Part shown: in pieces, positions 1-64,000 of the stretch
How the letters are laid out: each line of letters begins with the position of its first letter
Position numbering within the stretch: the first letter of the stretch is position 1
Source of the DNA: Sinorhizobium meliloti 4H41
Lineage (GTDB): Bacteria; Pseudomonadota; Alphaproteobacteria; Rhizobiales; Rhizobiaceae
Direction: 5' to 3'
Length of the DNA: 64,000 nucleotides
Assembly (NCBI RefSeq): GCF_000375585.1
Contig: NZ_AQWP01000003.1
Location: 312,830 to 376,829 of the forward strand
The notes under the pieces: generated by a model
The model's input: the letters and a program-made list of their open reading frames with translations, nothing else
Databases searched by the model: none
What the model was told of the DNA's origin: nothing
Translations under genes and position numbers: made by a program

Positions 1-35
1 TGTCCGGCGGCTGGGGCGGGTGTGAGGTTGATCCC

Positions 36-2657
36 TCACGCCTCGACCAGCAAGGCGACAGGAAAGTCCCGCAGGATGTCCGCCACGGCAAGAAGAGGCC
101 GAGGCTCGGTGACGCCGCCGGTCAGGAGATTGCACATGGGCTTGAACTGGCAGCCCTCGGGCAAGGCGAGGAAGGCGTTTCGCCACAGTTCCGGACGGAC
201 GGACAGGCGGCCGTCGACCGTCTCGCCGAAGACAAGCCGTGGGACGACTGTGAGCGCAAAGCCATTCCTGCCGCGACGCATGAAAGCGGCCGCGTGACGG
301 GCGCCCGGTCCTTCGACGCGCACCGCGCGATAGTCGCCTCTTCCAAGACAATCCGCGCCGCGCCCTCGGCGATAAATCAGGCCTATCGAGATCAGCGTCT
401 GCTTGCAGTCCTCGAAATCGCCGATCGGCGGCGCTTGCGGCAGCCGGGAAGGTGAGGGGCGCGGTGAAAAGCCGCGGCGGTTGTCGGGATCGACGAGGGA
501 AAGGTCGACGCGTTCGCTGCCCTGATAGATATCGGGAATGCCGGGCGCGGTGAGCTTCACCAGCGTTTGCGAGAGGCTGTTGATCAGGCCGGCATGGATG
601 AACGGTGCGGCCGTTTTCTCGAAATCGCCGAGGAAGGACCGGTTCCGGCGATCCAGGAGATCGCCGAGAAAGGCCTTGATCGCTGCTTCATAGCGCTCGT
701 TCGGATCGTCCCAGCTTGTCCTGAGCTTTGCCTCCCGCAGCGCCTTAACGGCGAAATCGAGCATCCGCTCGTGCAGAAAGATCAGGTCGTCTTCGTCACC
801 GAGCGGCGCTATGGGCCAAGCACCGAGCAGGCTCTGATAGAGGAATTGCTCGACCGAAGCGTCCGGTTCCTCGCCGGCCGGGAGTCGGCCCATGCTTTCC
901 GCATTCATCCCGTGCCAGCGGTCCACCGCTGCGGCCCAGACGTCCGGTGCCTCGCCGATGACGTGGAGCCGGGCGCGCGCATCTTCACCCCGCTTGGTGT
1001 CGTGCGTGGAAGTCGCCGACAGGCCGTGCGGCATCCGGCTTGCGCGATCCTGCATCGTCGCATGAAAGCGGCCGACGCCGCCGGGCGTCCATAAGGGGGA
1101 GGCACCCACCTCGTTCGCCGCGAGATAATCGCCTCTCCGATAGAAGAAGGTATCCTCGACCGCCTTGGCCATGACCGCGCCGCTCAACTGCTGAAAGCGC
1201 GTACGGAATTCAGACCGCACCTTGCCGTCGGCCGAGTCGATCGGCAGCCTGAGTGCGGGAACGATCGCTGCGATCTCGGCGCCGACGGCGGGCGCGCGTG
1301 CCGCTGCCTTCGCTGCGGCTGCGTCGAGGATGCGGCTGTCGCGCGCTCCGGCCCCCCGGTCGCCGACATAGGTCCGATAGACGGGCAGTGCAGCCGTCAG
1401 CTGGGAAATGGCCTCACCGGTCCGCTCGTTCTGGTCCGGATCCTCATCGCCTGTGAAGCGAGCGGCCAGTCCGGTCAGCCGCCGGACTTTCGTATTGAAA
1501 TTGCGGCTCAGGACCTGGAGCTTGCATCCCGTGACCGCCTCTTCGGCCGCCGATCGCCTTTCCTCGCTCGAAAGCCACGAAGAGGGAGTGTCGTCGGAAA
1601 GGAGATCCGCGAGGGCCGATATGAACTCGTAGCCCGTGGTTCCGTCGACCGGCCAGTCGGACGGCAGCGTTTCGTTCTCGCCAAGTATTTTCTCGACGAT
1701 GATATAGGTGCCGTCGCCGGCCTCCCGGCGGAGCCGGTCGAGATAGCCCTTGGGATCGGCCAGGCCGTCGATGTGATCGATCCTGAGCCCATCGATCAGG
1801 CCTTCCCGGACCAGGGCGAGCGCAAGCCGGTGGGTATCCGTGAAGACCGCGTCATCTTCTACGCGCATGCCGATGAGGCCGGCGACCTCGAAAAACCGAC
1901 GGTAGCTGAGCTTGTCCCGGGCCGTCTGCCAGCTCATCAGCCGCCAGGATTGTCTCCGATGCAGCCGGTCGAGTGTGTCTGCGGAGAACCGGGCGAGACA
2001 TTGGTCGAGTTCGGCAGCGAGCGATGGCGTCGCGACGACAGAGGCGATTTCCGCGTGGAACTGTGCGGCGGTTTTCCGTTCGACCGTGCCGGCGGCAGCC
2101 GCGAGCCTTTCGAGCACGGCATTGCCGTTGCGCGGGATCGCCGCATAGCTCGCGGGATTGAGCGGATAGAGAGCCTCGTAATAGCGGAGCGCCAGGCAGC
2201 GGTGCTCGTGGTCGTAAGCAAGGCGCAGATTGCCGGCTGCGACCTCTTCCTCAAACGACCGGCCGAGGAAGGGGAGCGTAAGCGGCTCCCGCCAGTCGAT
2301 GTCGAAATAGTCGGCAAATTCGCTAAGGCGGCCCCATTCGATTGCGCTGTGCCACCAGTCATTCTCGAGATGCGCGGCCATGTGGTTCGGGACGATGTCC
2401 AGAATGAGACCGAGTCCTTCGGCTTTCAGCGCATGGGCGAGCCGCACAAATCCGTCGTAGCCGCCCAGGTCCGGGTCGATCTCGTTGTAGTCGACGATGT
2501 CGTAGCCATGGGTTGACCCTCGGACCGCGGTGAAAACGGGCGAGGCGTAGAGGTGAGATATGCCGAGCCCGACGAGGTGCGGGATCAACTCCACGGCTTT
2601 GGCGAAGTCCATCCCGTTGCGGAATTGGAGACGGTAGGTTGCGTCGGGCAGATGCAT
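36..2657 (-). CDS. treY: Malto-oligosyltrehalose synthase
   Basis: Cytoplasmic enzyme that rearranges the reducing-end alpha-1,4 bond of malto-oligosaccharides into a terminal trehalosyl unit; TreZ then releases trehalose. The protein is a GH13-type barrel: DIVPNH at residues ~88-92, the nucleophile Asp in GLRIDHIDG (~292), the acid/base Glu in VEKILGEN (~320) and STHDTKRGED (~553). Its 873 aa is a little longer than many family members, mainly through insertions in the middle. The ATG at 2657 puts the typical TYRLQ opening close to the N-terminus; an in-frame TTG at 2729 would add 24 aa. Neither start has a strong ribosome binding site. No treZ or treX is in the window; they may lie left of position 36. 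The gene is divergent from the flavin reductase operon. Confidence 0.93.
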   Translation of the reverse strand: MHLPDATYRLQFRNGMDFAKAVELIPHLVGLGISHLYASPVFTAVRGSTHGYDIVDYNEIDPDLGGYDGFVRLAHALKAEGLGLILDIVPNHMAAHLENDWWHSAIEWGRLSEFADYFDIDWREPLTLPFLGRSFEEEVAAGNLRLAYDHEHRCLALRYYEALYPLNPASYAAIPRNGNAVLERLAAAAGTVERKTAAQFHAEIASVVATPSLAAELDQCLARFSADTLDRLHRRQSWRLMSWQTARDKLSYRRFFEVAGLIGMRVEDDAVFTDTHRLALALVREGLIDGLRIDHIDGLADPKGYLDRLRREAGDGTYIIVEKILGENETLPSDWPVDGTTGYEFISALADLLSDDTPSSWLSSEERRSAAEEAVTGCKLQVLSRNFNTKVRRLTGLAARFTGDEDPDQNERTGEAISQLTAALPVYRTYVGDRGAGARDSRILDAAAAKAAARAPAVGAEIAAIVPALRLPIDSADGKVRSEFRTRFQQLSGAVMAKAVEDTFFYRRGDYLAANEVGASPLWTPGGVGRFHATMQDRASRMPHGLSATSTHDTKRGEDARARLHVIGEAPDVWAAAVDRWHGMNAESMGRLPAGEEPDASVEQFLYQSLLGAWPIAPLGDEDDLIFLHERMLDFAVKALREAKLRTSWDDPNERYEAAIKAFLGDLLDRRNRSFLGDFEKTAAPFIHAGLINSLSQTLVKLTAPGIPDIYQGSERVDLSLVDPDNRRGFSPRPSPSRLPQAPPIGDFEDCKQTLISIGLIYRRGRGADCLGRGDYRAVRVEGPGARHAAAFMRRGRNGFALTVVPRLVFGETVDGRLSVRPELWRNAFLALPEGCQFKPMCNLLTGGVTEPRPLLAVADILRDFPVALLVEA

Positions 2658-2837
2658 GGCGGTCTTGCACTTGTCTGGCGGTAACACCGCGGCCGGTGCT
2701 TTGTTCCCCCAGGGAAGCCTCGAAAGCAAAGTCTTCTTGTTCGCGCATCGGGAATAGAACGGCGTTCCTTTAGTCTACTAAGATTATAGATTTTGATGAG
2801 TATCACGAAAGCACGGATCTCACGAGGAGCTAAAGCG

Positions 2838-3395
2838 ATGCCGCAGACACGAGTGGTGGGTATTTCAGGCAATATCACGCGTCCGTCCAGGACACGCGCA
2901 TTCGTGGACCATATCGTCCACCGGCTGGCGGTCGATGCAGGGGCGTCGGCGCAGACCTTCGATATCGAGGACTTCGGGGCGTCGCTGCTCCCCGCGAGAA
3001 GGCTCGACGAACTCGCACCGGAAGCGCGAGATGTCGTTGGCCAGATGCTTGCAGCCGACATTCTGGTGGTGGGGTCGCCGACCTTCAAGGGAAGCTATAC
3101 CGGCCTCTTCAAGCACGTCTTCGACCTGCTCGATCCCTCCTCGCTTCGCGGCAAGCCCGTCATCCTCGCCGCCACCGGGGGCGGGGAACGCCACTCGCTT
3201 ATGGTGGAGCATCAGTTGAGGCCACTGTTCGGCTTCTTCGAGGCGTTGGCGATCCCGACCGCGATCTACGCCTCCGACAAGGACTTTGCCGACGGCTCTC
3301 TCGCCTCCGAGGCGATCCATGACCGCGTCGGCAGGGCGGTCGGCGAGGCAACGCAGGCGCTCGCGCGCGCCGCCAGGGCAAGCCTGGCGGCTTAA
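2838..3395 (+). CDS. NAD(P)H-dependent FMN reductase, MsuE/SsuE type
   Basis: Flavodoxin-like FMN reductase of 185 aa that would supply reduced FMN to the monooxygenase downstream. The N-terminal strand and loop (VVGISGNITRPSRTR) is the phosphate-binding region of this fold, and GSPTFKGSYTG at ~75 is the conserved isoalloxazine loop of MsuE/SsuE proteins. The ATG at 2838 was chosen because an AGGAGC box lies 8 bases before it; an upstream ATG at 2793 has no such box. First gene of a plus-strand run with a two-component flavin monooxygenase and an SsuCAB-like transporter, which points to use of organosulfur compounds. The exact substrate cannot be read from sequence. Confidence 0.88.
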   Translation: MPQTRVVGISGNITRPSRTRAFVDHIVHRLAVDAGASAQTFDIEDFGASLLPARRLDELAPEARDVVGQMLAADILVVGSPTFKGSYTGLFKHVFDLLDPSSLRGKPVILAATGGGERHSLMVEHQLRPLFGFFEALAIPTAIYASDKDFADGSLASEAIHDRVGRAVGEATQALARAARASLAA

Positions 3396-3479
3396 CCGCA
3401 ATTTCAACCCAACCCGGTTTGCGTCGGCAATCGAGGCGAAGTGACGCCGGCCGGCGAAGAAAATCCAACGGAGGCAGCA

Positions 3480-4829
3480 ATGACAAGACAGATCAAGCTT
3501 GGAGCCTTTCTTCCCGGCTGCGGCCAGCATATTGCCGCCTGGAGGCATCCGGGCGCTCCGGCAGATGGTGCAACCAATTTCGAATTCCACAGAAGGCTCG
3601 CCGAGACCGCGGAGCGCGGCCTGTTCGACGCCTATTTTCTCGCCGACAACCTCTCCGTCGGGCTTGGCGGCCGCGAAGGCGGCAATGCGAAGATCGCCGG
3701 TTTCGAGCCTGTCACCCTCTTTGCAGCACTCGCACCGCTGACGACCCATCTGGGCTTCATTGCCACGGCATCGACGACCTATGAGGAGCCCTACACGCTC
3801 GCCCGCAAGTTCGCCTCGCTGGACCTTCTGTCCAACGGGCGGGCAGGCTGGAACGTGGTCACCTCCGCCGGCGACGAGACGGCGCGCAACTTCAACAGAG
3901 AGACGCAGCCGAGCCACGCCGAACGATACGAGCGCGCGCACGAGCACGTCGAGACCGTCAAGGCTCTATGGGACAGCTGGGAAGATGATGCCTTCATCCG
4001 CGACAAGGCGACCGGCCGCTTCTTCGATGCCGGCCGGGTTCACGACATCGACCACAAGGGCAAGCATTTCAGCGTCAAAGGACCGCTGAACGCGCCGCGT
4101 CCCGTCCAAGGACATCCGGTCGTGGTGCAGGCGGGGCAATCCGAGGACGGACGCAGGCTTGCGGCGGCAAGTGCCGAGGTGATTTTCACCGCCCATCAGA
4201 ACCTCGCTTCGGCGCAGGAATTCTACCGCGACATCAAGGCACGCGTGAAGCACGCCGGGCGCAACCCCGACCATGTGCTGATCATGCCGGGGGTGGCTCC
4301 TTTTGTCGGCCGGACCGAAGAGGAGGCGCGCTCCAAATATGAAGAGCTGAATGCGTTGATCGTGCCGGAGGACGGCGTGGCGCTGTTGAATGGCCTGACC
4401 GGCGGCACGCTCGACCTGACGGGATATCCGCTCGATGGGCCCTTGCCCGTCAGCAATCAGACAGAAGGAATGAAAAGCCGGCAGGCGCTGATCCGAAAGA
4501 TCGCGGACGAGCATGGCTTCACCATCCGCCAGCTCTATCAGTGGATCGCGACCGCACGCGGTCACTGCACCGTCGTCGGCAGCGCCGAGCAGGTCGCCGA
4601 TCAGCTCGAGGAGTGGTTCCTGAGCGAAGCGGCCGACGGTTTCAACATCCTGCCGCCATGGCTTCCGGGCGCGCTCGACGATTTCGTCGATCTGGTCGTC
4701 CCCATACTGCAGAGACGCGGCCTGTTCCGCACCGCCTACGAGGGGCGGACGCTGCGGGAAAATCTCGGACTTCCCCGTCCGGCGAACCCGTGGACTTTGG
4801 CGCGCGCGACCGTTCAGGCGGCCGAGTAA
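3480..4829 (+). CDS. FMNH2-dependent monooxygenase, NtaA/SnaA/DszA family
   Basis: Luciferase-like flavin monooxygenase of 449 aa, the usual length for the NtaA/SnaA/SoxA/DszA group, which uses FMNH2 from a separate reductase to oxidise chelators, sulfones or sulfonates. Family traits are the N-terminal LGAFLPGCGQHIAAWRHP, the LDLLSNGRAGWNVVTS block at ~117 and the VVVQAGQSEDGRRLAA block at ~215. The start at ATG 3480 has GGAGG 5 bases upstream. Placed between an FMN reductase and a sulfonate/taurine-type ABC importer, it is probably the oxygenase that releases sulfite or sulfur from an imported compound. Nitrilotriacetate-type chelators remain an alternative because the same family serves both. 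Confidence 0.9.
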   Translation: MTRQIKLGAFLPGCGQHIAAWRHPGAPADGATNFEFHRRLAETAERGLFDAYFLADNLSVGLGGREGGNAKIAGFEPVTLFAALAPLTTHLGFIATASTTYEEPYTLARKFASLDLLSNGRAGWNVVTSAGDETARNFNRETQPSHAERYERAHEHVETVKALWDSWEDDAFIRDKATGRFFDAGRVHDIDHKGKHFSVKGPLNAPRPVQGHPVVVQAGQSEDGRRLAAASAEVIFTAHQNLASAQEFYRDIKARVKHAGRNPDHVLIMPGVAPFVGRTEEEARSKYEELNALIVPEDGVALLNGLTGGTLDLTGYPLDGPLPVSNQTEGMKSRQALIRKIADEHGFTIRQLYQWIATARGHCTVVGSAEQVADQLEEWFLSEAADGFNILPPWLPGALDDFVDLVVPILQRRGLFRTAYEGRTLRENLGLPRPANPWTLARATVQAAE

Positions 4830-4845
4830 GAGGGGAGACACGAAA

Positions 4846-5691
4846 ATGAGCTTGCAGGAACTCGACAGGTCGATCCTCCACGAAGGCGGCAGCGTCAGCG
4901 CAAAAGCGGACGAGTATCTCCGCCGGTCAGGCGCCGCCGCCGGCAGCTGGCTGTCGCGCTACGGACTGCTCATCGCCTTTCTTGCGCTCTGGCAGGCGGC
5001 CAGCACCGCCGGCTGGATCAATCCGGCCGTGTTTCCGTCCGTCGGTGCCATCCTTTCCGCCCTGTGGACGGGAATTTCCGGCGGAGCCTTGCTCGACGAC
5101 ATCGCGATCAGTCTTCAGCGCTCCGGAACCGCCTTCGTCGGGGCGGTGGTCCTGGCCATACCGCTCGGTCTCTTGATGGGGCAGGTGCGTCCGATCGAGA
5201 ACGCGCTCGATCCCGTCCTCCAGCTTTTCCGCCAGACGTCCGCGCTCGCTCTCTATCCGGTTTTCATTCTGCTTCTCGGACTCGGCGAGGCGTCGAAAGT
5301 CTTCGTCATCTTCTGGGCGACGCTCTTCCCGTTGCTTCTGAATACCATCAACGGGGTCAAGGAAGTGGATTCGAAGCTGATCGAGATGGCGCGCGTCTAT
5401 GGCGCGTCGCGTTTCACTGTATTCCGTCGCGTGGTTCTTCCGGGCGCCGTTCCTTCGATCTTCGTCGGCCTGCGCCTGAGTGCGACGACTGCCCTGCTGC
5501 TGCTCATCGCATCCGAGATGATCGGGGCCAATAAGGGCATCGGGTTCCAGGTCATGAACGCCCAGTACAATTTCCAGATTCCCCTGATGTTCGCGGCGAT
5601 CTTCATTCTCGCCGGGCTGGGGCTCGTCTCCAACTACGCGCTGGTCTTTGCGCAGCGCCGCCTCTGCCGCTGGAGCGACGCCTCGAACTAG
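4846..5691 (+). CDS. ABC transporter permease, SsuC/TauC type
   Basis: Inner-membrane permease of 281 aa with about six hydrophobic segments and the BPD_transp_1 EAA region (RVYGASRFTVFRRVVLPGA, ~185-204) that docks the ATPase. It belongs to the nitrate/sulfonate/taurine group. It starts 16 bases after the monooxygenase stop, behind GAGGGGAGA, and forms an importer with the binding protein and ATPase that follow. The stop codon TAG is the first three bases of a dispersed repeat (5689-5738), so the end of this gene and the start of the repeat coincide. Confidence 0.92.
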   Translation: MSLQELDRSILHEGGSVSAKADEYLRRSGAAAGSWLSRYGLLIAFLALWQAASTAGWINPAVFPSVGAILSALWTGISGGALLDDIAISLQRSGTAFVGAVVLAIPLGLLMGQVRPIENALDPVLQLFRQTSALALYPVFILLLGLGEASKVFVIFWATLFPLLLNTINGVKEVDSKLIEMARVYGASRFTVFRRVVLPGAVPSIFVGLRLSATTALLLLIASEMIGANKGIGFQVMNAQYNFQIPLMFAAIFILAGLGLVSNYALVFAQRRLCRWSDASN

Positions 5692-5738
5692 AGCAATTCC
5701 AGAAAAAGTGCGCAGCGGCCTTCCGCTCGGAACTGCGG
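5689..5738 (+). repeat. Dispersed structured element, copy A (partial)
   Basis: Begins with the TAG stop codon of the upstream permease (TAGAGC). It contains an A-rich AAAAAGTG segment, an inner hairpin GCGG-CCTT-CCGC, and an outer pair GCAATTCC / GGAACTGC with one mismatch. The same architecture recurs on the minus strand at 45379-45495 and 53463-53575; this copy lacks the second hairpin of those copies. It lies between two genes of one apparent operon. Confidence 0.75.
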
Positions 5739-5781
5739 CAAAACGACATTCGAAACTTCCAGATCATGGAAAAGGTGACAT

Positions 5782-6774
5782 ATGACGATTTCCATTCGCG
5801 CCCTCGCATTCGGCAGCCTGTTCTCGATCGGGCTTTCCAGCCTTGCAGCAGCAGAAGCTCCGGAACCGGTGACGCTGCGGTTCCTCGCGAGCCAGGGCAG
5901 CCTGTCGCCGCACGAACTCGCCTATGAGCTCGGCTATTTCGACAGCCTCGGCATCAGGCTCGAGAATGTCGGTTATGCGGGAGGCGGGCCCGCATCCCTG
6001 TTCGCGCTTGCCTCCGGCAGCGTCGACATCGGCTCGGCGGCGACCGCAGCCGTCATCAACTCGATCGCCGGCGGAAACGATTTCGTCGCGGCCTTTCCGA
6101 CCAACGGCATCAACGAGCAGGTCAAGAGCATATTCTACGTGCTCGAAGACAGCCCGATCAGGTCCATCGAGGATATCGCAGGTAAGACGATTGCGGTGAA
6201 TACGCTCGGGGCGCATCTCGACTATGCGGTACGCGAGGCGCTGCACACCAAGGGCTTGCCCGAAAACGCAGCAAACCTCGTCGTCGTACCCGGGCCGCAG
6301 CTCGAGCAGACGCTCCGGTCGAACCAGGTCGACATCGCCGCCATGGGATACTGGCAGGCGACCTTCAACGGCCAGATCTTGGATCACGGCGGGGTGCGCG
6401 CGGTCTTCGACGACACGGATGTGCTCGGCGAAATTGCCGGCGGTTTTGCGGTTCTCAGGCGGGATTTCGTCGAAAAGAATCCGGAGGCCGCCAAAAACCT
6501 CGTTGAACAATCCGCGCGCGCCGCCGACTGGTCACGCGAGCATCCGGAAGAAGCGCGCGCCGTGCTCGCCCGTATTCTGACCGAGCGCGGCGAAAACGGC
6601 GATCTCGCGAGGCATTGGACGGGGTTCGGTCTGCGAAAGGGCGCGCAAGCGACCGAGCGCGATCTGGATTTCTGGATCGGCGTTCTCGAGCGCGAGGGCA
6701 GCCTCCCGCAGGGCAAATACAAGGCTTCCGATCTTCTGTTCCGGCCGGACGCGACGTCCGCCGCGGCGAATTGA
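5782..6774 (+). CDS. ABC transporter substrate-binding protein, SsuA/TauA-like
   Basis: Periplasmic binding protein of 330 aa from the NMT1/SsuA group. A signal peptide is visible (hydrophobic stretch then Leu-Ala-Ala-Ala, cleavage near residue 24). The mature protein starts with the usual TLRFLASQGSLSP strand and has the GGGPASLFALASGSVDIG block (~70) and an ADIAGKTIAVN-like hinge block (~140). It lies between the cognate permease and ATPase, so it captures the substrate for this importer, likely a sulfonate or sulfate ester. The ATG at 5782 is the first in frame; the Shine-Dalgarno is weak (AAAAGGTGA). Confidence 0.9.
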   Translation: MTISIRALAFGSLFSIGLSSLAAAEAPEPVTLRFLASQGSLSPHELAYELGYFDSLGIRLENVGYAGGGPASLFALASGSVDIGSAATAAVINSIAGGNDFVAAFPTNGINEQVKSIFYVLEDSPIRSIEDIAGKTIAVNTLGAHLDYAVREALHTKGLPENAANLVVVPGPQLEQTLRSNQVDIAAMGYWQATFNGQILDHGGVRAVFDDTDVLGEIAGGFAVLRRDFVEKNPEAAKNLVEQSARAADWSREHPEEARAVLARILTERGENGDLARHWTGFGLRKGAQATERDLDFWIGVLEREGSLPQGKYKASDLLFRPDATSAAAN

Positions 6775-6784
6775 GGGGGTGAAA

Positions 6785-7657
6785 ATGGCTGAAGTCAGAA
6801 GCCTGCGCAAAGGGGAGGTGGCGTTGCGCGATCTCTCGAAATCTTTCCGGATCAACGGGCGGCGGCTCAGCGTCCTCAGGAACCTCAATCTGGACATCCG
6901 GTCCGGGGAATGCCTTGCGATCGTCGGGGCGAGCGGATCTGGCAAGACGACATTGCTGCGGGTCCTCGCGGGTCTCGAGACGGCCGATGCTGGCCGGGTA
7001 TTGATCGACGGCCGGCCGGTTGCCGGTGTCGGCAAGGAGCGCGCCGTCATTTTCCAGGAGCCGCGGCTACTTCCCTGGCTGACGGTTCTCGGCAATGTGG
7101 CCTTCGGCCTGAAGGTACGAGGCGAGGATTCCGGACGCGCCGAGGAGCTTGCACGTCACTACATTTCGCTTGTCGGCCTTGCCGATTTCCAGGATGCCTA
7201 TCCGAAGCAGCTTTCCGGCGGAATGGCGCAGCGGGTCGGGCTTGCGCGAGCGCTGACGGTAAAGCCCGAAATCCTGCTGCTGGACGAGCCGCTGGGCGCC
7301 CTCGATGCGATGACGAAACTGACGATGCAGCAGGAGCTCGAGCGCATCTGGCGGGAGGAGAACGTAACGATGGTTCTGGTCACGCATGATCTCGAGGAGG
7401 CCATCTATCTGGCGGATCGTGTCCTGATACTGCCGAAGCAACAGGACGGAGCGCCGAGAGCGATCGACATCGACCTGCCCCGGCCGCGCGATCGCAGCGG
7501 CGCACGCTTCGTGCGCTACAGGCAGGAACTGCTTCGGGAATTCCATAACCCCCCGGACAAAACAATAACCGGGGGATTATGGATTTCCGCCCATATTTCA
7601 TTTTTGCATCACCGTTTGACATGGCAGACTGCCCGCTGTCGATTGCGATTGATGTAA
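6785..7657 (+). CDS. ABC transporter ATP-binding protein, SsuB/TauB-like
   Basis: Cytoplasmic ATPase that powers the preceding importer. Walker A is GASGSGKTT (~51), the signature is LSGGMAQR (~145), Walker B is ILLLDEP (~165) and the H-loop is VTHD. The ATG at 6785 is preferred over the GTG at 6779 because the GAGGGGG box is 5 bases before it. It is 290 aa against about 240-260 for SsuB proteins: roughly the last 30 residues, after LLREFHN, show no family similarity and are encoded by what looks like intergenic DNA, including a 10-bp inverted repeat at 7547-7578. A shorter ancestral end, lost by frameshift or stop loss, is possible. Confidence 0.9.
   Translation: MAEVRSLRKGEVALRDLSKSFRINGRRLSVLRNLNLDIRSGECLAIVGASGSGKTTLLRVLAGLETADAGRVLIDGRPVAGVGKERAVIFQEPRLLPWLTVLGNVAFGLKVRGEDSGRAEELARHYISLVGLADFQDAYPKQLSGGMAQRVGLARALTVKPEILLLDEPLGALDAMTKLTMQQELERIWREENVTMVLVTHDLEEAIYLADRVLILPKQQDGAPRAIDIDLPRPRDRSGARFVRYRQELLREFHNPPDKTITGGLWISAHISFLHHRLTWQTARCRLRLM
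7547..7578 (+). repeat. Inverted repeat inside the 3' end of the SsuB-like gene
   Basis: AACCCCCCGG, a 12-base loop, then CCGGGGGATT: ten pairs with one mismatch. It lies inside the last 110 bases of the ATPase reading frame and has no T run after it, so it is not a classical terminator. It may be an attenuating structure before the liv-type operon. Confidence 0.6.
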
Positions 7658-7706
7658 AAGGAAGCGATGCCGGCCGGGAGTAGCGGACGTCGCGGGGGAG
7701 GAAAAT

Positions 7707-8879
7707 ATGACAAGGCTCATTCTGGCCGCGCTCGCGGCTCTGGCAACGAGCGTCGCGGCGCAGGCGGATACGATCAAGGTCGGCGTCGTCGGACCGTTTT
7801 CCGGTCCCTTTGCGCTGCAGGGCAAGAACTTCAAGGCGGGCATCGACGCCTATATGGCGGTGAACGGCGCCAAGGTCGGCGACGACGATATCGAAATCCT
7901 ATACCGCGACGTGCCGCAGGCGGACCCGGCCCAGTCCAAGGCGCTGGCGCAGGAGCTGGTCGTAAAGGAAGGCGTGCAATATCTCGCCGGCTTCTATTTC
8001 ACGCCCGACGCGATGGCCGTCACGCCGCTGCTCGAGCAGGCGAACGTGCCGCTGGTGATCATGAATGCCGCCACGTCGGCGATCGTCACCAAGAGCCCGC
8101 TCGTGGTGCGCACCTCCTTCACGCTCTGGCAGACATCCACGCCGATCGCCAAGGTGGCGAAGGATGCCGGCGTCTCGAAGATCATCTCCGTGGTCAGCGA
8201 TTACGGCCCGGGTGTCGATGCGGAGAACGCATTCAAGGCCGGCTTCGAGGCGGTGGGCGGCGAGATCGTGGAGGCGATCCGCATGCCGCTGTCGACCAAC
8301 GATTTCTCGCCGATCATGCAGCGCATCAAGGATTCCGGTGCCGAAGGCGTCTTCGCCTTCCTGCCGTCCGGCCCGACGACGCTCGGCTTCGTCAAGGCGT
8401 TCAACGAAAACGGCCTCAAGGATGGTGGCATCAAGTTCTTCGCGCCGGGCGACCTCACCCAGGAGTCCGACCTGCCGGCCCTGGGCGACGCCGCGCTCGG
8501 CCTGCAGACGACCTTTCACTATGCCGTTTCGCATGACTCGCCGGAAAACAAGGCCTTCGTCGAGGCGGCCGCCAAGGCGATCGGCAATCCGGCCGAGCTC
8601 TCCTTCCCCGCGGTCGGGGCCTATGACGGCTTGCATGTCATCTACAAGATGATAGAGGCGACGGGTGGCGAGCAGGATGCCCAGAAGGCGGTCGATGCCG
8701 TGAAGGGGCTCTCCTGGACAAGCCCCCGCGGGCCGGTGTCGATCGATCCCGAATCGCGTCATATCACTCAGAACATCTATCTGCGCGAGGTCGCCAAGGC
8801 CGATGACGGAACCTATTACAACAAGGAAATCCAGACCTTCGAGAAACAGGGCGATCCGGGTCTTGCCGCGGTGAAATGA
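7707..8879 (+). CDS. Branched-chain-type ABC substrate-binding protein (LivK-like)
   Basis: Periplasmic ligand-binding protein of 390 aa, type I fold (Peripla_BP_6). A signal peptide ends near ATSVAAQA (~22), followed by the standard IKVGVVGPFSGPFALQGKNF opening of LivK-like proteins. A GGAGG box lies 7 bases before the ATG. It heads a complete five-gene importer (binding protein, two permeases, two ATPases). Proteins of this branch bind amino acids, amides or aromatic acids; the ligand cannot be assigned here. Confidence 0.92.
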   Translation: MTRLILAALAALATSVAAQADTIKVGVVGPFSGPFALQGKNFKAGIDAYMAVNGAKVGDDDIEILYRDVPQADPAQSKALAQELVVKEGVQYLAGFYFTPDAMAVTPLLEQANVPLVIMNAATSAIVTKSPLVVRTSFTLWQTSTPIAKVAKDAGVSKIISVVSDYGPGVDAENAFKAGFEAVGGEIVEAIRMPLSTNDFSPIMQRIKDSGAEGVFAFLPSGPTTLGFVKAFNENGLKDGGIKFFAPGDLTQESDLPALGDAALGLQTTFHYAVSHDSPENKAFVEAAAKAIGNPAELSFPAVGAYDGLHVIYKMIEATGGEQDAQKAVDAVKGLSWTSPRGPVSIDPESRHITQNIYLREVAKADDGTYYNKEIQTFEKQGDPGLAAVK

Positions 8880-9005
8880 TCGGCGGCCATCATCTCGACC
8901 GGTTCATCGGAGCCGCCATATGCGACGGCTGCATTGCTGGTTCGGCGGAAGCCTTCCGGAATGAGGACCGAGGGTGAAGCCTTGCCACACCGTTAGGATG
9001 CGCTC

Positions 9006-9869
9006 ATGCAAACCATCTCCAGCATAGCCGTCGATGCGCTCGCCTATGGCATGGTGCTGTTCGTGATCTCGATCGGCCTTTCGGTCACGCTCGGCCTCAT
9101 GCGCGTCGTGAATCTTGCCCACGGCGCCTTTGCGATGATCGGCGGCTATATCGCATCCTATGCGGCGCGTGATCTCGGGCTCGGCTACGGGGTCGCGGTG
9201 CTGATCGCGGTCTTCGGCACGATCGTCATCGCCATCCCGATCGAGCGCCTGCTCTACCGCCGCATCTACGGTCAGCCGGAACTGACTCAGGTGCTGATGA
9301 CGATCGGTATCACCTTCTGCATCATCGGCATTGCCAACTACGTCTTCGGCCCGACTCTCAAGACGATCCCGCTGCCGCCGAGCCTCGAGGGCTCCGCCGA
9401 TCTCGGCTTCCGTACGATCGCCGTGCACCGGATCTTCGCGATCGTCTGCGGCCTCACCGTTGCCGGAGCCCTCTGGTTTGCCATCGAGAAAACCGCCTTC
9501 GGGGTCAAGCTCCGCGCCGCCGTCGACAATGCGGCGATGGCGGCGGCACTCGGAGTGCGCACGGACGTCGTCTATGCCGTGAGTTTCGCCGTGGCCGTGG
9601 GGCTTGCCGCGTTCGGCGGCGTCGTCGGCGCGGAACTGCTGCCGGTCGAGCCCTATTATGCGCTCAGATACATGGTCACCTTCCTGGTGGTCGTTTCCGT
9701 CGGCGGAGCAGGGTCGATCCCGGGTGCACTTGCCGCCTGCCTCCTGCTCGGCGGCATCGATACGACGGGGCGCTATCTGATGCCGGAATTCGGAGAGTTC
9801 TTCTTCTATCTCGCCGTCATCGCCATCGTCTGCGTGTTTCCGCGCGGCCTTGCCGGGAGGATGAAGTAG
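9006..9869 (+). CDS. Branched-chain-type ABC permease LivH-like
   Basis: Inner-membrane permease of 287 aa with about eight hydrophobic segments. It carries the LivH hallmark RVVNLAHGAFAMIGGY near residue 33 and LRAAVDNAAMAAALGV (~170), the cytoplasmic loop that meets the ATPase. A 126-base gap separates it from the binding-protein gene; the downstream permease starts immediately after its stop codon, so the two are translationally coupled. Confidence 0.92.
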   Translation: MQTISSIAVDALAYGMVLFVISIGLSVTLGLMRVVNLAHGAFAMIGGYIASYAARDLGLGYGVAVLIAVFGTIVIAIPIERLLYRRIYGQPELTQVLMTIGITFCIIGIANYVFGPTLKTIPLPPSLEGSADLGFRTIAVHRIFAIVCGLTVAGALWFAIEKTAFGVKLRAAVDNAAMAAALGVRTDVVYAVSFAVAVGLAAFGGVVGAELLPVEPYYALRYMVTFLVVVSVGGAGSIPGALAACLLLGGIDTTGRYLMPEFGEFFFYLAVIAIVCVFPRGLAGRMK

Positions 9870-10877
9870 GTGACCATGGCAACGATGCACGAAGCAGCCA
9901 CGGCACTTTCTGCGGGCAGGCGGGGGTTCGGCCACGATCTTGCCGGCCTCGCCCTGATCCTCGTGCTGGCCGCCATCGGCTACCTGCTCTTTCCGAACAA
10001 TCTCGCGCTGCTCACCCGCATCATAGCGATCGCGCTGCTGGTCCTCTCGCTCGATCTCGTCACCGGCTATTGCGGCGTCGCGACCCTCGGCCATGCCGCG
10101 CTGTTCGGCAGCGGCGCCTATGCCGCCGGGATCGCGGCCGTGCATTTCGGCACTACCGATCCGCTCCTCATGGTCGCCGCCGGTATTCTCGGCGGTGCGG
10201 TGGCGGGGCTCGCCTGCGGGGTAGTGATCCTTCGGGCGCACGGTCTGCCGCAGCTCGTGCTCTCGATAGCGCTCATCCATCTGTTCCATGAATTCGCCAA
10301 CAAGGCCTCGTCCTGGACGGGGGGAAGCGACGGACTGGCCGGCATCGCGCCCGATCCGCTCATCGGCCTTTTTGCCTTCGACCTCTGGGGCCGCACGGCC
10401 TATGTCTTCGGCGTCGTGCTGCTCGCAATCGTCTTCGTGCTCCTGCGCCTCGTCGTGCGCTCGCCTTTCGGCATGCTCTGCCGCGGCATCAAGGAGGATC
10501 CGATCCGCATTCGGGCGATGGGCGCGTCGCCGACGATCGCCCTCCTCAAGATGTATGTGATTTCCGGCGCGGTCGCCGGCGTCGGCGGGGCGCTCAACGC
10601 CGTCTCGACGCAAGTCGTCGGTCTCGACAGCCTCTCCTTCACGCTCTCGGCCGAAAGTCTGGTCATGCTCGTGCTCGGCGGTACCGGCTCGCTCTTCGGG
10701 GCGCTTACCGGCACGATCGTCTTCATGTTCTTCGAAGATCTCGTCTCGGCGGCCAACCCGTTCCATTGGCTGACCATGGTCGGGGCCCTGTTGATCGCGG
10801 TCGTGCTCTTTGCGCCGAAAGGGCTTTACGGCACGGTCGCAGAAATCCTCGCGCGGCGATGGGGGGCGGGCCGATGA
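9870..10877 (+). CDS. Branched-chain-type ABC permease LivM-like
   Basis: Second permease, 335 aa, with the LivM hallmark DLVTGYCGVATLGHAALFGSG near residue 67 and the GIKEDPIRIRAMGA loop (~205). The frame opens at a GTG directly abutting the livH-like stop; ATGs at 9876 and 9885 are possible alternatives. Its TGA overlaps the ATG of the next ATPase gene (ATGA), a sign of translational coupling. Confidence 0.9.
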   Translation: MTMATMHEAATALSAGRRGFGHDLAGLALILVLAAIGYLLFPNNLALLTRIIAIALLVLSLDLVTGYCGVATLGHAALFGSGAYAAGIAAVHFGTTDPLLMVAAGILGGAVAGLACGVVILRAHGLPQLVLSIALIHLFHEFANKASSWTGGSDGLAGIAPDPLIGLFAFDLWGRTAYVFGVVLLAIVFVLLRLVVRSPFGMLCRGIKEDPIRIRAMGASPTIALLKMYVISGAVAGVGGALNAVSTQVVGLDSLSFTLSAESLVMLVLGGTGSLFGALTGTIVFMFFEDLVSAANPFHWLTMVGALLIAVVLFAPKGLYGTVAEILARRWGAGR

Positions 10878-11638
10878 GCGCCATATTCGAAGCCAGAAAT
10901 CTCAAGCGCTCCTTCGGCGGTCTCGCCGTCACCAACGATGTCAGCCTTTCCATGGCACCGGGCGACCGCGTTGCCCTGATCGGCCCGAACGGTGCCGGCA
11001 AGACGACCTTCGTCAATCTCGTCACCGGTAATCTGAAGCCGGATGCCGGAGAGGTGCGGATCGGCGGCGAAACCGTCACCCATATCGGCGCGATCGGCCG
11101 CGTCCGCCGCGGCCTCGTGCGTTCGTTCCAGGTGACGCGCCTTTTCCAGGACATGACGCCCGCCGAGCACGTGGCGCTCGCGATCCTGCAGCGCGACGGC
11201 CGGGCGGGCCGCATGTTCGGCAATTTCCTGGCGATGCCCGGGGTGATGGCAGAGGCCGGTAGCCTGCTTGGCAAGCTTGGCCTGCGCGATCTGGCGCACC
11301 GGCCGGTGCGCCAGATCGCCTACGGCCAGCAGCGGCTGCTGGAGATCGCGGTCGCGCTGGCGCTCAAACCTAAGGTTCTGCTGCTCGACGAGCCGGCAGC
11401 CGGCGTGCCGCAGAGCGACACGGGCCGCATCGAGCAGGCGCTCGCCGAACTTCCCGATGACCTTGCCGTCCTCATGATCGAGCACGACATGGATCTCGTC
11501 TTCCGCTTCGCCAAGCGCGTGATCGTGCTTGCTGCTGGCATGGTCATCTTCGACGGCTCTCCAGCCGGCGTCACCAAAGATCCGCGTGTGCGCGAAGCCT
11601 ATCTCGGGAGCTATGCCGATGCCGGCAGCGCCGCTTGA
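10874..11638 (+). CDS. Branched-chain-type ABC ATPase LivG-like
   Basis: ATP-binding subunit of 254 aa. Walker A is GPNGAGKTT (~43), the degenerate LivG-type signature is IAYGQQRLLE (~155), Walker B is VLLLDEPAAG and the switch is IEHDMD. The LivG insertion with VRSFQVTRLF is present. The start at 10874 overlaps the LivM stop by ATGA; a longer in-frame opening from 10766 only translates the livM gene out of frame. Partner of the LivF-like ATPase that overlaps its end. Confidence 0.92.
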   Translation: MSAIFEARNLKRSFGGLAVTNDVSLSMAPGDRVALIGPNGAGKTTFVNLVTGNLKPDAGEVRIGGETVTHIGAIGRVRRGLVRSFQVTRLFQDMTPAEHVALAILQRDGRAGRMFGNFLAMPGVMAEAGSLLGKLGLRDLAHRPVRQIAYGQQRLLEIAVALALKPKVLLLDEPAAGVPQSDTGRIEQALAELPDDLAVLMIEHDMDLVFRFAKRVIVLAAGMVIFDGSPAGVTKDPRVREAYLGSYADAGSAA

Positions 11639-12326
11639 AGTCGACAATCTCTCCGCCGGCTATGGGCCGACGCGGGTGCTGGAGGGGATTTCCTTTTCGG
11701 TGCCTGCCGGCGCGCGGCTTGCCGTTCTCGGCCGCAACGGCATGGGCAAGACGACGCTGCTCGCTACGCTCGCCGGGCAGACGCGCCGTTACGGCGGACG
11801 CATCCGTATCGGCGAGGCCGACGTCACCACGCTGCCGAGCGCATCACGCGCGCTGAAAGGCCTCGGCTTCGTGCCGCAGGCGCGCTGCGTCTTCCCGTCC
11901 CTGACGGTTGAGGAAAATCTCTTCGTCGGCCTCAAGGGCCGGCCGAAGACGGCGCTGAGCGAGGCCTATGAGATGTTTCCGCGCCTCTACGAGCGGCGCC
12001 GAAACCTCGGCTTGCAGCTTTCCGGCGGCGAGCAGCAGATGTTGTCAACCGCCCGCTCGATCCTCGGCCGCCCCTCGGTCCTGCTGCTCGACGAGCCGCT
12101 CGAAGGACTGGCCCCGGTCATCTGCGAGGAACTGATGAAGGCTTTCGCCGAGCTCGCGAAGACCGGCGACATGACCATCCTGCTGGTGGAGCAGCGCATC
12201 CAGAGCGCCCTCGATTTCGCCGACCGGGTGATCATCCTGGAGCGCGGCAGGCTCGCCTGGAGCGGAACGCCGGAGGCGCTGGCGAAGGAGCAGGCCACGG
12301 TCGAGCGGCTGCTGGGGGTCTCTTGA
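11619..12326 (+). CDS. Branched-chain-type ABC ATPase LivF-like
   Basis: Second ATP-binding subunit, 235 aa. Walker A GRNGMGKTT (~37), signature LSGGEQQML (~130), Walker B VLLLDEP followed by LEGLAPV, as in LivF proteins. Of two in-frame ATGs (11613 and 11619), the second is 8 bases after CGGGAG and is preferred. It overlaps the LivG-like gene by 20 bases and is the last gene of the importer operon. Confidence 0.92.
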   Translation: MPAAPLEVDNLSAGYGPTRVLEGISFSVPAGARLAVLGRNGMGKTTLLATLAGQTRRYGGRIRIGEADVTTLPSASRALKGLGFVPQARCVFPSLTVEENLFVGLKGRPKTALSEAYEMFPRLYERRRNLGLQLSGGEQQMLSTARSILGRPSVLLLDEPLEGLAPVICEELMKAFAELAKTGDMTILLVEQRIQSALDFADRVIILERGRLAWSGTPEALAKEQATVERLLGVS

Positions 12327-12368
12327 TCTCGACCGCTCCGGCGCTCGTCTCGAGTTGCCCGTGAGCAC

Positions 12369-13034
12369 CTACACGGGGAGATGGCCCGCAAGGGCCTGAT
12401 CGAATATGGAAACGCCGGCAGCGTCTTTGATGATTACCGGGGTGGCAGGGTAGGCCGCAAGCGCATGGGTCGTGATCCACGCGGACGCGACCGGAGACAT
12501 CCATGCGGTGAGGTTCAGGATGTCTTGGTGCAATGTCGGAATCGGTTGAGCGAGAATGGGCTCATAGTGGGCGATCCGATTACGCAGCCGGCGAAGGTCG
12601 CGCAGCTTTTGCGCAATGATCGCGCGCTTGAGGCCGGCGGTCTGAAAGATCGGGCGAAGCGTTCCCCAGAGGTGGTTCGAGGAGCGACCGAACACTGAAC
12701 TCCAGAACCCGAAACTCAGTTCCGCGATCATCTGGCTGTGGGTGGCCGCCTTGCCGTCGCGGAGAAGCGTCTGCTCGGCCTTCGCCACGCAATCCTGCTG
12801 GTACTTATCAGTCAATACGGCGGGGTCATGGAGCCACGCTGCACCATGCTTAGCGGTCAAGGCACCGTTCACCTTGTTCCGCAAGGCGACTTCCATCATA
12901 TGAAGAGAGGCGTAGAAGTCGGCGGATAGTCGAACGTTATAGCTATACAGGCGCTCGCCCAAGACCACGTCACCCTGAGCCCACCCCAAGTAGGTGGAGA
13001 AGCGATCCGCAGAGAGAATGTCGGCAAGGGGCAT
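12369..13034 (-). CDS. Abi-family protein with HEPN-type motif
   Basis: A 221-aa soluble protein matching what I know of Abi_2/Abi-like (abortive infection) proteins: opening LSADRFSTYL, LHMMEVALRNKVNG (~46), AELSFGFWSSVFG (~104) and RRLRNRIAHYEPI (~148). The last contains R-x4-H (RNRIAH), the catalytic motif of HEPN ribonucleases. Such proteins are linked to phage defence, often as an RNA-cleaving toxin, but many homologs are uncharacterised. It is transcribed against the liv-type operon, has no recognisable partner antitoxin, and the ATG lacks a clear ribosome binding site. The following 420 bases hold no gene, so it may be a recent arrival. Family call good, function inferred. Confidence 0.75.
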   Translation of the reverse strand: MPLADILSADRFSTYLGWAQGDVVLGERLYSYNVRLSADFYASLHMMEVALRNKVNGALTAKHGAAWLHDPAVLTDKYQQDCVAKAEQTLLRDGKAATHSQMIAELSFGFWSSVFGRSSNHLWGTLRPIFQTAGLKRAIIAQKLRDLRRLRNRIAHYEPILAQPIPTLHQDILNLTAWMSPVASAWITTHALAAYPATPVIIKDAAGVSIFDQALAGHLPV

Positions 13035-13456
13035 GTGGAGGGATTGCGGTCTGGTTGCTGAAGGATAGCTGCTAAACTAGGTGTGGGTCTTGTAACGAGA
13101 CGGTCTCCGTGCCATATAGAGCACGTATCCCCCGGCTGGTCACTGCTCCGCACACCGCCGGGGCAAGTTTTTTCTGGGGTAGACAGCAGGTCATAGCGTC
13201 CCCAAGTAGAGAACATTCTACTTACCACAAGGCTCGCTTCCCGCTCGATGAAAGCGTCCCCGCGGACGTGCATGGCATGAGCATCGCCGCGCTCTTCACC
13301 ACCGAAAAGCCGTTGAGGTGAGACGCCTTTCTGCGGGCGCTGAGCCGCATCAGTAAAGCCCCTTCTTTTTCGGTTGATCCTTCTGACCTGGAGGGTTTTC
13401 GCGGCCGGCTTCGGCGGCTTGCATTGAGTGCCAAGCCCGCGACTTGCCCTCATCCG
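13035..13456. other. Gene-free spacer between Abi-like and cyclase genes
   Basis: About 420 bases with a few short overlapping frames on both strands (up to about 70 aa), none with a credible start or a family I recognise. Composition is less GC-rich than the flanks. It should hold the promoter of the Abi-like gene; no clear -35/-10 pair, terminator, tRNA end or transposon terminus was seen. Confidence 0.5.
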
Positions 13457-15406
13457 CTATTTCAGCAGCCGTTCCCGCTCGCGCTCGTAATAGCGCGCGA
13501 GCGGCGGCAGCGCCGCCTTGAGTTCATCGAACAAACCGTCATCGGCAGCGATCTCGCCGCTGTATTTCCCGGCGAGGTAGGCGCGGTGGCGTGCGAGCGC
13601 CGGTTCCGAAGCCCCGTCGACCAGGGTGAAGATCGGGGAGACCGTGCTGCGTCCCTTGACGGTGATGCGGTCGAGCTCGGCAACCGCAAATTTCCGGGCG
13701 GCGAGTGTTGCAGTACGTTCGCCGAGGAGCAGGGGCACACCGTAGTCCTTGGAGGCACCTTCGAGGCGGGAGGCGAGATTGACCGCATCGCCCAGTGCCG
13801 AATAATCGAAGCGGCGGGCCGAGCCCATATTGCCGACGACGCATTCGCCCGTGTTGATGCCGATGCCGATCCTCAGCGCCTTCGGCGGACGCCCCGCCGC
13901 TTTCGCCTCGGCTTCCAGCTCTGCGTTGAGACCACCGAGGGCGGCAAGCATGTCGCGCGCCGCCTGAACGGCATGGACGGCATGGTCCGGATCGTCGAGG
14001 GGAGCGTTCCAGAAGGCCATCAGACAGTCGCCGATATATTTGTCGATCGTGCCGCGTCGGTTGAGCACCGCCTCCGAAAGAGGGGTCAGGAGCCGGTTGA
14101 CGAGCGTCGTCAGTCCTTCCGGATCGTCCTTCATGTCCTCCGATATGGTGGTGAAGCCGCGAACGTCGCAGAAGAGTACCGTGAGCGTCCGTCTTTCGCC
14201 GCCGAGCTTCAGCTGCGATGGGTCACTTGCCAGCCGCTCGACGAGGGCCGGCGAGAGATACTGCGCGAAGGCACGGGTGATTTCCCGCCGCCGCCGCCGT
14301 TCGTCCGCGTAGTCGAGGCCCGCCTGCCCCACCGCCACGGCGAGAAAGGCGAGTGCCGGGGCGAGGGGCGAGACGAACGCATGGCCGAGGCGCATCAGGC
14401 CGTAGCTCGCAAGAAAGATCAGAGTAAGGGCGAGGGCGCCGTAACCAAGCGTCTTCCAGCTCGTCGACCTGAGGACGGCAAGGGCTGCGGCCAGGCTGGC
14501 GAGGATGATCGCCGCGATGGCAATGCCCGCGCCCGCCTGCCTGACGAACAGCCGGTGCACGAGATTGTCGTAAATGGTCGCCTGGATTTCGGCACCGGCG
14601 ACGCGGCCGCGTGAGAAGACCGTGTCGGAGGTGGGGAAGGCATCGACGCCACCACCCGCGATGGTGGGCGCGTTCTGCAGGCTCAGGCCCACGATGACGA
14701 CCCTGTCGCGGAAGGTGCCCTCCGGCAGGAAATTCTCGGGATCGAGCGCCTGATAATAGGAAACGGTCGGATAGGTCCGGGCCGGGCCGAAGGTCTGCAT
14801 CAGCGCCCTTCTCGGCGGCACCGCGGGCTCGGCGCCGGCGACGGTCGCGAGCGTTGCGGCGAAACCGTCCGGATAGGCGGGGATCTGCCGGAGCGTTCCG
14901 TCGCCGCTGAGGCCGACCGAGGCGATGCCGACCTTCGCGCCCCGTGCCAGAAAGGCGGGTAGCGGCTCGATGCGCACGAATTGCTCGGCCTGCGGCGTGC
15001 GGATCAGCGTCTCGTCGCCGGCAAGCACCACATCCGGCCCGAGAACTTCGGCAAGCGCCTGATCGTTCTCCGGCGCGGCGGCCGGTTCGGCGAAGATCAC
15101 GTCGAGGCCGATCGCCCGGGCGCCGGCGGCCCTCAGGGCTTCGATCAGGCGGGCGTGCAGCGCGCGCGGCCAGGGCCATTGGCTGCCGATCTCGGCCATC
15201 GAGGGTTCGTCGATGGCGACGATGACCGGGCCGTCCTCCGGTAGCGATGGCCGGCCGACGATCGAAAGATAGTCATAGGCGCGCAGGTCCACCAGCGACC
15301 ACGTACCGGTCAGCGAGACAGCCGAGACGAGGGCGGCCACGAAAACCGTCAGGGCGGCAAGCTTTACCCGCCGGGAGGAAACGCGAAGCTCGCGCGAGCC
15401 GTTCAT
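13457..15406 (-). CDS. Adenylate cyclase with CHASE2 sensor domain
   Basis: Membrane-bound class III nucleotide cyclase, 649 aa. One N-terminal membrane segment (~16-36), a periplasmic CHASE2 sensor (~40-300, with PVIVAIDEPS and AIGLDVIF), three further membrane segments (~305-385) and a C-terminal cyclase domain (~405-600). The catalytic domain is complete: LFCDVRGFT (~413, first metal Asp), DKYIGD (~456, substrate Lys and second metal Asp), DYSALGDAVNLASR (~540, transition-state Asn and Arg). This pattern predicts cAMP. The ATG at 15406 overlaps the stop of the FecR-TPR gene (ATGA), so the two are translated together and the large outer-membrane protein probably feeds the CHASE2 sensor or shares its regulation. 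Confidence 0.92.
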   Translation of the reverse strand: MNGSRELRVSSRRVKLAALTVFVAALVSAVSLTGTWSLVDLRAYDYLSIVGRPSLPEDGPVIVAIDEPSMAEIGSQWPWPRALHARLIEALRAAGARAIGLDVIFAEPAAAPENDQALAEVLGPDVVLAGDETLIRTPQAEQFVRIEPLPAFLARGAKVGIASVGLSGDGTLRQIPAYPDGFAATLATVAGAEPAVPPRRALMQTFGPARTYPTVSYYQALDPENFLPEGTFRDRVVIVGLSLQNAPTIAGGGVDAFPTSDTVFSRGRVAGAEIQATIYDNLVHRLFVRQAGAGIAIAAIILASLAAALAVLRSTSWKTLGYGALALTLIFLASYGLMRLGHAFVSPLAPALAFLAVAVGQAGLDYADERRRRREITRAFAQYLSPALVERLASDPSQLKLGGERRTLTVLFCDVRGFTTISEDMKDDPEGLTTLVNRLLTPLSEAVLNRRGTIDKYIGDCLMAFWNAPLDDPDHAVHAVQAARDMLAALGGLNAELEAEAKAAGRPPKALRIGIGINTGECVVGNMGSARRFDYSALGDAVNLASRLEGASKDYGVPLLLGERTATLAARKFAVAELDRITVKGRSTVSPIFTLVDGASEPALARHRAYLAGKYSGEIAADDGLFDELKAALPPLARYYERERERLLK

Positions 15407-18400
15407 CAGAACCGCACTTTGACGGTGCCCTTGACCGTGGGACCCCAGCCGGGCAGCCCGTCGCGCACCTCGAACTCCTCGTCCAGAAGGTTGAAGCCGG
15501 CGAGCTCGACTTCGAACCGCTTGTCGAAGGGCTCCCATTGGAGAGCGGCGTCGAGCGTCCAGAAGTCGTCGTGGGTTATCGGCCCCTCCGCTCGCTCGCC
15601 TACATAGTTGGCGGCGACGGTCGTTTTGACATTGGCTGTGCTGACAAAGGTGAGTGCCACCTGGCCCGAATATTCCGGCAGGAAGGGCAGATCACCGCCG
15701 GCGCCTGCCGACCGGTCATCGCTTTCGGTGTGGGCCATCGTCGCCGACAGGCCGAATCCGTGACCGAGCGCGAGGTTTGCGGTCAATGCAACGCGGTCGA
15801 TGCGGCCCTTGTCGAAAGGGAAATCCGTCAGTGCGAAGAAGGGGCTGGTGACCGGGATGGCAATCGAACCGTCGCGAATTTCCTGGTGCTGGTAGTCGAC
15901 GGCTGTAAAGAGCCAGTCGTTCCACTCGGCATCCCAGCGCAAGGCCAGCGTGTCGGCATAGCCGCCCGTGCCGATAAGGAACTGGTTGGGCTGCAGTCCG
16001 ACGATGCCGACCGGCGCAAGCGTGGCAGAGCCGAAATTATAGCCTTCGCGCTGAACGGCGGCGCGCAGCCAATGGCCCTCGACCGGTGCCCAGGCGATCC
16101 CGAGTCTCGGCTCAAGCCGGATATTGTTGTCGTTGACGTCCTCTATGTAACGGGCGAACAGGGCGCCTTCGACTTTGAGGTCCGGGGTCATTTCATAGAG
16201 GACATCAACATAGGCTTTCGCGACCGCTTGCGTGGACGAGTCGAAGACGGCCGGTGAGCTGTCCGACCGGACCTTCCCGCCCTCAACGCCATAGCGCCAC
16301 GTCAGGTCCCCATCTCCATATAAGTGGTTCACTGCAGCGATATAGGTCCGCTCCTTCGTTTCAAGATCGATGGTCCCTCCAGCGCCGCTGGCATCCAGAA
16401 TGGATAGGCTATCACCGGTGCGGAGTTCCCTGAAAAACAACGCGGCGTTTCCGACGTTGCGGTATCCGAATGTATGGCTCCATGCGAGCCCGGAAATGAG
16501 GCCGGAAGACTCGTTCCCTAGCTCAAGGTCAGGCGGAACAGGCAGAAATTGCTGTGTCTCCTCGATATCGGAATAGTTCGCGAAGGCTACAATGCGGTCA
16601 TCGGGCGTCGGACTGGCCGTAACGTAGCCGTTGCCTCCGATTATCCGCAGGTCACGTTCCAGGCGCGCGCCTCCGGATTCAACCGTATCCCGCGGCTCCT
16701 CCCACTGGAACGTACCGTAGACGCTGATGGGGAACGGCGAGACCGCAAATCCGCGAACCGCAGCTTCCCCGACCCATCCGGTATGGTCCTCATTGGCGAT
16801 GAACCCGCCGCCGAGCTCCGTCTCGAAAAAGGGCGAACGCAGCAGATTGACCGTTCGCTCGCGGCTGGCGAGCATATGCGGCTCGATCAGAAGCCCCTGG
16901 ATGAGAGCGGAAAAGCTTGTGGTATTGACCGTGTTCGTGACGGCGTTGGCGGTGAAATCGTAAGCGTTGAAGAAGGGGTTGACGCTGCCGCGCACCGCCT
17001 GGTCGACATAGCTGGCGCCGGTGAAGGGATCGAAGACGGCGTCGCCGTAATATTGACCCCAGGCATCCAACCCCTGCAGGCGGAAGGCGTCGTTGAGCGT
17101 CGAACCTTGCTCCTGGTTGGCGCCGAGTGCCGCCGTGTCGCCGCCCTTGGCGCGGGTGCGGCGCAGGGCTTCCTGAGCATTGCGAATGGCCGCGTCCGCA
17201 TCATAGGCATCGATCGCGATCGCGGTTCTGACCGTCGCCACGACGGGATCGTTCGGGTCGAGCCGGTCGGCATTGTCGAGCGCCTGAGCTGCCGGAACGT
17301 GGTCGCCCTTCTCGTAATGCGCGGCTGCGAGCAGCAGCTGTGCGTTCGAATAGGCCGGGTTGGCCGTCGAGCCGGCGAGCAGGTCTTCCACCGCCTTGTC
17401 GGCCTCGCCGTTCTGCATGTGGTAGCGGCCGCGCGCCACGAGCGCCACGTCGAAGGAGGGATCGACGGAAAGCGCGGCGTCGATCTCGCGCTTCGCCTCG
17501 GCCATCCGCATCTCGTCCATGTATTGTATCGCAAGGTTTGCGTGCGAGACGGGATCGAGCGGATCAAGCGCGATCGCCTGCTTGAAGGCGGCCTCGGCGG
17601 CACGATTGTCGCCGCGCGCGCCCTGGACCAGCCCGAGGGCGTTCCAGATCGACGAGGAGCCTGGGGCAGTCTCGAGCGCCCTGTTCAGGTCGGCAAGGGC
17701 GGCATCAAGATCGTTCTCGATGTAAGAGCGGTAATGTGCGCGCGCCTCGAGCGCCGTCGGGTCTTCAGGGTCGATCGCAAGCGCCCGCTCGACGCCGTCG
17801 CGAAGCTCGTCGCGATCGTCCAGCAGCAGGGCGAGCTGCGCGCGTGCCGCAGGCAGGGTCGGGTCGTCGGGATATTGCTGCTCGGCCCTCTTGATCACTG
17901 CGATCGCCGCCGGAATGTCTTCGCGGAAGCCGGCGGTCCAGGCCCTGACCATGCCCGCATAGCGGCCGCTGGCATTGCGCGGCGGCTCCTCGACGCGTTC
18001 GGGGTTCGCGAGCCCGCGCGAGAAATAGCCGCCATAGGCCGCGATCGTGCGGCGGCTCGGGTCGAGGCCGCGTTCGGCCCTGTCGAACAAGCGCGCCGCC
18101 TCTTCATACCGGTTGGACGAGCCGGCGATCAATGCGCGCACGAGATCGGCACGCGCTGCCTGGGACCGGCTCAGTCCCCGTCCCGCCGCTTCCGCAAGCG
18201 CGGCCTGAGCCTTGTGGCGGCCATCGAGCGAAAGATAAATTTCCGCAAGCGTCAGCCACTCCTCGGTCGTGCGCGAGGCTGCGGGTTTCGCTTCGACGCG
18301 CGCGCGCTCCCGACGCATTTCGGGAACACTGAAGGGCGTGGCCGGCATCCAGACGAAGGCGTTGCGGAGCGACAGATGAAAGAGCATCTGCTCGCGGTCC

Positions 18401-18978
18401 TTCGGCGTGACGATCACGATCTTCGTCGGTGCGCTGCCGATCGCCGCAACGGCGCCTTCGCCCTGCTTCACAGTCACGCTGCCATAGGCATTGCTGAGTT
18501 CGACGATGCCTTCGAGGACGACGAGCGAGGTCCTGCCGTCGGGGCCGACCGTCAGCGTCCAATCGGTGCCGCGAATGGCGGCGGCCGCGGCCGGCGTGTC
18601 GATGACCAGGCCCTCGCCGCCGCGCTCGGCCCGGGCCCAGATCGTCCCCGATTCCAGCCCGAATTTCGTGTCGCCCGCGCCGATTTCCTTGACGCGCAGC
18701 GCGGTATTGCGCCCCAGTCTTATCTGCGTGTGATCTCTGAAGAGGACCGCGAGCGCGCCGGTGGCATTGGTGCGCAGCACATCGCCGGGAATGAGATCCT
18801 GGGCGAGGTCGACGACCCGCCAGTTGGAAACGTCGACGAAACGCACCTCCTCGCCGGACTTGCGGGCGATAACGGAGCCGGCGGCCGGCGAGGGGCGCGG
18901 AACCGGCTCGGCTTGCGCAGACAAGGGCGCAAAAAACGTCGCCGCGGCAAGCAATGCTCCCGTTCTTCTTCCCCGCAT
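15406..18978 (-). CDS. FecR-TPR-outer membrane beta-barrel fusion protein
   Basis: Unusual 1190-aa envelope protein. A signal peptide (hydrophobic run ending AQA, ~23) is followed by a FecR-like domain (~30-190: SVIARKSGEEVRFVD, GDVLRTNATG, AAIRGTDWTL), a TPR region (~245-600, e.g. WNALGLVQGARGDNRAAEAA), and a long C-terminal segment (~690-1190) of alternating polar and hydrophobic strands with many aromatic residues, ending in Phe (VKVRF), as in outer-membrane barrels. I infer an outer-membrane protein whose FecR and TPR parts stay in the periplasm. It precedes and overlaps a CHASE2 adenylate cyclase gene. FecR domains normally relay outer-membrane signals, which suggests a sensor, but ligand and partners are unknown. 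The ATG is followed by basic residues typical of a signal peptide. Confidence 0.85.
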   Translation of the reverse strand: MRGRRTGALLAAATFFAPLSAQAEPVPRPSPAAGSVIARKSGEEVRFVDVSNWRVVDLAQDLIPGDVLRTNATGALAVLFRDHTQIRLGRNTALRVKEIGAGDTKFGLESGTIWARAERGGEGLVIDTPAAAAAIRGTDWTLTVGPDGRTSLVVLEGIVELSNAYGSVTVKQGEGAVAAIGSAPTKIVIVTPKDREQMLFHLSLRNAFVWMPATPFSVPEMRRERARVEAKPAASRTTEEWLTLAEIYLSLDGRHKAQAALAEAAGRGLSRSQAARADLVRALIAGSSNRYEEAARLFDRAERGLDPSRRTIAAYGGYFSRGLANPERVEEPPRNASGRYAGMVRAWTAGFREDIPAAIAVIKRAEQQYPDDPTLPAARAQLALLLDDRDELRDGVERALAIDPEDPTALEARAHYRSYIENDLDAALADLNRALETAPGSSSIWNALGLVQGARGDNRAAEAAFKQAIALDPLDPVSHANLAIQYMDEMRMAEAKREIDAALSVDPSFDVALVARGRYHMQNGEADKAVEDLLAGSTANPAYSNAQLLLAAAHYEKGDHVPAAQALDNADRLDPNDPVVATVRTAIAIDAYDADAAIRNAQEALRRTRAKGGDTAALGANQEQGSTLNDAFRLQGLDAWGQYYGDAVFDPFTGASYVDQAVRGSVNPFFNAYDFTANAVTNTVNTTSFSALIQGLLIEPHMLASRERTVNLLRSPFFETELGGGFIANEDHTGWVGEAAVRGFAVSPFPISVYGTFQWEEPRDTVESGGARLERDLRIIGGNGYVTASPTPDDRIVAFANYSDIEETQQFLPVPPDLELGNESSGLISGLAWSHTFGYRNVGNAALFFRELRTGDSLSILDASGAGGTIDLETKERTYIAAVNHLYGDGDLTWRYGVEGGKVRSDSSPAVFDSSTQAVAKAYVDVLYEMTPDLKVEGALFARYIEDVNDNNIRLEPRLGIAWAPVEGHWLRAAVQREGYNFGSATLAPVGIVGLQPNQFLIGTGGYADTLALRWDAEWNDWLFTAVDYQHQEIRDGSIAIPVTSPFFALTDFPFDKGRIDRVALTANLALGHGFGLSATMAHTESDDRSAGAGGDLPFLPEYSGQVALTFVSTANVKTTVAANYVGERAEGPITHDDFWTLDAALQWEPFDKRFEVELAGFNLLDEEFEVRDGLPGWGPTVKGTVKVRF

Positions 18979-19106
18979 TCTCTGTCACCCCTCGTTATAC
19001 TGAATCCAGTGAATTTAGAGGGGAGAAATGTCAAGAGCCCAGTTTTGGGCGGATGTTTTTACTCGTCGAGTGTAATAAAGAGGAGACGAATAAAGGGGAG
19101 TGGCGA

Positions 19107-19652
19107 ATGGAAGCCGGGGGTAATCTGTACAAACTCGATCTGCCAAGTGAAGGAGCCGGGTCGGAAGTGGCACTCGGCGCCTATTACGATCACATCAGGA
19201 AGGTCAACGACGTCTTCGCCGATCAGATAAAGACGTCGGACCAGAAGGCGGCCTATATCTTCACCTTCATGTTCGCCTTTCTCGTCACTTCGCAAGAAGG
19301 GCGGAGCGTCTTTTCCTGGCAGCGTTACGCCGAGGGCGGCGGCGTGGCGCTGGCCCTGTCGGCAATGCTTGCGCTTGCTTCGGTCTTCTCCATCGTGTCG
19401 GCTATACTCGTGGTTCTGCCGAGGAAGAGCACCACCTCCACGACGCTGTTCTGGGGCGCCTGGTCCCGCCATCGCGACAGCTTCATCCGAGCGGCGGAGA
19501 CCGGCGATCAGGCCTATCTCTTCCGCCAATATGCCGAGAATGCGGACGCGCTTGCGGCGATCGCCTGCGGCAAATACCGCTGTGTCAGCTTCGCTTTCCG
19601 TGGCCTGCTGGTAACGGTGCTTGCCTATATCTGCCTGCTGGCGGTGAAGTGA
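19107..19652 (+). CDS. Small membrane protein resembling Pycsar effectors (PycTM/DUF5706-like)
   Basis: A 181-aa protein with an N-terminal cytoplasmic part containing IKTSDQKAAYIFTF (~42, entering the first membrane helix), a second helix (~75-100, ending VVLPRKS), a cytoplasmic part with LFWGAW and YAENADALAAIACGKYR (~145-160), and a C-terminal helix. This layout (S/ADxKA before helix 1, LPR after helix 2, LAxIxxxKYR before helix 3) is what I remember of the PycTM/DUF5706 family, whose known members are phage-defence effectors triggered by cyclic pyrimidine nucleotides. The ATG at 19107 has GGGGAG 5 bases upstream; an upstream opening at 18954 has none. It is divergent from the FecR-TPR/cyclase pair. 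Assignment from memory of the motif pattern only. Confidence 0.6.
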   Translation: MEAGGNLYKLDLPSEGAGSEVALGAYYDHIRKVNDVFADQIKTSDQKAAYIFTFMFAFLVTSQEGRSVFSWQRYAEGGGVALALSAMLALASVFSIVSAILVVLPRKSTTSTTLFWGAWSRHRDSFIRAAETGDQAYLFRQYAENADALAAIACGKYRCVSFAFRGLLVTVLAYICLLAVK

Positions 19653-19670
19653 TCGGCGCCGAGCGGTGAT

Positions 19671-19696
19671 GCCCCCTGGCCGGCAGGCCAGAGGGC
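19671..19696. terminator. Hairpin between convergent genes
   Basis: GCCCCCTGGCC, loop GGCA, GGCCAGAGGGC: 11 pairs with one mismatch, followed on the plus strand by a T-containing stretch (TATTTCGCTTTT). It lies between the convergent PycTM-like and GntR genes and could end transcription in both directions. Confidence 0.6.
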
Positions 19697-19720
19697 GTAT
19701 TTCGCTTTTGCGTCGACGCT

Positions 19721-20407
19721 CTAGACCGCGTCGCGCACCCGTTCCCAGGCCTTCGTCAGATGGAGCCCCAGCACTTTCGATAGCCTGGCCTTGTCGCGCG
19801 CTTCGAGCGCGGTGATCATTTCCTGATGTTCGGCGACCGCGGCGGCCCATTTCTCCGGGCCTTCATGGCCGATGAAGCGGATGCGCTTCAGCCGCGTCTG
19901 CAGCATGGCATGCATGTCGGCGAGAGCCGCATTGCCCGAAAGCCGGGCGATGGCGGTGTGGATGTCCTGGTTGAGCTTGTAATATTGCATCCGGTCGCCC
20001 GCCTCGTAGCGGCGCACCATTTCGTCGTGGAGCGCCCGCACTTCGGCGATCTCCGCATCCGTCGCGGCCTCGCAGGCAAGCCTGCCAGCGAGCTCCTCCA
20101 GGGTCTGCAGCACGGTGAGCATGTCCTGGACGTCCTTGGCGCTGAAGCGCTTGACGACGGCGCCGCGGCTCGGGACGAGCTCCACCAGGCCTTCGCTCGC
20201 AAGATACTTGATCGCCTCGCGCAGCGGCGTGCGCGATACGCCGAGCTGCTCGCCCAGTTGCCCCTCGTGCAGACGGGTTCCGGGCGGAAGGTCGCCCTCG
20301 ATGATCATGTCGCGCAAATGGCTGACCAGCGTGTCGTGCAGTGCGGTGCGCCGGATGGGTCCCGGGCCGCCTATGGGCCGCTGATCCAGTGATTTGAGTT
20401 CGTTCAT
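19721..20407 (-). CDS. GntR-family transcriptional regulator, FCD (FadR) subfamily
   Basis: DNA-binding regulator of 228 aa. The N-terminal winged helix (~25-90: LRDMIIEGDLPPGTRLHEGQLGEQLGVSRTPLREA) is a textbook GntR helix-turn-helix, followed by an all-helical FCD effector domain with metal/ligand residues spread over EMVRRY, NQDIHTAIA and AEHQEMI. It is divergent from the pdxA2-like gene and so most likely controls the dehydrogenase-transporter-isomerase-kinase unit in response to its substrate. ATG 20407 (MNELKSLD) is chosen; a longer frame from 20482 begins with low-complexity Arg-rich sequence. Its TAG stop is followed by AGC, but the rest does not match the dispersed element. Confidence 0.9.
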   Translation of the reverse strand: MNELKSLDQRPIGGPGPIRRTALHDTLVSHLRDMIIEGDLPPGTRLHEGQLGEQLGVSRTPLREAIKYLASEGLVELVPSRGAVVKRFSAKDVQDMLTVLQTLEELAGRLACEAATDAEIAEVRALHDEMVRRYEAGDRMQYYKLNQDIHTAIARLSGNAALADMHAMLQTRLKRIRFIGHEGPEKWAAAVAEHQEMITALEARDKARLSKVLGLHLTKAWERVRDAV

Positions 20408-20520
20408 TTTTCTCGTCTGAACTTCGGGCCGCCGCGCGGCCCTTCTTGAGTGTGCGCGATTGAATCGGCGCCGTTCATTCAAGCATGGAGACTGCCCCGG
20501 ATGTCGTCAACAGAAAATGC

Positions 20521-20536
20521 TGCATACAGAATACAA
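20521..20536. promoter_or_regulatory. Candidate GntR operator upstream of pdxA2-like gene
   Basis: TGCATACAGAATACAA in the divergent spacer. On the other strand it reads TTGTATTCTGTATGCA, two TGTAT half-sites of the kind bound by many FCD-type GntR regulators. It lies 65-80 bases before the pdxA2-like start, beside AT-rich DNA suitable for promoters. Based on resemblance only. Confidence 0.35.
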
Positions 20537-20600
20537 AAGACTTGATGCAGAATTTTGAATGACGTATGAGACATCGAAGCTGAAGCGGAGGACATCTCGA

Positions 20601-21647
20601 ATGACGACATCAGGAGCGGACGGAACGAAGGAGCGGCGCCCTGTGATTGCGCTGGCTATGGGCGACCCCGCGGGAATCAGCCCGGAACTGACGGCGCAGC
20701 TTCTGGCCCTTTCCGACATTCGCGACGCGGCGCACATCATCGCCATCGGCGATCGCCGCATCCTCGACGAGGGCGCCCGGGTGGCCGGCGTCACGCTGGA
20801 TCTGGAAGCCGCTTCGCTCGATGCGCTCGACGACGCCGGCACCATCCGCCACGTCTTCGTGGATCTCGCCCATCTCGATCCGGCCGATGTGGTTCGCGGC
20901 GAGGCGACGCTTGCCGGCGGCACCTTCGCCACGCGCAATTTCCGCACCGCCCTCGAACTCGCCCATGCGGGCAAGGCCGATGCCGTCTGCTTCACGCCCT
21001 TCAACAAGAAGGCGATGCGCTTTGCCTATCCCGGCTATGACGACGAGATCCGCTTCGTTGCCGATGTGCTTTCCTTCACCGGAAAAGTTCGTGAATTCAA
21101 TGTTCTCGAGAAGGTGTGGAACGCGCGGGTGACGTCGCATATCCCGCTCAAGGACGTGGCCTCCCATCTGTCGGTAGAGGCGATCCTTGCCGAACTCAAA
21201 CTGACGCAGGCCTGCCTCAAGGATGCCGGCTACGATGAGGCGAAGATCGCGGTTGCGGGACTCAATCCGCATGCCGGCGACGGCGGCAGCTTCGGCATGG
21301 AAGAGATCGACATCATCGAGCCGGCGGTCGCAAAGGCCAAGGCGCTCGGCTTCAACGTCGAGGGGCCGTTCCCGGCCGATACGGTCTTCCTCCGGGCGCT
21401 GAAGGAAGGCTTCAACGCGGTGATGACCATGTATCATGACCAGGGTCAGATCGCCATGAAGATCATCGGCTTCGACAAGGGTGTGACGATGATGGGCGGA
21501 CTGCCGTTCCCGCTCTGTACGCCCGCCCACGGCACCGCATACGACATCGCCGGCAAGGGGATCGCCGATATAGGCGCAACACGCGAGGCGATCCTGCTTG
21601 CGGCCCGCATGGCGAAGAAAAAGAGGGCGCTTTCGGCTGCTGCCTGA
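20601..21647 (+). CDS. PdxA2-like 4-phospho-sugar-acid dehydrogenase
   Basis: NAD-dependent dehydrogenase of the PdxA family, 348 aa. Typical blocks: MGDPAGISPE near the N-terminus, a histidine in ARVTSHIPLKD, MTMYHDQGQI and AHGTAYDIAGKG near the C-terminus, i.e. the metal and substrate histidines of PdxA. GGAGG lies 9 bases before ATG 20601. Set in a catabolic cluster rather than with vitamin B6 genes, it is more likely a PdxA2-type enzyme, a group that oxidatively decarboxylates 4-phospho-threonate or -erythronate to dihydroxyacetone phosphate. No DUF1537 sugar-acid kinase, the usual partner, is present in the window. Confidence 0.85.
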   Translation: MTTSGADGTKERRPVIALAMGDPAGISPELTAQLLALSDIRDAAHIIAIGDRRILDEGARVAGVTLDLEAASLDALDDAGTIRHVFVDLAHLDPADVVRGEATLAGGTFATRNFRTALELAHAGKADAVCFTPFNKKAMRFAYPGYDDEIRFVADVLSFTGKVREFNVLEKVWNARVTSHIPLKDVASHLSVEAILAELKLTQACLKDAGYDEAKIAVAGLNPHAGDGGSFGMEEIDIIEPAVAKAKALGFNVEGPFPADTVFLRALKEGFNAVMTMYHDQGQIAMKIIGFDKGVTMMGGLPFPLCTPAHGTAYDIAGKGIADIGATREAILLAARMAKKKRALSAAA

Positions 21648-21722
21648 ATTCGCACGCTTTCGATGAATACCGGCGTGAGGGGAGGTCTCGCGCCGCAATC
21701 CAGCTCAAAGGGAGGACCACGC

Positions 21723-22709
21723 ATGAAAAAATCCGTCTCCATCGCAGTAATCGCGGCCGCCGCATTCGGCCTTGCCGCGCCGGCATCGGCCTTCGAGCCG
21801 AACCGTCCGGTCGAATTCGTCGTCACCGCCGGCCCCGGCGGCGGCACCGATATCTTCGCGCGCACCATCCAGGCGATCATCGGCAAGTACGAGCTGATGA
21901 AGGCACCGGTCGTCGTCACCAACAAGGGCAGCGCCGGCGGCGCGGAAGGCTTCGTCTACACGGCTGGCTACAAGGGTGATCCCTACAAGCTCGCCTTCGG
22001 TACCAACAATGCCTATCTGCTGCCGGTCCGCGCCAAGGTGCCCTATACGTCCGAGGACCTGACGCCGGTGGCCTCGCTCGCGTCCGACGAGTTCGTGCTT
22101 TGGGTCAATGGCAAGGCGGACTACGCGACGGCTGCCGATTTCGTGGCCAAGGCGAAGGAAGGCGGCCTGAAGATCGGCGGCAGCCAGTCCAAGGATGCCG
22201 ACCAGATCCTGACTTCGATGATCAACGACGCAACCGGCGCCAAGATCAACTACATCCCCTTCAAGAGCGGCGGCGAGGCGGCCGTTCAGCTTGCCGGCGA
22301 GCACCTCGACGCAAATGTCAACAATCCGAGCGAGAACCTCGGTCAATGGCAGGCCGGCATGATCAAGCCACTCTGCGTCTTCAAGAGCGCGAAGTTCACG
22401 AGCGACGCCAAGGTCGCCGGCGACAAGGCCTGGAGCGATATCCCGACCTGCAAGGAAGCCGGCATTCCGATCGAGAACTACTCGATGCCGCGCACCGTCT
22501 GGCTGCCGGCCGGAGTCGAGCCTGAGGTCGTCCAGTTCTATGCGGATGTCCTGCGCAAGGTCTCCGAGACGCCGGAATGGGCGAAGTATCTCGCCGACAG
22601 CTCGCAGTCTCCCGGCTATATGACCGGCGACGAACTCAAAGCCGTCATCGAAAAGGATGGCGCGACGATCGGCGAAGTGCTGAAGCGCGAAGGCTGGCTC
22701 GCCAACTAA
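21723..22709 (+). CDS. tctC: Tripartite tricarboxylate transporter binding protein (TctC/Bug)
   Basis: Periplasmic binding protein of 328 aa. Signal peptide of ~22 residues ending APASAF; the mature part begins with the Bug-family block NRPVEFVVTAGPGGGTDIFAR, whose GGGTD loop contacts carboxylate ligands. GGAGG lies 8 bases before ATG 21723; the frame could open at 21663 without a signal peptide. First of a tctCBA set, followed by an isomerase and a kinase, so the ligand is likely an organic or sugar acid. Confidence 0.92.
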   Translation: MKKSVSIAVIAAAAFGLAAPASAFEPNRPVEFVVTAGPGGGTDIFARTIQAIIGKYELMKAPVVVTNKGSAGGAEGFVYTAGYKGDPYKLAFGTNNAYLLPVRAKVPYTSEDLTPVASLASDEFVLWVNGKADYATAADFVAKAKEGGLKIGGSQSKDADQILTSMINDATGAKINYIPFKSGGEAAVQLAGEHLDANVNNPSENLGQWQAGMIKPLCVFKSAKFTSDAKVAGDKAWSDIPTCKEAGIPIENYSMPRTVWLPAGVEPEVVQFYADVLRKVSETPEWAKYLADSSQSPGYMTGDELKAVIEKDGATIGEVLKREGWLAN

Positions 22710-22814
22710 GGACCGGTCGATGGGCGCCTGGGCCGGGGGGAGAGGATGCGGGCAGAACCGCATCCATCCTCGGCCTCTCAGGACGCCCATTCTCCGCTTG
22801 GAAAGGTCACGATC

Positions 22815-23315
22815 ATGAGTGAGAACAGTGCGAATGGGATCAGCCGCTTTGCGGTGGAAGTCGGCGTCGCCGCGCTGACGGGTGCCTTCGGCATCGCTGT
22901 CTGCTACGGCTCTCTCGACATCGGTGCGGGCTGGACCGACATGGGGCCGGATGCGGGCTATTTCCCCTTCTATATCGGTCTGCTCATCGTTCTCGGCAGC
23001 CTCGCCAATATCGCGCATGCATTCTTCAAGCATCGCGGTACAGGCGAGATCTTCCTCGACGGCGCCCGCGCCAGGGTGGTCGCCTCTTTCCTGCTGCCGA
23101 TTGCGGCCTTCGCTGCCGTTTCCGCCTGGCTGGGACTCTATGTCGGAACGGCGCTCTACATCGCCGCGACCATGCTCTTCCAGGGGCGTTACAAATGGTG
23201 GATCGCGATCCCCGCAGGACTCGGCGTCTCGATCTTCTTTTTCATCGTTTTCGAAATCGGCTTCCAGGTTCCGTTGCTGAAGGGACCGGTCGAAGCCTGG
23301 TTCGGAATTTACTGA
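22815..23315 (+). CDS. tctB: Tripartite tricarboxylate transporter small membrane subunit (TctB)
   Basis: Small inner-membrane subunit of 166 aa with four hydrophobic segments and the TctB block DMGPDAGYFPFYIGLLIVLG (~40-60). Start at ATG 22815. The 105-base gap after tctC holds no gene. Functions only with the large subunit TctA, which follows 34 bases downstream. Confidence 0.88.
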   Translation: MSENSANGISRFAVEVGVAALTGAFGIAVCYGSLDIGAGWTDMGPDAGYFPFYIGLLIVLGSLANIAHAFFKHRGTGEIFLDGARARVVASFLLPIAAFAAVSAWLGLYVGTALYIAATMLFQGRYKWWIAIPAGLGVSIFFFIVFEIGFQVPLLKGPVEAWFGIY

Positions 23316-23349
23316 CCCGCAAGGGTGCAGTGCTTGCGGGAGGAATGAC

Positions 23350-24888
23350 ATGGAAAATATCGGTCTTCTGATCGATGGCTTCGGCCACATCCTCAGCTGG
23401 AACCACATCCTGCTGATGATCGTCGGCGTGACGCTCGGCATCCTCGTCGGCGTGCTGCCGGGCCTCGGTGCGCCGAACGGCGTGTCGCTGCTTCTGCCGC
23501 TTACCTTCTCCATGGACCCGATCTCGGCGATCATCCTCTTGTCCTGCATGTATTGGGGCGCGCTTTTCGGCGGCTCGACGACGTCGATCCTCTTCAACAT
23601 TCCGGGCGAGCCCTCCTCGGTCGCCACGACGTTCGACGGCTATCCCATGGCGAAAGCCGGTCATGCGAGCCGGGCGCTCACGCTTGCCTTCGTTTCGGCC
23701 GGCCTCGGCGCCCTTGCCGGCGTCGTCATGATCACGCTGCTTTCGGGCTGGGTGGCGAACTTTGCACTCAAATTCTCCTCGCCCGAATATTTCGCCGTCT
23801 ATTTCCTCGCCTTTGCGAGCTTCATCTCCATGGGCGCGCAGTCGCCCTTCAAGACGCTCGTCTCGATGATGCTCGGCTTCGCGCTCGCCTCGATCGGCAT
23901 GGATACGATCTCGGGCAATCTGAGGCTCACCTTCGACATTCCCGAACTGATCAAGGGCGTGAGCTTCCTGATTGCCGTCATGGGACTCTTCGGCATCGGC
24001 GAACTGCTGCTGACGACGGAAGAGGGGCTGCGCTTCGAAGGCATCAAGGCGCGGGTGCGTCTCTCCGAGATCGGCAGGACGCTGATCGAGATCCCGCGTT
24101 ACTGGCTGACGATCGCCCGCTCGACGATCATCGGCATCTGGATGGGGATCACGCCGGCCGGCCCGACCGCCGCCTCCTTCATGAGCTATGGCGTTGCCCG
24201 GCGCTCGGCGCGCGACAAATCGATGTTCGGCAAGGGTGATCCGCGTGGCATCGTCGCGCCCGAGACGGCCGACCATTCCGCCGGCACATCGGCCCTGCTG
24301 CCGATGCTGGCGCTCGGCGTCCCGGGGTCCGCCACCGCCGCGGTGATGATGGGCGGGTTGATGATCTGGGGCCTGACGCCCGGCCCGATGCTCTTCACCG
24401 ATCGTCCCGACTTCGTCTGGGGTCTGATCGCCTCCATGTATCTCGGCAATGTCGTCGCCGTCTTCCTCGTGATCGCGACGGTGCCGCTTTACGCCTCGAT
24501 CCTGCGCGTGCCGTTCTCGATCATCGGACCGATCATCGTCGCGGTCATCTTCTCGGGGGCCTACCAGGTCGCGAACTCCGTCTCGGACATCTTCATGGTG
24601 ATCGGCTTCGGTCTCCTGGGTTATATCTTCAAGAAGCTGGACTATCCGCTGGCGCCGCTGGTTCTCGCTATGGTGCTCGGCGACAAGGCGGAAGACGCCT
24701 TCCGTCAGTCCATGCTGATGTCGGGCGGCAGCCTCAACATCTTCTGGTCGAACGGCCTTGTCTCTGCCCTGATGGCCGTTGCCCTTGCGCTGCTTCTCTC
24801 CCCGCTCTTCTTCTGGCTGATCGGCACATTGCGCAGGCGCAAGAACGAGGTTGCCGCTTCGAGCGGCGACGGCAACGCGGCGGCCTGA
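23350..24888 (+). CDS. tctA: Tripartite tricarboxylate transporter large membrane subunit (TctA)
   Basis: Large inner-membrane subunit, 512 aa, about twelve hydrophobic segments. Hallmarks are GVLPGLGAPNGVSLLLPLTF (~36-56), [19 protein letters not shown] (~68-86) and the internal repeat of the glycine-rich loop around GVPGSATAAVMMGG (~322). A CGGGAGGAA box lies 5 bases before the ATG. It drives sodium- or proton-coupled uptake of the ligand captured by the TctC protein. Confidence 0.93.
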   Translation: MENIGLLIDGFGHILSWNHILLMIVGVTLGILVGVLPGLGAPNGVSLLLPLTFSMDPISAIILLSCMYWGALFGGSTTSILFNIPGEPSSVATTFDGYPMAKAGHASRALTLAFVSAGLGALAGVVMITLLSGWVANFALKFSSPEYFAVYFLAFASFISMGAQSPFKTLVSMMLGFALASIGMDTISGNLRLTFDIPELIKGVSFLIAVMGLFGIGELLLTTEEGLRFEGIKARVRLSEIGRTLIEIPRYWLTIARSTIIGIWMGITPAGPTAASFMSYGVARRSARDKSMFGKGDPRGIVAPETADHSAGTSALLPMLALGVPGSATAAVMMGGLMIWGLTPGPMLFTDRPDFVWGLIASMYLGNVVAVFLVIATVPLYASILRVPFSIIGPIIVAVIFSGAYQVANSVSDIFMVIGFGLLGYIFKKLDYPLAPLVLAMVLGDKAEDAFRQSMLMSGGSLNIFWSNGLVSALMAVALALLLSPLFFWLIGTLRRRKNEVAASSGDGNAAA

Positions 24889-24946
24889 CCGGCCGCCTCG
24901 TCCCGTACCCCCAGATCCAATTTCTTCAAATCCCGAGGAGTCCGCC

Positions 24947-25888
24947 ATGGCGCCGCGCAAATGGAACCGTGACAACTGGCCGATTGCGGCCGCGATGATC
25001 CAGTATCCCAACCTTTTGCCGGACGGCCGTTCGGTGCAGGACCAGCCGGTCGAGGAGTGGGCGGCGACGCTAGCCGACGTGGTGGATGCCGGCTTCACCG
25101 AACTGGATCCGACCGACAGCTGGATACGGCTGGCGGACCTTTCGGCGGAGCGTCTGGATCAGTTCGTGGGCCTGACACGGTCTCTCGGCCTCACGATACC
25201 GGCGATCTCGACCTCGCGTCGCAGCCTCATCGACCCGGAACATGGCGAGGAATACCTTGCTTACGGACACCGGGTCGTCGAGGCGGCTGCCGCCGTAGGC
25301 GCCGGCTCCGTGTCTTTCGGCTTCTTCGGTCCGCTGACGGAGGCGCAGAAGAAAGTCCTCTGGTTCTGGACGGTTGACGGCGTGAAGAACCCCGACGATG
25401 CGGGAACCTGGCAGTTGGCGGTTTCGCGTGTTCGCGAACTCGGCCGCCATGCCGAAGAACTCGGCATCGAAGTCTCGCTGGAGATGTACGAGGATACCTA
25501 TCTGGGCACGGCCGACAGTTCAGTGCGCTTCGTTCAGGAGGTAGGCCTCGCTAATGTCGGCATCAATGCGGATCTCGGCAATCTCATCCGCCTGCACCGG
25601 CCCGTGGAACATTGGCAGGAAATGATGGCGAAGGTTGCGCCTTTTGCCAAATACTGGCACGTCAAGAACTACAACCGCACGGAAGATCCGACATCCGGCG
25701 TCATCGTCACCCATCCGGCCCCGCTCGAATTCGGCCTTATCAACTATCGGGCGGCAATTCGCATGGCGCTGGCGAATGGCTTCGACAGTCCCTTCCTCTG
25801 CGAGCATTACGGCGGTGACGGCCTTTCCGTCAGCGCCGCCAATCGGGACTATCTGAGGCGCATCCTGCCTCGACAAGAAGGACATTGA
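24947..25888 (+). CDS. Sugar phosphate isomerase/epimerase, xylose-isomerase-like TIM barrel
   Basis: Cytoplasmic TIM-barrel enzyme of 313 aa. Metal-binding acidic residues expected of this superfamily are visible: Glu in VSLEMYED (~168), Asp in GINADLGNL (~205), His in YWHVKNYN (~236) and Glu in CEHYGGDG (~285). GAGGAG lies 8 bases before ATG 24947. Its position between a carboxylate transporter and a dihydroxyacetone-type kinase recalls the pairing of L-erythrulose kinase with its TIM-barrel isomerase (LerK/LerI), an idea from known pathways, not proven by sequence. Confidence 0.83.
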   Translation: MAPRKWNRDNWPIAAAMIQYPNLLPDGRSVQDQPVEEWAATLADVVDAGFTELDPTDSWIRLADLSAERLDQFVGLTRSLGLTIPAISTSRRSLIDPEHGEEYLAYGHRVVEAAAAVGAGSVSFGFFGPLTEAQKKVLWFWTVDGVKNPDDAGTWQLAVSRVRELGRHAEELGIEVSLEMYEDTYLGTADSSVRFVQEVGLANVGINADLGNLIRLHRPVEHWQEMMAKVAPFAKYWHVKNYNRTEDPTSGVIVTHPAPLEFGLINYRAAIRMALANGFDSPFLCEHYGGDGLSVSAANRDYLRRILPRQEGH

Positions 25889-25904
25889 AGGGGACATTGA
25901 AGCG

Positions 25905-27623
25905 ATGACCACGATCTTTGACGCTCCGGAAGATTTCGCCACGACCGCACTCGCAGGTTTCGCAGCGATCTATCAGCGCAACGTCCGCCTGGTGAAGGGC
26001 GGCGTCGTGCGCTCGACCAAGGTGCCGAAGGGCAAGGTCGCCGTTGTGGTCGGCGGCGGCTCGGGACATTACCCGGCCTTTGCGGGCTATGTCGGGCCGG
26101 GGCTCGCCGACGCGGCGGTCGCAGGCGATGTCTTTGCCTCGCCCTCGACGGCCGCGGTAGCCCGCGTCTGCCGCCATGCCGACCAGGGCGGCGGTGTATT
26201 GCTCGGCTTCGGCAACTATGCGGGCGACGTTCTGAATTTCGGGGTTGCGGCCGAACGGCTTCGCTCCGAAGGCATCGACGTGCGCATCCTGCCGGTGACC
26301 GATGACGTGGCGAGTGCGCCCGCGGAGACGTCGGCCAAGCGCCGCGGGATTGCCGGCGACCTCGTCGTCTTCAAGATCGCGGGCGCGGCAGCGGAAGCTG
26401 GCAAGTCGCTCGACGAGGTCGAGCGGCTCGCGCGTCACGCCAATGAGCGGACGGTATCCTTCGGCGTCGCTTTCGGCGGCTGCACGCTTCCGGGCGCCAC
26501 CGGTCCGCTTTTCACCGTGCCGAAGGGCCAGATGGCGCTCGGACTCGGCATTCACGGGGAACCGGGCGTCAGCGAAGAGACGATCGCGACGGCGAGCGAT
26601 CTCGCGAAGCTTCTAACCGGCAAGCTTCTTGCCGAGCGCCCCGCAGGCTCCAGGAAGGTGGCGGCAGTGCTGAACGGTCTCGGCTCGACCAAGTATGAAG
26701 AACTTTTCGTGCTTTGGACGGCGATCGCCAGACAGCTCAGCGATGCGGGCCTCGAAATCGTCGACCCCGAATGCGGCGAATTCGTCACCAGCCTCGACAT
26801 GCAGGGCTGCTCGCTCACCCTTCTCTGGCTGGACGAAGAGTTGGAGGCGCTCTGGCGCGCGCCCACGGATGCGCCGGTGCTGCGAAAGGGTGTGATCATT
26901 GCCGCCGAACCCGCGACCGACGAGATCGTAGACGCCGACGGCCCGCAGTCTTTCGGCCCCGCAGCGGAAGCCTCGAAGGAAAGCGGCAAATGCATAGCCC
27001 GGCTGATCGGTAACATTGCCGAGGCGCTGAAGGACGCGGAGGAGGAACTCGGCCGCATCGACGCCTTTGCCGGCGACGGCGATCACGGCCAGGGGATGCG
27101 CCGCGGTTCGGCCGCCGCATTCGACGCAGCAAAGGCGGCGGTCGCGGCTGGGGCAGGGGCCGCAAGCGTGCTTGCTGCCGCGGGCGACGCCTGGGCGGAC
27201 CGCGCCGGCGGCACCTCGGGCGCGATCTGGGGCCTGGCCCTGCGCTCCTGGAGCAACGCCTTCAGTGATGAGGATAAGGTGAGCGACGCGGCGATCGCGA
27301 AGGGCTCCCGCCTCGCACTCGACGGGGTCACGCGTCTCGGCCGCGCGCGCGTGGGCGACAAGACGCTGGTCGACGCGCTGGTGCCTTTCGTGGAGACGCT
27401 GGAAAGGGAATCCGCCGCCGGCAGGCCGCTTGTGGAAGCCTGGAACGCGGCGGGCAAGGCCGCTCAAGAGGCCGCCGATGCGACCTCCGCGCTGACCCCG
27501 AAGCTCGGCCGCGCCCGGCCGCTGGCCGAAAAGAGCATCGGCCACCCGGATGCGGGTGCGGTTTCGCTGGCGCTGGTGGCTCGGGTCGCGGGTGCGTTTT
27601 TGAGGGAAGCTGCGGCCGCCTGA
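25905..27623 (+). CDS. Dihydroxyacetone kinase family protein (DhaK-DhaL fusion)
   Basis: ATP-dependent kinase of 572 aa joining a DhaK substrate domain (~1-330) and a DhaL nucleotide domain (~365-572). DhaK shows the VVGGGSGHYPAFAGYVG loop (~47-63) and GIHGEPGV (~214), which carries the substrate-binding His; DhaL shows FAGDGDHGQGM (~388-398), the Mg-ATP aspartates, and the AGGTSG loop. The substrate may be dihydroxyacetone or a C4 ketose such as erythrulose, given the upstream isomerase and PdxA2-like enzyme. It starts 16 bases after the isomerase stop and ends the operon. Confidence 0.9.
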   Translation: MTTIFDAPEDFATTALAGFAAIYQRNVRLVKGGVVRSTKVPKGKVAVVVGGGSGHYPAFAGYVGPGLADAAVAGDVFASPSTAAVARVCRHADQGGGVLLGFGNYAGDVLNFGVAAERLRSEGIDVRILPVTDDVASAPAETSAKRRGIAGDLVVFKIAGAAAEAGKSLDEVERLARHANERTVSFGVAFGGCTLPGATGPLFTVPKGQMALGLGIHGEPGVSEETIATASDLAKLLTGKLLAERPAGSRKVAAVLNGLGSTKYEELFVLWTAIARQLSDAGLEIVDPECGEFVTSLDMQGCSLTLLWLDEELEALWRAPTDAPVLRKGVIIAAEPATDEIVDADGPQSFGPAAEASKESGKCIARLIGNIAEALKDAEEELGRIDAFAGDGDHGQGMRRGSAAAFDAAKAAVAAGAGAASVLAAAGDAWADRAGGTSGAIWGLALRSWSNAFSDEDKVSDAAIAKGSRLALDGVTRLGRARVGDKTLVDALVPFVETLERESAAGRPLVEAWNAAGKAAQEAADATSALTPKLGRARPLAEKSIGHPDAGAVSLALVARVAGAFLREAAAA

Positions 27624-27640
27624 TACGCTTGCGGCGGCGG

Positions 27641-27712
27641 ATTTACCCCTCTCCCGGGGTTGTACCTTCTCCCCGTCGAAACGGGGAGAAGATCGCGGCA
27701 GCGGGATGAGGG
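27641..27712. repeat. RIME-like palindromic element
   Basis: Contains CCCCTCTCCCGGGG and CTTCTCCCCGTCGAAACGGGGAGAAG, then GCGGGATGAGGGC. It resembles the Rhizobium-specific intergenic mosaic elements (RIME1). It sits between the convergent kinase and acetyltransferase genes, where its hairpins may end transcription. Confidence 0.7.
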
Positions 27713-27729
27713 CATCATACGCGCGGCGC

Positions 27730-28344
27730 CTAGCTATACCGCACAAGAAACTCCTCCGCCGTCAGTTCCCGGAAATCGTCCAGCGCATGGCGTAGCTTGG
27801 TGTGGTCCCAATCCCACCAGGCGAGCTGATCCATGGCTTCGCCGACCCGGGCCGTGAAGCGATCCCGGATCAGTCTCGCAGGTACCCCGCCGACGATCGT
27901 GTACGGTGCGACGTCCTTGGAGACGACGGCGCCGGCGCCGATCACGGCTCCATTGCCGACACTCACGCCGGGCAGGATCGTCGCGCCATGGCCGATCCAG
28001 ACGTCATGGCCGATCGTCACCCGGTTCTGCCGGCGCCAGGCGAAGAGATCGTGGTCGGGCTCCGCATCGTCCCAATACATCGGTGCGCGATAGGTGAAGT
28101 GATGCAGCGTCGCCCGCCAGGTGGGATGGTTGGTGGCGTTGATGCGCACGGCTGCGGCGATGTTGACGAATTTGCCGACCGTCGCGCACCAGATCGAGCC
28201 GTCCTGCATGATGTAGGAATAATCACCGAACTCCACCTCGTCGAGGCGCGAGCGTTCCCGGATTTCGGTGTAACGGCCGAGCGTCGAATTCACGACGCTC
28301 GCTGTCGGATGGATGGCGGGTTCGAGGCCGAGTTTCTGGCTCAT
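27730..28344 (-). CDS. Hexapeptide-repeat acetyltransferase of the phn operon
   Basis: Left-handed beta-helix acyltransferase of 204 aa, similar to xenobiotic (CatB-like) acetyltransferases. The repeat region includes [19 protein letters not shown] and [19 protein letters not shown] (~110-145), with His in IGHGA as likely catalytic base. Its ATG overlaps the phnL stop, so it belongs to the C-P lyase operon. Acetyltransferases of this type often accompany phn genes and may modify aminophosphonates, similar in role to PhnO though of a different fold. Confidence 0.85.
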
Positions 28345-29048
28345 GCTGCGTATTTCCTCGGAGAGAATTCCGATACGTCGATGATGCGGTCGGCGACCGC
28401 CTCGCGTACCTCCTCGTCATGAAAGATACCGATCAGCGCCGTGCCGGCGGCCTTCTTCCCTGCGATCATTTCCACCACCACTGCGCGGTTCTTCGCATCG
28501 AGCGAGGCCGTCGGTTCGTCGAGGAGCAGGATCTGATGGTCGGTGATGAAGCCGCGGGCGATATTGACCCGCTGCTGTTCGCCGCCGGAGAAGGTGGCCG
28601 GCGGCAGGGCCCAGAGTTCCCTCGGCAGGTTGAGCCTCGAAAGCAGTTCGGCCGCACGCTCCCGCGCCTCGGCCGCCGTCACCCCGCGCGCCTGCAGGGG
28701 CTCGGCGACGATGTCGAGGGCGGAGACGCGCGGCACGACACGCAGAAACTGGCTAACATAGCCGAGCGTCGTGCGGCGTACCTCGAGCACGGTGCGCGGC
28801 TCGGCCGTCGCGAGGTTCACCAGGCGGCCGTCATGTTCCACCAGGATCTGGCCTTCGTCGACGCCGTAATTTCCGTAGAGCATCTTGAGGATCGAGCTCT
28901 TGCCGACGCCGGAGGGGCCGCCGAGCACGACGCATTCGCCGGCCTTCACCGAGAAGGAGACATTCGCGACCACCGGCAGGCGCACGCCGTCGCGAAGGTG
29001 CATGGTGAAGCTTTTCGCGACTTCCGAGACAACGAGGGGAGTTGGCAT
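28341..29048 (-). CDS. phnL: C-P lyase pathway ATPase PhnL
   Basis: ABC-type ATPase of 235 aa with Walker [10 protein letters not shown] (~40), signature FSGGEQQR (~150) and Walker B ILLLDEP. PhnL works with the PhnGHI core in forming the ribose-triphosphate phosphonate; it does not serve a membrane importer. Walker A has Ser-Ser in place of Thr-Thr, common in PhnL. Stop overlaps the acetyltransferase start by 4 bases. 33 bases separate it from phnK. Confidence 0.92.
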
Positions 29049-29081
29049 GGTCTTTACTTTCCGTTGCGCATTGTCAATGCG

Positions 29082-29858
29082 TCACACCTGAAGAATCGAG
29101 GAAACGAGGAGCTGCGTGTAGGGCTCGCGCGGATCGTCGAGCACCCGGTCGGTCAGACCCTGTTCGATGACGGCGCCGTCCTTCATCACCATCATCCGGT
29201 GCGAAAGGAGGCGCGCCACGGCGAGGTCGTGGGTCACGATCACCGCCGCAAGGCCGAGGTCGTGGACGAGGCCGCGAACCAGATCGAGCAGGCGTGCCTG
29301 CACCGAGACGTCGAGGCCGCCGGTCGGCTCGTCCATAAAGACGAGGCGGGGCGAGGTGACCAGATTGCGGGCGATCTGCAGGCGCTGGCGCATGCCGCCG
29401 GAGAAGGCGCGCGGCTGATCGTCGATCCGGTCCTCTTCGATTTCCACGCGCCTCAGCCAGTCGCCTGCCGCCGCGCGGATATTTCCGTAGTGCCGGTCGC
29501 CGACCGCCATCAAGCGCTCGCCGACATTGGCACCGGCCGACACCGTCATCCTCAGCCCGTCCGCCGGGTTCTGATGCACGAAGCCCCAGTCGGTGCGCAT
29601 CAGAAAGCGACGCTCGGCCTCGCTCATGCGCGCAAGATCCCGGTACTGGCCGTCGCGCATGTGATATTCGACGACGCCGGATGTCGGCATCAGCCGGGTC
29701 GAGAGGCAGGAGAGCAGCGTGGTCTTCCCCGAGCCGGATTCGCCGACGATGGCGAGCACCTCGCCCGGATAGAGCTCGAAGGAGACGTTGCGGCAGCCGA
29801 TGCGACTTCCATAAAATTTCGAAACGTCACTGACTTTCAGAAGCGGCACGGCGCTCAT
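29082..29858 (-). CDS. phnK: C-P lyase complex ATPase PhnK
   Basis: ABC-type ATPase of 258 aa that binds the PhnGHIJ core in the C-P lyase reaction. Walker A GESGSGKTT (~40), signature FSGGMRQR (~152), Walker B LVFMDEPTGGLD. The ATG at 29858 overlaps the phnJ stop (29855) by ATGA; a longer frame to 30020 only translates phnJ out of frame. PhnK resembles oligopeptide importer ATPases, but the operon leaves no doubt about its role. Confidence 0.93.
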   Translation of the reverse strand: MSAVPLLKVSDVSKFYGSRIGCRNVSFELYPGEVLAIVGESGSGKTTLLSCLSTRLMPTSGVVEYHMRDGQYRDLARMSEAERRFLMRTDWGFVHQNPADGLRMTVSAGANVGERLMAVGDRHYGNIRAAAGDWLRRVEIEEDRIDDQPRAFSGGMRQRLQIARNLVTSPRLVFMDEPTGGLDVSVQARLLDLVRGLVHDLGLAAVIVTHDLAVARLLSHRMMVMKDGAVIEQGLTDRVLDDPREPYTQLLVSSILQV

Positions 29859-30748
29859 ACTGCAGCCTCCTGGCTTTCTTTCGCGGCGGGGGCGAGCATG
29901 GCACCGGCATGGCCGTGCGCCCGGCGATCCTCGCAATGGTCGGTGTCGGAGCAGACGAACATGCGCCCGCCCTTGTCGTCGAGAACGACCTCGTCGAGAT
30001 AGACGTTCTCGGCGCCGCAAAGGGCGCAGGGCTTGTCGAATTTCTGAACCTCGAAGGGGTGATCCTCGAAATCGAGGCTGACGACTTCGGTATAGGGTGG
30101 CACCGCATAGATGCGCTTCTCCCGGCCGGCGCCGAAGAGTTGGAGGGCCTCCGACATATGCATCTTCGGATTGTCGAATTTCGGCGTCGGCGAGGGGTCC
30201 ATCACATAACGGCCCTCGACCTTCACAGGGTAGGCGTAGGTCGTGGCGATATGGCCGTTGCGGGCGATGTCCTCGTAGAGCTTCACATGCATGAGCCCGT
30301 ATTCCTCGAGCGCATGCATCTTGCGCGTCTCGGTTTCGCGCGGTTCGAGGAAGCGCAGCGGTTCCGGAATGGGCACCTGGTAGACGAGCGTCTGCCCCTC
30401 TCTCAGTTGCTCCTCGGGAATGCGGTGCCGCGTCTGGATGATCGTCGCCTCGGTCGTCCTCGTGGTGACGGCGACATCGGCGACCTTCTGGAAGAAGGCG
30501 CGGATCGAAACGGCGTTCGTCGTGTCGTCGGCGCCCTGATCGATCACCTTAAGCACGTCGTCGGGTCCGAGGATGGAGGCGGTCACCTGCACGCCGCCGG
30601 TGCCCCAGCCATAGGGCATCGGCATTTCGCGGGAGGCGAAGGGCACCTGATAGCCCGGGATGGCGATCGCCTTCAGGATCGCGCGGCGGATCATCCGCTT
30701 CGTCTGCTCGTCCAGATAGGCGAAGTTGTAAGTTGCGAGGTCGTTCAT
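29855..30748 (-). CDS. phnJ: Carbon-phosphorus lyase PhnJ
   Basis: Radical S-adenosylmethionine enzyme of 297 aa that breaks the carbon-phosphorus bond of ribosyl-phosphonate 5-phosphate. The C-terminal cluster motif is intact: CALC, 21 residues, then CSDTDHC (~243-275), i.e. CxxC-x21-C-x5-C, the same spacing as the four Fe-S cysteines known in E. coli PhnJ. The start ATG overlaps the phnI stop by ATGA. Presence of all four cysteines argues for an active pathway. Confidence 0.95.
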   Translation of the reverse strand: MNDLATYNFAYLDEQTKRMIRRAILKAIAIPGYQVPFASREMPMPYGWGTGGVQVTASILGPDDVLKVIDQGADDTTNAVSIRAFFQKVADVAVTTRTTEATIIQTRHRIPEEQLREGQTLVYQVPIPEPLRFLEPRETETRKMHALEEYGLMHVKLYEDIARNGHIATTYAYPVKVEGRYVMDPSPTPKFDNPKMHMSEALQLFGAGREKRIYAVPPYTEVVSLDFEDHPFEVQKFDKPCALCGAENVYLDEVVLDDKGGRMFVCSDTDHCEDRRAHGHAGAMLAPAAKESQEAAV

Positions 30749-31851
30749 TCGGCGGCCTCCTTCATGCCGTCCCTGCCGCCGGCCTGGGCGGCGTCGTGTT
30801 CCCGGCGCATGCGCCTGACCAGGTCGAGCTCGGCCTGGAAGTCGACGTAATGCGGCAGCTTCAGATGTTCGACGAAGCCGGTCGCCTGGACGTTGTCGGC
30901 ATGCGAGATGACGAATTCCTGATCCTGGGCGGGGGCGACGATGTCCTCGTCGAATTCGTCGGTCCGGAGGGCCCGATCGACCAGCGACATCGACATCGCC
31001 TTGCGCTCGCTCTGGCCGAAGACGAGTCCGTAGCCGCGGGTGAATTGCGGCGGCTGCTTGGCCGAGCCCTTGAACTGGTTGACCATCTGGCATTCGGTAA
31101 CGCGGATGACCCCAAGTGAAACGGCAAAGCCCAGCTCCGGCAGTTCCAGTTCGACCTCGACCTCGCCGATCCTGACCTCGCCGACGAAGGGATGCGTGCG
31201 GCCATAGCCGCGCTGCGTGGAGTAGGCGAGCGCCAGCAGGAATCCTTCGTCGCCACGGGCAAGCGCCTGCAGGCGGAGATCGCGTGCCATCGGAAATTCC
31301 ATCGGCTCGCGCGTGAGGTCGCCCGCCACGTGACCTTCCGGCATCCGGCCGTCGCCCTCGATCAGACCTTCGCCGTCGAGAATGTCGGAGACGCGCATGA
31401 CAGGTTCGCCCGGCTCCTTGAGCGCCGGCTCATCGACCGGCTCTTCGCCGATGAGCGACGGGTCGAGAAGCCGGTGCGTATAGTCGAAGGTGGGGCCGAG
31501 CAGCTGGCCGCCGGGGAGATCCTTGTAGGTTGCCGAGACGCGCCGCTCGACCTTCATTTTCGCGGTGTCGACCGGTTCGGAACAGCCGAAGCGCGGAAGG
31601 GTCGTGCGGTAGGCGCGCAGGATGAAGATCGCCTCGATCATGTCGCCGCGCGCCTGGCGCACGGCAAGGGCCGCAAGCGCACGGTCGTAAAGCGAGGCCT
31701 CGGCCATTACGCGGTCGACCGCGAGCCCGAGCTGCTCGACGACCTGTTCTATGGTGATCGCGGGCAGCGCCCGGTCGCCGCGCCGGCGATCGGCCAGCAG
31801 CCGGTGAGCATTGGCAATGGCGGCTTCTCCGCCCTTGACAGCTACATACAT
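30745..31851 (-). CDS. phnI: C-P lyase subunit PhnI
   Basis: PhnI, 368 aa, the nucleosidase/transferase core that, with PhnG, PhnH and PhnL, replaces the base of a nucleoside triphosphate by methylphosphonate or another phosphonate. Recognised from the opening MYVAVKGGEAAIANAHRLL, from SLIGEEP and EFVISHADNVQATGFVEHLK (~325), and from full length. Four bases separate its start from the phnH stop; its own stop overlaps phnJ. Confidence 0.94.
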   Translation of the reverse strand: MYVAVKGGEAAIANAHRLLADRRRGDRALPAITIEQVVEQLGLAVDRVMAEASLYDRALAALAVRQARGDMIEAIFILRAYRTTLPRFGCSEPVDTAKMKVERRVSATYKDLPGGQLLGPTFDYTHRLLDPSLIGEEPVDEPALKEPGEPVMRVSDILDGEGLIEGDGRMPEGHVAGDLTREPMEFPMARDLRLQALARGDEGFLLALAYSTQRGYGRTHPFVGEVRIGEVEVELELPELGFAVSLGVIRVTECQMVNQFKGSAKQPPQFTRGYGLVFGQSERKAMSMSLVDRALRTDEFDEDIVAPAQDQEFVISHADNVQATGFVEHLKLPHYVDFQAELDLVRRMRREHDAAQAGGRDGMKEAAE

Positions 31852-31855
31852 GCGC

Positions 31856-32461
31856 TTACTCCCGCTCGAGTTTGGTGGTGCGCGGCAGGCAAAGCACTGC
31901 CTCGCGCGCCGTCAGGACGAGATCGATGCCGCGCGGAAAGATCGCCCGGTTGGCGGCCCAGAGGTCGAGGAACACGTCGGGCAGGCCCTTCGGTGCGATG
32001 ACGATCCCGCTCTTGATTCCCGGTCCCCGGCCGATCAGCGGCCGCCCGCCCTCGAGCGCTTCCACCTCGACGACGAGCGTGGTGGAACGGTCGGGATATT
32101 CCTGCGTGCCGAGGGCGAACTGGTCGAAGCCCGGCACAGCCGCGCCCTTCTCGAAGAAGGCAAAGCGGGCCTCGTCCTTCGTCTCGGTGACGCCCGCGCC
32201 GGTGTGAAACGCGATCCACTTCGGCGCCGAGGATTTGGAGAGCGCCGGCGATAGCCAGACCGGCGTGTCGTGGTCGCAGAGCGTGAGCGCGACGGCTCCG
32301 CTTGCCTCTCCGAGTGGCGCCGGCGGGGCTGCTGCAGTGGAAAGCCGGCCGACGGTGCCCGGGCGGGCGAAGCAGTCCATCAGGCTGCGGAACACGGACT
32401 GCGCCTCGAAGACAGGATCGGCGAAGGCGCCGCTATAGATTTGCGATTGGGCAGTCATCAA
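31856..32461 (-). CDS. phnH: C-P lyase subunit PhnH
   Basis: PhnH, 201 aa, scaffold subunit of the PhnGHIJ complex. Recognised from GAFADPVFEAQSVFRSLMDCFARPGTVG (split here: FADPVFEAQ, FRSLMDCFARPG) at residues ~11-36 and from RGPGIK (~140). Its ATG overlaps the phnG stop by ATGA, continuing the coupled chain of the operon. Confidence 0.93.
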   Translation of the reverse strand: MMTAQSQIYSGAFADPVFEAQSVFRSLMDCFARPGTVGRLSTAAAPPAPLGEASGAVALTLCDHDTPVWLSPALSKSSAPKWIAFHTGAGVTETKDEARFAFFEKGAAVPGFDQFALGTQEYPDRSTTLVVEVEALEGGRPLIGRGPGIKSGIVIAPKGLPDVFLDLWAANRAIFPRGIDLVLTAREAVLCLPRTTKLERE

Positions 32462-32925
32462 TCCTCTCCGCGGACCATGGTGAAGAAGTCGACGCGGGTC
32501 GCAGCCGTTTCCTCGGCCTTGCGACGGTCTTCCGCGTCAAGACGAGCGGCCACCTGCTCGTGCAGCGCCTCGACGCTTGCGCGATGCGCAGCGCTCTGAA
32601 AAAGCGCGTCGAAGATCGCGGCAAAGCGGGCGCGTGCCTTGTCGGTGCCGAGCAGCTGGCCATGGCCGATCTCTCCGGTCGAAAGCCGCACGGTGGCGCG
32701 TGAAACGGTGGCCTCGCCGAGGTTGAAAGGATCGCCGCCGCCGCCGATCTTGCCGCGCACCATGACGAGCCCGGTTTCCGGACCGCGCACCGGCGCGACC
32801 TCCGGCTTGTCGTCGATCGCGTCCCAGGCCATGGAAAGTTCGCCGAGCGTCGCGCGCGCCAGAAGCCGCATGCCTTCCCGGCGCTGAGCGACGGCTTCAT
32901 CACTTATCTTCGCTGCGTCCATCAT
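32458..32925 (-). CDS. phnG: C-P lyase subunit PhnG
   Basis: PhnG, 155 aa, first gene of the C-P lyase operon. Recognised from EGMRLLARATLGEL, GLVMVRGKIGGGGDPFNLGEATVSR (in parts: MVRGKIGGGG, FNLGEATV) and GHGQLLGTD. The start ATG has GGAG 4 bases upstream; just beyond are a palindrome likely bound by PhnF and, further out, a PhoB-like box. No phnC, D, E, M or N is in the window, so uptake and the last steps must be encoded elsewhere. Confidence 0.93.
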   Translation of the reverse strand: MMDAAKISDEAVAQRREGMRLLARATLGELSMAWDAIDDKPEVAPVRGPETGLVMVRGKIGGGGDPFNLGEATVSRATVRLSTGEIGHGQLLGTDKARARFAAIFDALFQSAAHRASVEALHEQVAARLDAEDRRKAEETAATRVDFFTMVRGED

Positions 32926-32937
32926 CTCACTCCAAAA

Positions 32938-32955
32938 TGTCTATTGATCTAGACA
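32938..32955. promoter_or_regulatory. Candidate PhnF operator
   Basis: Perfect inverted repeat TGTCTA-TTGATC-TAGACA, 12 bases before the phnG start. The half-site fits the GTxTAxAC-type motif bound by HutC-subfamily GntR proteins, the group to which the divergent PhnF-like regulator belongs. Binding here would cover the ribosome binding region of phnG. Confidence 0.6.
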
Positions 32956-32990
32956 ACTATACATCTTATACCTTTCCATAGCCTTCGCAA

Positions 32991-33008
32991 ATGACAGGCT
33001 TGTGACAT
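32991..33008 (-). promoter_or_regulatory. Candidate PhoB (Pho) box
   Basis: On the minus strand ATGTCACAAGCCTGTCAT, two TGTCA-type repeats 11 bases apart, close to the consensus CTGTCATAAAACTGTCAT. It points toward phnG, 66 bases before its start, and predicts induction under phosphate starvation, as known for phn operons. Confidence 0.7.
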
Positions 33009-33047
33009 TTGCCAAGAAGCTGGCGGCAAAGAAGTGGGGCGAAGAAG

Positions 33048-33782
33048 ATGGTGGCGAAGGTCGTCGAACGGCAGATGGGCGTGGCGCTGTGGCGGCAGAT
33101 TGCCGACAGAATACGGCTCGCGATCAGCAACGGCGACTATGACGCGACCGGCATGGTGCCGCCGGAGACGGCCCTTGCAGCGGAATTCGGCGTCAATCGC
33201 CACACCGTCCGCAGCGCGCTGGCAGCACTCGCGGAAGAAGGTCTGGTGCGGGCGGTGCAGGGGCGCGGCACGATGATCGAGCGCAAGGATCGTGTGAGCT
33301 ATCCGATCTCGCGGCGCACTCGCTTCTCCCAAGGTCTCGGCCGCCAGGTGAAGGAAATCGGAACCGAGCTCCGGGGACATCGCCAAGTGTCGGCAAGCGG
33401 CGAAATCGCCGCTGCGCTCGGCGTTCCCCCGGGCACCCCTCTGATCGAGCTCAGCACCGTCAGCAGCGGCGACGGGCGGCCGCTTTCGACGGCGGTCAGC
33501 TACTACCCCGCCGAGCGCTTTGCGAGGATGGCGGAGGAGTATGCGCGGCTCGGCTCGGTCACCAAGGCCTTTGCCGTGCATGGACTCGACGACTACGTCC
33601 GGGTCTCGACGGAGATCGTCGCGCGGCACGCGGACGCAGAGGAACTCTCGCTTCTGAAACTCTCGCCGGGGGCGATCGTCATGGAGACGCAATCGGTCAA
33701 TGCGGATCTCGGAGGCCGCCCGGTCGAATATTCGCGAACGCGCTTTGCCGCCGACCGGATGAAGCTCCGGATCGAGACCTGA
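33048..33782 (+). CDS. phnF: PhnF-like GntR regulator, HutC subfamily
   Basis: Transcriptional regulator of 244 aa. N-terminal winged helix (PPETALAAEFGVNRHTVRSA, ~42-61, and the wing GRGTMI) followed by a UTRA effector domain (~95-240, ending with RPVEYSRTRFAADR, the usual UTRA signature). Divergent from phnG and adjacent to a palindrome that fits the HutC group, it is the likely local repressor of the C-P lyase operon. ATG 33048 is preferred; a TTG at 33009 would extend it into the intergenic Pho-box region. Confidence 0.9.
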   Translation: MVAKVVERQMGVALWRQIADRIRLAISNGDYDATGMVPPETALAAEFGVNRHTVRSALAALAEEGLVRAVQGRGTMIERKDRVSYPISRRTRFSQGLGRQVKEIGTELRGHRQVSASGEIAAALGVPPGTPLIELSTVSSGDGRPLSTAVSYYPAERFARMAEEYARLGSVTKAFAVHGLDDYVRVSTEIVARHADAEELSLLKLSPGAIVMETQSVNADLGGRPVEYSRTRFAADRMKLRIET

Positions 33783-33802
33783 ACTCGGCCGGACGCCGGG
33801 GA

Positions 33803-35941
<2,139 letters not shown>

Positions 35942-35997
35942 TGTTTCACTCCGAATAGCTTTGGCCGGGGCTTGGCCCTCGTCGGTACCGATGAAAC

Positions 35998-36113
35998 CGC
36001 AAGCCCCTCATCCGCCTGCCGGCACCTTCTCCCCGCAGGCGGGGCGAAGGAGACTCGCGGCGCAGTCTTAAGTCCCTCTCCCCGCGTGCGGGGAGAGTGC
36101 TAGGGTGAGGGCA
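35998..36113. repeat. RIME-like palindromic element
   Basis: Contains CCTTCTCCCCGCAGGCGGGGCGAAGG and CCCTCTCCCCGCGTGCGGGGAGAG, then TAGGGTGAGGGC. This is the typical pattern of Rhizobium-specific intergenic mosaic elements. It fills most of the 223 bases between pccA and bhbA, both minus strand, and its hairpins may reduce readthrough from pccA into bhbA. Confidence 0.75.
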
Positions 36114-36164
36114 AAGCTGCCGCTCCTTACGGCGGCATCTCAGCGCATCCTCAACGCTGCACCA

Positions 36165-38177
<2,013 letters not shown>

Positions 38178-38189
38178 CGGGTTCTCCCG

Positions 38190-39722
<1,533 letters not shown>

Positions 39723-39833
39723 CGCTCTCCTCCATTTTTGCTGATTGTGCAGAGGCTTGCCTGCCTTCGCAATAGCGCCGAAGGCCTGATGGAAAAACCG
39801 CCGATGATGTGCAAATGTGGAACATATAAAAAT

Positions 39834-39860
39834 GCGAAGCGCAAACTGCAAAGTTGCGAA
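39834..39860. promoter_or_regulatory. Candidate operator of the short-chain-acyl regulator
   Basis: GCGAAGCGCAAACTGCAAAGTTGCGAA holds repeated GCAAA/TTGC units in an imperfect inverted arrangement, 14-40 bases before the regulator start and within the pccB spacer; another TGCAAA is at 39810. Regulators of this family (PccR, RamB) bind TTTGCAAA-like motifs, so this is a likely auto- and pccB-control site. Confidence 0.5.
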
Positions 39861-39873
39861 TACGAGTGCAAGG

Positions 39874-41292
39874 ATGGCGATCGGGAAGCTCTATATCGGC
39901 CGCAAGGTCAGGGATCTCAGGGATGGCAAGCGACTGACGCAGGGGCAGTTCGCCGAGCGCATCGGAATTTCGACGAGCTATCTCAATCAGATCGAGAACA
40001 ATCAGCGTCCCGTGTCCGCGGCGGTGCTGCTCGCACTGGCGGAGAAGTTCCAGATCGACATCGCCGAACTTTCCTCGGGCGAGAGCGACCGATTGCTCTC
40101 GGCACTGTCGGAAGCTTTGAACGATCCGCTCTTCGAAACCTATTCGCCGAGCCTGCAGGAGCTGAAGCTCGTCGCCCAGAATGTGCCGGGGCTCGCCCAT
40201 GCGCTGATCTCCTGTCATCAGGCCTATCGGCGCAACAGCGAGCAGCTCGCCAGCATCGACGACACGATCGGTCGTGGTGCGTCCCTGGTGGAGACGACGC
40301 CCTATGAAGAGGTGCGCGACTTCTTCCATTTCGTCGACAACTATATTCATGAAATCGATACGCTCGCCGAGACGCTTGCGGGCGAGCTCGGCCTCGGCGA
40401 TGGCGACAACCATGCGGCCCTCGCCGCCTATCTGGAGGCGCGCCACGGGATACGTGTCGTGCGCGGGGCAGCGGGCGACGAGGCGATCCGCCGTTTCGAT
40501 CCCCGCGCCCGCCTACTCACGCTCAATCCTTACGCGCCGGCGGCGACACGCGACTTCCAGCTCGCATTGCAGATCGCACAGATGCACGCCCGCGAGGAGA
40601 TCGACCGGGTGGCGGGAAGCGCCGGCTTCCGAACGGAGGAAGCCTATGAGATCTGCCGCATCGGTCTGCAGAACTATTTTGCGGGCGCCTTGATCCTCCC
40701 CTACCAGCCGTTCTCGAAAGCCGCACGCGACCTGCGCCACGATGTCGAGCTTCTTGCTGCCCGTTTCGGTGCCTCGCTGGAGCAGGTCTGCCACCGGCTT
40801 TCGACGCTGCAGCGGCCGGGGCAGAAGGGTATTCCGATCTTCTTCGCGCGGATCGACCGGGCCGGCAACATCACCAAGCGGCACAGTGCCGCCAAGCTGC
40901 AATTCGCCCGCTTCGGCGCAGCCTGCCCGCTCTGGAACGTGCATCAGGCCTTCGAGACACCGGGCCGCATCATCCGCCAGCTTGCGGAGACGCCGGACGG
41001 CGTGCGCTACCTCTGTCTCGCGACCCAGATCACCAAGGGCGGCGGCGGTTACCGGGCCGCGCATCCCCGCTATGCCTTGGCGCTGGGCTGCGAAATCTCC
41101 TACGCCGATGCCTTCGTTTATGCCGACGACATGGATCTCGGGAACCGCGCCGCCTACGATCCGATCGGCATTTCCTGCCGCATCTGCGAGCGCACCAGAT
41201 GTGCGAGCCGCGCCGTGCCGCCGCTGAAGCGCAAGCTCATCGTCGATCATGACATGCGCGGCGCTCTGCCGTATCGTCTTAGCGAGACGTAG
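39874..41292 (+). CDS. Short-chain-acyl-CoA responsive regulator (ScfR/PccR/RamB family)
   Basis: Transcriptional regulator of 472 aa: N-terminal XRE helix-turn-helix ([21 protein letters not shown], in parts [20 protein letters not shown], ~20-42), an ImmA/IrrE-like central region ([19 protein letters not shown], ~255) and a C-terminal domain with the cysteine-rich [15 protein letters not shown] (~435). This matches the ScfR/RamB group that senses propionyl-CoA or related metabolites; divergent placement from pccB supports a PccR-like role. ATG 39874 follows AAGG; the frame is open from a GTG at 39817. Its stop is followed by the inverted repeat CTGTTC-GTTTCT-GAACAG. Confidence 0.88.
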
Positions 41293-41308
41293 AGCCGCGC
41301 CCAGCGTC

Positions 41309-41326
41309 CTGTTCGTTTCTGAACAG
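41309..41326. promoter_or_regulatory. Inverted repeat before the acyl-CoA dehydrogenase gene
   Basis: CTGTTC-GTTTCT-GAACAG, a perfect 6-bp dyad with 6-base spacer, 90 bases before the acyl-CoA dehydrogenase start. It may be an operator for the valine genes or a weak hairpin closing the regulator transcript; no T run follows. Confidence 0.4.
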
Positions 41327-41415
41327 ATACTGTGTGCATTTGCGTCTGTGCCTGTGCGGGTTTTGCTGTAACTAAGCATTGCAGCAGCGATATGCGGGTC
41401 AGGGAGGACATGCAT

Positions 41416-42558
41416 ATGGATTTTCGCCTTTCCGAGGAACAGCAGGCCATCCGCACGATGGCGCTCGATTTTGCCCGGGACGAGATCGCGGCCCACGCAA
41501 TCGAGTGGGACCAGCAGAAGCATTTTCCGGTGGAGACTTTGCGCGCGGCGGCCGCGCTCGGAATGGCCGGCATCTATGTCCGCGACGACGTCGGCGGAAC
41601 GGGACTTACCCGTCTCGACGCGGCAATGATCATCGAGGCGCTCGCGACCGGCTGCCCCGCGATCGCCTCCTTCGTTTCGATCCACAATATGTGCGCCGGC
41701 ATGATCGATCGCTACGGCACGGACGCGCAGCGCCGGCGCCTGCTTCCGCCGCTTCTCACGATGGACGTCCTGGCGAGCTATTGCCTGACGGAGCCCGGCT
41801 CCGGCTCGGACGCGGCCGCGCTCAAGACAAAGGCGGTGCCCGAGGGTGACGTCTATCTGCTTACCGGCCAGAAACAGTTCATTTCCGGTGCCGGCGAGTC
41901 CGGCCTTTATATCGTCATGGCACGCACGGGCGAGGAAGGGCCGAAGGGGATCTCCGCCTTTGTCGTCGAGAAGGACGCTCCTGGGCTCACCTTCGGCGCC
42001 AATGAGAAGAAGATGGGCTGGCATGCCCAGCCCACGCGGGCGGTGATGCTCGACAATGTTCGCGTTCCCGTCGAGAACCGCTTGGGTGCCGAGGGCGAGG
42101 GCTTCAGGATCGCCATGGCCGGTCTCGACGGCGGGAGGCTCAACATCGCCGCCGCCTCGCTCGGGGGCGCGCAATCCGCTTTCGACAAGGCGCTTGCCTA
42201 TGTCCAGGAGCGCCGTGCCTTCGGGAAGGCGATCGGCGAATTCCAGGCGCTGCAGTTCCGCCTCGCCGATATGGCGACGGATCTGGAAATCGCTCGGACC
42301 TTCCTCTGGCGGGCGGCCTGCGCCCTCGATACGGCGGACCCGGAGGCGCCGAAGCTCTGCGCGATGGCCAAACGTTTTGTCACAGATCGCTGCTTTGCTG
42401 TCGCCAATGACGCACTGCAATTGCATGGCGGCTACGGCTATCTCGCCGACTACGGCGTCGAGAAGATTGTCCGCGACCTGAGGGTGCACCAGATACTCGA
42501 AGGTACGAACGAGATCATGCGGCTGATCGTGTCGCGTGCGATCATGGGACGGAACTAG
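41416..42558 (+). CDS. Acyl-CoA dehydrogenase, probably isobutyryl-CoA dehydrogenase
   Basis: FAD enzyme of 380 aa with the acyl-CoA dehydrogenase fold. Visible signatures: YCLTEPGSGSDAAAL (~121), AFGKAIGEFQALQF (~272), QLHGGYGYL (~335) and the catalytic Glu in LEGTNEIMR (~361). It is followed by 3-hydroxyisobutyryl-CoA hydrolase and 3-hydroxyisobutyrate dehydrogenase, so isobutyryl-CoA from valine is the likely substrate. Of ATGs at 41410 and 41416, the second is 8 bases after GGAGG and is preferred. The enoyl-CoA hydratase step is not encoded here. Confidence 0.92.
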   Translation: MDFRLSEEQQAIRTMALDFARDEIAAHAIEWDQQKHFPVETLRAAAALGMAGIYVRDDVGGTGLTRLDAAMIIEALATGCPAIASFVSIHNMCAGMIDRYGTDAQRRRLLPPLLTMDVLASYCLTEPGSGSDAAALKTKAVPEGDVYLLTGQKQFISGAGESGLYIVMARTGEEGPKGISAFVVEKDAPGLTFGANEKKMGWHAQPTRAVMLDNVRVPVENRLGAEGEGFRIAMAGLDGGRLNIAAASLGGAQSAFDKALAYVQERRAFGKAIGEFQALQFRLADMATDLEIARTFLWRAACALDTADPEAPKLCAMAKRFVTDRCFAVANDALQLHGGYGYLADYGVEKIVRDLRVHQILEGTNEIMRLIVSRAIMGRN

Positions 42559-42570
42559 GAAGGATTTTCG

Positions 42571-43632
42571 ATGGAGATGCAGACCACGCTTCCGGAGGTC
42601 ATTGTCGAGCGCCAGGGCGCGATCGGCAGGCTGCGGCTCAACCGTCCGCGCGCACTGAACAGCCTCAATCGCACGATGATCCGCGCGATCGCTGCGGCGC
42701 TGACCGAGTTCGAGCGCGACCCGGAGATTGCCGCGGTGCTTGTCACGGGCGAGGGCGAACGGGGCCTCTGCGCCGGCGGCGACATCCGGATGATCTACGA
42801 AAGCGGCCGCGAACGGCCTGAGGAGGGCGCGCAGTTCTGGCGCGAGGAGTTCATCGTCAACAGCCGAATTTCAGCCTATTCCAAGCCCTATATCGCGATC
42901 ATGGACGGGATCGTGATGGGCGGCGGCGTCGGCGTTTCCTCCCATGGCAGCCATCGGATCGTGACCGAGAGGACGCGCTTCGCGATGCCGGAAACGGGGA
43001 TCGGCTATTTCACCGATGTCGGCGCGACCTGGCTCCTGCCGCGCGCGCCCGGCGAGTTCGGTACCTATCTCGGGCTGACGGGCCGCGATATCGGTGCGGC
43101 GGCGGTCATCCATGCGCGGCTCGCCGACCGTTTCGTTCCCTCCGAGAGGATAGGCGAGCTCATCGCCTCGCTCTCCACCTCGGCCACGGCCGATGACGTT
43201 TCGGCGGCGATCCGCGCCGTTTCGAGCGAACCCCCGGCATCGGCCCTGCTCGACCATCTGTCCGTCATCGACCGCTGCTTCGCCTTCGATGCCGTGGAGG
43301 AGATCCTCGCGGCACTGGAGAAGGACGGGTCGGATTTCGCGCGCGAGACGCTCGAACTCCTGAAGACCCGATCGGCGATCAGCCTCAAACTGACGCTGTC
43401 GCTCCTAAGGGCAGGGCGCGCCAGCGCAACGCTCAACGAATGCCTCGAGCGGGAATATGCCGCCACCCTCGCCATGCTTTCCAACCCGGATTTCTACGAG
43501 GGCGTCAGGGCCGCGGTGATCGACAAGGACAGGAATCCGAAATGGTCGGTCGGGCTTTCGGAAGCTACCCCCCAGATGCTCGCCCGCTTCGGGAGGAATG
43601 ACGGCGCGCCGCTCTTCGCCGGGAAGGCGTAA
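42571..43632 (+). CDS. 3-hydroxyisobutyryl-CoA hydrolase
   Basis: Crotonase-fold enzyme of 353 aa, longer than enoyl-CoA hydratases (~260) and typical of the HIBCH group, which releases CoA from 3-hydroxyisobutyryl-CoA in valine breakdown. Blocks: RPRALNSLN (~22), GLCAGGDIRMIYE (~66, oxyanion hole), GIVMGGGVGVSSHG (~112) and RFAMPETGIGYFTDVGA (~136, catalytic Glu and Asp). It starts 12 bases after the acyl-CoA dehydrogenase stop behind AGGA. Confidence 0.92.
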   Translation: MEMQTTLPEVIVERQGAIGRLRLNRPRALNSLNRTMIRAIAAALTEFERDPEIAAVLVTGEGERGLCAGGDIRMIYESGRERPEEGAQFWREEFIVNSRISAYSKPYIAIMDGIVMGGGVGVSSHGSHRIVTERTRFAMPETGIGYFTDVGATWLLPRAPGEFGTYLGLTGRDIGAAAVIHARLADRFVPSERIGELIASLSTSATADDVSAAIRAVSSEPPASALLDHLSVIDRCFAFDAVEEILAALEKDGSDFARETLELLKTRSAISLKLTLSLLRAGRASATLNECLEREYAATLAMLSNPDFYEGVRAAVIDKDRNPKWSVGLSEATPQMLARFGRNDGAPLFAGKA

Positions 43633-43677
43633 GGCGCGGGCAGTTCGCGACAGTTTCAGTTGAGGAGGAGAGGCAAG

Positions 43678-44574
43678 ATGACGAAGATCGCCTTTATCGG
43701 GCTTGGCAACATGGGCGGACCTATGGCCGCCAATCTGGTGAAGGCGGGCCACGCGGTCGCCGGCTTCGACCTTTCGGAAGCCTCGCGCAATGCCGCCGCC
43801 AAGACGGGCGTCTCGGTCGCCGGCTCGATCGCGCAGGCCGTGCGTGAGATGGAATGCGTCATCACCATGTTGCCGGCGAGCGCGCATGTCCTTTATGTGT
43901 GGGACGAACTGCTCGGCTTCGTCGATCCCGGCACGCTTCTAATCGACAGCTCGACGATCGACGTCGAAAGCGCGCGCAAGGTTCACGGCCTTGCCGAAAG
44001 GGCTGGCTGCCCTTCGCTCGACGCGCCTGTTTCCGGCGGCACGGCGGGGGCGGCGGCCGCTACGCTGACCTTCATGGTCGGAGGGAGCGAGGGCGCCTTC
44101 TCGCGCGGCAAGCACCTGCTCGAAGCCATGGGCAAGAAGATCGTCCATTGCGGCGACGCCGGCGCCGGCCAGGCGGCGAAGATCTGCAACAATATGATCC
44201 TCGGCGTTTCCATGGCGGCGGTCTGCGAGGCCTTCGTGCTCGCCGAACGGCTCGGCCTCTCGCATCAGGCGCTCTTCGACGTGGCCTCTACCTCGTCGGG
44301 CCAGTGCTGGTCGCTGACGACCTATTGCCCGGTGCCCGGCCCGGTTCCTACTTCGCCTGCCAATGGTGGCTACAAGCCCGGTTTCGCCGCGAGCCTCATG
44401 CTCAAGGATCTGAAACTCTCGCAGCAGGCGGCCAGCGCCAGCGGTGCGGCGACGCCGATGGGGGCACAGGCGACACAGCTTTACAGCCTTTTCGAGAAGC
44501 TCGGTCACGGGGCAGAGGATTTCTCGGCGCTGATCCATCTGCTCAGGGGGAACGAGGAGGCGAAGGAGGGGTAG
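43678..44574 (+). CDS. mmsB: 3-hydroxyisobutyrate dehydrogenase
   Basis: NAD-dependent dehydrogenase of 298 aa giving methylmalonate semialdehyde. N-terminal Rossmann fold IAFIGLGNMGGPMAANL, substrate block DAPVSGGTAGA (~118), and the catalytic Lys in QAAKICNNMILG (~170). GGAGGAG lies 7 bases before ATG 43678. Third gene of the valine unit; methylmalonate semialdehyde dehydrogenase (mmsA/iolA), which yields propionyl-CoA, is not in the window. Confidence 0.94.
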   Translation: MTKIAFIGLGNMGGPMAANLVKAGHAVAGFDLSEASRNAAAKTGVSVAGSIAQAVREMECVITMLPASAHVLYVWDELLGFVDPGTLLIDSSTIDVESARKVHGLAERAGCPSLDAPVSGGTAGAAAATLTFMVGGSEGAFSRGKHLLEAMGKKIVHCGDAGAGQAAKICNNMILGVSMAAVCEAFVLAERLGLSHQALFDVASTSSGQCWSLTTYCPVPGPVPTSPANGGYKPGFAASLMLKDLKLSQQAASASGAATPMGAQATQLYSLFEKLGHGAEDFSALIHLLRGNEEAKEG

Positions 44575-44609
44575 CTTGCCCCCTCTGGCCTGCCGGCATC
44601 CACCAATCC

Positions 44610-45359
44610 TCACATCTGCACGGTCATTCCGCCGTCGACGGTGAGCGTGATGCCGTTGACGAAGCTCGCGGCCGGCGAGGCGAGGAAGACGGCGGCGGGG
44701 GCGATCTCTTCCGGCCGCCCCCAGCGCTTCAGCGGAATGCGGACGTCGACAAAGGCTTTGAGCGCCGGATCGGCTGCGAGATGCGCATTGGTCTCGGTCG
44801 CAAACCAGCCGGGCGCGATCGCGTTGACGGTGAGATTGTCGGCGCCGAGTTCGACCGCGAGCGAGCGCGTCAGTGCGGCGAGCCCGCCCTTCGCTGCCGT
44901 ATAGGCGGGATCGCCGGCCCGCGCCGCGAAGGCGGCGATCGAGGTCACGAAGATCAGCCGACCGGCCGCGGAGCGCCTGAGATAGGGAAGGGCGGTCTTT
45001 GCCATGGCGTAGGCCGCGGTCAGGTCGGTGTTCAACAGAGCCGCAAATTCGTGCGGTTCCATCGCTTCCGTCCCGCGGCGGTCGCGTTCGCCCACCGCGT
45101 GGATGAGAATGTCGAGTCCGCCAGTCTTTTCGACCGTGGCGGCGATGATCGCCGGCGCATCGCGGGTTATGTCGCCGGCCGCAATCCCGATCTCGATGCC
45201 GTCGCCTTGGAGCCGCTTACGCGCCTCTTCAAGGCCTTGGCCGTTGCGGCCGTTGATCACCGTCCAGGCGCCGGCCCTGGCAAGCGCCTTCGCCATCTCC
45301 AGCCCGAGGCCGCGTCCGCCGCCGGTAACCAGAGCCGTCCTGCCGCTGAGATCGAACAT
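44610..45359 (-). CDS. Short-chain dehydrogenase/reductase
   Basis: SDR enzyme of 249 aa: cofactor loop VTGGGRGLG (~12), active-site Tyr and Lys in YTAAKGG (~151), catalytic Ser in VTSIAAFA (~137), and the C-terminal VNGITLTVDGG common to 3-oxoacyl reductase-like and sugar/gluconate SDRs. The absence of an Arg or Asp specificity residue I can place with certainty leaves NAD versus NADP open. It lies downstream of the fructuronate-reductase-like gene on the same strand, so a sugar-acid role is likely. The dispersed element lies between them. Confidence 0.88.
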   Translation of the reverse strand: MFDLSGRTALVTGGGRGLGLEMAKALARAGAWTVINGRNGQGLEEARKRLQGDGIEIGIAAGDITRDAPAIIAATVEKTGGLDILIHAVGERDRRGTEAMEPHEFAALLNTDLTAAYAMAKTALPYLRRSAAGRLIFVTSIAAFAARAGDPAYTAAKGGLAALTRSLAVELGADNLTVNAIAPGWFATETNAHLAADPALKAFVDVRIPLKRWGRPEEIAPAAVFLASPAASFVNGITLTVDGGMTVQM

Positions 45360-45378
45360 GGCCTTCCTTCGCCCGCTC

Positions 45379-45495
45379 TTAGATCACGATGTTTTAAGTC
45401 GGGTCGACCAAACAGGACCGTGATCGGTTCCAAGAAGTTGAGACGCGGGACGCGGGTGGAAAACCGGATACACTTTTTTGCCTCGTCCCGCTCTA
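45379..45495 (-). repeat. Dispersed structured element, copy B
   Basis: Begins on the minus strand with the TAG stop codon of the uxuB-like gene (TAGAGCGGGAC). It has an outer stem GCGGGAC / GTCCCGC around AAAAAAGTG and CGGTTTTCC, then a second part closed by GATCACG / CGTGATC, ending TCTAA. About 117 bases; nearly the same layout as copy C at 53463-53575. Confidence 0.8.
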
Positions 45496-46956
45496 AGCCC
45501 CGTAGCTTCGAAGCGTTGCCGCCGACCCGTTCCGGAGGAGTCCATCCAGCGCCTTGATCAGCGCGGCGCGAAACGGAGCGCTCGCCGGAAGGTCCGTGCC
45601 GAAGACGTCCGTCATCGTCAGAAAGGCATCGACGATGCGATCCGGCTCGTCAATTCCCTGCGCAAGCCCGGCAATCCGGGCAGCATGCGGATCGCGAACG
45701 TCGATGGGACGCCCCGCCTCGTCCAGGCCGCGCGCATAACGCATCCAGGCGGCGACCCCGAGCGCGAGCCGGTCATAGCCGGCCTCGGCGTGCAGCCGGT
45801 CCCTGATCGAGCCGAGGAGGCGCTGCGGCAGCTTCTGCGAGCCATCCATGGCGATCTGCCAGGTGCGGTGGCGAAGCGCCGGATTGCGAAAGCGCTGAAG
45901 GAGTTCGGCCCGATAGGCCGGAAGGTCGAAGCCGGGCAGTTCCGGAAGGGTGGGGCTCACCTCGTGGCGCATCAACCCTTCGACCAAAGCTTCCATGCCC
46001 GGAAGGGACATGGCATCCGCCACCGTCTCGGCACCGGCGAGATAGCCGAGATAGGCAAGTGTGGAATGGCTTCCGTTCAGAAGCCGGAGCTTCATGAACT
46101 CGAAGGCGGAGACGTCTTGGACGAAGAGCGCTCCCGCCTTTTCCCATGCCGGGCGGCCGAGCGGGAAATCCTCCTCGATCACCCATTGCCGGAAGGGTTC
46201 GGTCATGATCGGCCAGGCATCTTCGAGCCCCATTGCCGCTGCGACCGCACTCCGGTCGCCGTCGGTGGTGGCCGGAACGATGCGGTCCACCATGGTCGAA
46301 GGCGACGCGACGTTGCGGATGACGGCGGCGAGGGCCGGATCGCGCAGTTCCGCGAACTGCGTGACGATACGCTTCAACACATGGCCGTTCCCCGGAAGAT
46401 TGTCGCAGGAGAGCAGCGTGAAGGGGGCGATACCGGCGCTGACGCGACGCGAAATCGCCTCGACGATGAAGCCGATTGCCGATCGCGGCCGCGCGGGGTT
46501 TGCGAGATCGTGAACGATGTCCGGGTGGCCTTCGTCGAGCGTGCCGGTTGCCGGATTGTGGCAATAGCCCTTCTCGGTGATCGTCAGCGACACGATGCGC
46601 GTGGCGGGGTCTGCCATGCGGCGAAGAACGGCTTCCGGGTCCTCCGGCGCGCAAAGGAGCTCGACGACACTGCCGATCACGCTGAGATCGGAGCCTTCGC
46701 CGTCCTGGACGGCGAGGGTGTAGAGCCCGTCCTGCGGTTGAAGCGCGTCGCGCGTTTCCGGGCTGCGCAGCGAGACGCCGCAGATGCCCCAGGACGGATT
46801 CTCGGAGAGCAGCGCATCGGTGTACGCCGCCTGGTGCGCGCGATGAAAGGCACCGATGCCGAGGTGTACGATGCCGACGGTAACTGGACCGAGGTCGTAA
46901 TCGGGCCTTTTGACGGTGGGCGGCAGGCGGTCGATCGTCTTTCTCGAAAGCCGCAT
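45493..46956 (-). CDS. uxuB: Mannitol/fructuronate dehydrogenase family protein (UxuB-like)
   Basis: NAD-dependent polyol or uronate dehydrogenase of 487 aa (long-chain MDR group of MtlK, UxuB and arabinitol dehydrogenases). N-terminal VGIVHLGIGAFHRAHQA is the cofactor-binding block (~26-42), TEKGY (~126) is conserved, and KLRLLNGSHS (~300) carries the catalytic Lys and His. Fructuronate reductase is the most likely activity, with mannitol 2-dehydrogenase as alternative. The start may be 46956 or 46968; neither has a clear ribosome binding site, and 46956 overlaps the stop of a small upstream frame (TGATG). Its TAG stop is the first triplet of repeat copy B. Confidence 0.85.
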   Translation of the reverse strand: MRLSRKTIDRLPPTVKRPDYDLGPVTVGIVHLGIGAFHRAHQAAYTDALLSENPSWGICGVSLRSPETRDALQPQDGLYTLAVQDGEGSDLSVIGSVVELLCAPEDPEAVLRRMADPATRIVSLTITEKGYCHNPATGTLDEGHPDIVHDLANPARPRSAIGFIVEAISRRVSAGIAPFTLLSCDNLPGNGHVLKRIVTQFAELRDPALAAVIRNVASPSTMVDRIVPATTDGDRSAVAAAMGLEDAWPIMTEPFRQWVIEEDFPLGRPAWEKAGALFVQDVSAFEFMKLRLLNGSHSTLAYLGYLAGAETVADAMSLPGMEALVEGLMRHEVSPTLPELPGFDLPAYRAELLQRFRNPALRHRTWQIAMDGSQKLPQRLLGSIRDRLHAEAGYDRLALGVAAWMRYARGLDEAGRPIDVRDPHAARIAGLAQGIDEPDRIVDAFLTMTDVFGTDLPASAPFRAALIKALDGLLRNGSAATLRSYGA

Positions 46957-47068
46957 CAGAAGGCCCATCCGTTTCCGGTGCCTGCTTGTCCGGTGCCTGC
47001 GACCGGCATCGCGTTCGCGGGCTGCAATGTTGCGCCTCGCGCCGTCAATCGCGTGGCGATCACCTTCA
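46955..47068 (-). CDS. Possible 37-aa leader frame coupled to uxuB
   Basis: A short frame MKVIATRLTARG... of 37 codons whose TGA overlaps the ATG of the uxuB-like gene (TGATG). Its own ATG overlaps the stop of a still smaller frame, MPDTPTP (47068-47091), which follows the only good ribosome binding site in this leader (AGGGAGGAA). The chain suggests translation entering upstream and passing to uxuB. No family is recognised; it could also be a decayed gene end. Confidence 0.35.
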
Positions 47069-47127
47069 TGGTGTTGGGGTGTCTGGCATCCACGCGGCTT
47101 CCTCCCTGCGTCGTTCTGGCTGCAAAA

Positions 47128-47139
47128 CTGGTATATCAG
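47128..47139. promoter_or_regulatory. Candidate UxuR-type operator
   Basis: CTGGTATATCAG, a near-perfect palindrome about 170 bases before the uxuB start and 37 bases before the leader ribosome binding site. It resembles the TTGGTATACCAA motif bound by hexuronate regulators of the GntR family. Resemblance only. Confidence 0.4.
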
Positions 47140-47432
47140 CCGCCGGAGGCGCGTCAACCGAGGTCACTTTGCTGCCTATCCGGGCATAGGTTCGACCATC
47201 GGCACGGTAAGGCTGCAGACCGACGTGCCGCCGCCGCAGCGGTCACTCAAATGCCACAAAACTCAGGAGGCTCATGCAGGATCGAGCACGATCTTCGCCG
47301 CCCGCCCGGCGCAACCGCGCCGTTGTCTTCACCGCAGCCCGAGAGGCTGTGCTTTCGGGACGGGCATCACCCTCAAGGACCTGCATGAGAAGGTTCGCCG
47401 CGACCAAAGCCGAAAAAGCGAGGTTCACTGCG
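47140..47432. other. Gene-free spacer between uxuB leader and glycosyltransferase
   Basis: About 290 bases between divergent genes. Only short overlapping frames are open and none has a credible start. One minus-strand stretch ending at about 47273 reads RAAKIVLDPA then stop, like the end of a dehydrogenase, but a stop codon lies a few codons upstream, so at most it is a relic. Confidence 0.4.
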
Positions 47433-48497
47433 ATGCATTCCATCCGAGACCATCTTCCTGTCTCCATCATCATAGCGAATTACAATTATGCGCGGTTCCT
47501 GAGCCGCGCGATCGACAGCGCCCTCGACCAGGACCACGCGCAGGTCGAGGTCATCGTCGTAGACGATGCGTCGACCGACGGGTCGGCGGAGGTGATCGCG
47601 TCCTACGGCGGACGGATCAAGGCCTGCCTGCGGGAGGAAAATGGCGGTCACGCAGCCGCTTTCAACACCGGCTTTGCGGCAAGTCGCGGGGCGATCGTTC
47701 TCTTCCTCGACGCCGACGACTATCTCTACCCGGCTGCCGTTTCCGAATTGCTTGCCCAATGGAGCGACGACACGGCCCAGATGCAGTTCCGGCTGCATCT
47801 GGTGGACGAGGATCTGCGCGTCAAGGACATCTTCCCGCCCCCGGAGGTCCCGTTCGACTCCGGTGACGTAACGCCGCAACTGGCGAGCCGCGCACGATAC
47901 CAGACGACGGTCACCAGCGGACTGGCTTTTGCACGCTCGGCTCTCGATGTCATCATGCCGGTTCCGGAAGCCGAGTTCCGGCAGGGTGCAGACGGCTACC
48001 TTGTCACGCTCGCCCCGCTCTACGGGAAGGTGACGTCGCTCGAAGCCTGCCTCGGCGCCTACCGAATGCACGGCAGCAATCATTCTGTCTTTGCCGAAAA
48101 ACTCGGGCAGAGGGCGCGCTGGCGGGTGGAGCATGATTTTCACCGACTGAATGCCCTCAACGAACAGGCGGTCGATGCAGGTCTATCGGTTTCGCCGAAA
48201 GCGAACCTGCGCGACCCGGTGCATCTGGAGGAGCGTCTTGCATCGCTCTGCGTGGACGGCGCACGCCATCCGGTGGCTGCGGATTCGAGGCTCGGCCTCG
48301 CCGCTCACGGTGCCGTCGCCAGCATGCAGATGAACGTCTCGCTGCGCCGTCGTGCCATGCTGGCAGCCTGGTTCGTCTCCGTCGGGCTGCTGCCGCGGCG
48401 CATGGCGCAGGCGGTCCTTTCATGGAAGCTCGTCGCTTCCTCACGGCCAGCCTTCCTGACCCGGATTTCGAGAACCATTCGCCATGCAATGGGGTAG
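47433..48497 (+). CDS. Glycosyltransferase family 2
   Basis: GT-A fold transferase of 354 aa with the nucleotide-sugar block VSIIIANYNYARFL at the N-terminus, VIVVDDASTDGS (~45) and the metal-binding LFLDADDY (~98). The C-terminal third has no recognised domain but includes a hydrophobic stretch (AWFVSVGLLP). The substrate is unknown; such genes in rhizobia often act in surface polysaccharide assembly, though no polysaccharide cluster is present here. Start ATG 47433 (MHSIRDHLPV) is chosen; ATG 47385 is an alternative with a better AAGGA box. Confidence 0.85.
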   Translation: MHSIRDHLPVSIIIANYNYARFLSRAIDSALDQDHAQVEVIVVDDASTDGSAEVIASYGGRIKACLREENGGHAAAFNTGFAASRGAIVLFLDADDYLYPAAVSELLAQWSDDTAQMQFRLHLVDEDLRVKDIFPPPEVPFDSGDVTPQLASRARYQTTVTSGLAFARSALDVIMPVPEAEFRQGADGYLVTLAPLYGKVTSLEACLGAYRMHGSNHSVFAEKLGQRARWRVEHDFHRLNALNEQAVDAGLSVSPKANLRDPVHLEERLASLCVDGARHPVAADSRLGLAAHGAVASMQMNVSLRRRAMLAAWFVSVGLLPRRMAQAVLSWKLVASSRPAFLTRISRTIRHAMG

Positions 48498-48644
48498 TTA
48501 CACTTGCACGCAGATGCGATCAGGGTTCACAAAGGAAAAGTAGACAGGCTGTCTGTTCGGCTGCGAAACCTGACCCATATTTCCGCAGGTGACGGCGCCA
48601 TGGCCCGTGCGTCCGATCGGACGCGCGTTACCGGGAGAAAGAGC

Positions 48645-49319
48645 ATGCGCATCGAACCCGTCTTCCTGTTCGATCTGGACGGCACACTCGTCGACAGCGT
48701 CTACCAGCACGTGCTTGCCTGGAAGGAAGCCCTCGACGCGGAAGGGATCGACCTTTCGGTCTGGCGCATCCATCGCAAGATCGGCATGAGCGGCGGGCTC
48801 TTCACCGACCAGCTCCTGCGCGAGACGAATATGGAAATCAGCGGTGACAGGGTTGCGCGATTGCGTCAGCGCCACGCCGACGCCTATAGGCGGCAGGCAG
48901 ACAGCATAAGACCGTTGCCCGGCGCGCGCGAGCTTCTAACGTGGCTCACTGATGCGAAGATCTCTTATGCGATCGCCACGAGCGGGCGGATGGAGACGGC
49001 CGCCGTCAATCTCGCCGCTCTCGGCGTCGATCCGGCGGTCGTGCCGGTCGTGACGCGGGACCTCGTCAAATATGCCAAGCCCGATCCGGATCTCTTTCTC
49101 GCCGCCGCCGAACAGCTCGGCGCCCCGATCGAGACGGCAGTGGTGGTCGGCGACAGTATCTGGGATATGCTGGCGGCGGTGCGCTGCCGTGCCTTGGCCA
49201 TCGGCTTGCTGAGCGGAGGCTACGGACATGAGGAACTGCGACAAGCCGGCGCTTACCGCATTTTCGACGACCCGGCCGATATGTTGCACCATATCGACGA
49301 GGTCGGCGGGCGGCGGTGA
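48645..49319 (+). CDS. HAD-superfamily phosphatase
   Basis: Haloacid-dehalogenase-like hydrolase of 224 aa, beta-phosphoglucomutase/phosphoglycolate phosphatase type. Motif I FLFDLDGTLVDS (nucleophile Asp ~9), motif II ATSGR (~108), motif III Lys in KYAKPDPD (~140) and motif IV VVVGDSIWDM (~170). GGGAGA lies 8 bases before ATG 48645. It may dephosphorylate a sugar phosphate; substrate unknown. It follows the glycosyltransferase by 147 bases, with no gene between. Confidence 0.88.
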   Translation: MRIEPVFLFDLDGTLVDSVYQHVLAWKEALDAEGIDLSVWRIHRKIGMSGGLFTDQLLRETNMEISGDRVARLRQRHADAYRRQADSIRPLPGARELLTWLTDAKISYAIATSGRMETAAVNLAALGVDPAVVPVVTRDLVKYAKPDPDLFLAAAEQLGAPIETAVVVGDSIWDMLAAVRCRALAIGLLSGGYGHEELRQAGAYRIFDDPADMLHHIDEVGGRR

Positions 49320-49339
49320 GCGGGAATGACCGCTCCGCT

Positions 49340-49525
49340 TCAGTGCTTCGTATCGTCGCTCAGGGCTTCTTCGTGATACCAGCAGCCATCGACGGCGGCG
49401 CAGACGTCCGACGGTGCGAGGTCCAGTTTGCGCTGGGCTTCGGAGCGCCGTTCCTCGGCCTTCCGTGACACAGCGGCCGGAAACTTCAGGATCGTCGCAG
49501 ACTTGCCGTAAAGACTCGTGGCCAT
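49340..49525 (-). CDS. DUF2735 protein next to glnII
   Basis: Small protein of 61 aa: MATSLYGKSATILKFPAA at the start and CWYHEEAL near the end. This pattern (I-x-x-FP near the N-terminus, a WYHE motif near the C-terminus) is what I recall for DUF2735, a rhizobial family often beside glnII. GGGAGA lies 7 bases before the ATG. It is divergent from glnII, with a 563-base spacer between. Function unknown. Confidence 0.75.
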   Translation of the reverse strand: MATSLYGKSATILKFPAAVSRKAEERRSEAQRKLDLAPSDVCAAVDGCWYHEEALSDDTKH

Positions 49526-50088
49526 GCTCTGGTCTCCCGTGAGTTCTGGGGAGAAACATAGTGCAACCAGGCAGGATTTGCACATGATTTACGCGAATTG
49601 CCGAAATTTCGTTCAATTCCGTGCCGGAATTGCGAGCATTGTCCGGAGCATTCACGGATGCAACGGGCGCAAGTGCGATTTTTTAGGCAGCGGCGCCTGT
49701 CAAATAATTTCTGGGCAGAAATGTTCGGGCCGCGGACGCCGATATGGATGAGCAGGAGAAGCGGCTCCAGGCACCTTTCCGCAAGTGAGGAGACCGCGGT
49801 ATCGATTTGAATTGCTGCTTGTTTTTCTGCCCAGGCCGGCCCCGAACCGCGTAAAAATGCCGGGCTTTGCGGGTCCCGCCGACGATCTTTTCCGGCTGCG
49901 TCCGCGGGGCGCGTCCGCGCCGATTCGCCCCGCCGCGGTGCCGCCGGCGGAAAAAAGTCTCTCTCCGGCGCCCAACTGGCACGCTTGATGCTTCATGGTA
50001 TCCGATCCCTGGCGGTTGGGCGTTGTGTAGCGCTGAAGCTGTCAGGATTTGCTCAAACCATGCAGCACCACGTTAGAGAGATTCGCTA
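49526..50088. other. Long regulatory spacer upstream of glnII
   Basis: No credible gene in 563 bases. It holds a dyad GTGCAA...TTGCAC at 49561-49583 near the DUF2735 start and a sigma-54-type promoter at 49977-49993. The length suits enhancer sites for NtrC, but no clear TGCACC-N5-GGTGCA copy was found. Confidence 0.6.
49977..49993 (+). promoter_or_regulatory. Sigma-54 promoter of glnII
   Basis: TGGCACGCTTGATGCTT: a perfect TGGCACG -24 element, and GC of the -12 element (ATGCT) exactly 10 bases after the GG. It lies about 100 bases before the glnII start. glnII of rhizobia is known to be controlled by NtrC and sigma-54. Confidence 0.8.
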
Positions 50089-51123
50089 ATGACCAAGTAT
50101 AAGCTCGAGTACATCTGGCTCGATGGCTACACGCCCGTCCCAAATCTCCGCGGGAAGACGCAGATCAAGGAATTCGACGCGTTTCCGACGCTCGAACAGC
50201 TTCCGCTCTGGGGCTTCGACGGCAGCTCGACGCAGCAGGCCGAAGGGCGCAGCTCCGATTGCGTGCTGAAGCCGGTTGCGGTCTATCCCGACCCGGTCCG
50301 CACGAATGGCGCATTGGTCATGTGCGAGGTCATGATGCCGGACGGCAAGACGCCGCATCCGTCGAATACCCGTGCAACGGTCCTCGACGATGAAAGCGCC
50401 TGGTTCGGCTTCGAGCAGGAATATTTCTTCTACAAGAACGGCCGCCCGCTGGGCTTCCCGGAGCAGGGCTATCCGGCGCCGCAGGGCCCGTACTACACCG
50501 GCGTCGGCTACAAGAATGTCGGCGACATCGCGCGCCAGATCGTCGAAGAGCATCTCGACATCTGCCTGGCCGCGGGCATCAACCACGAAGGCATCAACGC
50601 CGAAGTGGCCAAGGGCCAATGGGAATTCCAGGTTTTCGGCAAGGGCTCCAAGAAGGCTGCCGATGAAGTCTGGCTGGCGCGCTACCTTCTGCTGCGCCTG
50701 ACGGAGAAATACGGCATCGACGTCGAGTTCCACTGCAAGCCGCTCGGCGACACCGACTGGAACGGCTCCGGCATGCACGCCAACTTCTCGACTGCCTATC
50801 TGCGCGAAGTCGGCGGCAAGGACTATTTCGAAGCGCTGATGGCCGCCTTCGAGAAGAACCTGCACGACCACATCAACGTCTACGGCCCGGACAACCACTT
50901 GCGCCTGACCGGCAAGCACGAGACGGCGCCGTGGGACAAGTTCAGCTACGGCGTGGCTGACCGCGGCGCCTCCATTCGCGTTCCGCACAGCTTCGTCAAC
51001 AACGGCTACCGCGGCTATCTCGAAGATCGCCGCCCGAACTCCCAGGGCGACCCCTACCAGATCGCTTCGGTCATCCTGAAGACGATCGCGAGCGTACCGA
51101 CGGCGGTTGCCAAGGTCGCTTGA
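50089..51123 (+). CDS. glnII: Glutamine synthetase type II
   Basis: Octameric, eukaryote-like glutamine synthetase, 344 aa, making glutamine from glutamate, ammonia and ATP. Signatures: YIWLDGYTPVPNLRGKTQ near the N-terminus, LPLWGFDGSST (~41), GFEQEYFFY (~107, metal Glu), GINHEGINAEVAKGQWEFQ in parts (GINHEG, KGQWEFQ, ~163-182) and NGSGMHANFST (~225, ATP/metal loop). Length is normal. No adenylylation Tyr motif of type I is expected. Control is through the sigma-54 promoter upstream, and a strong terminator lies 56 bases after the stop. Confidence 0.97.
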   Translation: MTKYKLEYIWLDGYTPVPNLRGKTQIKEFDAFPTLEQLPLWGFDGSSTQQAEGRSSDCVLKPVAVYPDPVRTNGALVMCEVMMPDGKTPHPSNTRATVLDDESAWFGFEQEYFFYKNGRPLGFPEQGYPAPQGPYYTGVGYKNVGDIARQIVEEHLDICLAAGINHEGINAEVAKGQWEFQVFGKGSKKAADEVWLARYLLLRLTEKYGIDVEFHCKPLGDTDWNGSGMHANFSTAYLREVGGKDYFEALMAAFEKNLHDHINVYGPDNHLRLTGKHETAPWDKFSYGVADRGASIRVPHSFVNNGYRGYLEDRRPNSQGDPYQIASVILKTIASVPTAVAKVA

Positions 51124-51178
51124 TCTCTTGCGGAATGCCCACGTGACCTCAAAGCGCGCGGGCCTGTAAAATCTTCGT

Positions 51179-51212
51179 GGCGCCGGCCAGTTTGCCGGCG
51201 CCATTTTTATTT
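51179..51212 (+). terminator. Rho-independent terminator of glnII
   Basis: GGCGCCGGC, loop CAGTTT, GCCGGCGCC: nine perfect pairs, followed by ATTTTTATTT. Classical intrinsic terminator 56 bases after glnII. Confidence 0.93.
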
Positions 51213-51601
51213 GAAGATCTTCCCATTCCGGCGCCTTTTCACATTCCCTGCCTGTTCGAGACGGACAGCGGAACCGACCTGTTCGTGACGGAACCGTTGA
51301 ACAGGCCGAAGGACGGCATCGGATATCATCGGGAGGGATTGGTCGCCCTGCACACTCACCATGAACCGGCAGTTCACCCGGGCAGGGCATGAGGTCGGGT
51401 TCGAAGCGGCGAGCGGATCCGTCGCGTCTCTCCCGTTTCGTGCGGGGGCTCGGCGTCATGGGCCGGAGGATCATCGCGTCCGGTTGAGGTTGAAGCCGTT
51501 CGGACGACGGTCGCAATGGGAGGGCAGTTCCCTGAAACAGGATCGCGTCGCCTGATGGCGACGCGATCCTGTTTCAGGCTGAGGCCTGGACGTCGGGCAG
51601 G
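51213..51601. other. Gene-free spacer with repeats
   Basis: About 390 bases without a credible gene. It contains an imperfect tandem unit starting CCTGTTCGAGACGGA (51251) and CCTGTTCGTGACGGA (51278), the second forming a CCTGTTC / GAACAGG hairpin with 51299-51305, and a 22-bp perfect palindrome at 51531-51578. Confidence 0.6.
51531..51578. repeat. 22-bp perfect inverted repeat
   Basis: CCTGAAACAGGATCGCGTCGCC, loop TGAT, then its exact reverse complement. No T run on either side. It lies just past the end of the 54-aa minus-strand gene and could stop transcription or stabilise its RNA; it may also be a mobile palindrome. Confidence 0.9.
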
Positions 51602-51766
51602 TCAGCCCTGGCGATTGCCCGGGAAGGCTGCGGGATCGATGCCGAGGGTGCGGAGATCCTGTGCTTTGGGGCGGCGATGGCCTTCGACGGCGGCGGCAGC
51701 AGCGGTTGCGGCGCCGAATACGGCGAAGGCGCGGCCGATGAAGCCCATGCGGTTCTTGCTGGTCAT
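51602..51766 (-). CDS. Small hypothetical protein, 54 aa
   Basis: MTSKNRMGFIGRAF, an alanine-rich stretch (AVFGAATAAAAAVEG), then RRPKAQDLRTLGIDPAAF. The LRTLGIDPAAF ending resembles short rhizobial proteins related to DUF1127. Start ATG 51766 follows a weak AAGAG. Isolated between glnII and the second Tct operon; function unknown. Confidence 0.55.
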   Translation of the reverse strand: MTSKNRMGFIGRAFAVFGAATAAAAAVEGHRRPKAQDLRTLGIDPAAFPGNRQG

Positions 51767-51929
51767 CTCTTGCTCGCTTTCGTTTTCTATTCGATGAGCA
51801 AAAGATGGGTCCGGCGGGGTTGTTTTGCAATGCACAAAACCTCAGCCCAGCCATGCAGCGAAAGCAGGCCCGCACGCGTCCAGCAATAGGGGCGGCAGCC
51901 GATCGGCCTGCCAGATCGTCGGAAGCCGC

Positions 51930-53447
51930 TCAGTCTTCGCTGGCGGCGAGTTGTGCGAGCACTTCGCCGCGGCCGCGGGCCCTGAGGATCAGCGGCACGA
52001 CAAGGGCGAGCGCGGCGATCACCAGGAGCACGGCCGCGATCGGCGACGTGAAGAGCACTGTTATGTCGCCCTGGCTGATCGAGAGCGCTCTGCGGAGCTG
52101 CTGTTCGGCGAGCGGCCCGAGGATCAGGCCGACGACCACCGGCGCGATCGGATAGCCGAAGACGCGCATGACGTAGCCCAGCAGGCCGAAGGCCAGCAGC
52201 ATGCCGAGTTCGAAGACCGAGGGATTGGCGCCGATGGTGCCGAGCGTTGCGAAGAGCAGGATGCCCGCATAGAGCCACGGTTTCGGGATCGTCAATAGCC
52301 TCACCCAGAGGCCGATCAGCGGCAGGTTGAGGACAAGCAGCATGAAATTGGCGATGAGGAGGCTGGCGATCAGACCCCAGACCAGCTGCGGATTGGTGGC
52401 GAAGAGCAGCGGCCCCGGCTGCAGCCCGTATTGCTGGAAGCCGGCGAGCATGATCGCGGCCGTCGCCGTGGTGGGCAGGCCGAGCGTGAGGAGCGGCACC
52501 AGCGTGCCTGCAGCGGATGCGTTGTTGGCGGCCTCCGGGCCCGCCACGCCTTCGATGGCGCCGTTGCCGAATTCCTCCGGATGTTTGGTCAGGCGCTTCT
52601 CCGCCGCATAGGAGAGGAAAGTGCCGATCTCGGCGCCCCCGGCCGGCATGGCGCCGATGGGAAAGCCGATGAAGGTGCCGCGCAGCCACGGCTTCCAGGA
52701 GCGCGCCCAATCCGTGGCGCTCATCCAGACCGAGCCCTTGACCGCTTCCACCTTGTCCGGGCCGCGGTCGCCTTGCGCGGCGATGAACAGCGTCTCGCCG
52801 ATCGCGAACATGGCGACGGCGAGAGTCGTCACCTCGATGCCGTCGAGGAGGTCGGGCACGCCGAAAGAAAGGCGCGCCTGGCCGGTCAGCTGGTCGATGC
52901 CGATGCAGGCAAGGGTCAGGCCGACGAAGAGCGAGGTGAGCCCCCGAAGCGTCGAGTCGCCGAAGGCGGAGGAGACGGTGACGAAGGCGAGCACCATTAG
53001 CGCGAAATATTCGCGCGGGCCGAAGACGAGCGCCAGCTTGACGATATAGGGAGCAATGAAGGCCAGTCCGAGCGTGGCGATGAGGCCGGCGACGAAGGAG
53101 CCGATGGCTGCCGTGGCAAGCGCCGGACCGCCGCGGCCGGCACGCGCCATCTTGTTGCCCTCGAGGGCGGTGACGATCGAGGCGCTTTCGCCGGGCGTGT
53201 TGAGCAGGATCGACGTCGTCGAACCCCCATACATGCCGCCATAATATATGCCGGCGAACATGATGAGCGACCCGGCCGGATCGAGCTGATAGGTGACCGG
53301 CAGGAGCAGTGCGACGGTCAATGCAGGGCCGATGCCGGGCAGCACGCCGACGGCGGTGCCGAGCGTTACGCCGATGAGTGCGTAGAGAAGGTTCATCGGC
53401 TGGGCAGCAACCAGCAGCCCCTGCAACAGGAAATCGAAAGTACCCAT
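51930..53447 (-). CDS. tctA: Tripartite tricarboxylate transporter large subunit (TctA), second system
   Basis: Large membrane subunit of 505 aa with about twelve hydrophobic segments; hallmark loops [20 protein letters not shown] (~35-54), [20 protein letters not shown] (~68-87) and [14 protein letters not shown] (~323). Second Tct set of the window, minus strand, ordered tctC-tctB-tctA. It is separated from tctB by the dispersed element copy C rather than adjoining it, which may lower or tune its expression relative to tctC. Confidence 0.93.
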
Positions 53448-53462
53448 GGTCGTCGGCCTTCT

Positions 53463-53575
53463 TTAGATCACGGTGATTCCAGGATCGAACCTGAAATCAT
53501 GAACGTGATCGATCTGATAGGTTAAGAGCGGGATGCGGGCGGAAGACCGCGCACACTTTTCCTGATCCCGCTCTA
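53463..53575 (-). repeat. Dispersed structured element, copy C
   Basis: Begins with the TAG stop of tctB (TAGAGCGGGAT). Outer stem AGAGCGGGAT / ATCCCGCTCT is perfect over 10 pairs and encloses AAAAGTG and the hairpin GCGG-TCTT-CCGC. A second hairpin is closed by GATCACG / CGTGATC, with GATTTCAGG / CCTGGAATC inside. Lies between tctB and tctA. Confidence 0.85.
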
Positions 53576-54064
53576 GAAGAACAGGCGTTCCAGCGGCCCT
53601 GCGGGCAGCGACAATTGCAGGAGCTTGGCGAAGATAGCCCAGACGATGAAACTGAACACGACGCCGATCGGCACGGTCAGCCACAATTTGCGTTTGCCGA
53701 AGCCGCGGGCCGTGAGGGCGAAGAGAATGCCGGTCGCGATCGAGAAGCCCAACGTGTTCAAGAGCAGCATCTGCGCCGCAAGCCCGGCGACGATCCAGAC
53801 AACCGGACCCGCCTGCTGGTGCTCGCGTTCGGGAAAGTCGCCCCGCCAGGCTTCGACCGCCGTCCAGACCGCAAGCGCCATGAGACAGCAGGCGATCGCA
53901 TAGGGCACGGTCATCGGCCCGACTTGCGAGTAGCCGGCAAGGCCGCTCAGGCGCGACACGTCCCAGAAGATCACACCGGCGATTGCTGCCAGAACGGCGG
54001 CGATGACCAGCGCCGCCCGGTCGGGGCGGCGCGTTTCGACCGAAGGGTTGGTCCCCTTGTTCAT
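53573..54064 (-). CDS. tctB: Tripartite tricarboxylate transporter small subunit (TctB), second system
   Basis: Small inner-membrane subunit of 163 aa with four hydrophobic segments, including LVIAAVLAAIAGVIFWDV (~20-37) and a conserved TctB PxxR/K-poor C-terminal half. Its ATG overlaps the tctC stop (ATGA). Its stop TAG is the first triplet of repeat copy C. Confidence 0.87.
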   Translation of the reverse strand: MNKGTNPSVETRRPDRAALVIAAVLAAIAGVIFWDVSRLSGLAGYSQVGPMTVPYAIACCLMALAVWTAVEAWRGDFPEREHQQAGPVVWIVAGLAAQMLLLNTLGFSIATGILFALTARGFGKRKLWLTVPIGVVFSFIVWAIFAKLLQLSLPAGPLERLFF

Positions 54065-55005
54065 TTGACCAGCCCGATGTCCTTCAGGACGGTTTCCGTG
54101 GCGGAAATGTCCTTGGCGAGCTGCTCGTCGAAGGCGGCGCCGGCGAGATAGGTGTCCTGCCAGCCTTTGGTCTTCAGCACTTCCTGCCAGCCTGCGGATT
54201 TTGCAAGCTTCTCGATGTCGGCGGAGACTGCGGCCTTCTGTTCTTCCGTGAGGCCCGGGGCAGCGGCGACCATGCGCCAGTTTTCGACCACGACGTCGAC
54301 GCCGGATTCCTTCAGCGTCGGCGCGTCGATACCCTCGAGGCGCTCGGCGCTGGAAACCGCGAGCAGGCGGAGCGTTCCGGCCTTCACCTGGGACTCGAAT
54401 TCACCGTAACCGGAAATGCCGGCGGTTACCTGGCTGCCGAGGATCGCGGCAAGCGCCTCGCCGCCGCCGGAATAGGCGATGTAGTTGATCTTGGTCGGAT
54501 CGACACCAGCGGCCTTGGCGATCAGGCCTACCGCGATATGGTCGGTACCGCCGGCCGAGCCGCCTGCCCAGGAAACCGCGCCCGGATCCTTCTTCAGCGC
54601 CTCGACGAGATCTTTCATCGTCTGGATCTCGGAGGCGGCGGGAACGACGATCGCTTCGTATTCGCCCGTAAGCCGCGCGATCGGGGTCACGTCCTTGAGG
54701 GTGACCGGCGAGTTGTTGGTGAGGATGGCGCCAACCATGACGTAACCGCCGACGAGGAGCGCGTTCGGGTTGCCCTTCTGCTGGCTTGCGAACTGTGCAA
54801 GGCCGATCGTGCCGCCGGCGCCCGGAACGTTCTGGACCTGCACGTTGCCGGAAATGCCCTCCTGCTGCAGGACGGTCTGCATCGAACGGGCGGTCTGGTC
54901 CCAGCCGCCGCCGGGATTGGCCGGCGCGATGATCGTGTAGTCGGCGGCATAGGCCGGCAGAGCAATTGCGCCGGCGAGAATGGATGCGAGGAAGAAGTGT
55001 TTCAA
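54061..55005 (-). CDS. tctC: Tripartite tricarboxylate transporter binding protein (TctC), second system
   Basis: Periplasmic binding protein of 314 aa; signal peptide of ~20 residues ending PAYAAD, then [18 protein letters not shown], the Bug-family ligand loop in the GGGWD variant typical of TctC proteins for tricarboxylates. GGAGGACC lies just before the ATG. First gene of the second tctCBA operon; a two-component system and a second binding protein are encoded next to it and probably control it. Confidence 0.93.
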
Positions 55006-55179
55006 GGTCGGTCCTCCGTGAGGCGCGCTTCGTCACGCGCACATTGATTATCGTTCGCGAAGGGGAGAAGCGGCTGGTCGACATCGACGGCGACCTTAGA
55101 CCGGACTTGTGGATCCTCCCGATACGCTGCCGGCGGTCCGCCTCCACGGTTCGCCGGCGACCTTAAGCAACATAGAAAG

Positions 55180-55197
55180 CTGACATTAACCTGACAT
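55180..55197 (-). promoter_or_regulatory. Direct-repeat box upstream of tctC
   Basis: On the minus strand ATGTCAG-GTTA-ATGTCAG: two identical 7-base units at an 11-base period, the spacing used by OmpR/PhoB-type response regulators. It lies 175 bases before tctC. Candidate target of the adjacent response regulator or of PhoB. Confidence 0.5.
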
Positions 55198-55239
55198 CAA
55201 GTCCGTTTCGCGTAAATGACTTGTTTGCCTGCTTATTAT

Positions 55240-56307
55240 TCACTGCAGGCGCAGCATTTCGTTCCAGCGGGCAATCAGCCGCGCCCGCTTGACCTGGTCG
55301 AGATAGACCATCAGCCCGGGACTGACCGGTACGGGTTTCAACTGACCTCCGAGCATTTCCCGCATGGTGTTCGCGGTGTTCTCGCCGGCGACTTCGGGGC
55401 TCACCGCCGGGATCTGCAGCTCCCGCGCCATGATCGTCTGGCCCTCCTTCGACATGAAGAATTCGAGATAGCGGCGGCCGAGTTCGGGGGCGGCTGCGGC
55501 CTGCGGCACCAGCCCGATGCGCGACATGACGACCGTATAGTCCTTCGGCAGCACGATGCCGACATCCGGATGCCGCGATGCCCAGTCGGCCGCGTAGGAG
55601 CCGAGGATGTTGTAGCCGAGCACGAAGCGTCCGTCGGAAATCCTCTCCAGGATCGCCTGACTGGTCGAATAGAGCTTCACGCCGGCAGACCCCATGGTGC
55701 GGATCACCGTCCAGATGTCGCCGAACTGCTCCTGGTCGCGCGACATGAAGAGGAAGCCGACGCCGGAACGTTCGATGTCGTAGGTGCCGATGCGGCCGAA
55801 GACGGCGTTTCCTTTCCGCTTGAGGTAATCGACGAATTCGGCGCGCGTCGCCGGCGGCTGCTCGTGCCGGAAGCTCGGCTTGTGGTAGACGAAGACGGCC
55901 GGCTCGAAGGTGAGAGCGTAAGCCGTGTTGCGCCAGTTCGCCCAGGCCGGCCAGCGTCCGCTCATAGGCAGGTCGCTGCGTTGCGCATAACCGTCATTGC
56001 TGAGCTTGACCTGCAGGTCCATGGCGGAGGAAAAGGCGAAATCGGCGGTCTTCTCGCCGGCATCGGTCTCCTTGACGATCCTGTCGTAGATCTCGCCGGT
56101 CAGCATGTCCTCGTAGCGGACCGCGACATCCGGATTGGCCTTCTGGAAGCCGTCGATCATCGGTCTCGCCAAGGGTTCGTCGAGCGAGGAATAGACGGTC
56201 AGGACCGGTGCGGCTCCGTCACCGGAGAGAGCCGGGAAGAACGTCGGCGCGGCCTTAGCGACCGCGGCCGACAGGATCAAAAAACCGAGAGAAATCAAGA
56301 ACCGCAT
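55240..56307 (-). CDS. Extracellular solute-binding protein, PgtC/AfuA-like
   Basis: Periplasmic binding protein of 355 aa. Signal peptide of ~21 residues (MRFLISLGFLILSAAVAKA). The mature protein has the type II fold opening LTVYSSLDEPLARPMIDGF and, later, YNILGSYAADW and FFMSKEGQTIM, as in iron and phosphoglycerate-regulatory (PgtC) binding proteins. No ABC permease or ATPase is beside it; instead it is divergent from a response regulator/histidine kinase pair, so it may present ligand to the sensor. A much longer open frame to 56589 has no signal peptide. Confidence 0.88.
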   Translation of the reverse strand: MRFLISLGFLILSAAVAKAAPTFFPALSGDGAAPVLTVYSSLDEPLARPMIDGFQKANPDVAVRYEDMLTGEIYDRIVKETDAGEKTADFAFSSAMDLQVKLSNDGYAQRSDLPMSGRWPAWANWRNTAYALTFEPAVFVYHKPSFRHEQPPATRAEFVDYLKRKGNAVFGRIGTYDIERSGVGFLFMSRDQEQFGDIWTVIRTMGSAGVKLYSTSQAILERISDGRFVLGYNILGSYAADWASRHPDVGIVLPKDYTVVMSRIGLVPQAAAAPELGRRYLEFFMSKEGQTIMARELQIPAVSPEVAGENTANTMREMLGGQLKPVPVSPGLMVYLDQVKRARLIARWNEMLRLQ

Positions 56308-56384
56308 GAATTCACAATGCCTGAGAGCGCTGCCGTTCACAAGCAAGCTCGCGAGCGATAGAGTGATCCCGGGGAGAGGCGATA

Positions 56385-57062
56385 TTGCGTATTTTGCTGG
56401 TTGAGGACAATCGGGCCCTGGCGGAGGGCCTTTCGACGCTTCTGCGGGGCAGCGGCTATGCCGTCGACGTCGTGAGCGACGGCGCATCCGCGCATGCGGT
56501 TGCTGCGGCCGAGAGCTTCGATCTGGTGATCCTCGATTTGAACCTGCCGGAGATGGATGGACTGGACGTGCTGCGTGCCATGCGGGCACGGCAGAACCGC
56601 GCGGCGGTTCTCATCCTGACGGCGCGCGGTACGCCGGAGGAGAGGATCAAGGGACTCGACCTCGGCGCCGACGATTACCTGATCAAGCCTTTCGATATCG
56701 GCGAGTTCGAGGCGCGCGTGCGCGTCCTCCTGCGCCGGCAGGCGGGGTTGCGCGCCTCCGTCGTCAGCTATGGCAATGTCTCGCTGGATCTCACCTCGCG
56801 CAGTTTCTCCTCGGCAGGCATGCCGATCGAAATTCCGGCGCGCGAGCTCGGTCTTCTCGAGCTTCTGTTCATGCGCGCCGGTAAGGTCGTCGCCAAGGAC
56901 GCCATCGTGCAATCGCTGACGGGCCTTGACGACGATCTGAGCCCCAATGCGATCGAGCAATATGTGAGCCGGCTGCGCAAGCGGCTGGCGCCCTTCGGGC
57001 TGACCGTACGGACCGCCCGCGGCATCGGCTATTATCTCGACAAGACGGCCGGTCCCGAATGA
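56385..57062 (+). CDS. Response regulator, OmpR family (TctD-like)
   Basis: Transcription factor of 225 aa: receiver domain (RILLVEDN at the start, phospho-acceptor Asp in LVILDLNLPEMDG ~51, Lys in LIKPFDI ~101) and a winged-helix OmpR-type DNA-binding domain (~125-220, ending ARGIGYYL). It begins with TTG, supported by GGGGAGAG 6 bases upstream; no ATG or GTG fits. Its stop overlaps the kinase start. With the adjacent Tct operon this resembles TctD-TctE control of tricarboxylate uptake. Confidence 0.92.
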   Translation: MRILLVEDNRALAEGLSTLLRGSGYAVDVVSDGASAHAVAAAESFDLVILDLNLPEMDGLDVLRAMRARQNRAAVLILTARGTPEERIKGLDLGADDYLIKPFDIGEFEARVRVLLRRQAGLRASVVSYGNVSLDLTSRSFSSAGMPIEIPARELGLLELLFMRAGKVVAKDAIVQSLTGLDDDLSPNAIEQYVSRLRKRLAPFGLTVRTARGIGYYLDKTAGPE

Positions 57063-58450
57063 CAGCCGCCCCCGGAAAGGTCGTCTATTCGCTGCGGCGC
57101 AGGCTGCTCGGCTGGCTGCTGATCTCGACAGCCGTAATCGGCGTCGTCGCGCTGGCGGATACCTACCGGGAAGCCGTCAAGACGGCAAATGCCGTCTCGG
57201 ACCGGGTGCTTGCCGGATCGGCGCTGGCGATCGCCGAGCGCGTGGTCGTCGCCGAAGACGGCTCGTTGCAGGTCGACATCCCCTATGTTGCGCTCGAGAT
57301 GCTGACATCGGCGGCGCAGGACCGGGTCTTTTACCGGGTGGACGGCCCGCCCGGCGAGTTCATCACCGGTTACCAGACCCTGCCTTCGCTTTCCGAAAGC
57401 ACCGGTCAATCGACGAGCTTCGCAGATGCCGTCTTTCGCGGCGAACCTATCCGCGTCGCGGCACTCAGACGCTCCGCCTCGACCGGGGTCAATTCCGTTC
57501 CCTTCGTCGTCACCGTCGCGGAGACGACGATCGCCCGGCGCCAGCTCGCGCAGACCATCATCATCCGTTCCGCCCTGCGTCTCGGGCTGATGATCGCCGG
57601 GGCGGCGATGATCGTCTGGGTCGCCGTCACCTTTTCCCTGAGGCCGCTCTATCGGCTTGGCGATGCGATCGCCGAGCGCAGCCCCGACGATCTGCATCCG
57701 ATCCGCGAGCAGGTGCCGAACGAAGTCCAGGGGCTCGTCGATACCGTGAACTCTTTCATGGTCCGCCTGCAATCGGCTCTCGATGCGCTGCGGCACTTCA
57801 CCGGCAATGCCAGCCATCAGCTCAGAACCCCGCTTGCTATCATCCGCACGCAGCTTGCGCTTGCGCAGCGGGCGACGACGATCGAGGAAACCCGGGCGGC
57901 GGCGATGAAGGCGGACGAGGCCGTCGCCAATGCCGAACGCATTCTCGCGCAGCTGCTGCTGATGGCCAAGATCGATGCCGCGGGCCGAGACGAGGCGCGA
58001 GGATTGGAGCGGGTCGAACTCGTCGGGCTTGCCCGCGCCGTCACGGGGGACCACGTACCGGCGGCGGGCGAAGCCGGCATCGATCTCGGCTTTGCCGGCG
58101 AGGGCGAGCACTGGATCCGCGCCGAGCCCCTGCTTGTCGGCGAACTCCTGAAGAACCTGATCGGCAATGCGTTGCTTTATGCCGGCCGCGGGGCGGAGGT
58201 GACCGTGCGCGTCGGGAGCAGGGACCACGCGGTCCTGCTGGAAGTAGAGGACAATGGCCCGGGCATTCCGGCGGAGCTGCGCGAGGCGGCGCTCAAGCGT
58301 TTCCGGCGCGGCGGCGAGGAAGCCCCCGGTACCGGACTGGGCCTCCCGATCGTCGAGGAAATCGTCGGGCTTTACGGGGGGACCATGCGGCTGGACGAGG
58401 GTGACGCCGGTCGAGGGTTGAAGGTGGTGGCGGCGTTTCCGGCGGGGTGA
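57059..58450 (+). CDS. Sensor histidine kinase (TctE-like)
   Basis: Membrane kinase of 463 aa: transmembrane helix 1 (~16-36), a periplasmic sensor of about 125 residues, helix 2 (~170-190), HAMP region, then the phospho-acceptor His in ASHQLRTPLA (~253), N box, G1 DNGPGIP (~400) and G2 GTGLGLPIV (~428). Start overlaps the regulator stop by ATGA. Phosphorylates the preceding response regulator, probably in answer to the substrate of the second Tct transporter or to the PgtC-like protein. Confidence 0.93.
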   Translation: MTAAPGKVVYSLRRRLLGWLLISTAVIGVVALADTYREAVKTANAVSDRVLAGSALAIAERVVVAEDGSLQVDIPYVALEMLTSAAQDRVFYRVDGPPGEFITGYQTLPSLSESTGQSTSFADAVFRGEPIRVAALRRSASTGVNSVPFVVTVAETTIARRQLAQTIIIRSALRLGLMIAGAAMIVWVAVTFSLRPLYRLGDAIAERSPDDLHPIREQVPNEVQGLVDTVNSFMVRLQSALDALRHFTGNASHQLRTPLAIIRTQLALAQRATTIEETRAAAMKADEAVANAERILAQLLLMAKIDAAGRDEARGLERVELVGLARAVTGDHVPAAGEAGIDLGFAGEGEHWIRAEPLLVGELLKNLIGNALLYAGRGAEVTVRVGSRDHAVLLEVEDNGPGIPAELREAALKRFRRGGEEAPGTGLGLPIVEEIVGLYGGTMRLDEGDAGRGLKVVAAFPAG

Positions 58451-58478
58451 GGCTGATTAGAGGCGGCCGCGAACGCGC

Positions 58479-58524
58479 CAACGGACACCCCCACTGCCCG
58501 GCAGGGCGGAGGGGGTGTCCGTTG
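58479..58524. terminator. Long hairpin between convergent genes
   Basis: CAACGGACACCCCC paired perfectly with GGGGGTGTCCGTTG across an 18-base middle that can itself fold. It lies between the convergent kinase and sugar-binding-protein genes and probably ends both transcripts; T and A tracts are weak. Confidence 0.75.
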
Positions 58525-58598
58525 TATAAACGCCAAAGAAAAGACCCGCCCGAGGAAAGCCTCAGGCAGGCCGTGTCTTGATTAGCTCCGACGTCCGG

Positions 58599-59549
58599 TC
58601 AGAACGGCGAATCGGGGAAATAGAAGTCCTTGGCGTTTTCCTTCGTCACCAGCGTCGCGTCGATCGTGTAGGTGCCGCGAACCGGGACCTGGCCGTAGAA
58701 GTTGGCAACGGTCATTTCGAGTGCCGTGCCGACCATTGCCGGCGGGTAGAGCACGTCGACCGGGATCATCTTGTCGCCATCCATGACCCTCTTGATCATG
58801 TCCTTCGAACCGGCTCCGGCGACCACATACTGGATGTCGGTGCGCTTGGCCTGGTCGATCGCCTGCAGCACCCCGACGGCCATGTCGTCATCCTGGCACC
58901 AAACCACGTCGATCTGCGGATACTTGGTCAGATAGTCCTGCATGACCTTGAAGGCGTCGTCGCGATTCCAGTTGCCGTACTGGCGGTCCAGGATTTCGAC
59001 CTTGGAGCCGGCGATGCCCTTGTCGAAGCCGTCCTGGCGCTGCTGGTCGATCGGGATCGGCAGGCCGCGAATGACGACCACCTTGGCTTCCGGCGTCGTT
59101 GCCTTGATGTATTCGCCGGCGACCTGGCCGAGTGCCGGGTTGTTGCCGGCGACATAGAGGTCACGCACGCTGTTGTCGTTGGTCGAGGGCGCGCGGTCCA
59201 CCAGCGCCACGAAGGTGCCCTTGCCCTTGATTTCCTTGATCGCATTGACCAGCGGATCGGGGTCGGTCGGCAGGATCACGAGGGCGTCGATCCCCTGCGT
59301 TTCGAGGTCCTGCACGGCATTGGCCTGGCTCGCCGGATCCGGCGAGGTCTTGACGATGACGTTGAGGCCCGGATGCTGTTCCATGAGCAGCTTGGCAACA
59401 CGCTCGGCGTGGAACACCACGCCGGCGGTCCAGCCATGGTCGGCCGCCGGGATCGACACGCCGATCGTGACGTTCTTGTCTTGTGCATGGGCTGCACCCG
59501 TCAGTGCCATCATCGTGACGGCGGCAATGCCCATTAATCCCTTTCGCAT
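58599..59549 (-). CDS. Ribose-type sugar ABC substrate-binding protein
   Basis: Periplasmic sugar-binding protein of 316 aa (Peripla_BP_4). Signal peptide ends GAAHAQ (~22); the mature protein begins VTIGVSIPAADHGWTAGV, with IDALVILPTDP (~87) and WCQDDDMAVGVLQA (~230) typical of RbsB-like proteins. GGGAGGAA lies 6 bases before ATG 59549. Last gene transcribed in this map order lies downstream of permease and ATPase on the minus strand; the binding protein comes last, opposite to many rbs operons. Confidence 0.92.
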   Translation of the reverse strand: MRKGLMGIAAVTMMALTGAAHAQDKNVTIGVSIPAADHGWTAGVVFHAERVAKLLMEQHPGLNVIVKTSPDPASQANAVQDLETQGIDALVILPTDPDPLVNAIKEIKGKGTFVALVDRAPSTNDNSVRDLYVAGNNPALGQVAGEYIKATTPEAKVVVIRGLPIPIDQQRQDGFDKGIAGSKVEILDRQYGNWNRDDAFKVMQDYLTKYPQIDVVWCQDDDMAVGVLQAIDQAKRTDIQYVVAGAGSKDMIKRVMDGDKMIPVDVLYPPAMVGTALEMTVANFYGQVPVRGTYTIDATLVTKENAKDFYFPDSPF

Positions 59550-59614
59550 GCTTCTTCCTCCCAATGATTCTAAGTCTTGGTTGATGTGGCCGGATCGCGC
59601 TCGATCCGGCTTGG

Positions 59615-60625
59615 TCACGATTTGCGTACCAGCGAGCGCTGGACGAGCATCGCGATGATGATGATCGCACCCTGCATCGCGCCGATCAGGTATTCGCTGA
59701 TGAAGTTCGACAGGAGCATGATGTTTCCGACCAATTCGAGAATGAAGGCACCGCAGATCGTGCCCCAGACGCGGCCGGCGCCGCCCTTGAGCGCCGTTCC
59801 GCCGACGACGACGGCGGTGATGGCCTGCAGTTCCCAGAGGATACCGGTCGTGGCCGAGGTGGATCCGAGCCGCGGCACGTAGAGCAGCACGGCGACGGCG
59901 ACGCAGAGTCCCTGGATGACGAAGGCGATGGTGCGCACGCGATTGACGGCGATGCCGGAATAGCGAGCCACGTCGCTGTTGGAGCCGACGGCGACCACGT
60001 GCCGGCCGTAACGCGTGCGATAGAGGATGAAGGCGGCGACGGCAGTGACCGCGAGGATGATCGCGATCGGCACCGGCACGCCGAGAATGCTGCCGAAATA
60101 GGCCGGGCGATAGAGCTCCTGTATTTCCGGCTCGCGCAGGGTGATCGCGCCGCCTTGCGAAAGCCAGGTGGTAAGGCCGCGATAGATGCCCATCGTGCCG
60201 AGCGTCGCGATGAAGGGCTCGATCCTGCCGACCGTGGTGATCAGCCCGTTGGCGAGCCCGCAGGCGCTACCGGCGACGACCGCGAAGAGGACCGCGGCCG
60301 TGAGCATCAGTGCCGGATCGGCAATCACGCCGGAATTCATGAACAGGATCATCAGGCTCGCCACGAAGGCGACCATCGAGCCGACGGAAAGGTCGAGGTC
60401 GCCTGCGGAAATGACGAAGGTGGCGCCAACAGCGATGATGGCGATGAAGGCGCTGCGGGTGGCGACGTTGGCGAGGTTGTTGAGACTGATGAAGTTGGGG
60501 TTGACCATGGCACCGACGATCAACAGCAGTGCAAGGGCGGCAAACGGCGCCACGGCCCTGAGATCGACGTCCCGCCACGTCCGGCGGTGCGTTGTGCTTT
60601 GGATGCTTTCCTCGTTCACGCTCAT
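59615..60625 (-). CDS. Ribose-type sugar ABC permease
   Basis: Inner-membrane permease of 336 aa, RbsC family, with about ten hydrophobic segments. Conserved blocks: NFISLNNLANV (~52), GDLDLSVGSMVAF (~85) and TGILWELQAITAVVVGG (~265). ATG 60625 (MSVNEESIQ) is the first that gives a normal N-terminus; the longer frame to 60823 translates the ATPase end. Follows the ATPase by 77 bases. Confidence 0.92.
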   Translation of the reverse strand: MSVNEESIQSTTHRRTWRDVDLRAVAPFAALALLLIVGAMVNPNFISLNNLANVATRSAFIAIIAVGATFVISAGDLDLSVGSMVAFVASLMILFMNSGVIADPALMLTAAVLFAVVAGSACGLANGLITTVGRIEPFIATLGTMGIYRGLTTWLSQGGAITLREPEIQELYRPAYFGSILGVPVPIAIILAVTAVAAFILYRTRYGRHVVAVGSNSDVARYSGIAVNRVRTIAFVIQGLCVAVAVLLYVPRLGSTSATTGILWELQAITAVVVGGTALKGGAGRVWGTICGAFILELVGNIMLLSNFISEYLIGAMQGAIIIIAMLVQRSLVRKS

Positions 60626-60702
60626 GTCCAGATCAACCTCTCCCGCCCCCGAGCCGGGGGAATTCCTTTTCCTGTGCCTGCCTTCGCCGCGCGTCCAAGC
60701 GG

Positions 60703-62241
<1,539 letters not shown>

Positions 62242-62267
62242 TGCGGCTCCCGACCGCCCATGGACGC

Positions 62268-62306
62268 TATGTAAACCTTTACACTCCCTATGTAAAGGTT
62301 TACATA
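62268..62306. promoter_or_regulatory. Tandem LacI-family operators
   Basis: Two palindromes, TGTAAACCTTTACA (62270-62283) and TGTAAAGGTTTACA (62291-62304), 21 bases apart centre to centre and mirror images of each other. They match the general LacI-family operator form and lie right before the sugar ABC genes; the LacI regulator encoded divergently is the likely ligand-controlled repressor. Confidence 0.85.
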
Positions 62307-62444
62307 ACGGCATGCACAGGAATTTGCCGGACCGCCTTTGACGCTGCCCGCGGTGTGTGTAGTGTCCCGCCGTGAACAGCCGCGCGTTCTTGTCAGATAC
62401 GCAAAGGCCGCCGTCGCAGATTGATTAGCTGCTTGTTTTTATCT

Positions 62445-62460
62445 CTAAATCGGGATTTAG
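62445..62460. promoter_or_regulatory. Palindrome before the LacI gene
   Basis: CTAAATCGGGATTTAG: CTAAATC and GATTTAG around GG. 37 bases before the lacI-type start. Could be a promoter or operator element distinct from the tandem sites. Confidence 0.35.
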
Positions 62461-62496
62461 GGAAACACGCAGTAGGGAGACGCAAGGCAGAGCGCA

Positions 62497-63522
62497 GTGT
62501 CGGATTCCACGCCCGCAACCATCGAAGACGTCGCCAGGATCGCTGAAGTTTCGATCGCGACGGTATCGCGGGCAATCCACAACCCGGAGAAGGTCGCTAA
62601 ATCCACGCGGCTGAAGGTCAACCAGGCGATCGCGATCACCGGCTATACGACCAATGCCATGGCTCGCAGCCTGCGCCTCGGCCGCTCGAACATGATCCTG
62701 GTCGTCGCCCCGGATATCGGCGATCCAAACTTTTCGAGCATTCTGGTCGGCCTCGAAAACGAGGCACGGTCGCACGGATACGGCGTGCTGATCGGCCATA
62801 CCCAGAACGACGCCCAGCGCGCGGTCGAATATCTGAAGTTTCTCAACTCCAACCAGGCGGCGGGTCTGATCCTCTTTACCGGCATCCTGCCCTTCGGTCA
62901 CGAGACGATAGCAGCGCGGCTGCCGCCGAGCGTCGGCATATTCGAGCCCGTCTTCAACGGCGGCATACCCTATGTGGGTGTCGACGATGTCGAGGGCGCC
63001 CGCAAGGTGGTCGACCTCCTCATCGCCGAAGGTCATCGGAAGATCGCTTTCATCGGCGATTCGCGGACCCGCCTTGCCTATAAGCGGCGCCGCGCCGGCT
63101 ATGATGCGGGCCTCGATGCGGCGGGGGTGCCGGCGGAACTTCGGCTGGTCCAGGAGGGCGATGGCACGCTCGAGAGCGGCAGGGCTGCCGTCGAGCGGCT
63201 CTTCGTGCGCGACACGCTGCCGACGGCATTCATGTGCGTCAACGATCAGACGGCACTCGGCGTGATGATCGGGCTGAAGGCACGCGGCTATGACATACCG
63301 CGCGATTTCTCGGTCACAGGCTTCGACGACGTGCCGCAGGCGACATTCATGACGCCGGCTTTGACCACGATCCGCCAGCCGCGCACGCTGATCGGCAAAC
63401 ACGCCATGGCGCTTCTCTTGGAGCTTCTCTCCGACCGCAGCCCGGCCGAGACCGAGATCTTCCTCAGGCCCGATCTCGTGGTGCGAAACTCCGTATCCTC
63501 ACCGTCCGCACGATGGGCTTGA
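62497..63522 (+). CDS. LacI-family transcriptional regulator
   Basis: Sugar-responsive regulator of 341 aa. N-terminal helix-turn-helix [20 protein letters not shown] (~7-26) and hinge [14 protein letters not shown], then a periplasmic-binding-like effector domain ([18 protein letters not shown] ~185; [10 protein letters not shown] ~273). Starts with GTG; the region before has AGGGAG and AAGGCAGAG. Divergent from the sugar ABC operon and with tandem operators between, it is almost certainly its regulator. Confidence 0.93.
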
Positions 63523-63601
63523 GAAGGCTTCACTGCTGCCCCGCTTCAGCCTGTTGAAACACGCAGTTCCGCATCAAAGATTCTCGAGGGCTCAGCCGCG
63601 C

Positions 63602-64000
63602 TCAGCCGCGCGAGGTCATCCAAACGCCGACCAGCGTCACCGCCAGCCCCATCAAGACAGCCGGGGTCAGCGGCTCGGAAAACAGCGCCCAAGCCCACAG
63701 CATGGTGACAGGCGGACTGAGATAGATCGCAGCGCTGACCTGGGCCACCGGGAAGAGACGCAAGCTCGTGTAGTAGACCGAATAGGCGGCAAAGGTTGCG
63801 AACAGAACCAGCCAGACCATCCCCACGCCGAAAGCGGGCGTCAACGGCGGGGCGAGGTTCCCTTGCATCATAGCGCACAGCCCGAACAGCACCGAACCGG
63901 TGAGGGTATGGATGCAAAGGCTCTGGTGCACGGGCATGTGCCGGGTGCGCCGTCGCTTGTGCAGAACCGAGGCGAGCGCAAAAACAAGCATGGAGCCTAC
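63602..64000 (-). CDS. EamA/DMT-family transporter, C-terminal part (cut by window edge)
   Basis: Reading frame open through position 64000, so the N-terminal part is outside the window; 132 codons visible. Four or five hydrophobic segments, including TGSVLFGLCAMM, GMVWLVLFATFAAYSVYY and AIYLSPPVTMLWAWALFSEPLTP (split: AIYLSPPVTMLWAW, LFSEPLTP), the second of which is the classical EamA repeat ending. Drug/metabolite exporter of the inner membrane; substrate unknown. Confidence 0.82.
   Translation of the reverse strand, partial: VGSMLVFALASVLHKRRRTRHMPVHQSLCIHTLTGSVLFGLCAMMQGNLAPPLTPAFGVGMVWLVLFATFAAYSVYYTSLRLFPVAQVSAAIYLSPPVTMLWAWALFSEPLTPAVLMGLAVTLVGVWMTSRG

Follow-up and report, generated by a model that had tools for sequence, protein, structure and literature searches.

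A conserved PycTM-like membrane protein encoded beside the NsrA-CyaK receptor-cyclase pair of Sinorhizobium meliloti

Two described systems come closest to the locus considered here: the NsrA-CyaK-Clr signaling pathway of Sinorhizobium meliloti and the anti-phage Pycsar systems. In the first, the available portions of the published work describe NsrA as an outer-membrane protein required for perceiving plant signal 1, CyaK (SMb20776) as its cognate adenylate cyclase, and Clr as the protein through which the resulting cAMP acts (PMC7529298, PMC13001267, PMC5498481, PMC10463352). Extracts prepared from E. coli, from S. meliloti and from yeast carry signal activity, as does purified E. coli ribosomal protein uL2 (PMC7529298). 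In Pycsar, the cyclase PycC works with an effector such as PycTM, and the characterized PycTM effectors covered in the accessible text answer to cyclic pyrimidines, not to cAMP (PMC11224242).

The window analyzed is a stretch of 64,000 nucleotides from S. meliloti 4H41 (genome of 6.79 Mb in 46 contigs), for which an initial annotation had proposed a CHASE2 class III cyclase and a 1190 aa FecR-TPR-barrel protein on the minus strand, with a small PycTM-like membrane protein encoded divergently, 128 bp from the barrel gene. All three genes lie where they had been placed, with one correction: the cyclase and barrel genes overlap by a single base (TGATG, the same in the S. meliloti ml28 annotation) rather than by ATGA. 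They are the orthologues of cyaK (13457..15406, minus strand; a 649 aa CHASE2 receptor cyclase with an adenylate-type active site) and nsrA (15406..18978, minus strand; 1190 aa, with a putative N-terminal secretion signal, periplasmic FecR and TPR parts, and a C-terminal barrel). The FecR-TPR-barrel gene sits directly upstream of the CHASE2 cyclase gene, as in nsrA-cyaK, and the products are 85% (NsrA) and 92% (CyaK) identical to those of strain 1021. The start of cyaK is likely the ATG at 15406 rather than position 15538. The small-protein gene, called pycTM here, occupies 19107..19652 on the plus strand and encodes a 181 aa PF18967/DUF5706 protein of the inner membrane, as profile matches and an AlphaFold2 (AF2) model suggest; its start is taken as 19107 because the longer frame opens within the start region of nsrA and the orthologue annotated in ml28 is 181 aa long. 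The 128 bp between the two divergent genes (18979..19106) form a putative divergent promoter region.

The same annotation knew of no described system with these three parts. The receptor and the cyclase had in fact been described, as NsrA and CyaK of S. meliloti, and it is the PycTM gene that is the new part of the locus. In the ml28 record (CP140934), a divergent “DUF5706 domain-containing protein” comes after the genes labeled cyaK and nsrA (the latter as “signal perception protein NrsA”), and pycTM adjoins nsrA in both 1021 and ml28. No mention of the divergent gene was found in the available portions of the four NsrA-CyaK papers cited above; the paper in which NsrA was originally described (J Bacteriol 2018) lies outside that set and could mention it. 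The literature searched contains no mention of “DUF5706”, SMb20774 or SMb20775, and neither of the two papers in it that name both Pycsar and Rhizobium has a title on this subject.

The resemblance of the small protein to PycTM held up in profile searches: it scores 47.5 bits against PF18967 (cut-off 27.2, E 2.6e-12), the only such match in the whole genome, and matches the PADLOC PycTM profile at E 4.5e-16, while NCBIfam profiles gave no match at E <= 0.001. Several relatives, among 120 listed of 252, are named “Pycsar system effector family protein” or “DUF5706 domain-containing protein” by NCBI. Profile-profile comparison links the protein (94% probability) to six other alphaproteobacterial PF18967 proteins, with DQKA, PR and KY motifs in common. 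In an alignment of 28 PycTM sequences, 20 columns are invariant, including N34, Q40 and DQKAA at 45-49, and dN/dS values of 0.12-0.14 indicate that the gene is under purifying selection. The AF2 model (pLDDT 80) is all-helical, with helices at 18-61, 79-103, 119-132 and 135-180, the first of which bears the invariant N34/Q40/DQKAA motif. In the model, membrane spans are probable near 48-66, 79-103 and 158-180; a hydropathy scan returns only two, at 86-104 and 162-180, so by either count the protein has the multiple spans of its family. No cNMP-binding fold was recognized in the model, and neither a sequence search (E up to 1) nor a fold search (E <= 0.001) turned up a related solved structure. 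By eye, no obvious cyclase gene was seen within about 1.5 kb of other alphaproteobacterial PF18967 genes (11 loci in 10 other genomes), which implies that the family need not always pair with cyclases.

The CHASE2 domain of CyaK, periplasmic and sensory (14492..15334, minus strand), scores 130 bits and the class III catalytic domain (13640..14188, minus strand) 72 bits against Guanylate_cyc. The active-site residues are D414, K456, D460, S536, N543 and R547; the metal aspartates, Lys456, Ser536, Asn543 and Arg547 are kept in 79 of 80 CyaK matches, and the remaining match does not cover the site, in agreement with the earlier view that these are adenylate-type residues and that this is no obvious pyrimidine cyclase. 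Among solved chains the nearest is P. aeruginosa CyaB; the 35 matches listed comprise adenylate and guanylate cyclases but no PycC. The catalytic domain does score against the PycC profiles of PADLOC (best 1.3e-25). Published pyrimidine cyclases, in the accessible text, carry the residue sets Y50/D94/R97, F100/R142/Q144 and F60/K104/F109. Since clade D PycC is described there as likewise using Lys, Lys by itself is indecisive for the product. Lys456 and Ser536 together, along with the cAMP-dependent S. meliloti data, make a pyrimidine product unlikely, as judged from sequence, and with it a canonical cCMP/cUMP Pycsar system.

The initial annotation had staked its proposal on a PycTM/DUF5706 match and on conserved adjacency with the cyclase pair, and both were found. 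Among 151 Rhizobiaceae genomes, PycTM occurs in 30 and NsrA, matched strongly with E below 1e-100, in 37: 29 genomes have both, one has PycTM alone, and eight have NsrA alone. NsrA is thus present in 29/30 genomes with PycTM and in 8/121 without it (Fisher p 1.1e-22, with genomes that are not independent of one another). In 25 of the 30, pycTM points away from nsrA in a divergent arrangement (in one of these at a contig end), and in two it is divergent to cyaK without nsrA; in the other three it lies apart from the receptor-cyclase pair, and one of the three is without a close CyaK. Chance pairing, which had been offered as an alternative, is ruled out by this co-occurrence and by divergent adjacency in 27/30 genomes. 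GTDB contigs yielded 181 relatives of PycTM; the 80 best were retained, a sample that leans toward the linked clade: 73 of these named loci have pycTM beside nsrA with cyaK, six beside cyaK alone and one apart. All six cyaK-only loci are from Shinella (in Shinella WSJ-2, nsrA was found on other contigs), and the isolate with the single stand-alone copy, AFS068226, has a second copy within a complete triad. S. meliloti AK57, in which frameshifts, likely from sequencing error, break the matches to all three genes, was left out of the divergence counts, as was S. medicae USDA1037. At the level of the class, the PycTM clade was found in one of 289 genomes, the window's own, in a draw that included only three other genomes of the order.

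The surroundings of the block change from locus to locus. The GntR and PdxA neighbors seen in the window are kept in 7/80 loci; genes following pycTM form about 33 clusters (81 loci) and those past cyaK form 36 (75 loci), both counted from heuristic ORFs. The nsrA-cyaK-pycTM block is therefore kept in varied surroundings. NsrA matches occur in 92 plasmid records (84 covering at least 80%) and PycTM matches in 72, the best being large Sinorhizobium replicons, many of them under the name pSymB. Nodulating strains do not seem to be the only carriers of the block, since the list includes Shinella and several isolates that are presumably from soil.

The genomes that have NsrA and lack pycTM (8/37, one of them a fragmented assembly) indicate that the receptor-cyclase pair can do without pycTM. 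The seven such loci that were read, all except the one in the fragmented assembly, each contain cyaK, and no replacement effector gene was recognized in them by eye. One (L104) has a decayed pycTM-like frame, as judged by eye, and another (L098) has the window's GntR/PdxA neighbors without pycTM; from these two it is likely that pycTM is lost at times.

The intergenic region is itself conserved. It contains two short elements with putative promoter roles: a -35-like CTTGAC facing nsrA-cyaK (19030..19035, minus strand) and a GTGTAATA element facing pycTM (19070..19077, plus strand). Across 82 intergenic regions, bounded by start codons chosen by rule of thumb, GTCAAG occurs in 80 (3.05 expected from base shuffles) and the longer AA(A/G)GTCAAG in 73 (0.08 expected), all six Shinella included in both cases. 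GTGTA(A/T)TA on the pycTM strand occurs in 61 (0.34 expected) and in none of the six Shinella. The two elements are spaced 39-42 nt apart (start to start) in 55 of the 59 regions with both, so the divergent geometry is mostly fixed across loci. In the seven loci without pycTM, the nsrA-facing GTCAAG is found in six and the pycTM-facing element in one (L099). A Clr box, in two published consensus forms, was found in a single one of the 82 regions (L146), which leaves direct Clr control of the intergenic region unsupported.

Given these observations, we put at about 0.5 the probability that PycTM serves the NsrA-CyaK pathway as an output at the inner membrane, responsive to cAMP or coupled to CyaK, a reading in which pathway membership, ligand and action are all inferred. 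An external ligand would contact the NsrA barrel, and the periplasmic FecR/TPR part would relay the signal to the CHASE2 domain of CyaK, which would then produce cAMP. PycTM, made from the divergent promoter region that the genes share and residing in the inner membrane, could bind cAMP at a conserved and presumably cytoplasmic face (DQKA, PR after the second span and KY before the third); alternatively, it could be switched by CyaK itself. Once activated it might change membrane permeability or potential, and so act as a fast membrane output parallel to the transcriptional output through Clr. PycTM may be tied more tightly to the cyclase than to the receptor, because Shinella loci have pycTM beside cyaK without nsrA. 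Several results count against the output reading. The genome has 15 further matches to the cyclase catalytic region (and three CHASE2 genes in all), which would make bulk cAMP an ambiguous cue for PycTM; known PycTM effectors answer to cyclic pyrimidines, and the model shows no recognizable cNMP-binding fold; pycTM is missing from 8/37 NsrA genomes and stands apart from the pair in 3/30; PF18967 genes elsewhere in Alphaproteobacteria had no obvious cyclase neighbor by eye; a Clr box is present in 1/82 promoter regions; and NCBIfam has no match for the protein.

The same Shinella arrangement (6/80 loci, and two of the 30 family genomes with pycTM facing cyaK directly) could also mean that PycTM is a membrane partner that tunes CyaK by inhibiting, anchoring or coupling it, and thus belongs to the input of the signal rather than its output. 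The lack of a recognizable cNMP-binding fold in the model fits this reading, which is nevertheless doubtful: the pair occurs without pycTM in 8/37 NsrA genomes, with cyaK present in all seven of the loci read, 3/30 pycTM genes stand alone, and the family is known for effectors rather than cyclase regulators. Somewhat harder to sustain is the idea that pycTM shares only a promoter region with the pair and encodes a co-expressed envelope or stress protein with no response to cAMP. Two divergent elements at fixed spacing could alone hold the genes together, and L099 retains both elements without pycTM (1/7), but a shared promoter does not readily explain why the pair stays together across many neighborhoods or why pycTM remains next to cyaK where nsrA is absent.

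A further reading concerns what NsrA detects, and rests on the character of its barrel. The protein matches FecR (residues 66-160; 18499..18783, minus strand) and several TPR models in Pfam, and its C-terminal part (residues 717-1190; 15409..16830, minus strand) is modeled as a TonB-receptor-like barrel (pLDDT 80, pTM 0.80) of about 22 strands, counted from predicted secondary structure with short strands merged by hand. Within S. meliloti this barrel is hypervariable. In nine S. meliloti-labeled records, one of which (LMB1) is close to the window's genome despite its label, NsrA residues 1-700 differ by about 2% and residues 701-1190 by 24%, with dS of 0.83 in the latter against 0.06-0.16. 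Leaving LMB1 out, residues 1-720 are 98-100% identical among S. meliloti strains and residues 721-1140 fall to 64%. SM11 has a barrel that shares 96% identity with that of the window and 67% with that of 1021, whereas its PycTM and CyaK track its own species. Records near the window (LMB1, C101, M103 and K101) share 98% identity in PycTM while their barrels are 96, 71, 74 and 69% identical to the window's (for C101 and M103, from piecewise matches). A control, a plasmid-borne TonB siderophore receptor, is uniform, at 92.3-94.3% across the S. meliloti records listed without LMB1 and 97.7-98.9% in records close to the window, though it is a single gene located on other replicons. By strand order the barrel has 11 outer and 10 inner turns, with mean pairwise differences of 0.27 and 0.10. 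Taken with five flanking residues on each side, 6/11 outer hairpins vary strongly (0.29-0.69), the other five lie at 0.05-0.15 and all ten inner ones at 0.14 or less (one-sided p 0.013, in a test that was not blind: outer and inner were assigned by hand after the variability had been seen). The barrel, mainly in some of its outer hairpins, is thus hypervariable and exchanged between species, and the remainder of the locus hardly varies. Such a pattern would be expected if the surface is attacked or the ligands are strain-specific, and is surprising in a receptor that reads only one conserved ribosomal protein.

NsrA might sense danger from outside, detecting proteins set free by lysed neighbors or kin, or a surface agent such as a phage or bacteriocin before entry, with CyaK raising cAMP and PycTM making the cell dormant or leaky and so limiting the spread of phage. 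The locus would then be a cAMP-using relative of Pycsar, and the nodule response to signal 1 a symbiotic use of an immune-type circuit. This has a low probability, and is kept alive by the combination of extract and uL2 signals reported in the available text (PMC7529298), a variable barrel next to a uniform control receptor, and a partner of a type known there from anti-phage effectors (PMC11224242). The published role of NsrA-CyaK is control of secondary infection of Medicago, and the literature searched yielded no phage link for NsrA. The single Abi-like gene noticed near the locus is a lineage-specific insertion, five of the 11 outer hairpins are not variable, and the variable loops may reflect use of NsrA as a receptor by phages or bacteriocins, with no relation to PycTM. 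A canonical Pycsar system, with a cyclase making cCMP or cUMP and a PycTM that kills the infected cell, is very improbable: both PADLOC profiles match, but the base-recognition positions are conserved and adenylate-type, the solved relatives of CyaK include no PycC, and S. meliloti CyaK is described as working through the cAMP-dependent Clr.

If PycTM is a cAMP-responsive output, it would be, to our knowledge, the first case of a PycTM linked with an adenylate cyclase, and NsrA-CyaK signaling may act at the cell membrane as well. The NsrA-CyaK-Clr pathway controls how frequently Medicago roots are re-infected, and PycTM is a possible output of it that can be tested directly. A conserved Pycsar-type protein in this position links parts of bacterial immunity to plant symbiosis signaling, and the swapped hypervariable barrel alleles predict strain-specific recognition of ligand or phage.

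Compared with known systems, the receptor resembles TonB-dependent receptors (Cir, BtuB, FpvA and FrpB) in the fold and strand number of its barrel (Foldseek best E 1e-16, TM about 0.6); it differs in the FecR and TPR parts that precede the barrel and in the plug domain, for which Pfam gave no match at E <= 0.001. Some of the matched receptor structures are titled as bacteriocin complexes or as named variants. The genome's best CRP-like cNMP-binding gene (C1:381022), a candidate Clr, adjoins a CHASE2 gene (C1:379671), a neighborhood that resembles, by arrangement, the cyaD1-clr neighborhood described for S. meliloti. Pycsar, built from PycC and PycTM, likewise has a class III cyclase adjoining a PF18967 membrane protein, and the window too has its cyclase gene close to the effector-like gene, though divergent and mostly with nsrA between them. 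Unlike PycC, the window's cyclase is a receptor enzyme with a CHASE2 domain, adenylate-type residues and a partner in the outer membrane, and a pyrimidine product is unlikely for it. The closest counterpart is the NsrA-CyaK(-Clr) pathway of S. meliloti, which has the identical two genes in the identical order and to which the divergent PycTM gene would add a third component.

The gene directly adjoining cyaK, on its far side from nsrA, is Abi_2/AbiD-like (12369-13034, minus strand; PF07751, 29.9 bits) and is the only PF07751 match in its own genome. Among 35 matching plasmid records, the full stretch 12300-13500 is present only in Sinorhizobium C101, K101 and M103 (98.6%): LMB1 and the S. meliloti records listed match it at the cyaK-side end only. 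Given this distribution, it looks like a recent insertion. A 75% relative lies on a 16-kb Neorhizobium plasmid.

Within NsrA, the outer-membrane receptor, the hypervariable part of the barrel (residues 721-1140; 15559-16818) carries trans-species alleles. NsrA-like barrel genes also occur at the loci L096, L097, L105 and L106, where no cyaK-like gene was seen adjoining; these are receptor paralogues.

Close to the nsrA promoter, 14 of the 82 intergenic regions (L062, L064, L110-L112, L117 and L118 included) carry AATCCnnnGGATT, an inverted repeat, versus 0.01 expected from shuffles; the window holds an imperfect copy. AATCCnnnGGATT could possibly be an operator. As for pycTM itself, in L121 (S. 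medicae USDA1037) a frame change splits the PycTM match, either through natural loss or through sequencing error; nsrA and cyaK are matched unbroken. In two other alphaproteobacteria (L188 and L189), the gene seen by eye to adjoin the PF18967 gene is response-regulator-like rather than a cyclase, which hints that the PF18967 family has further partners.
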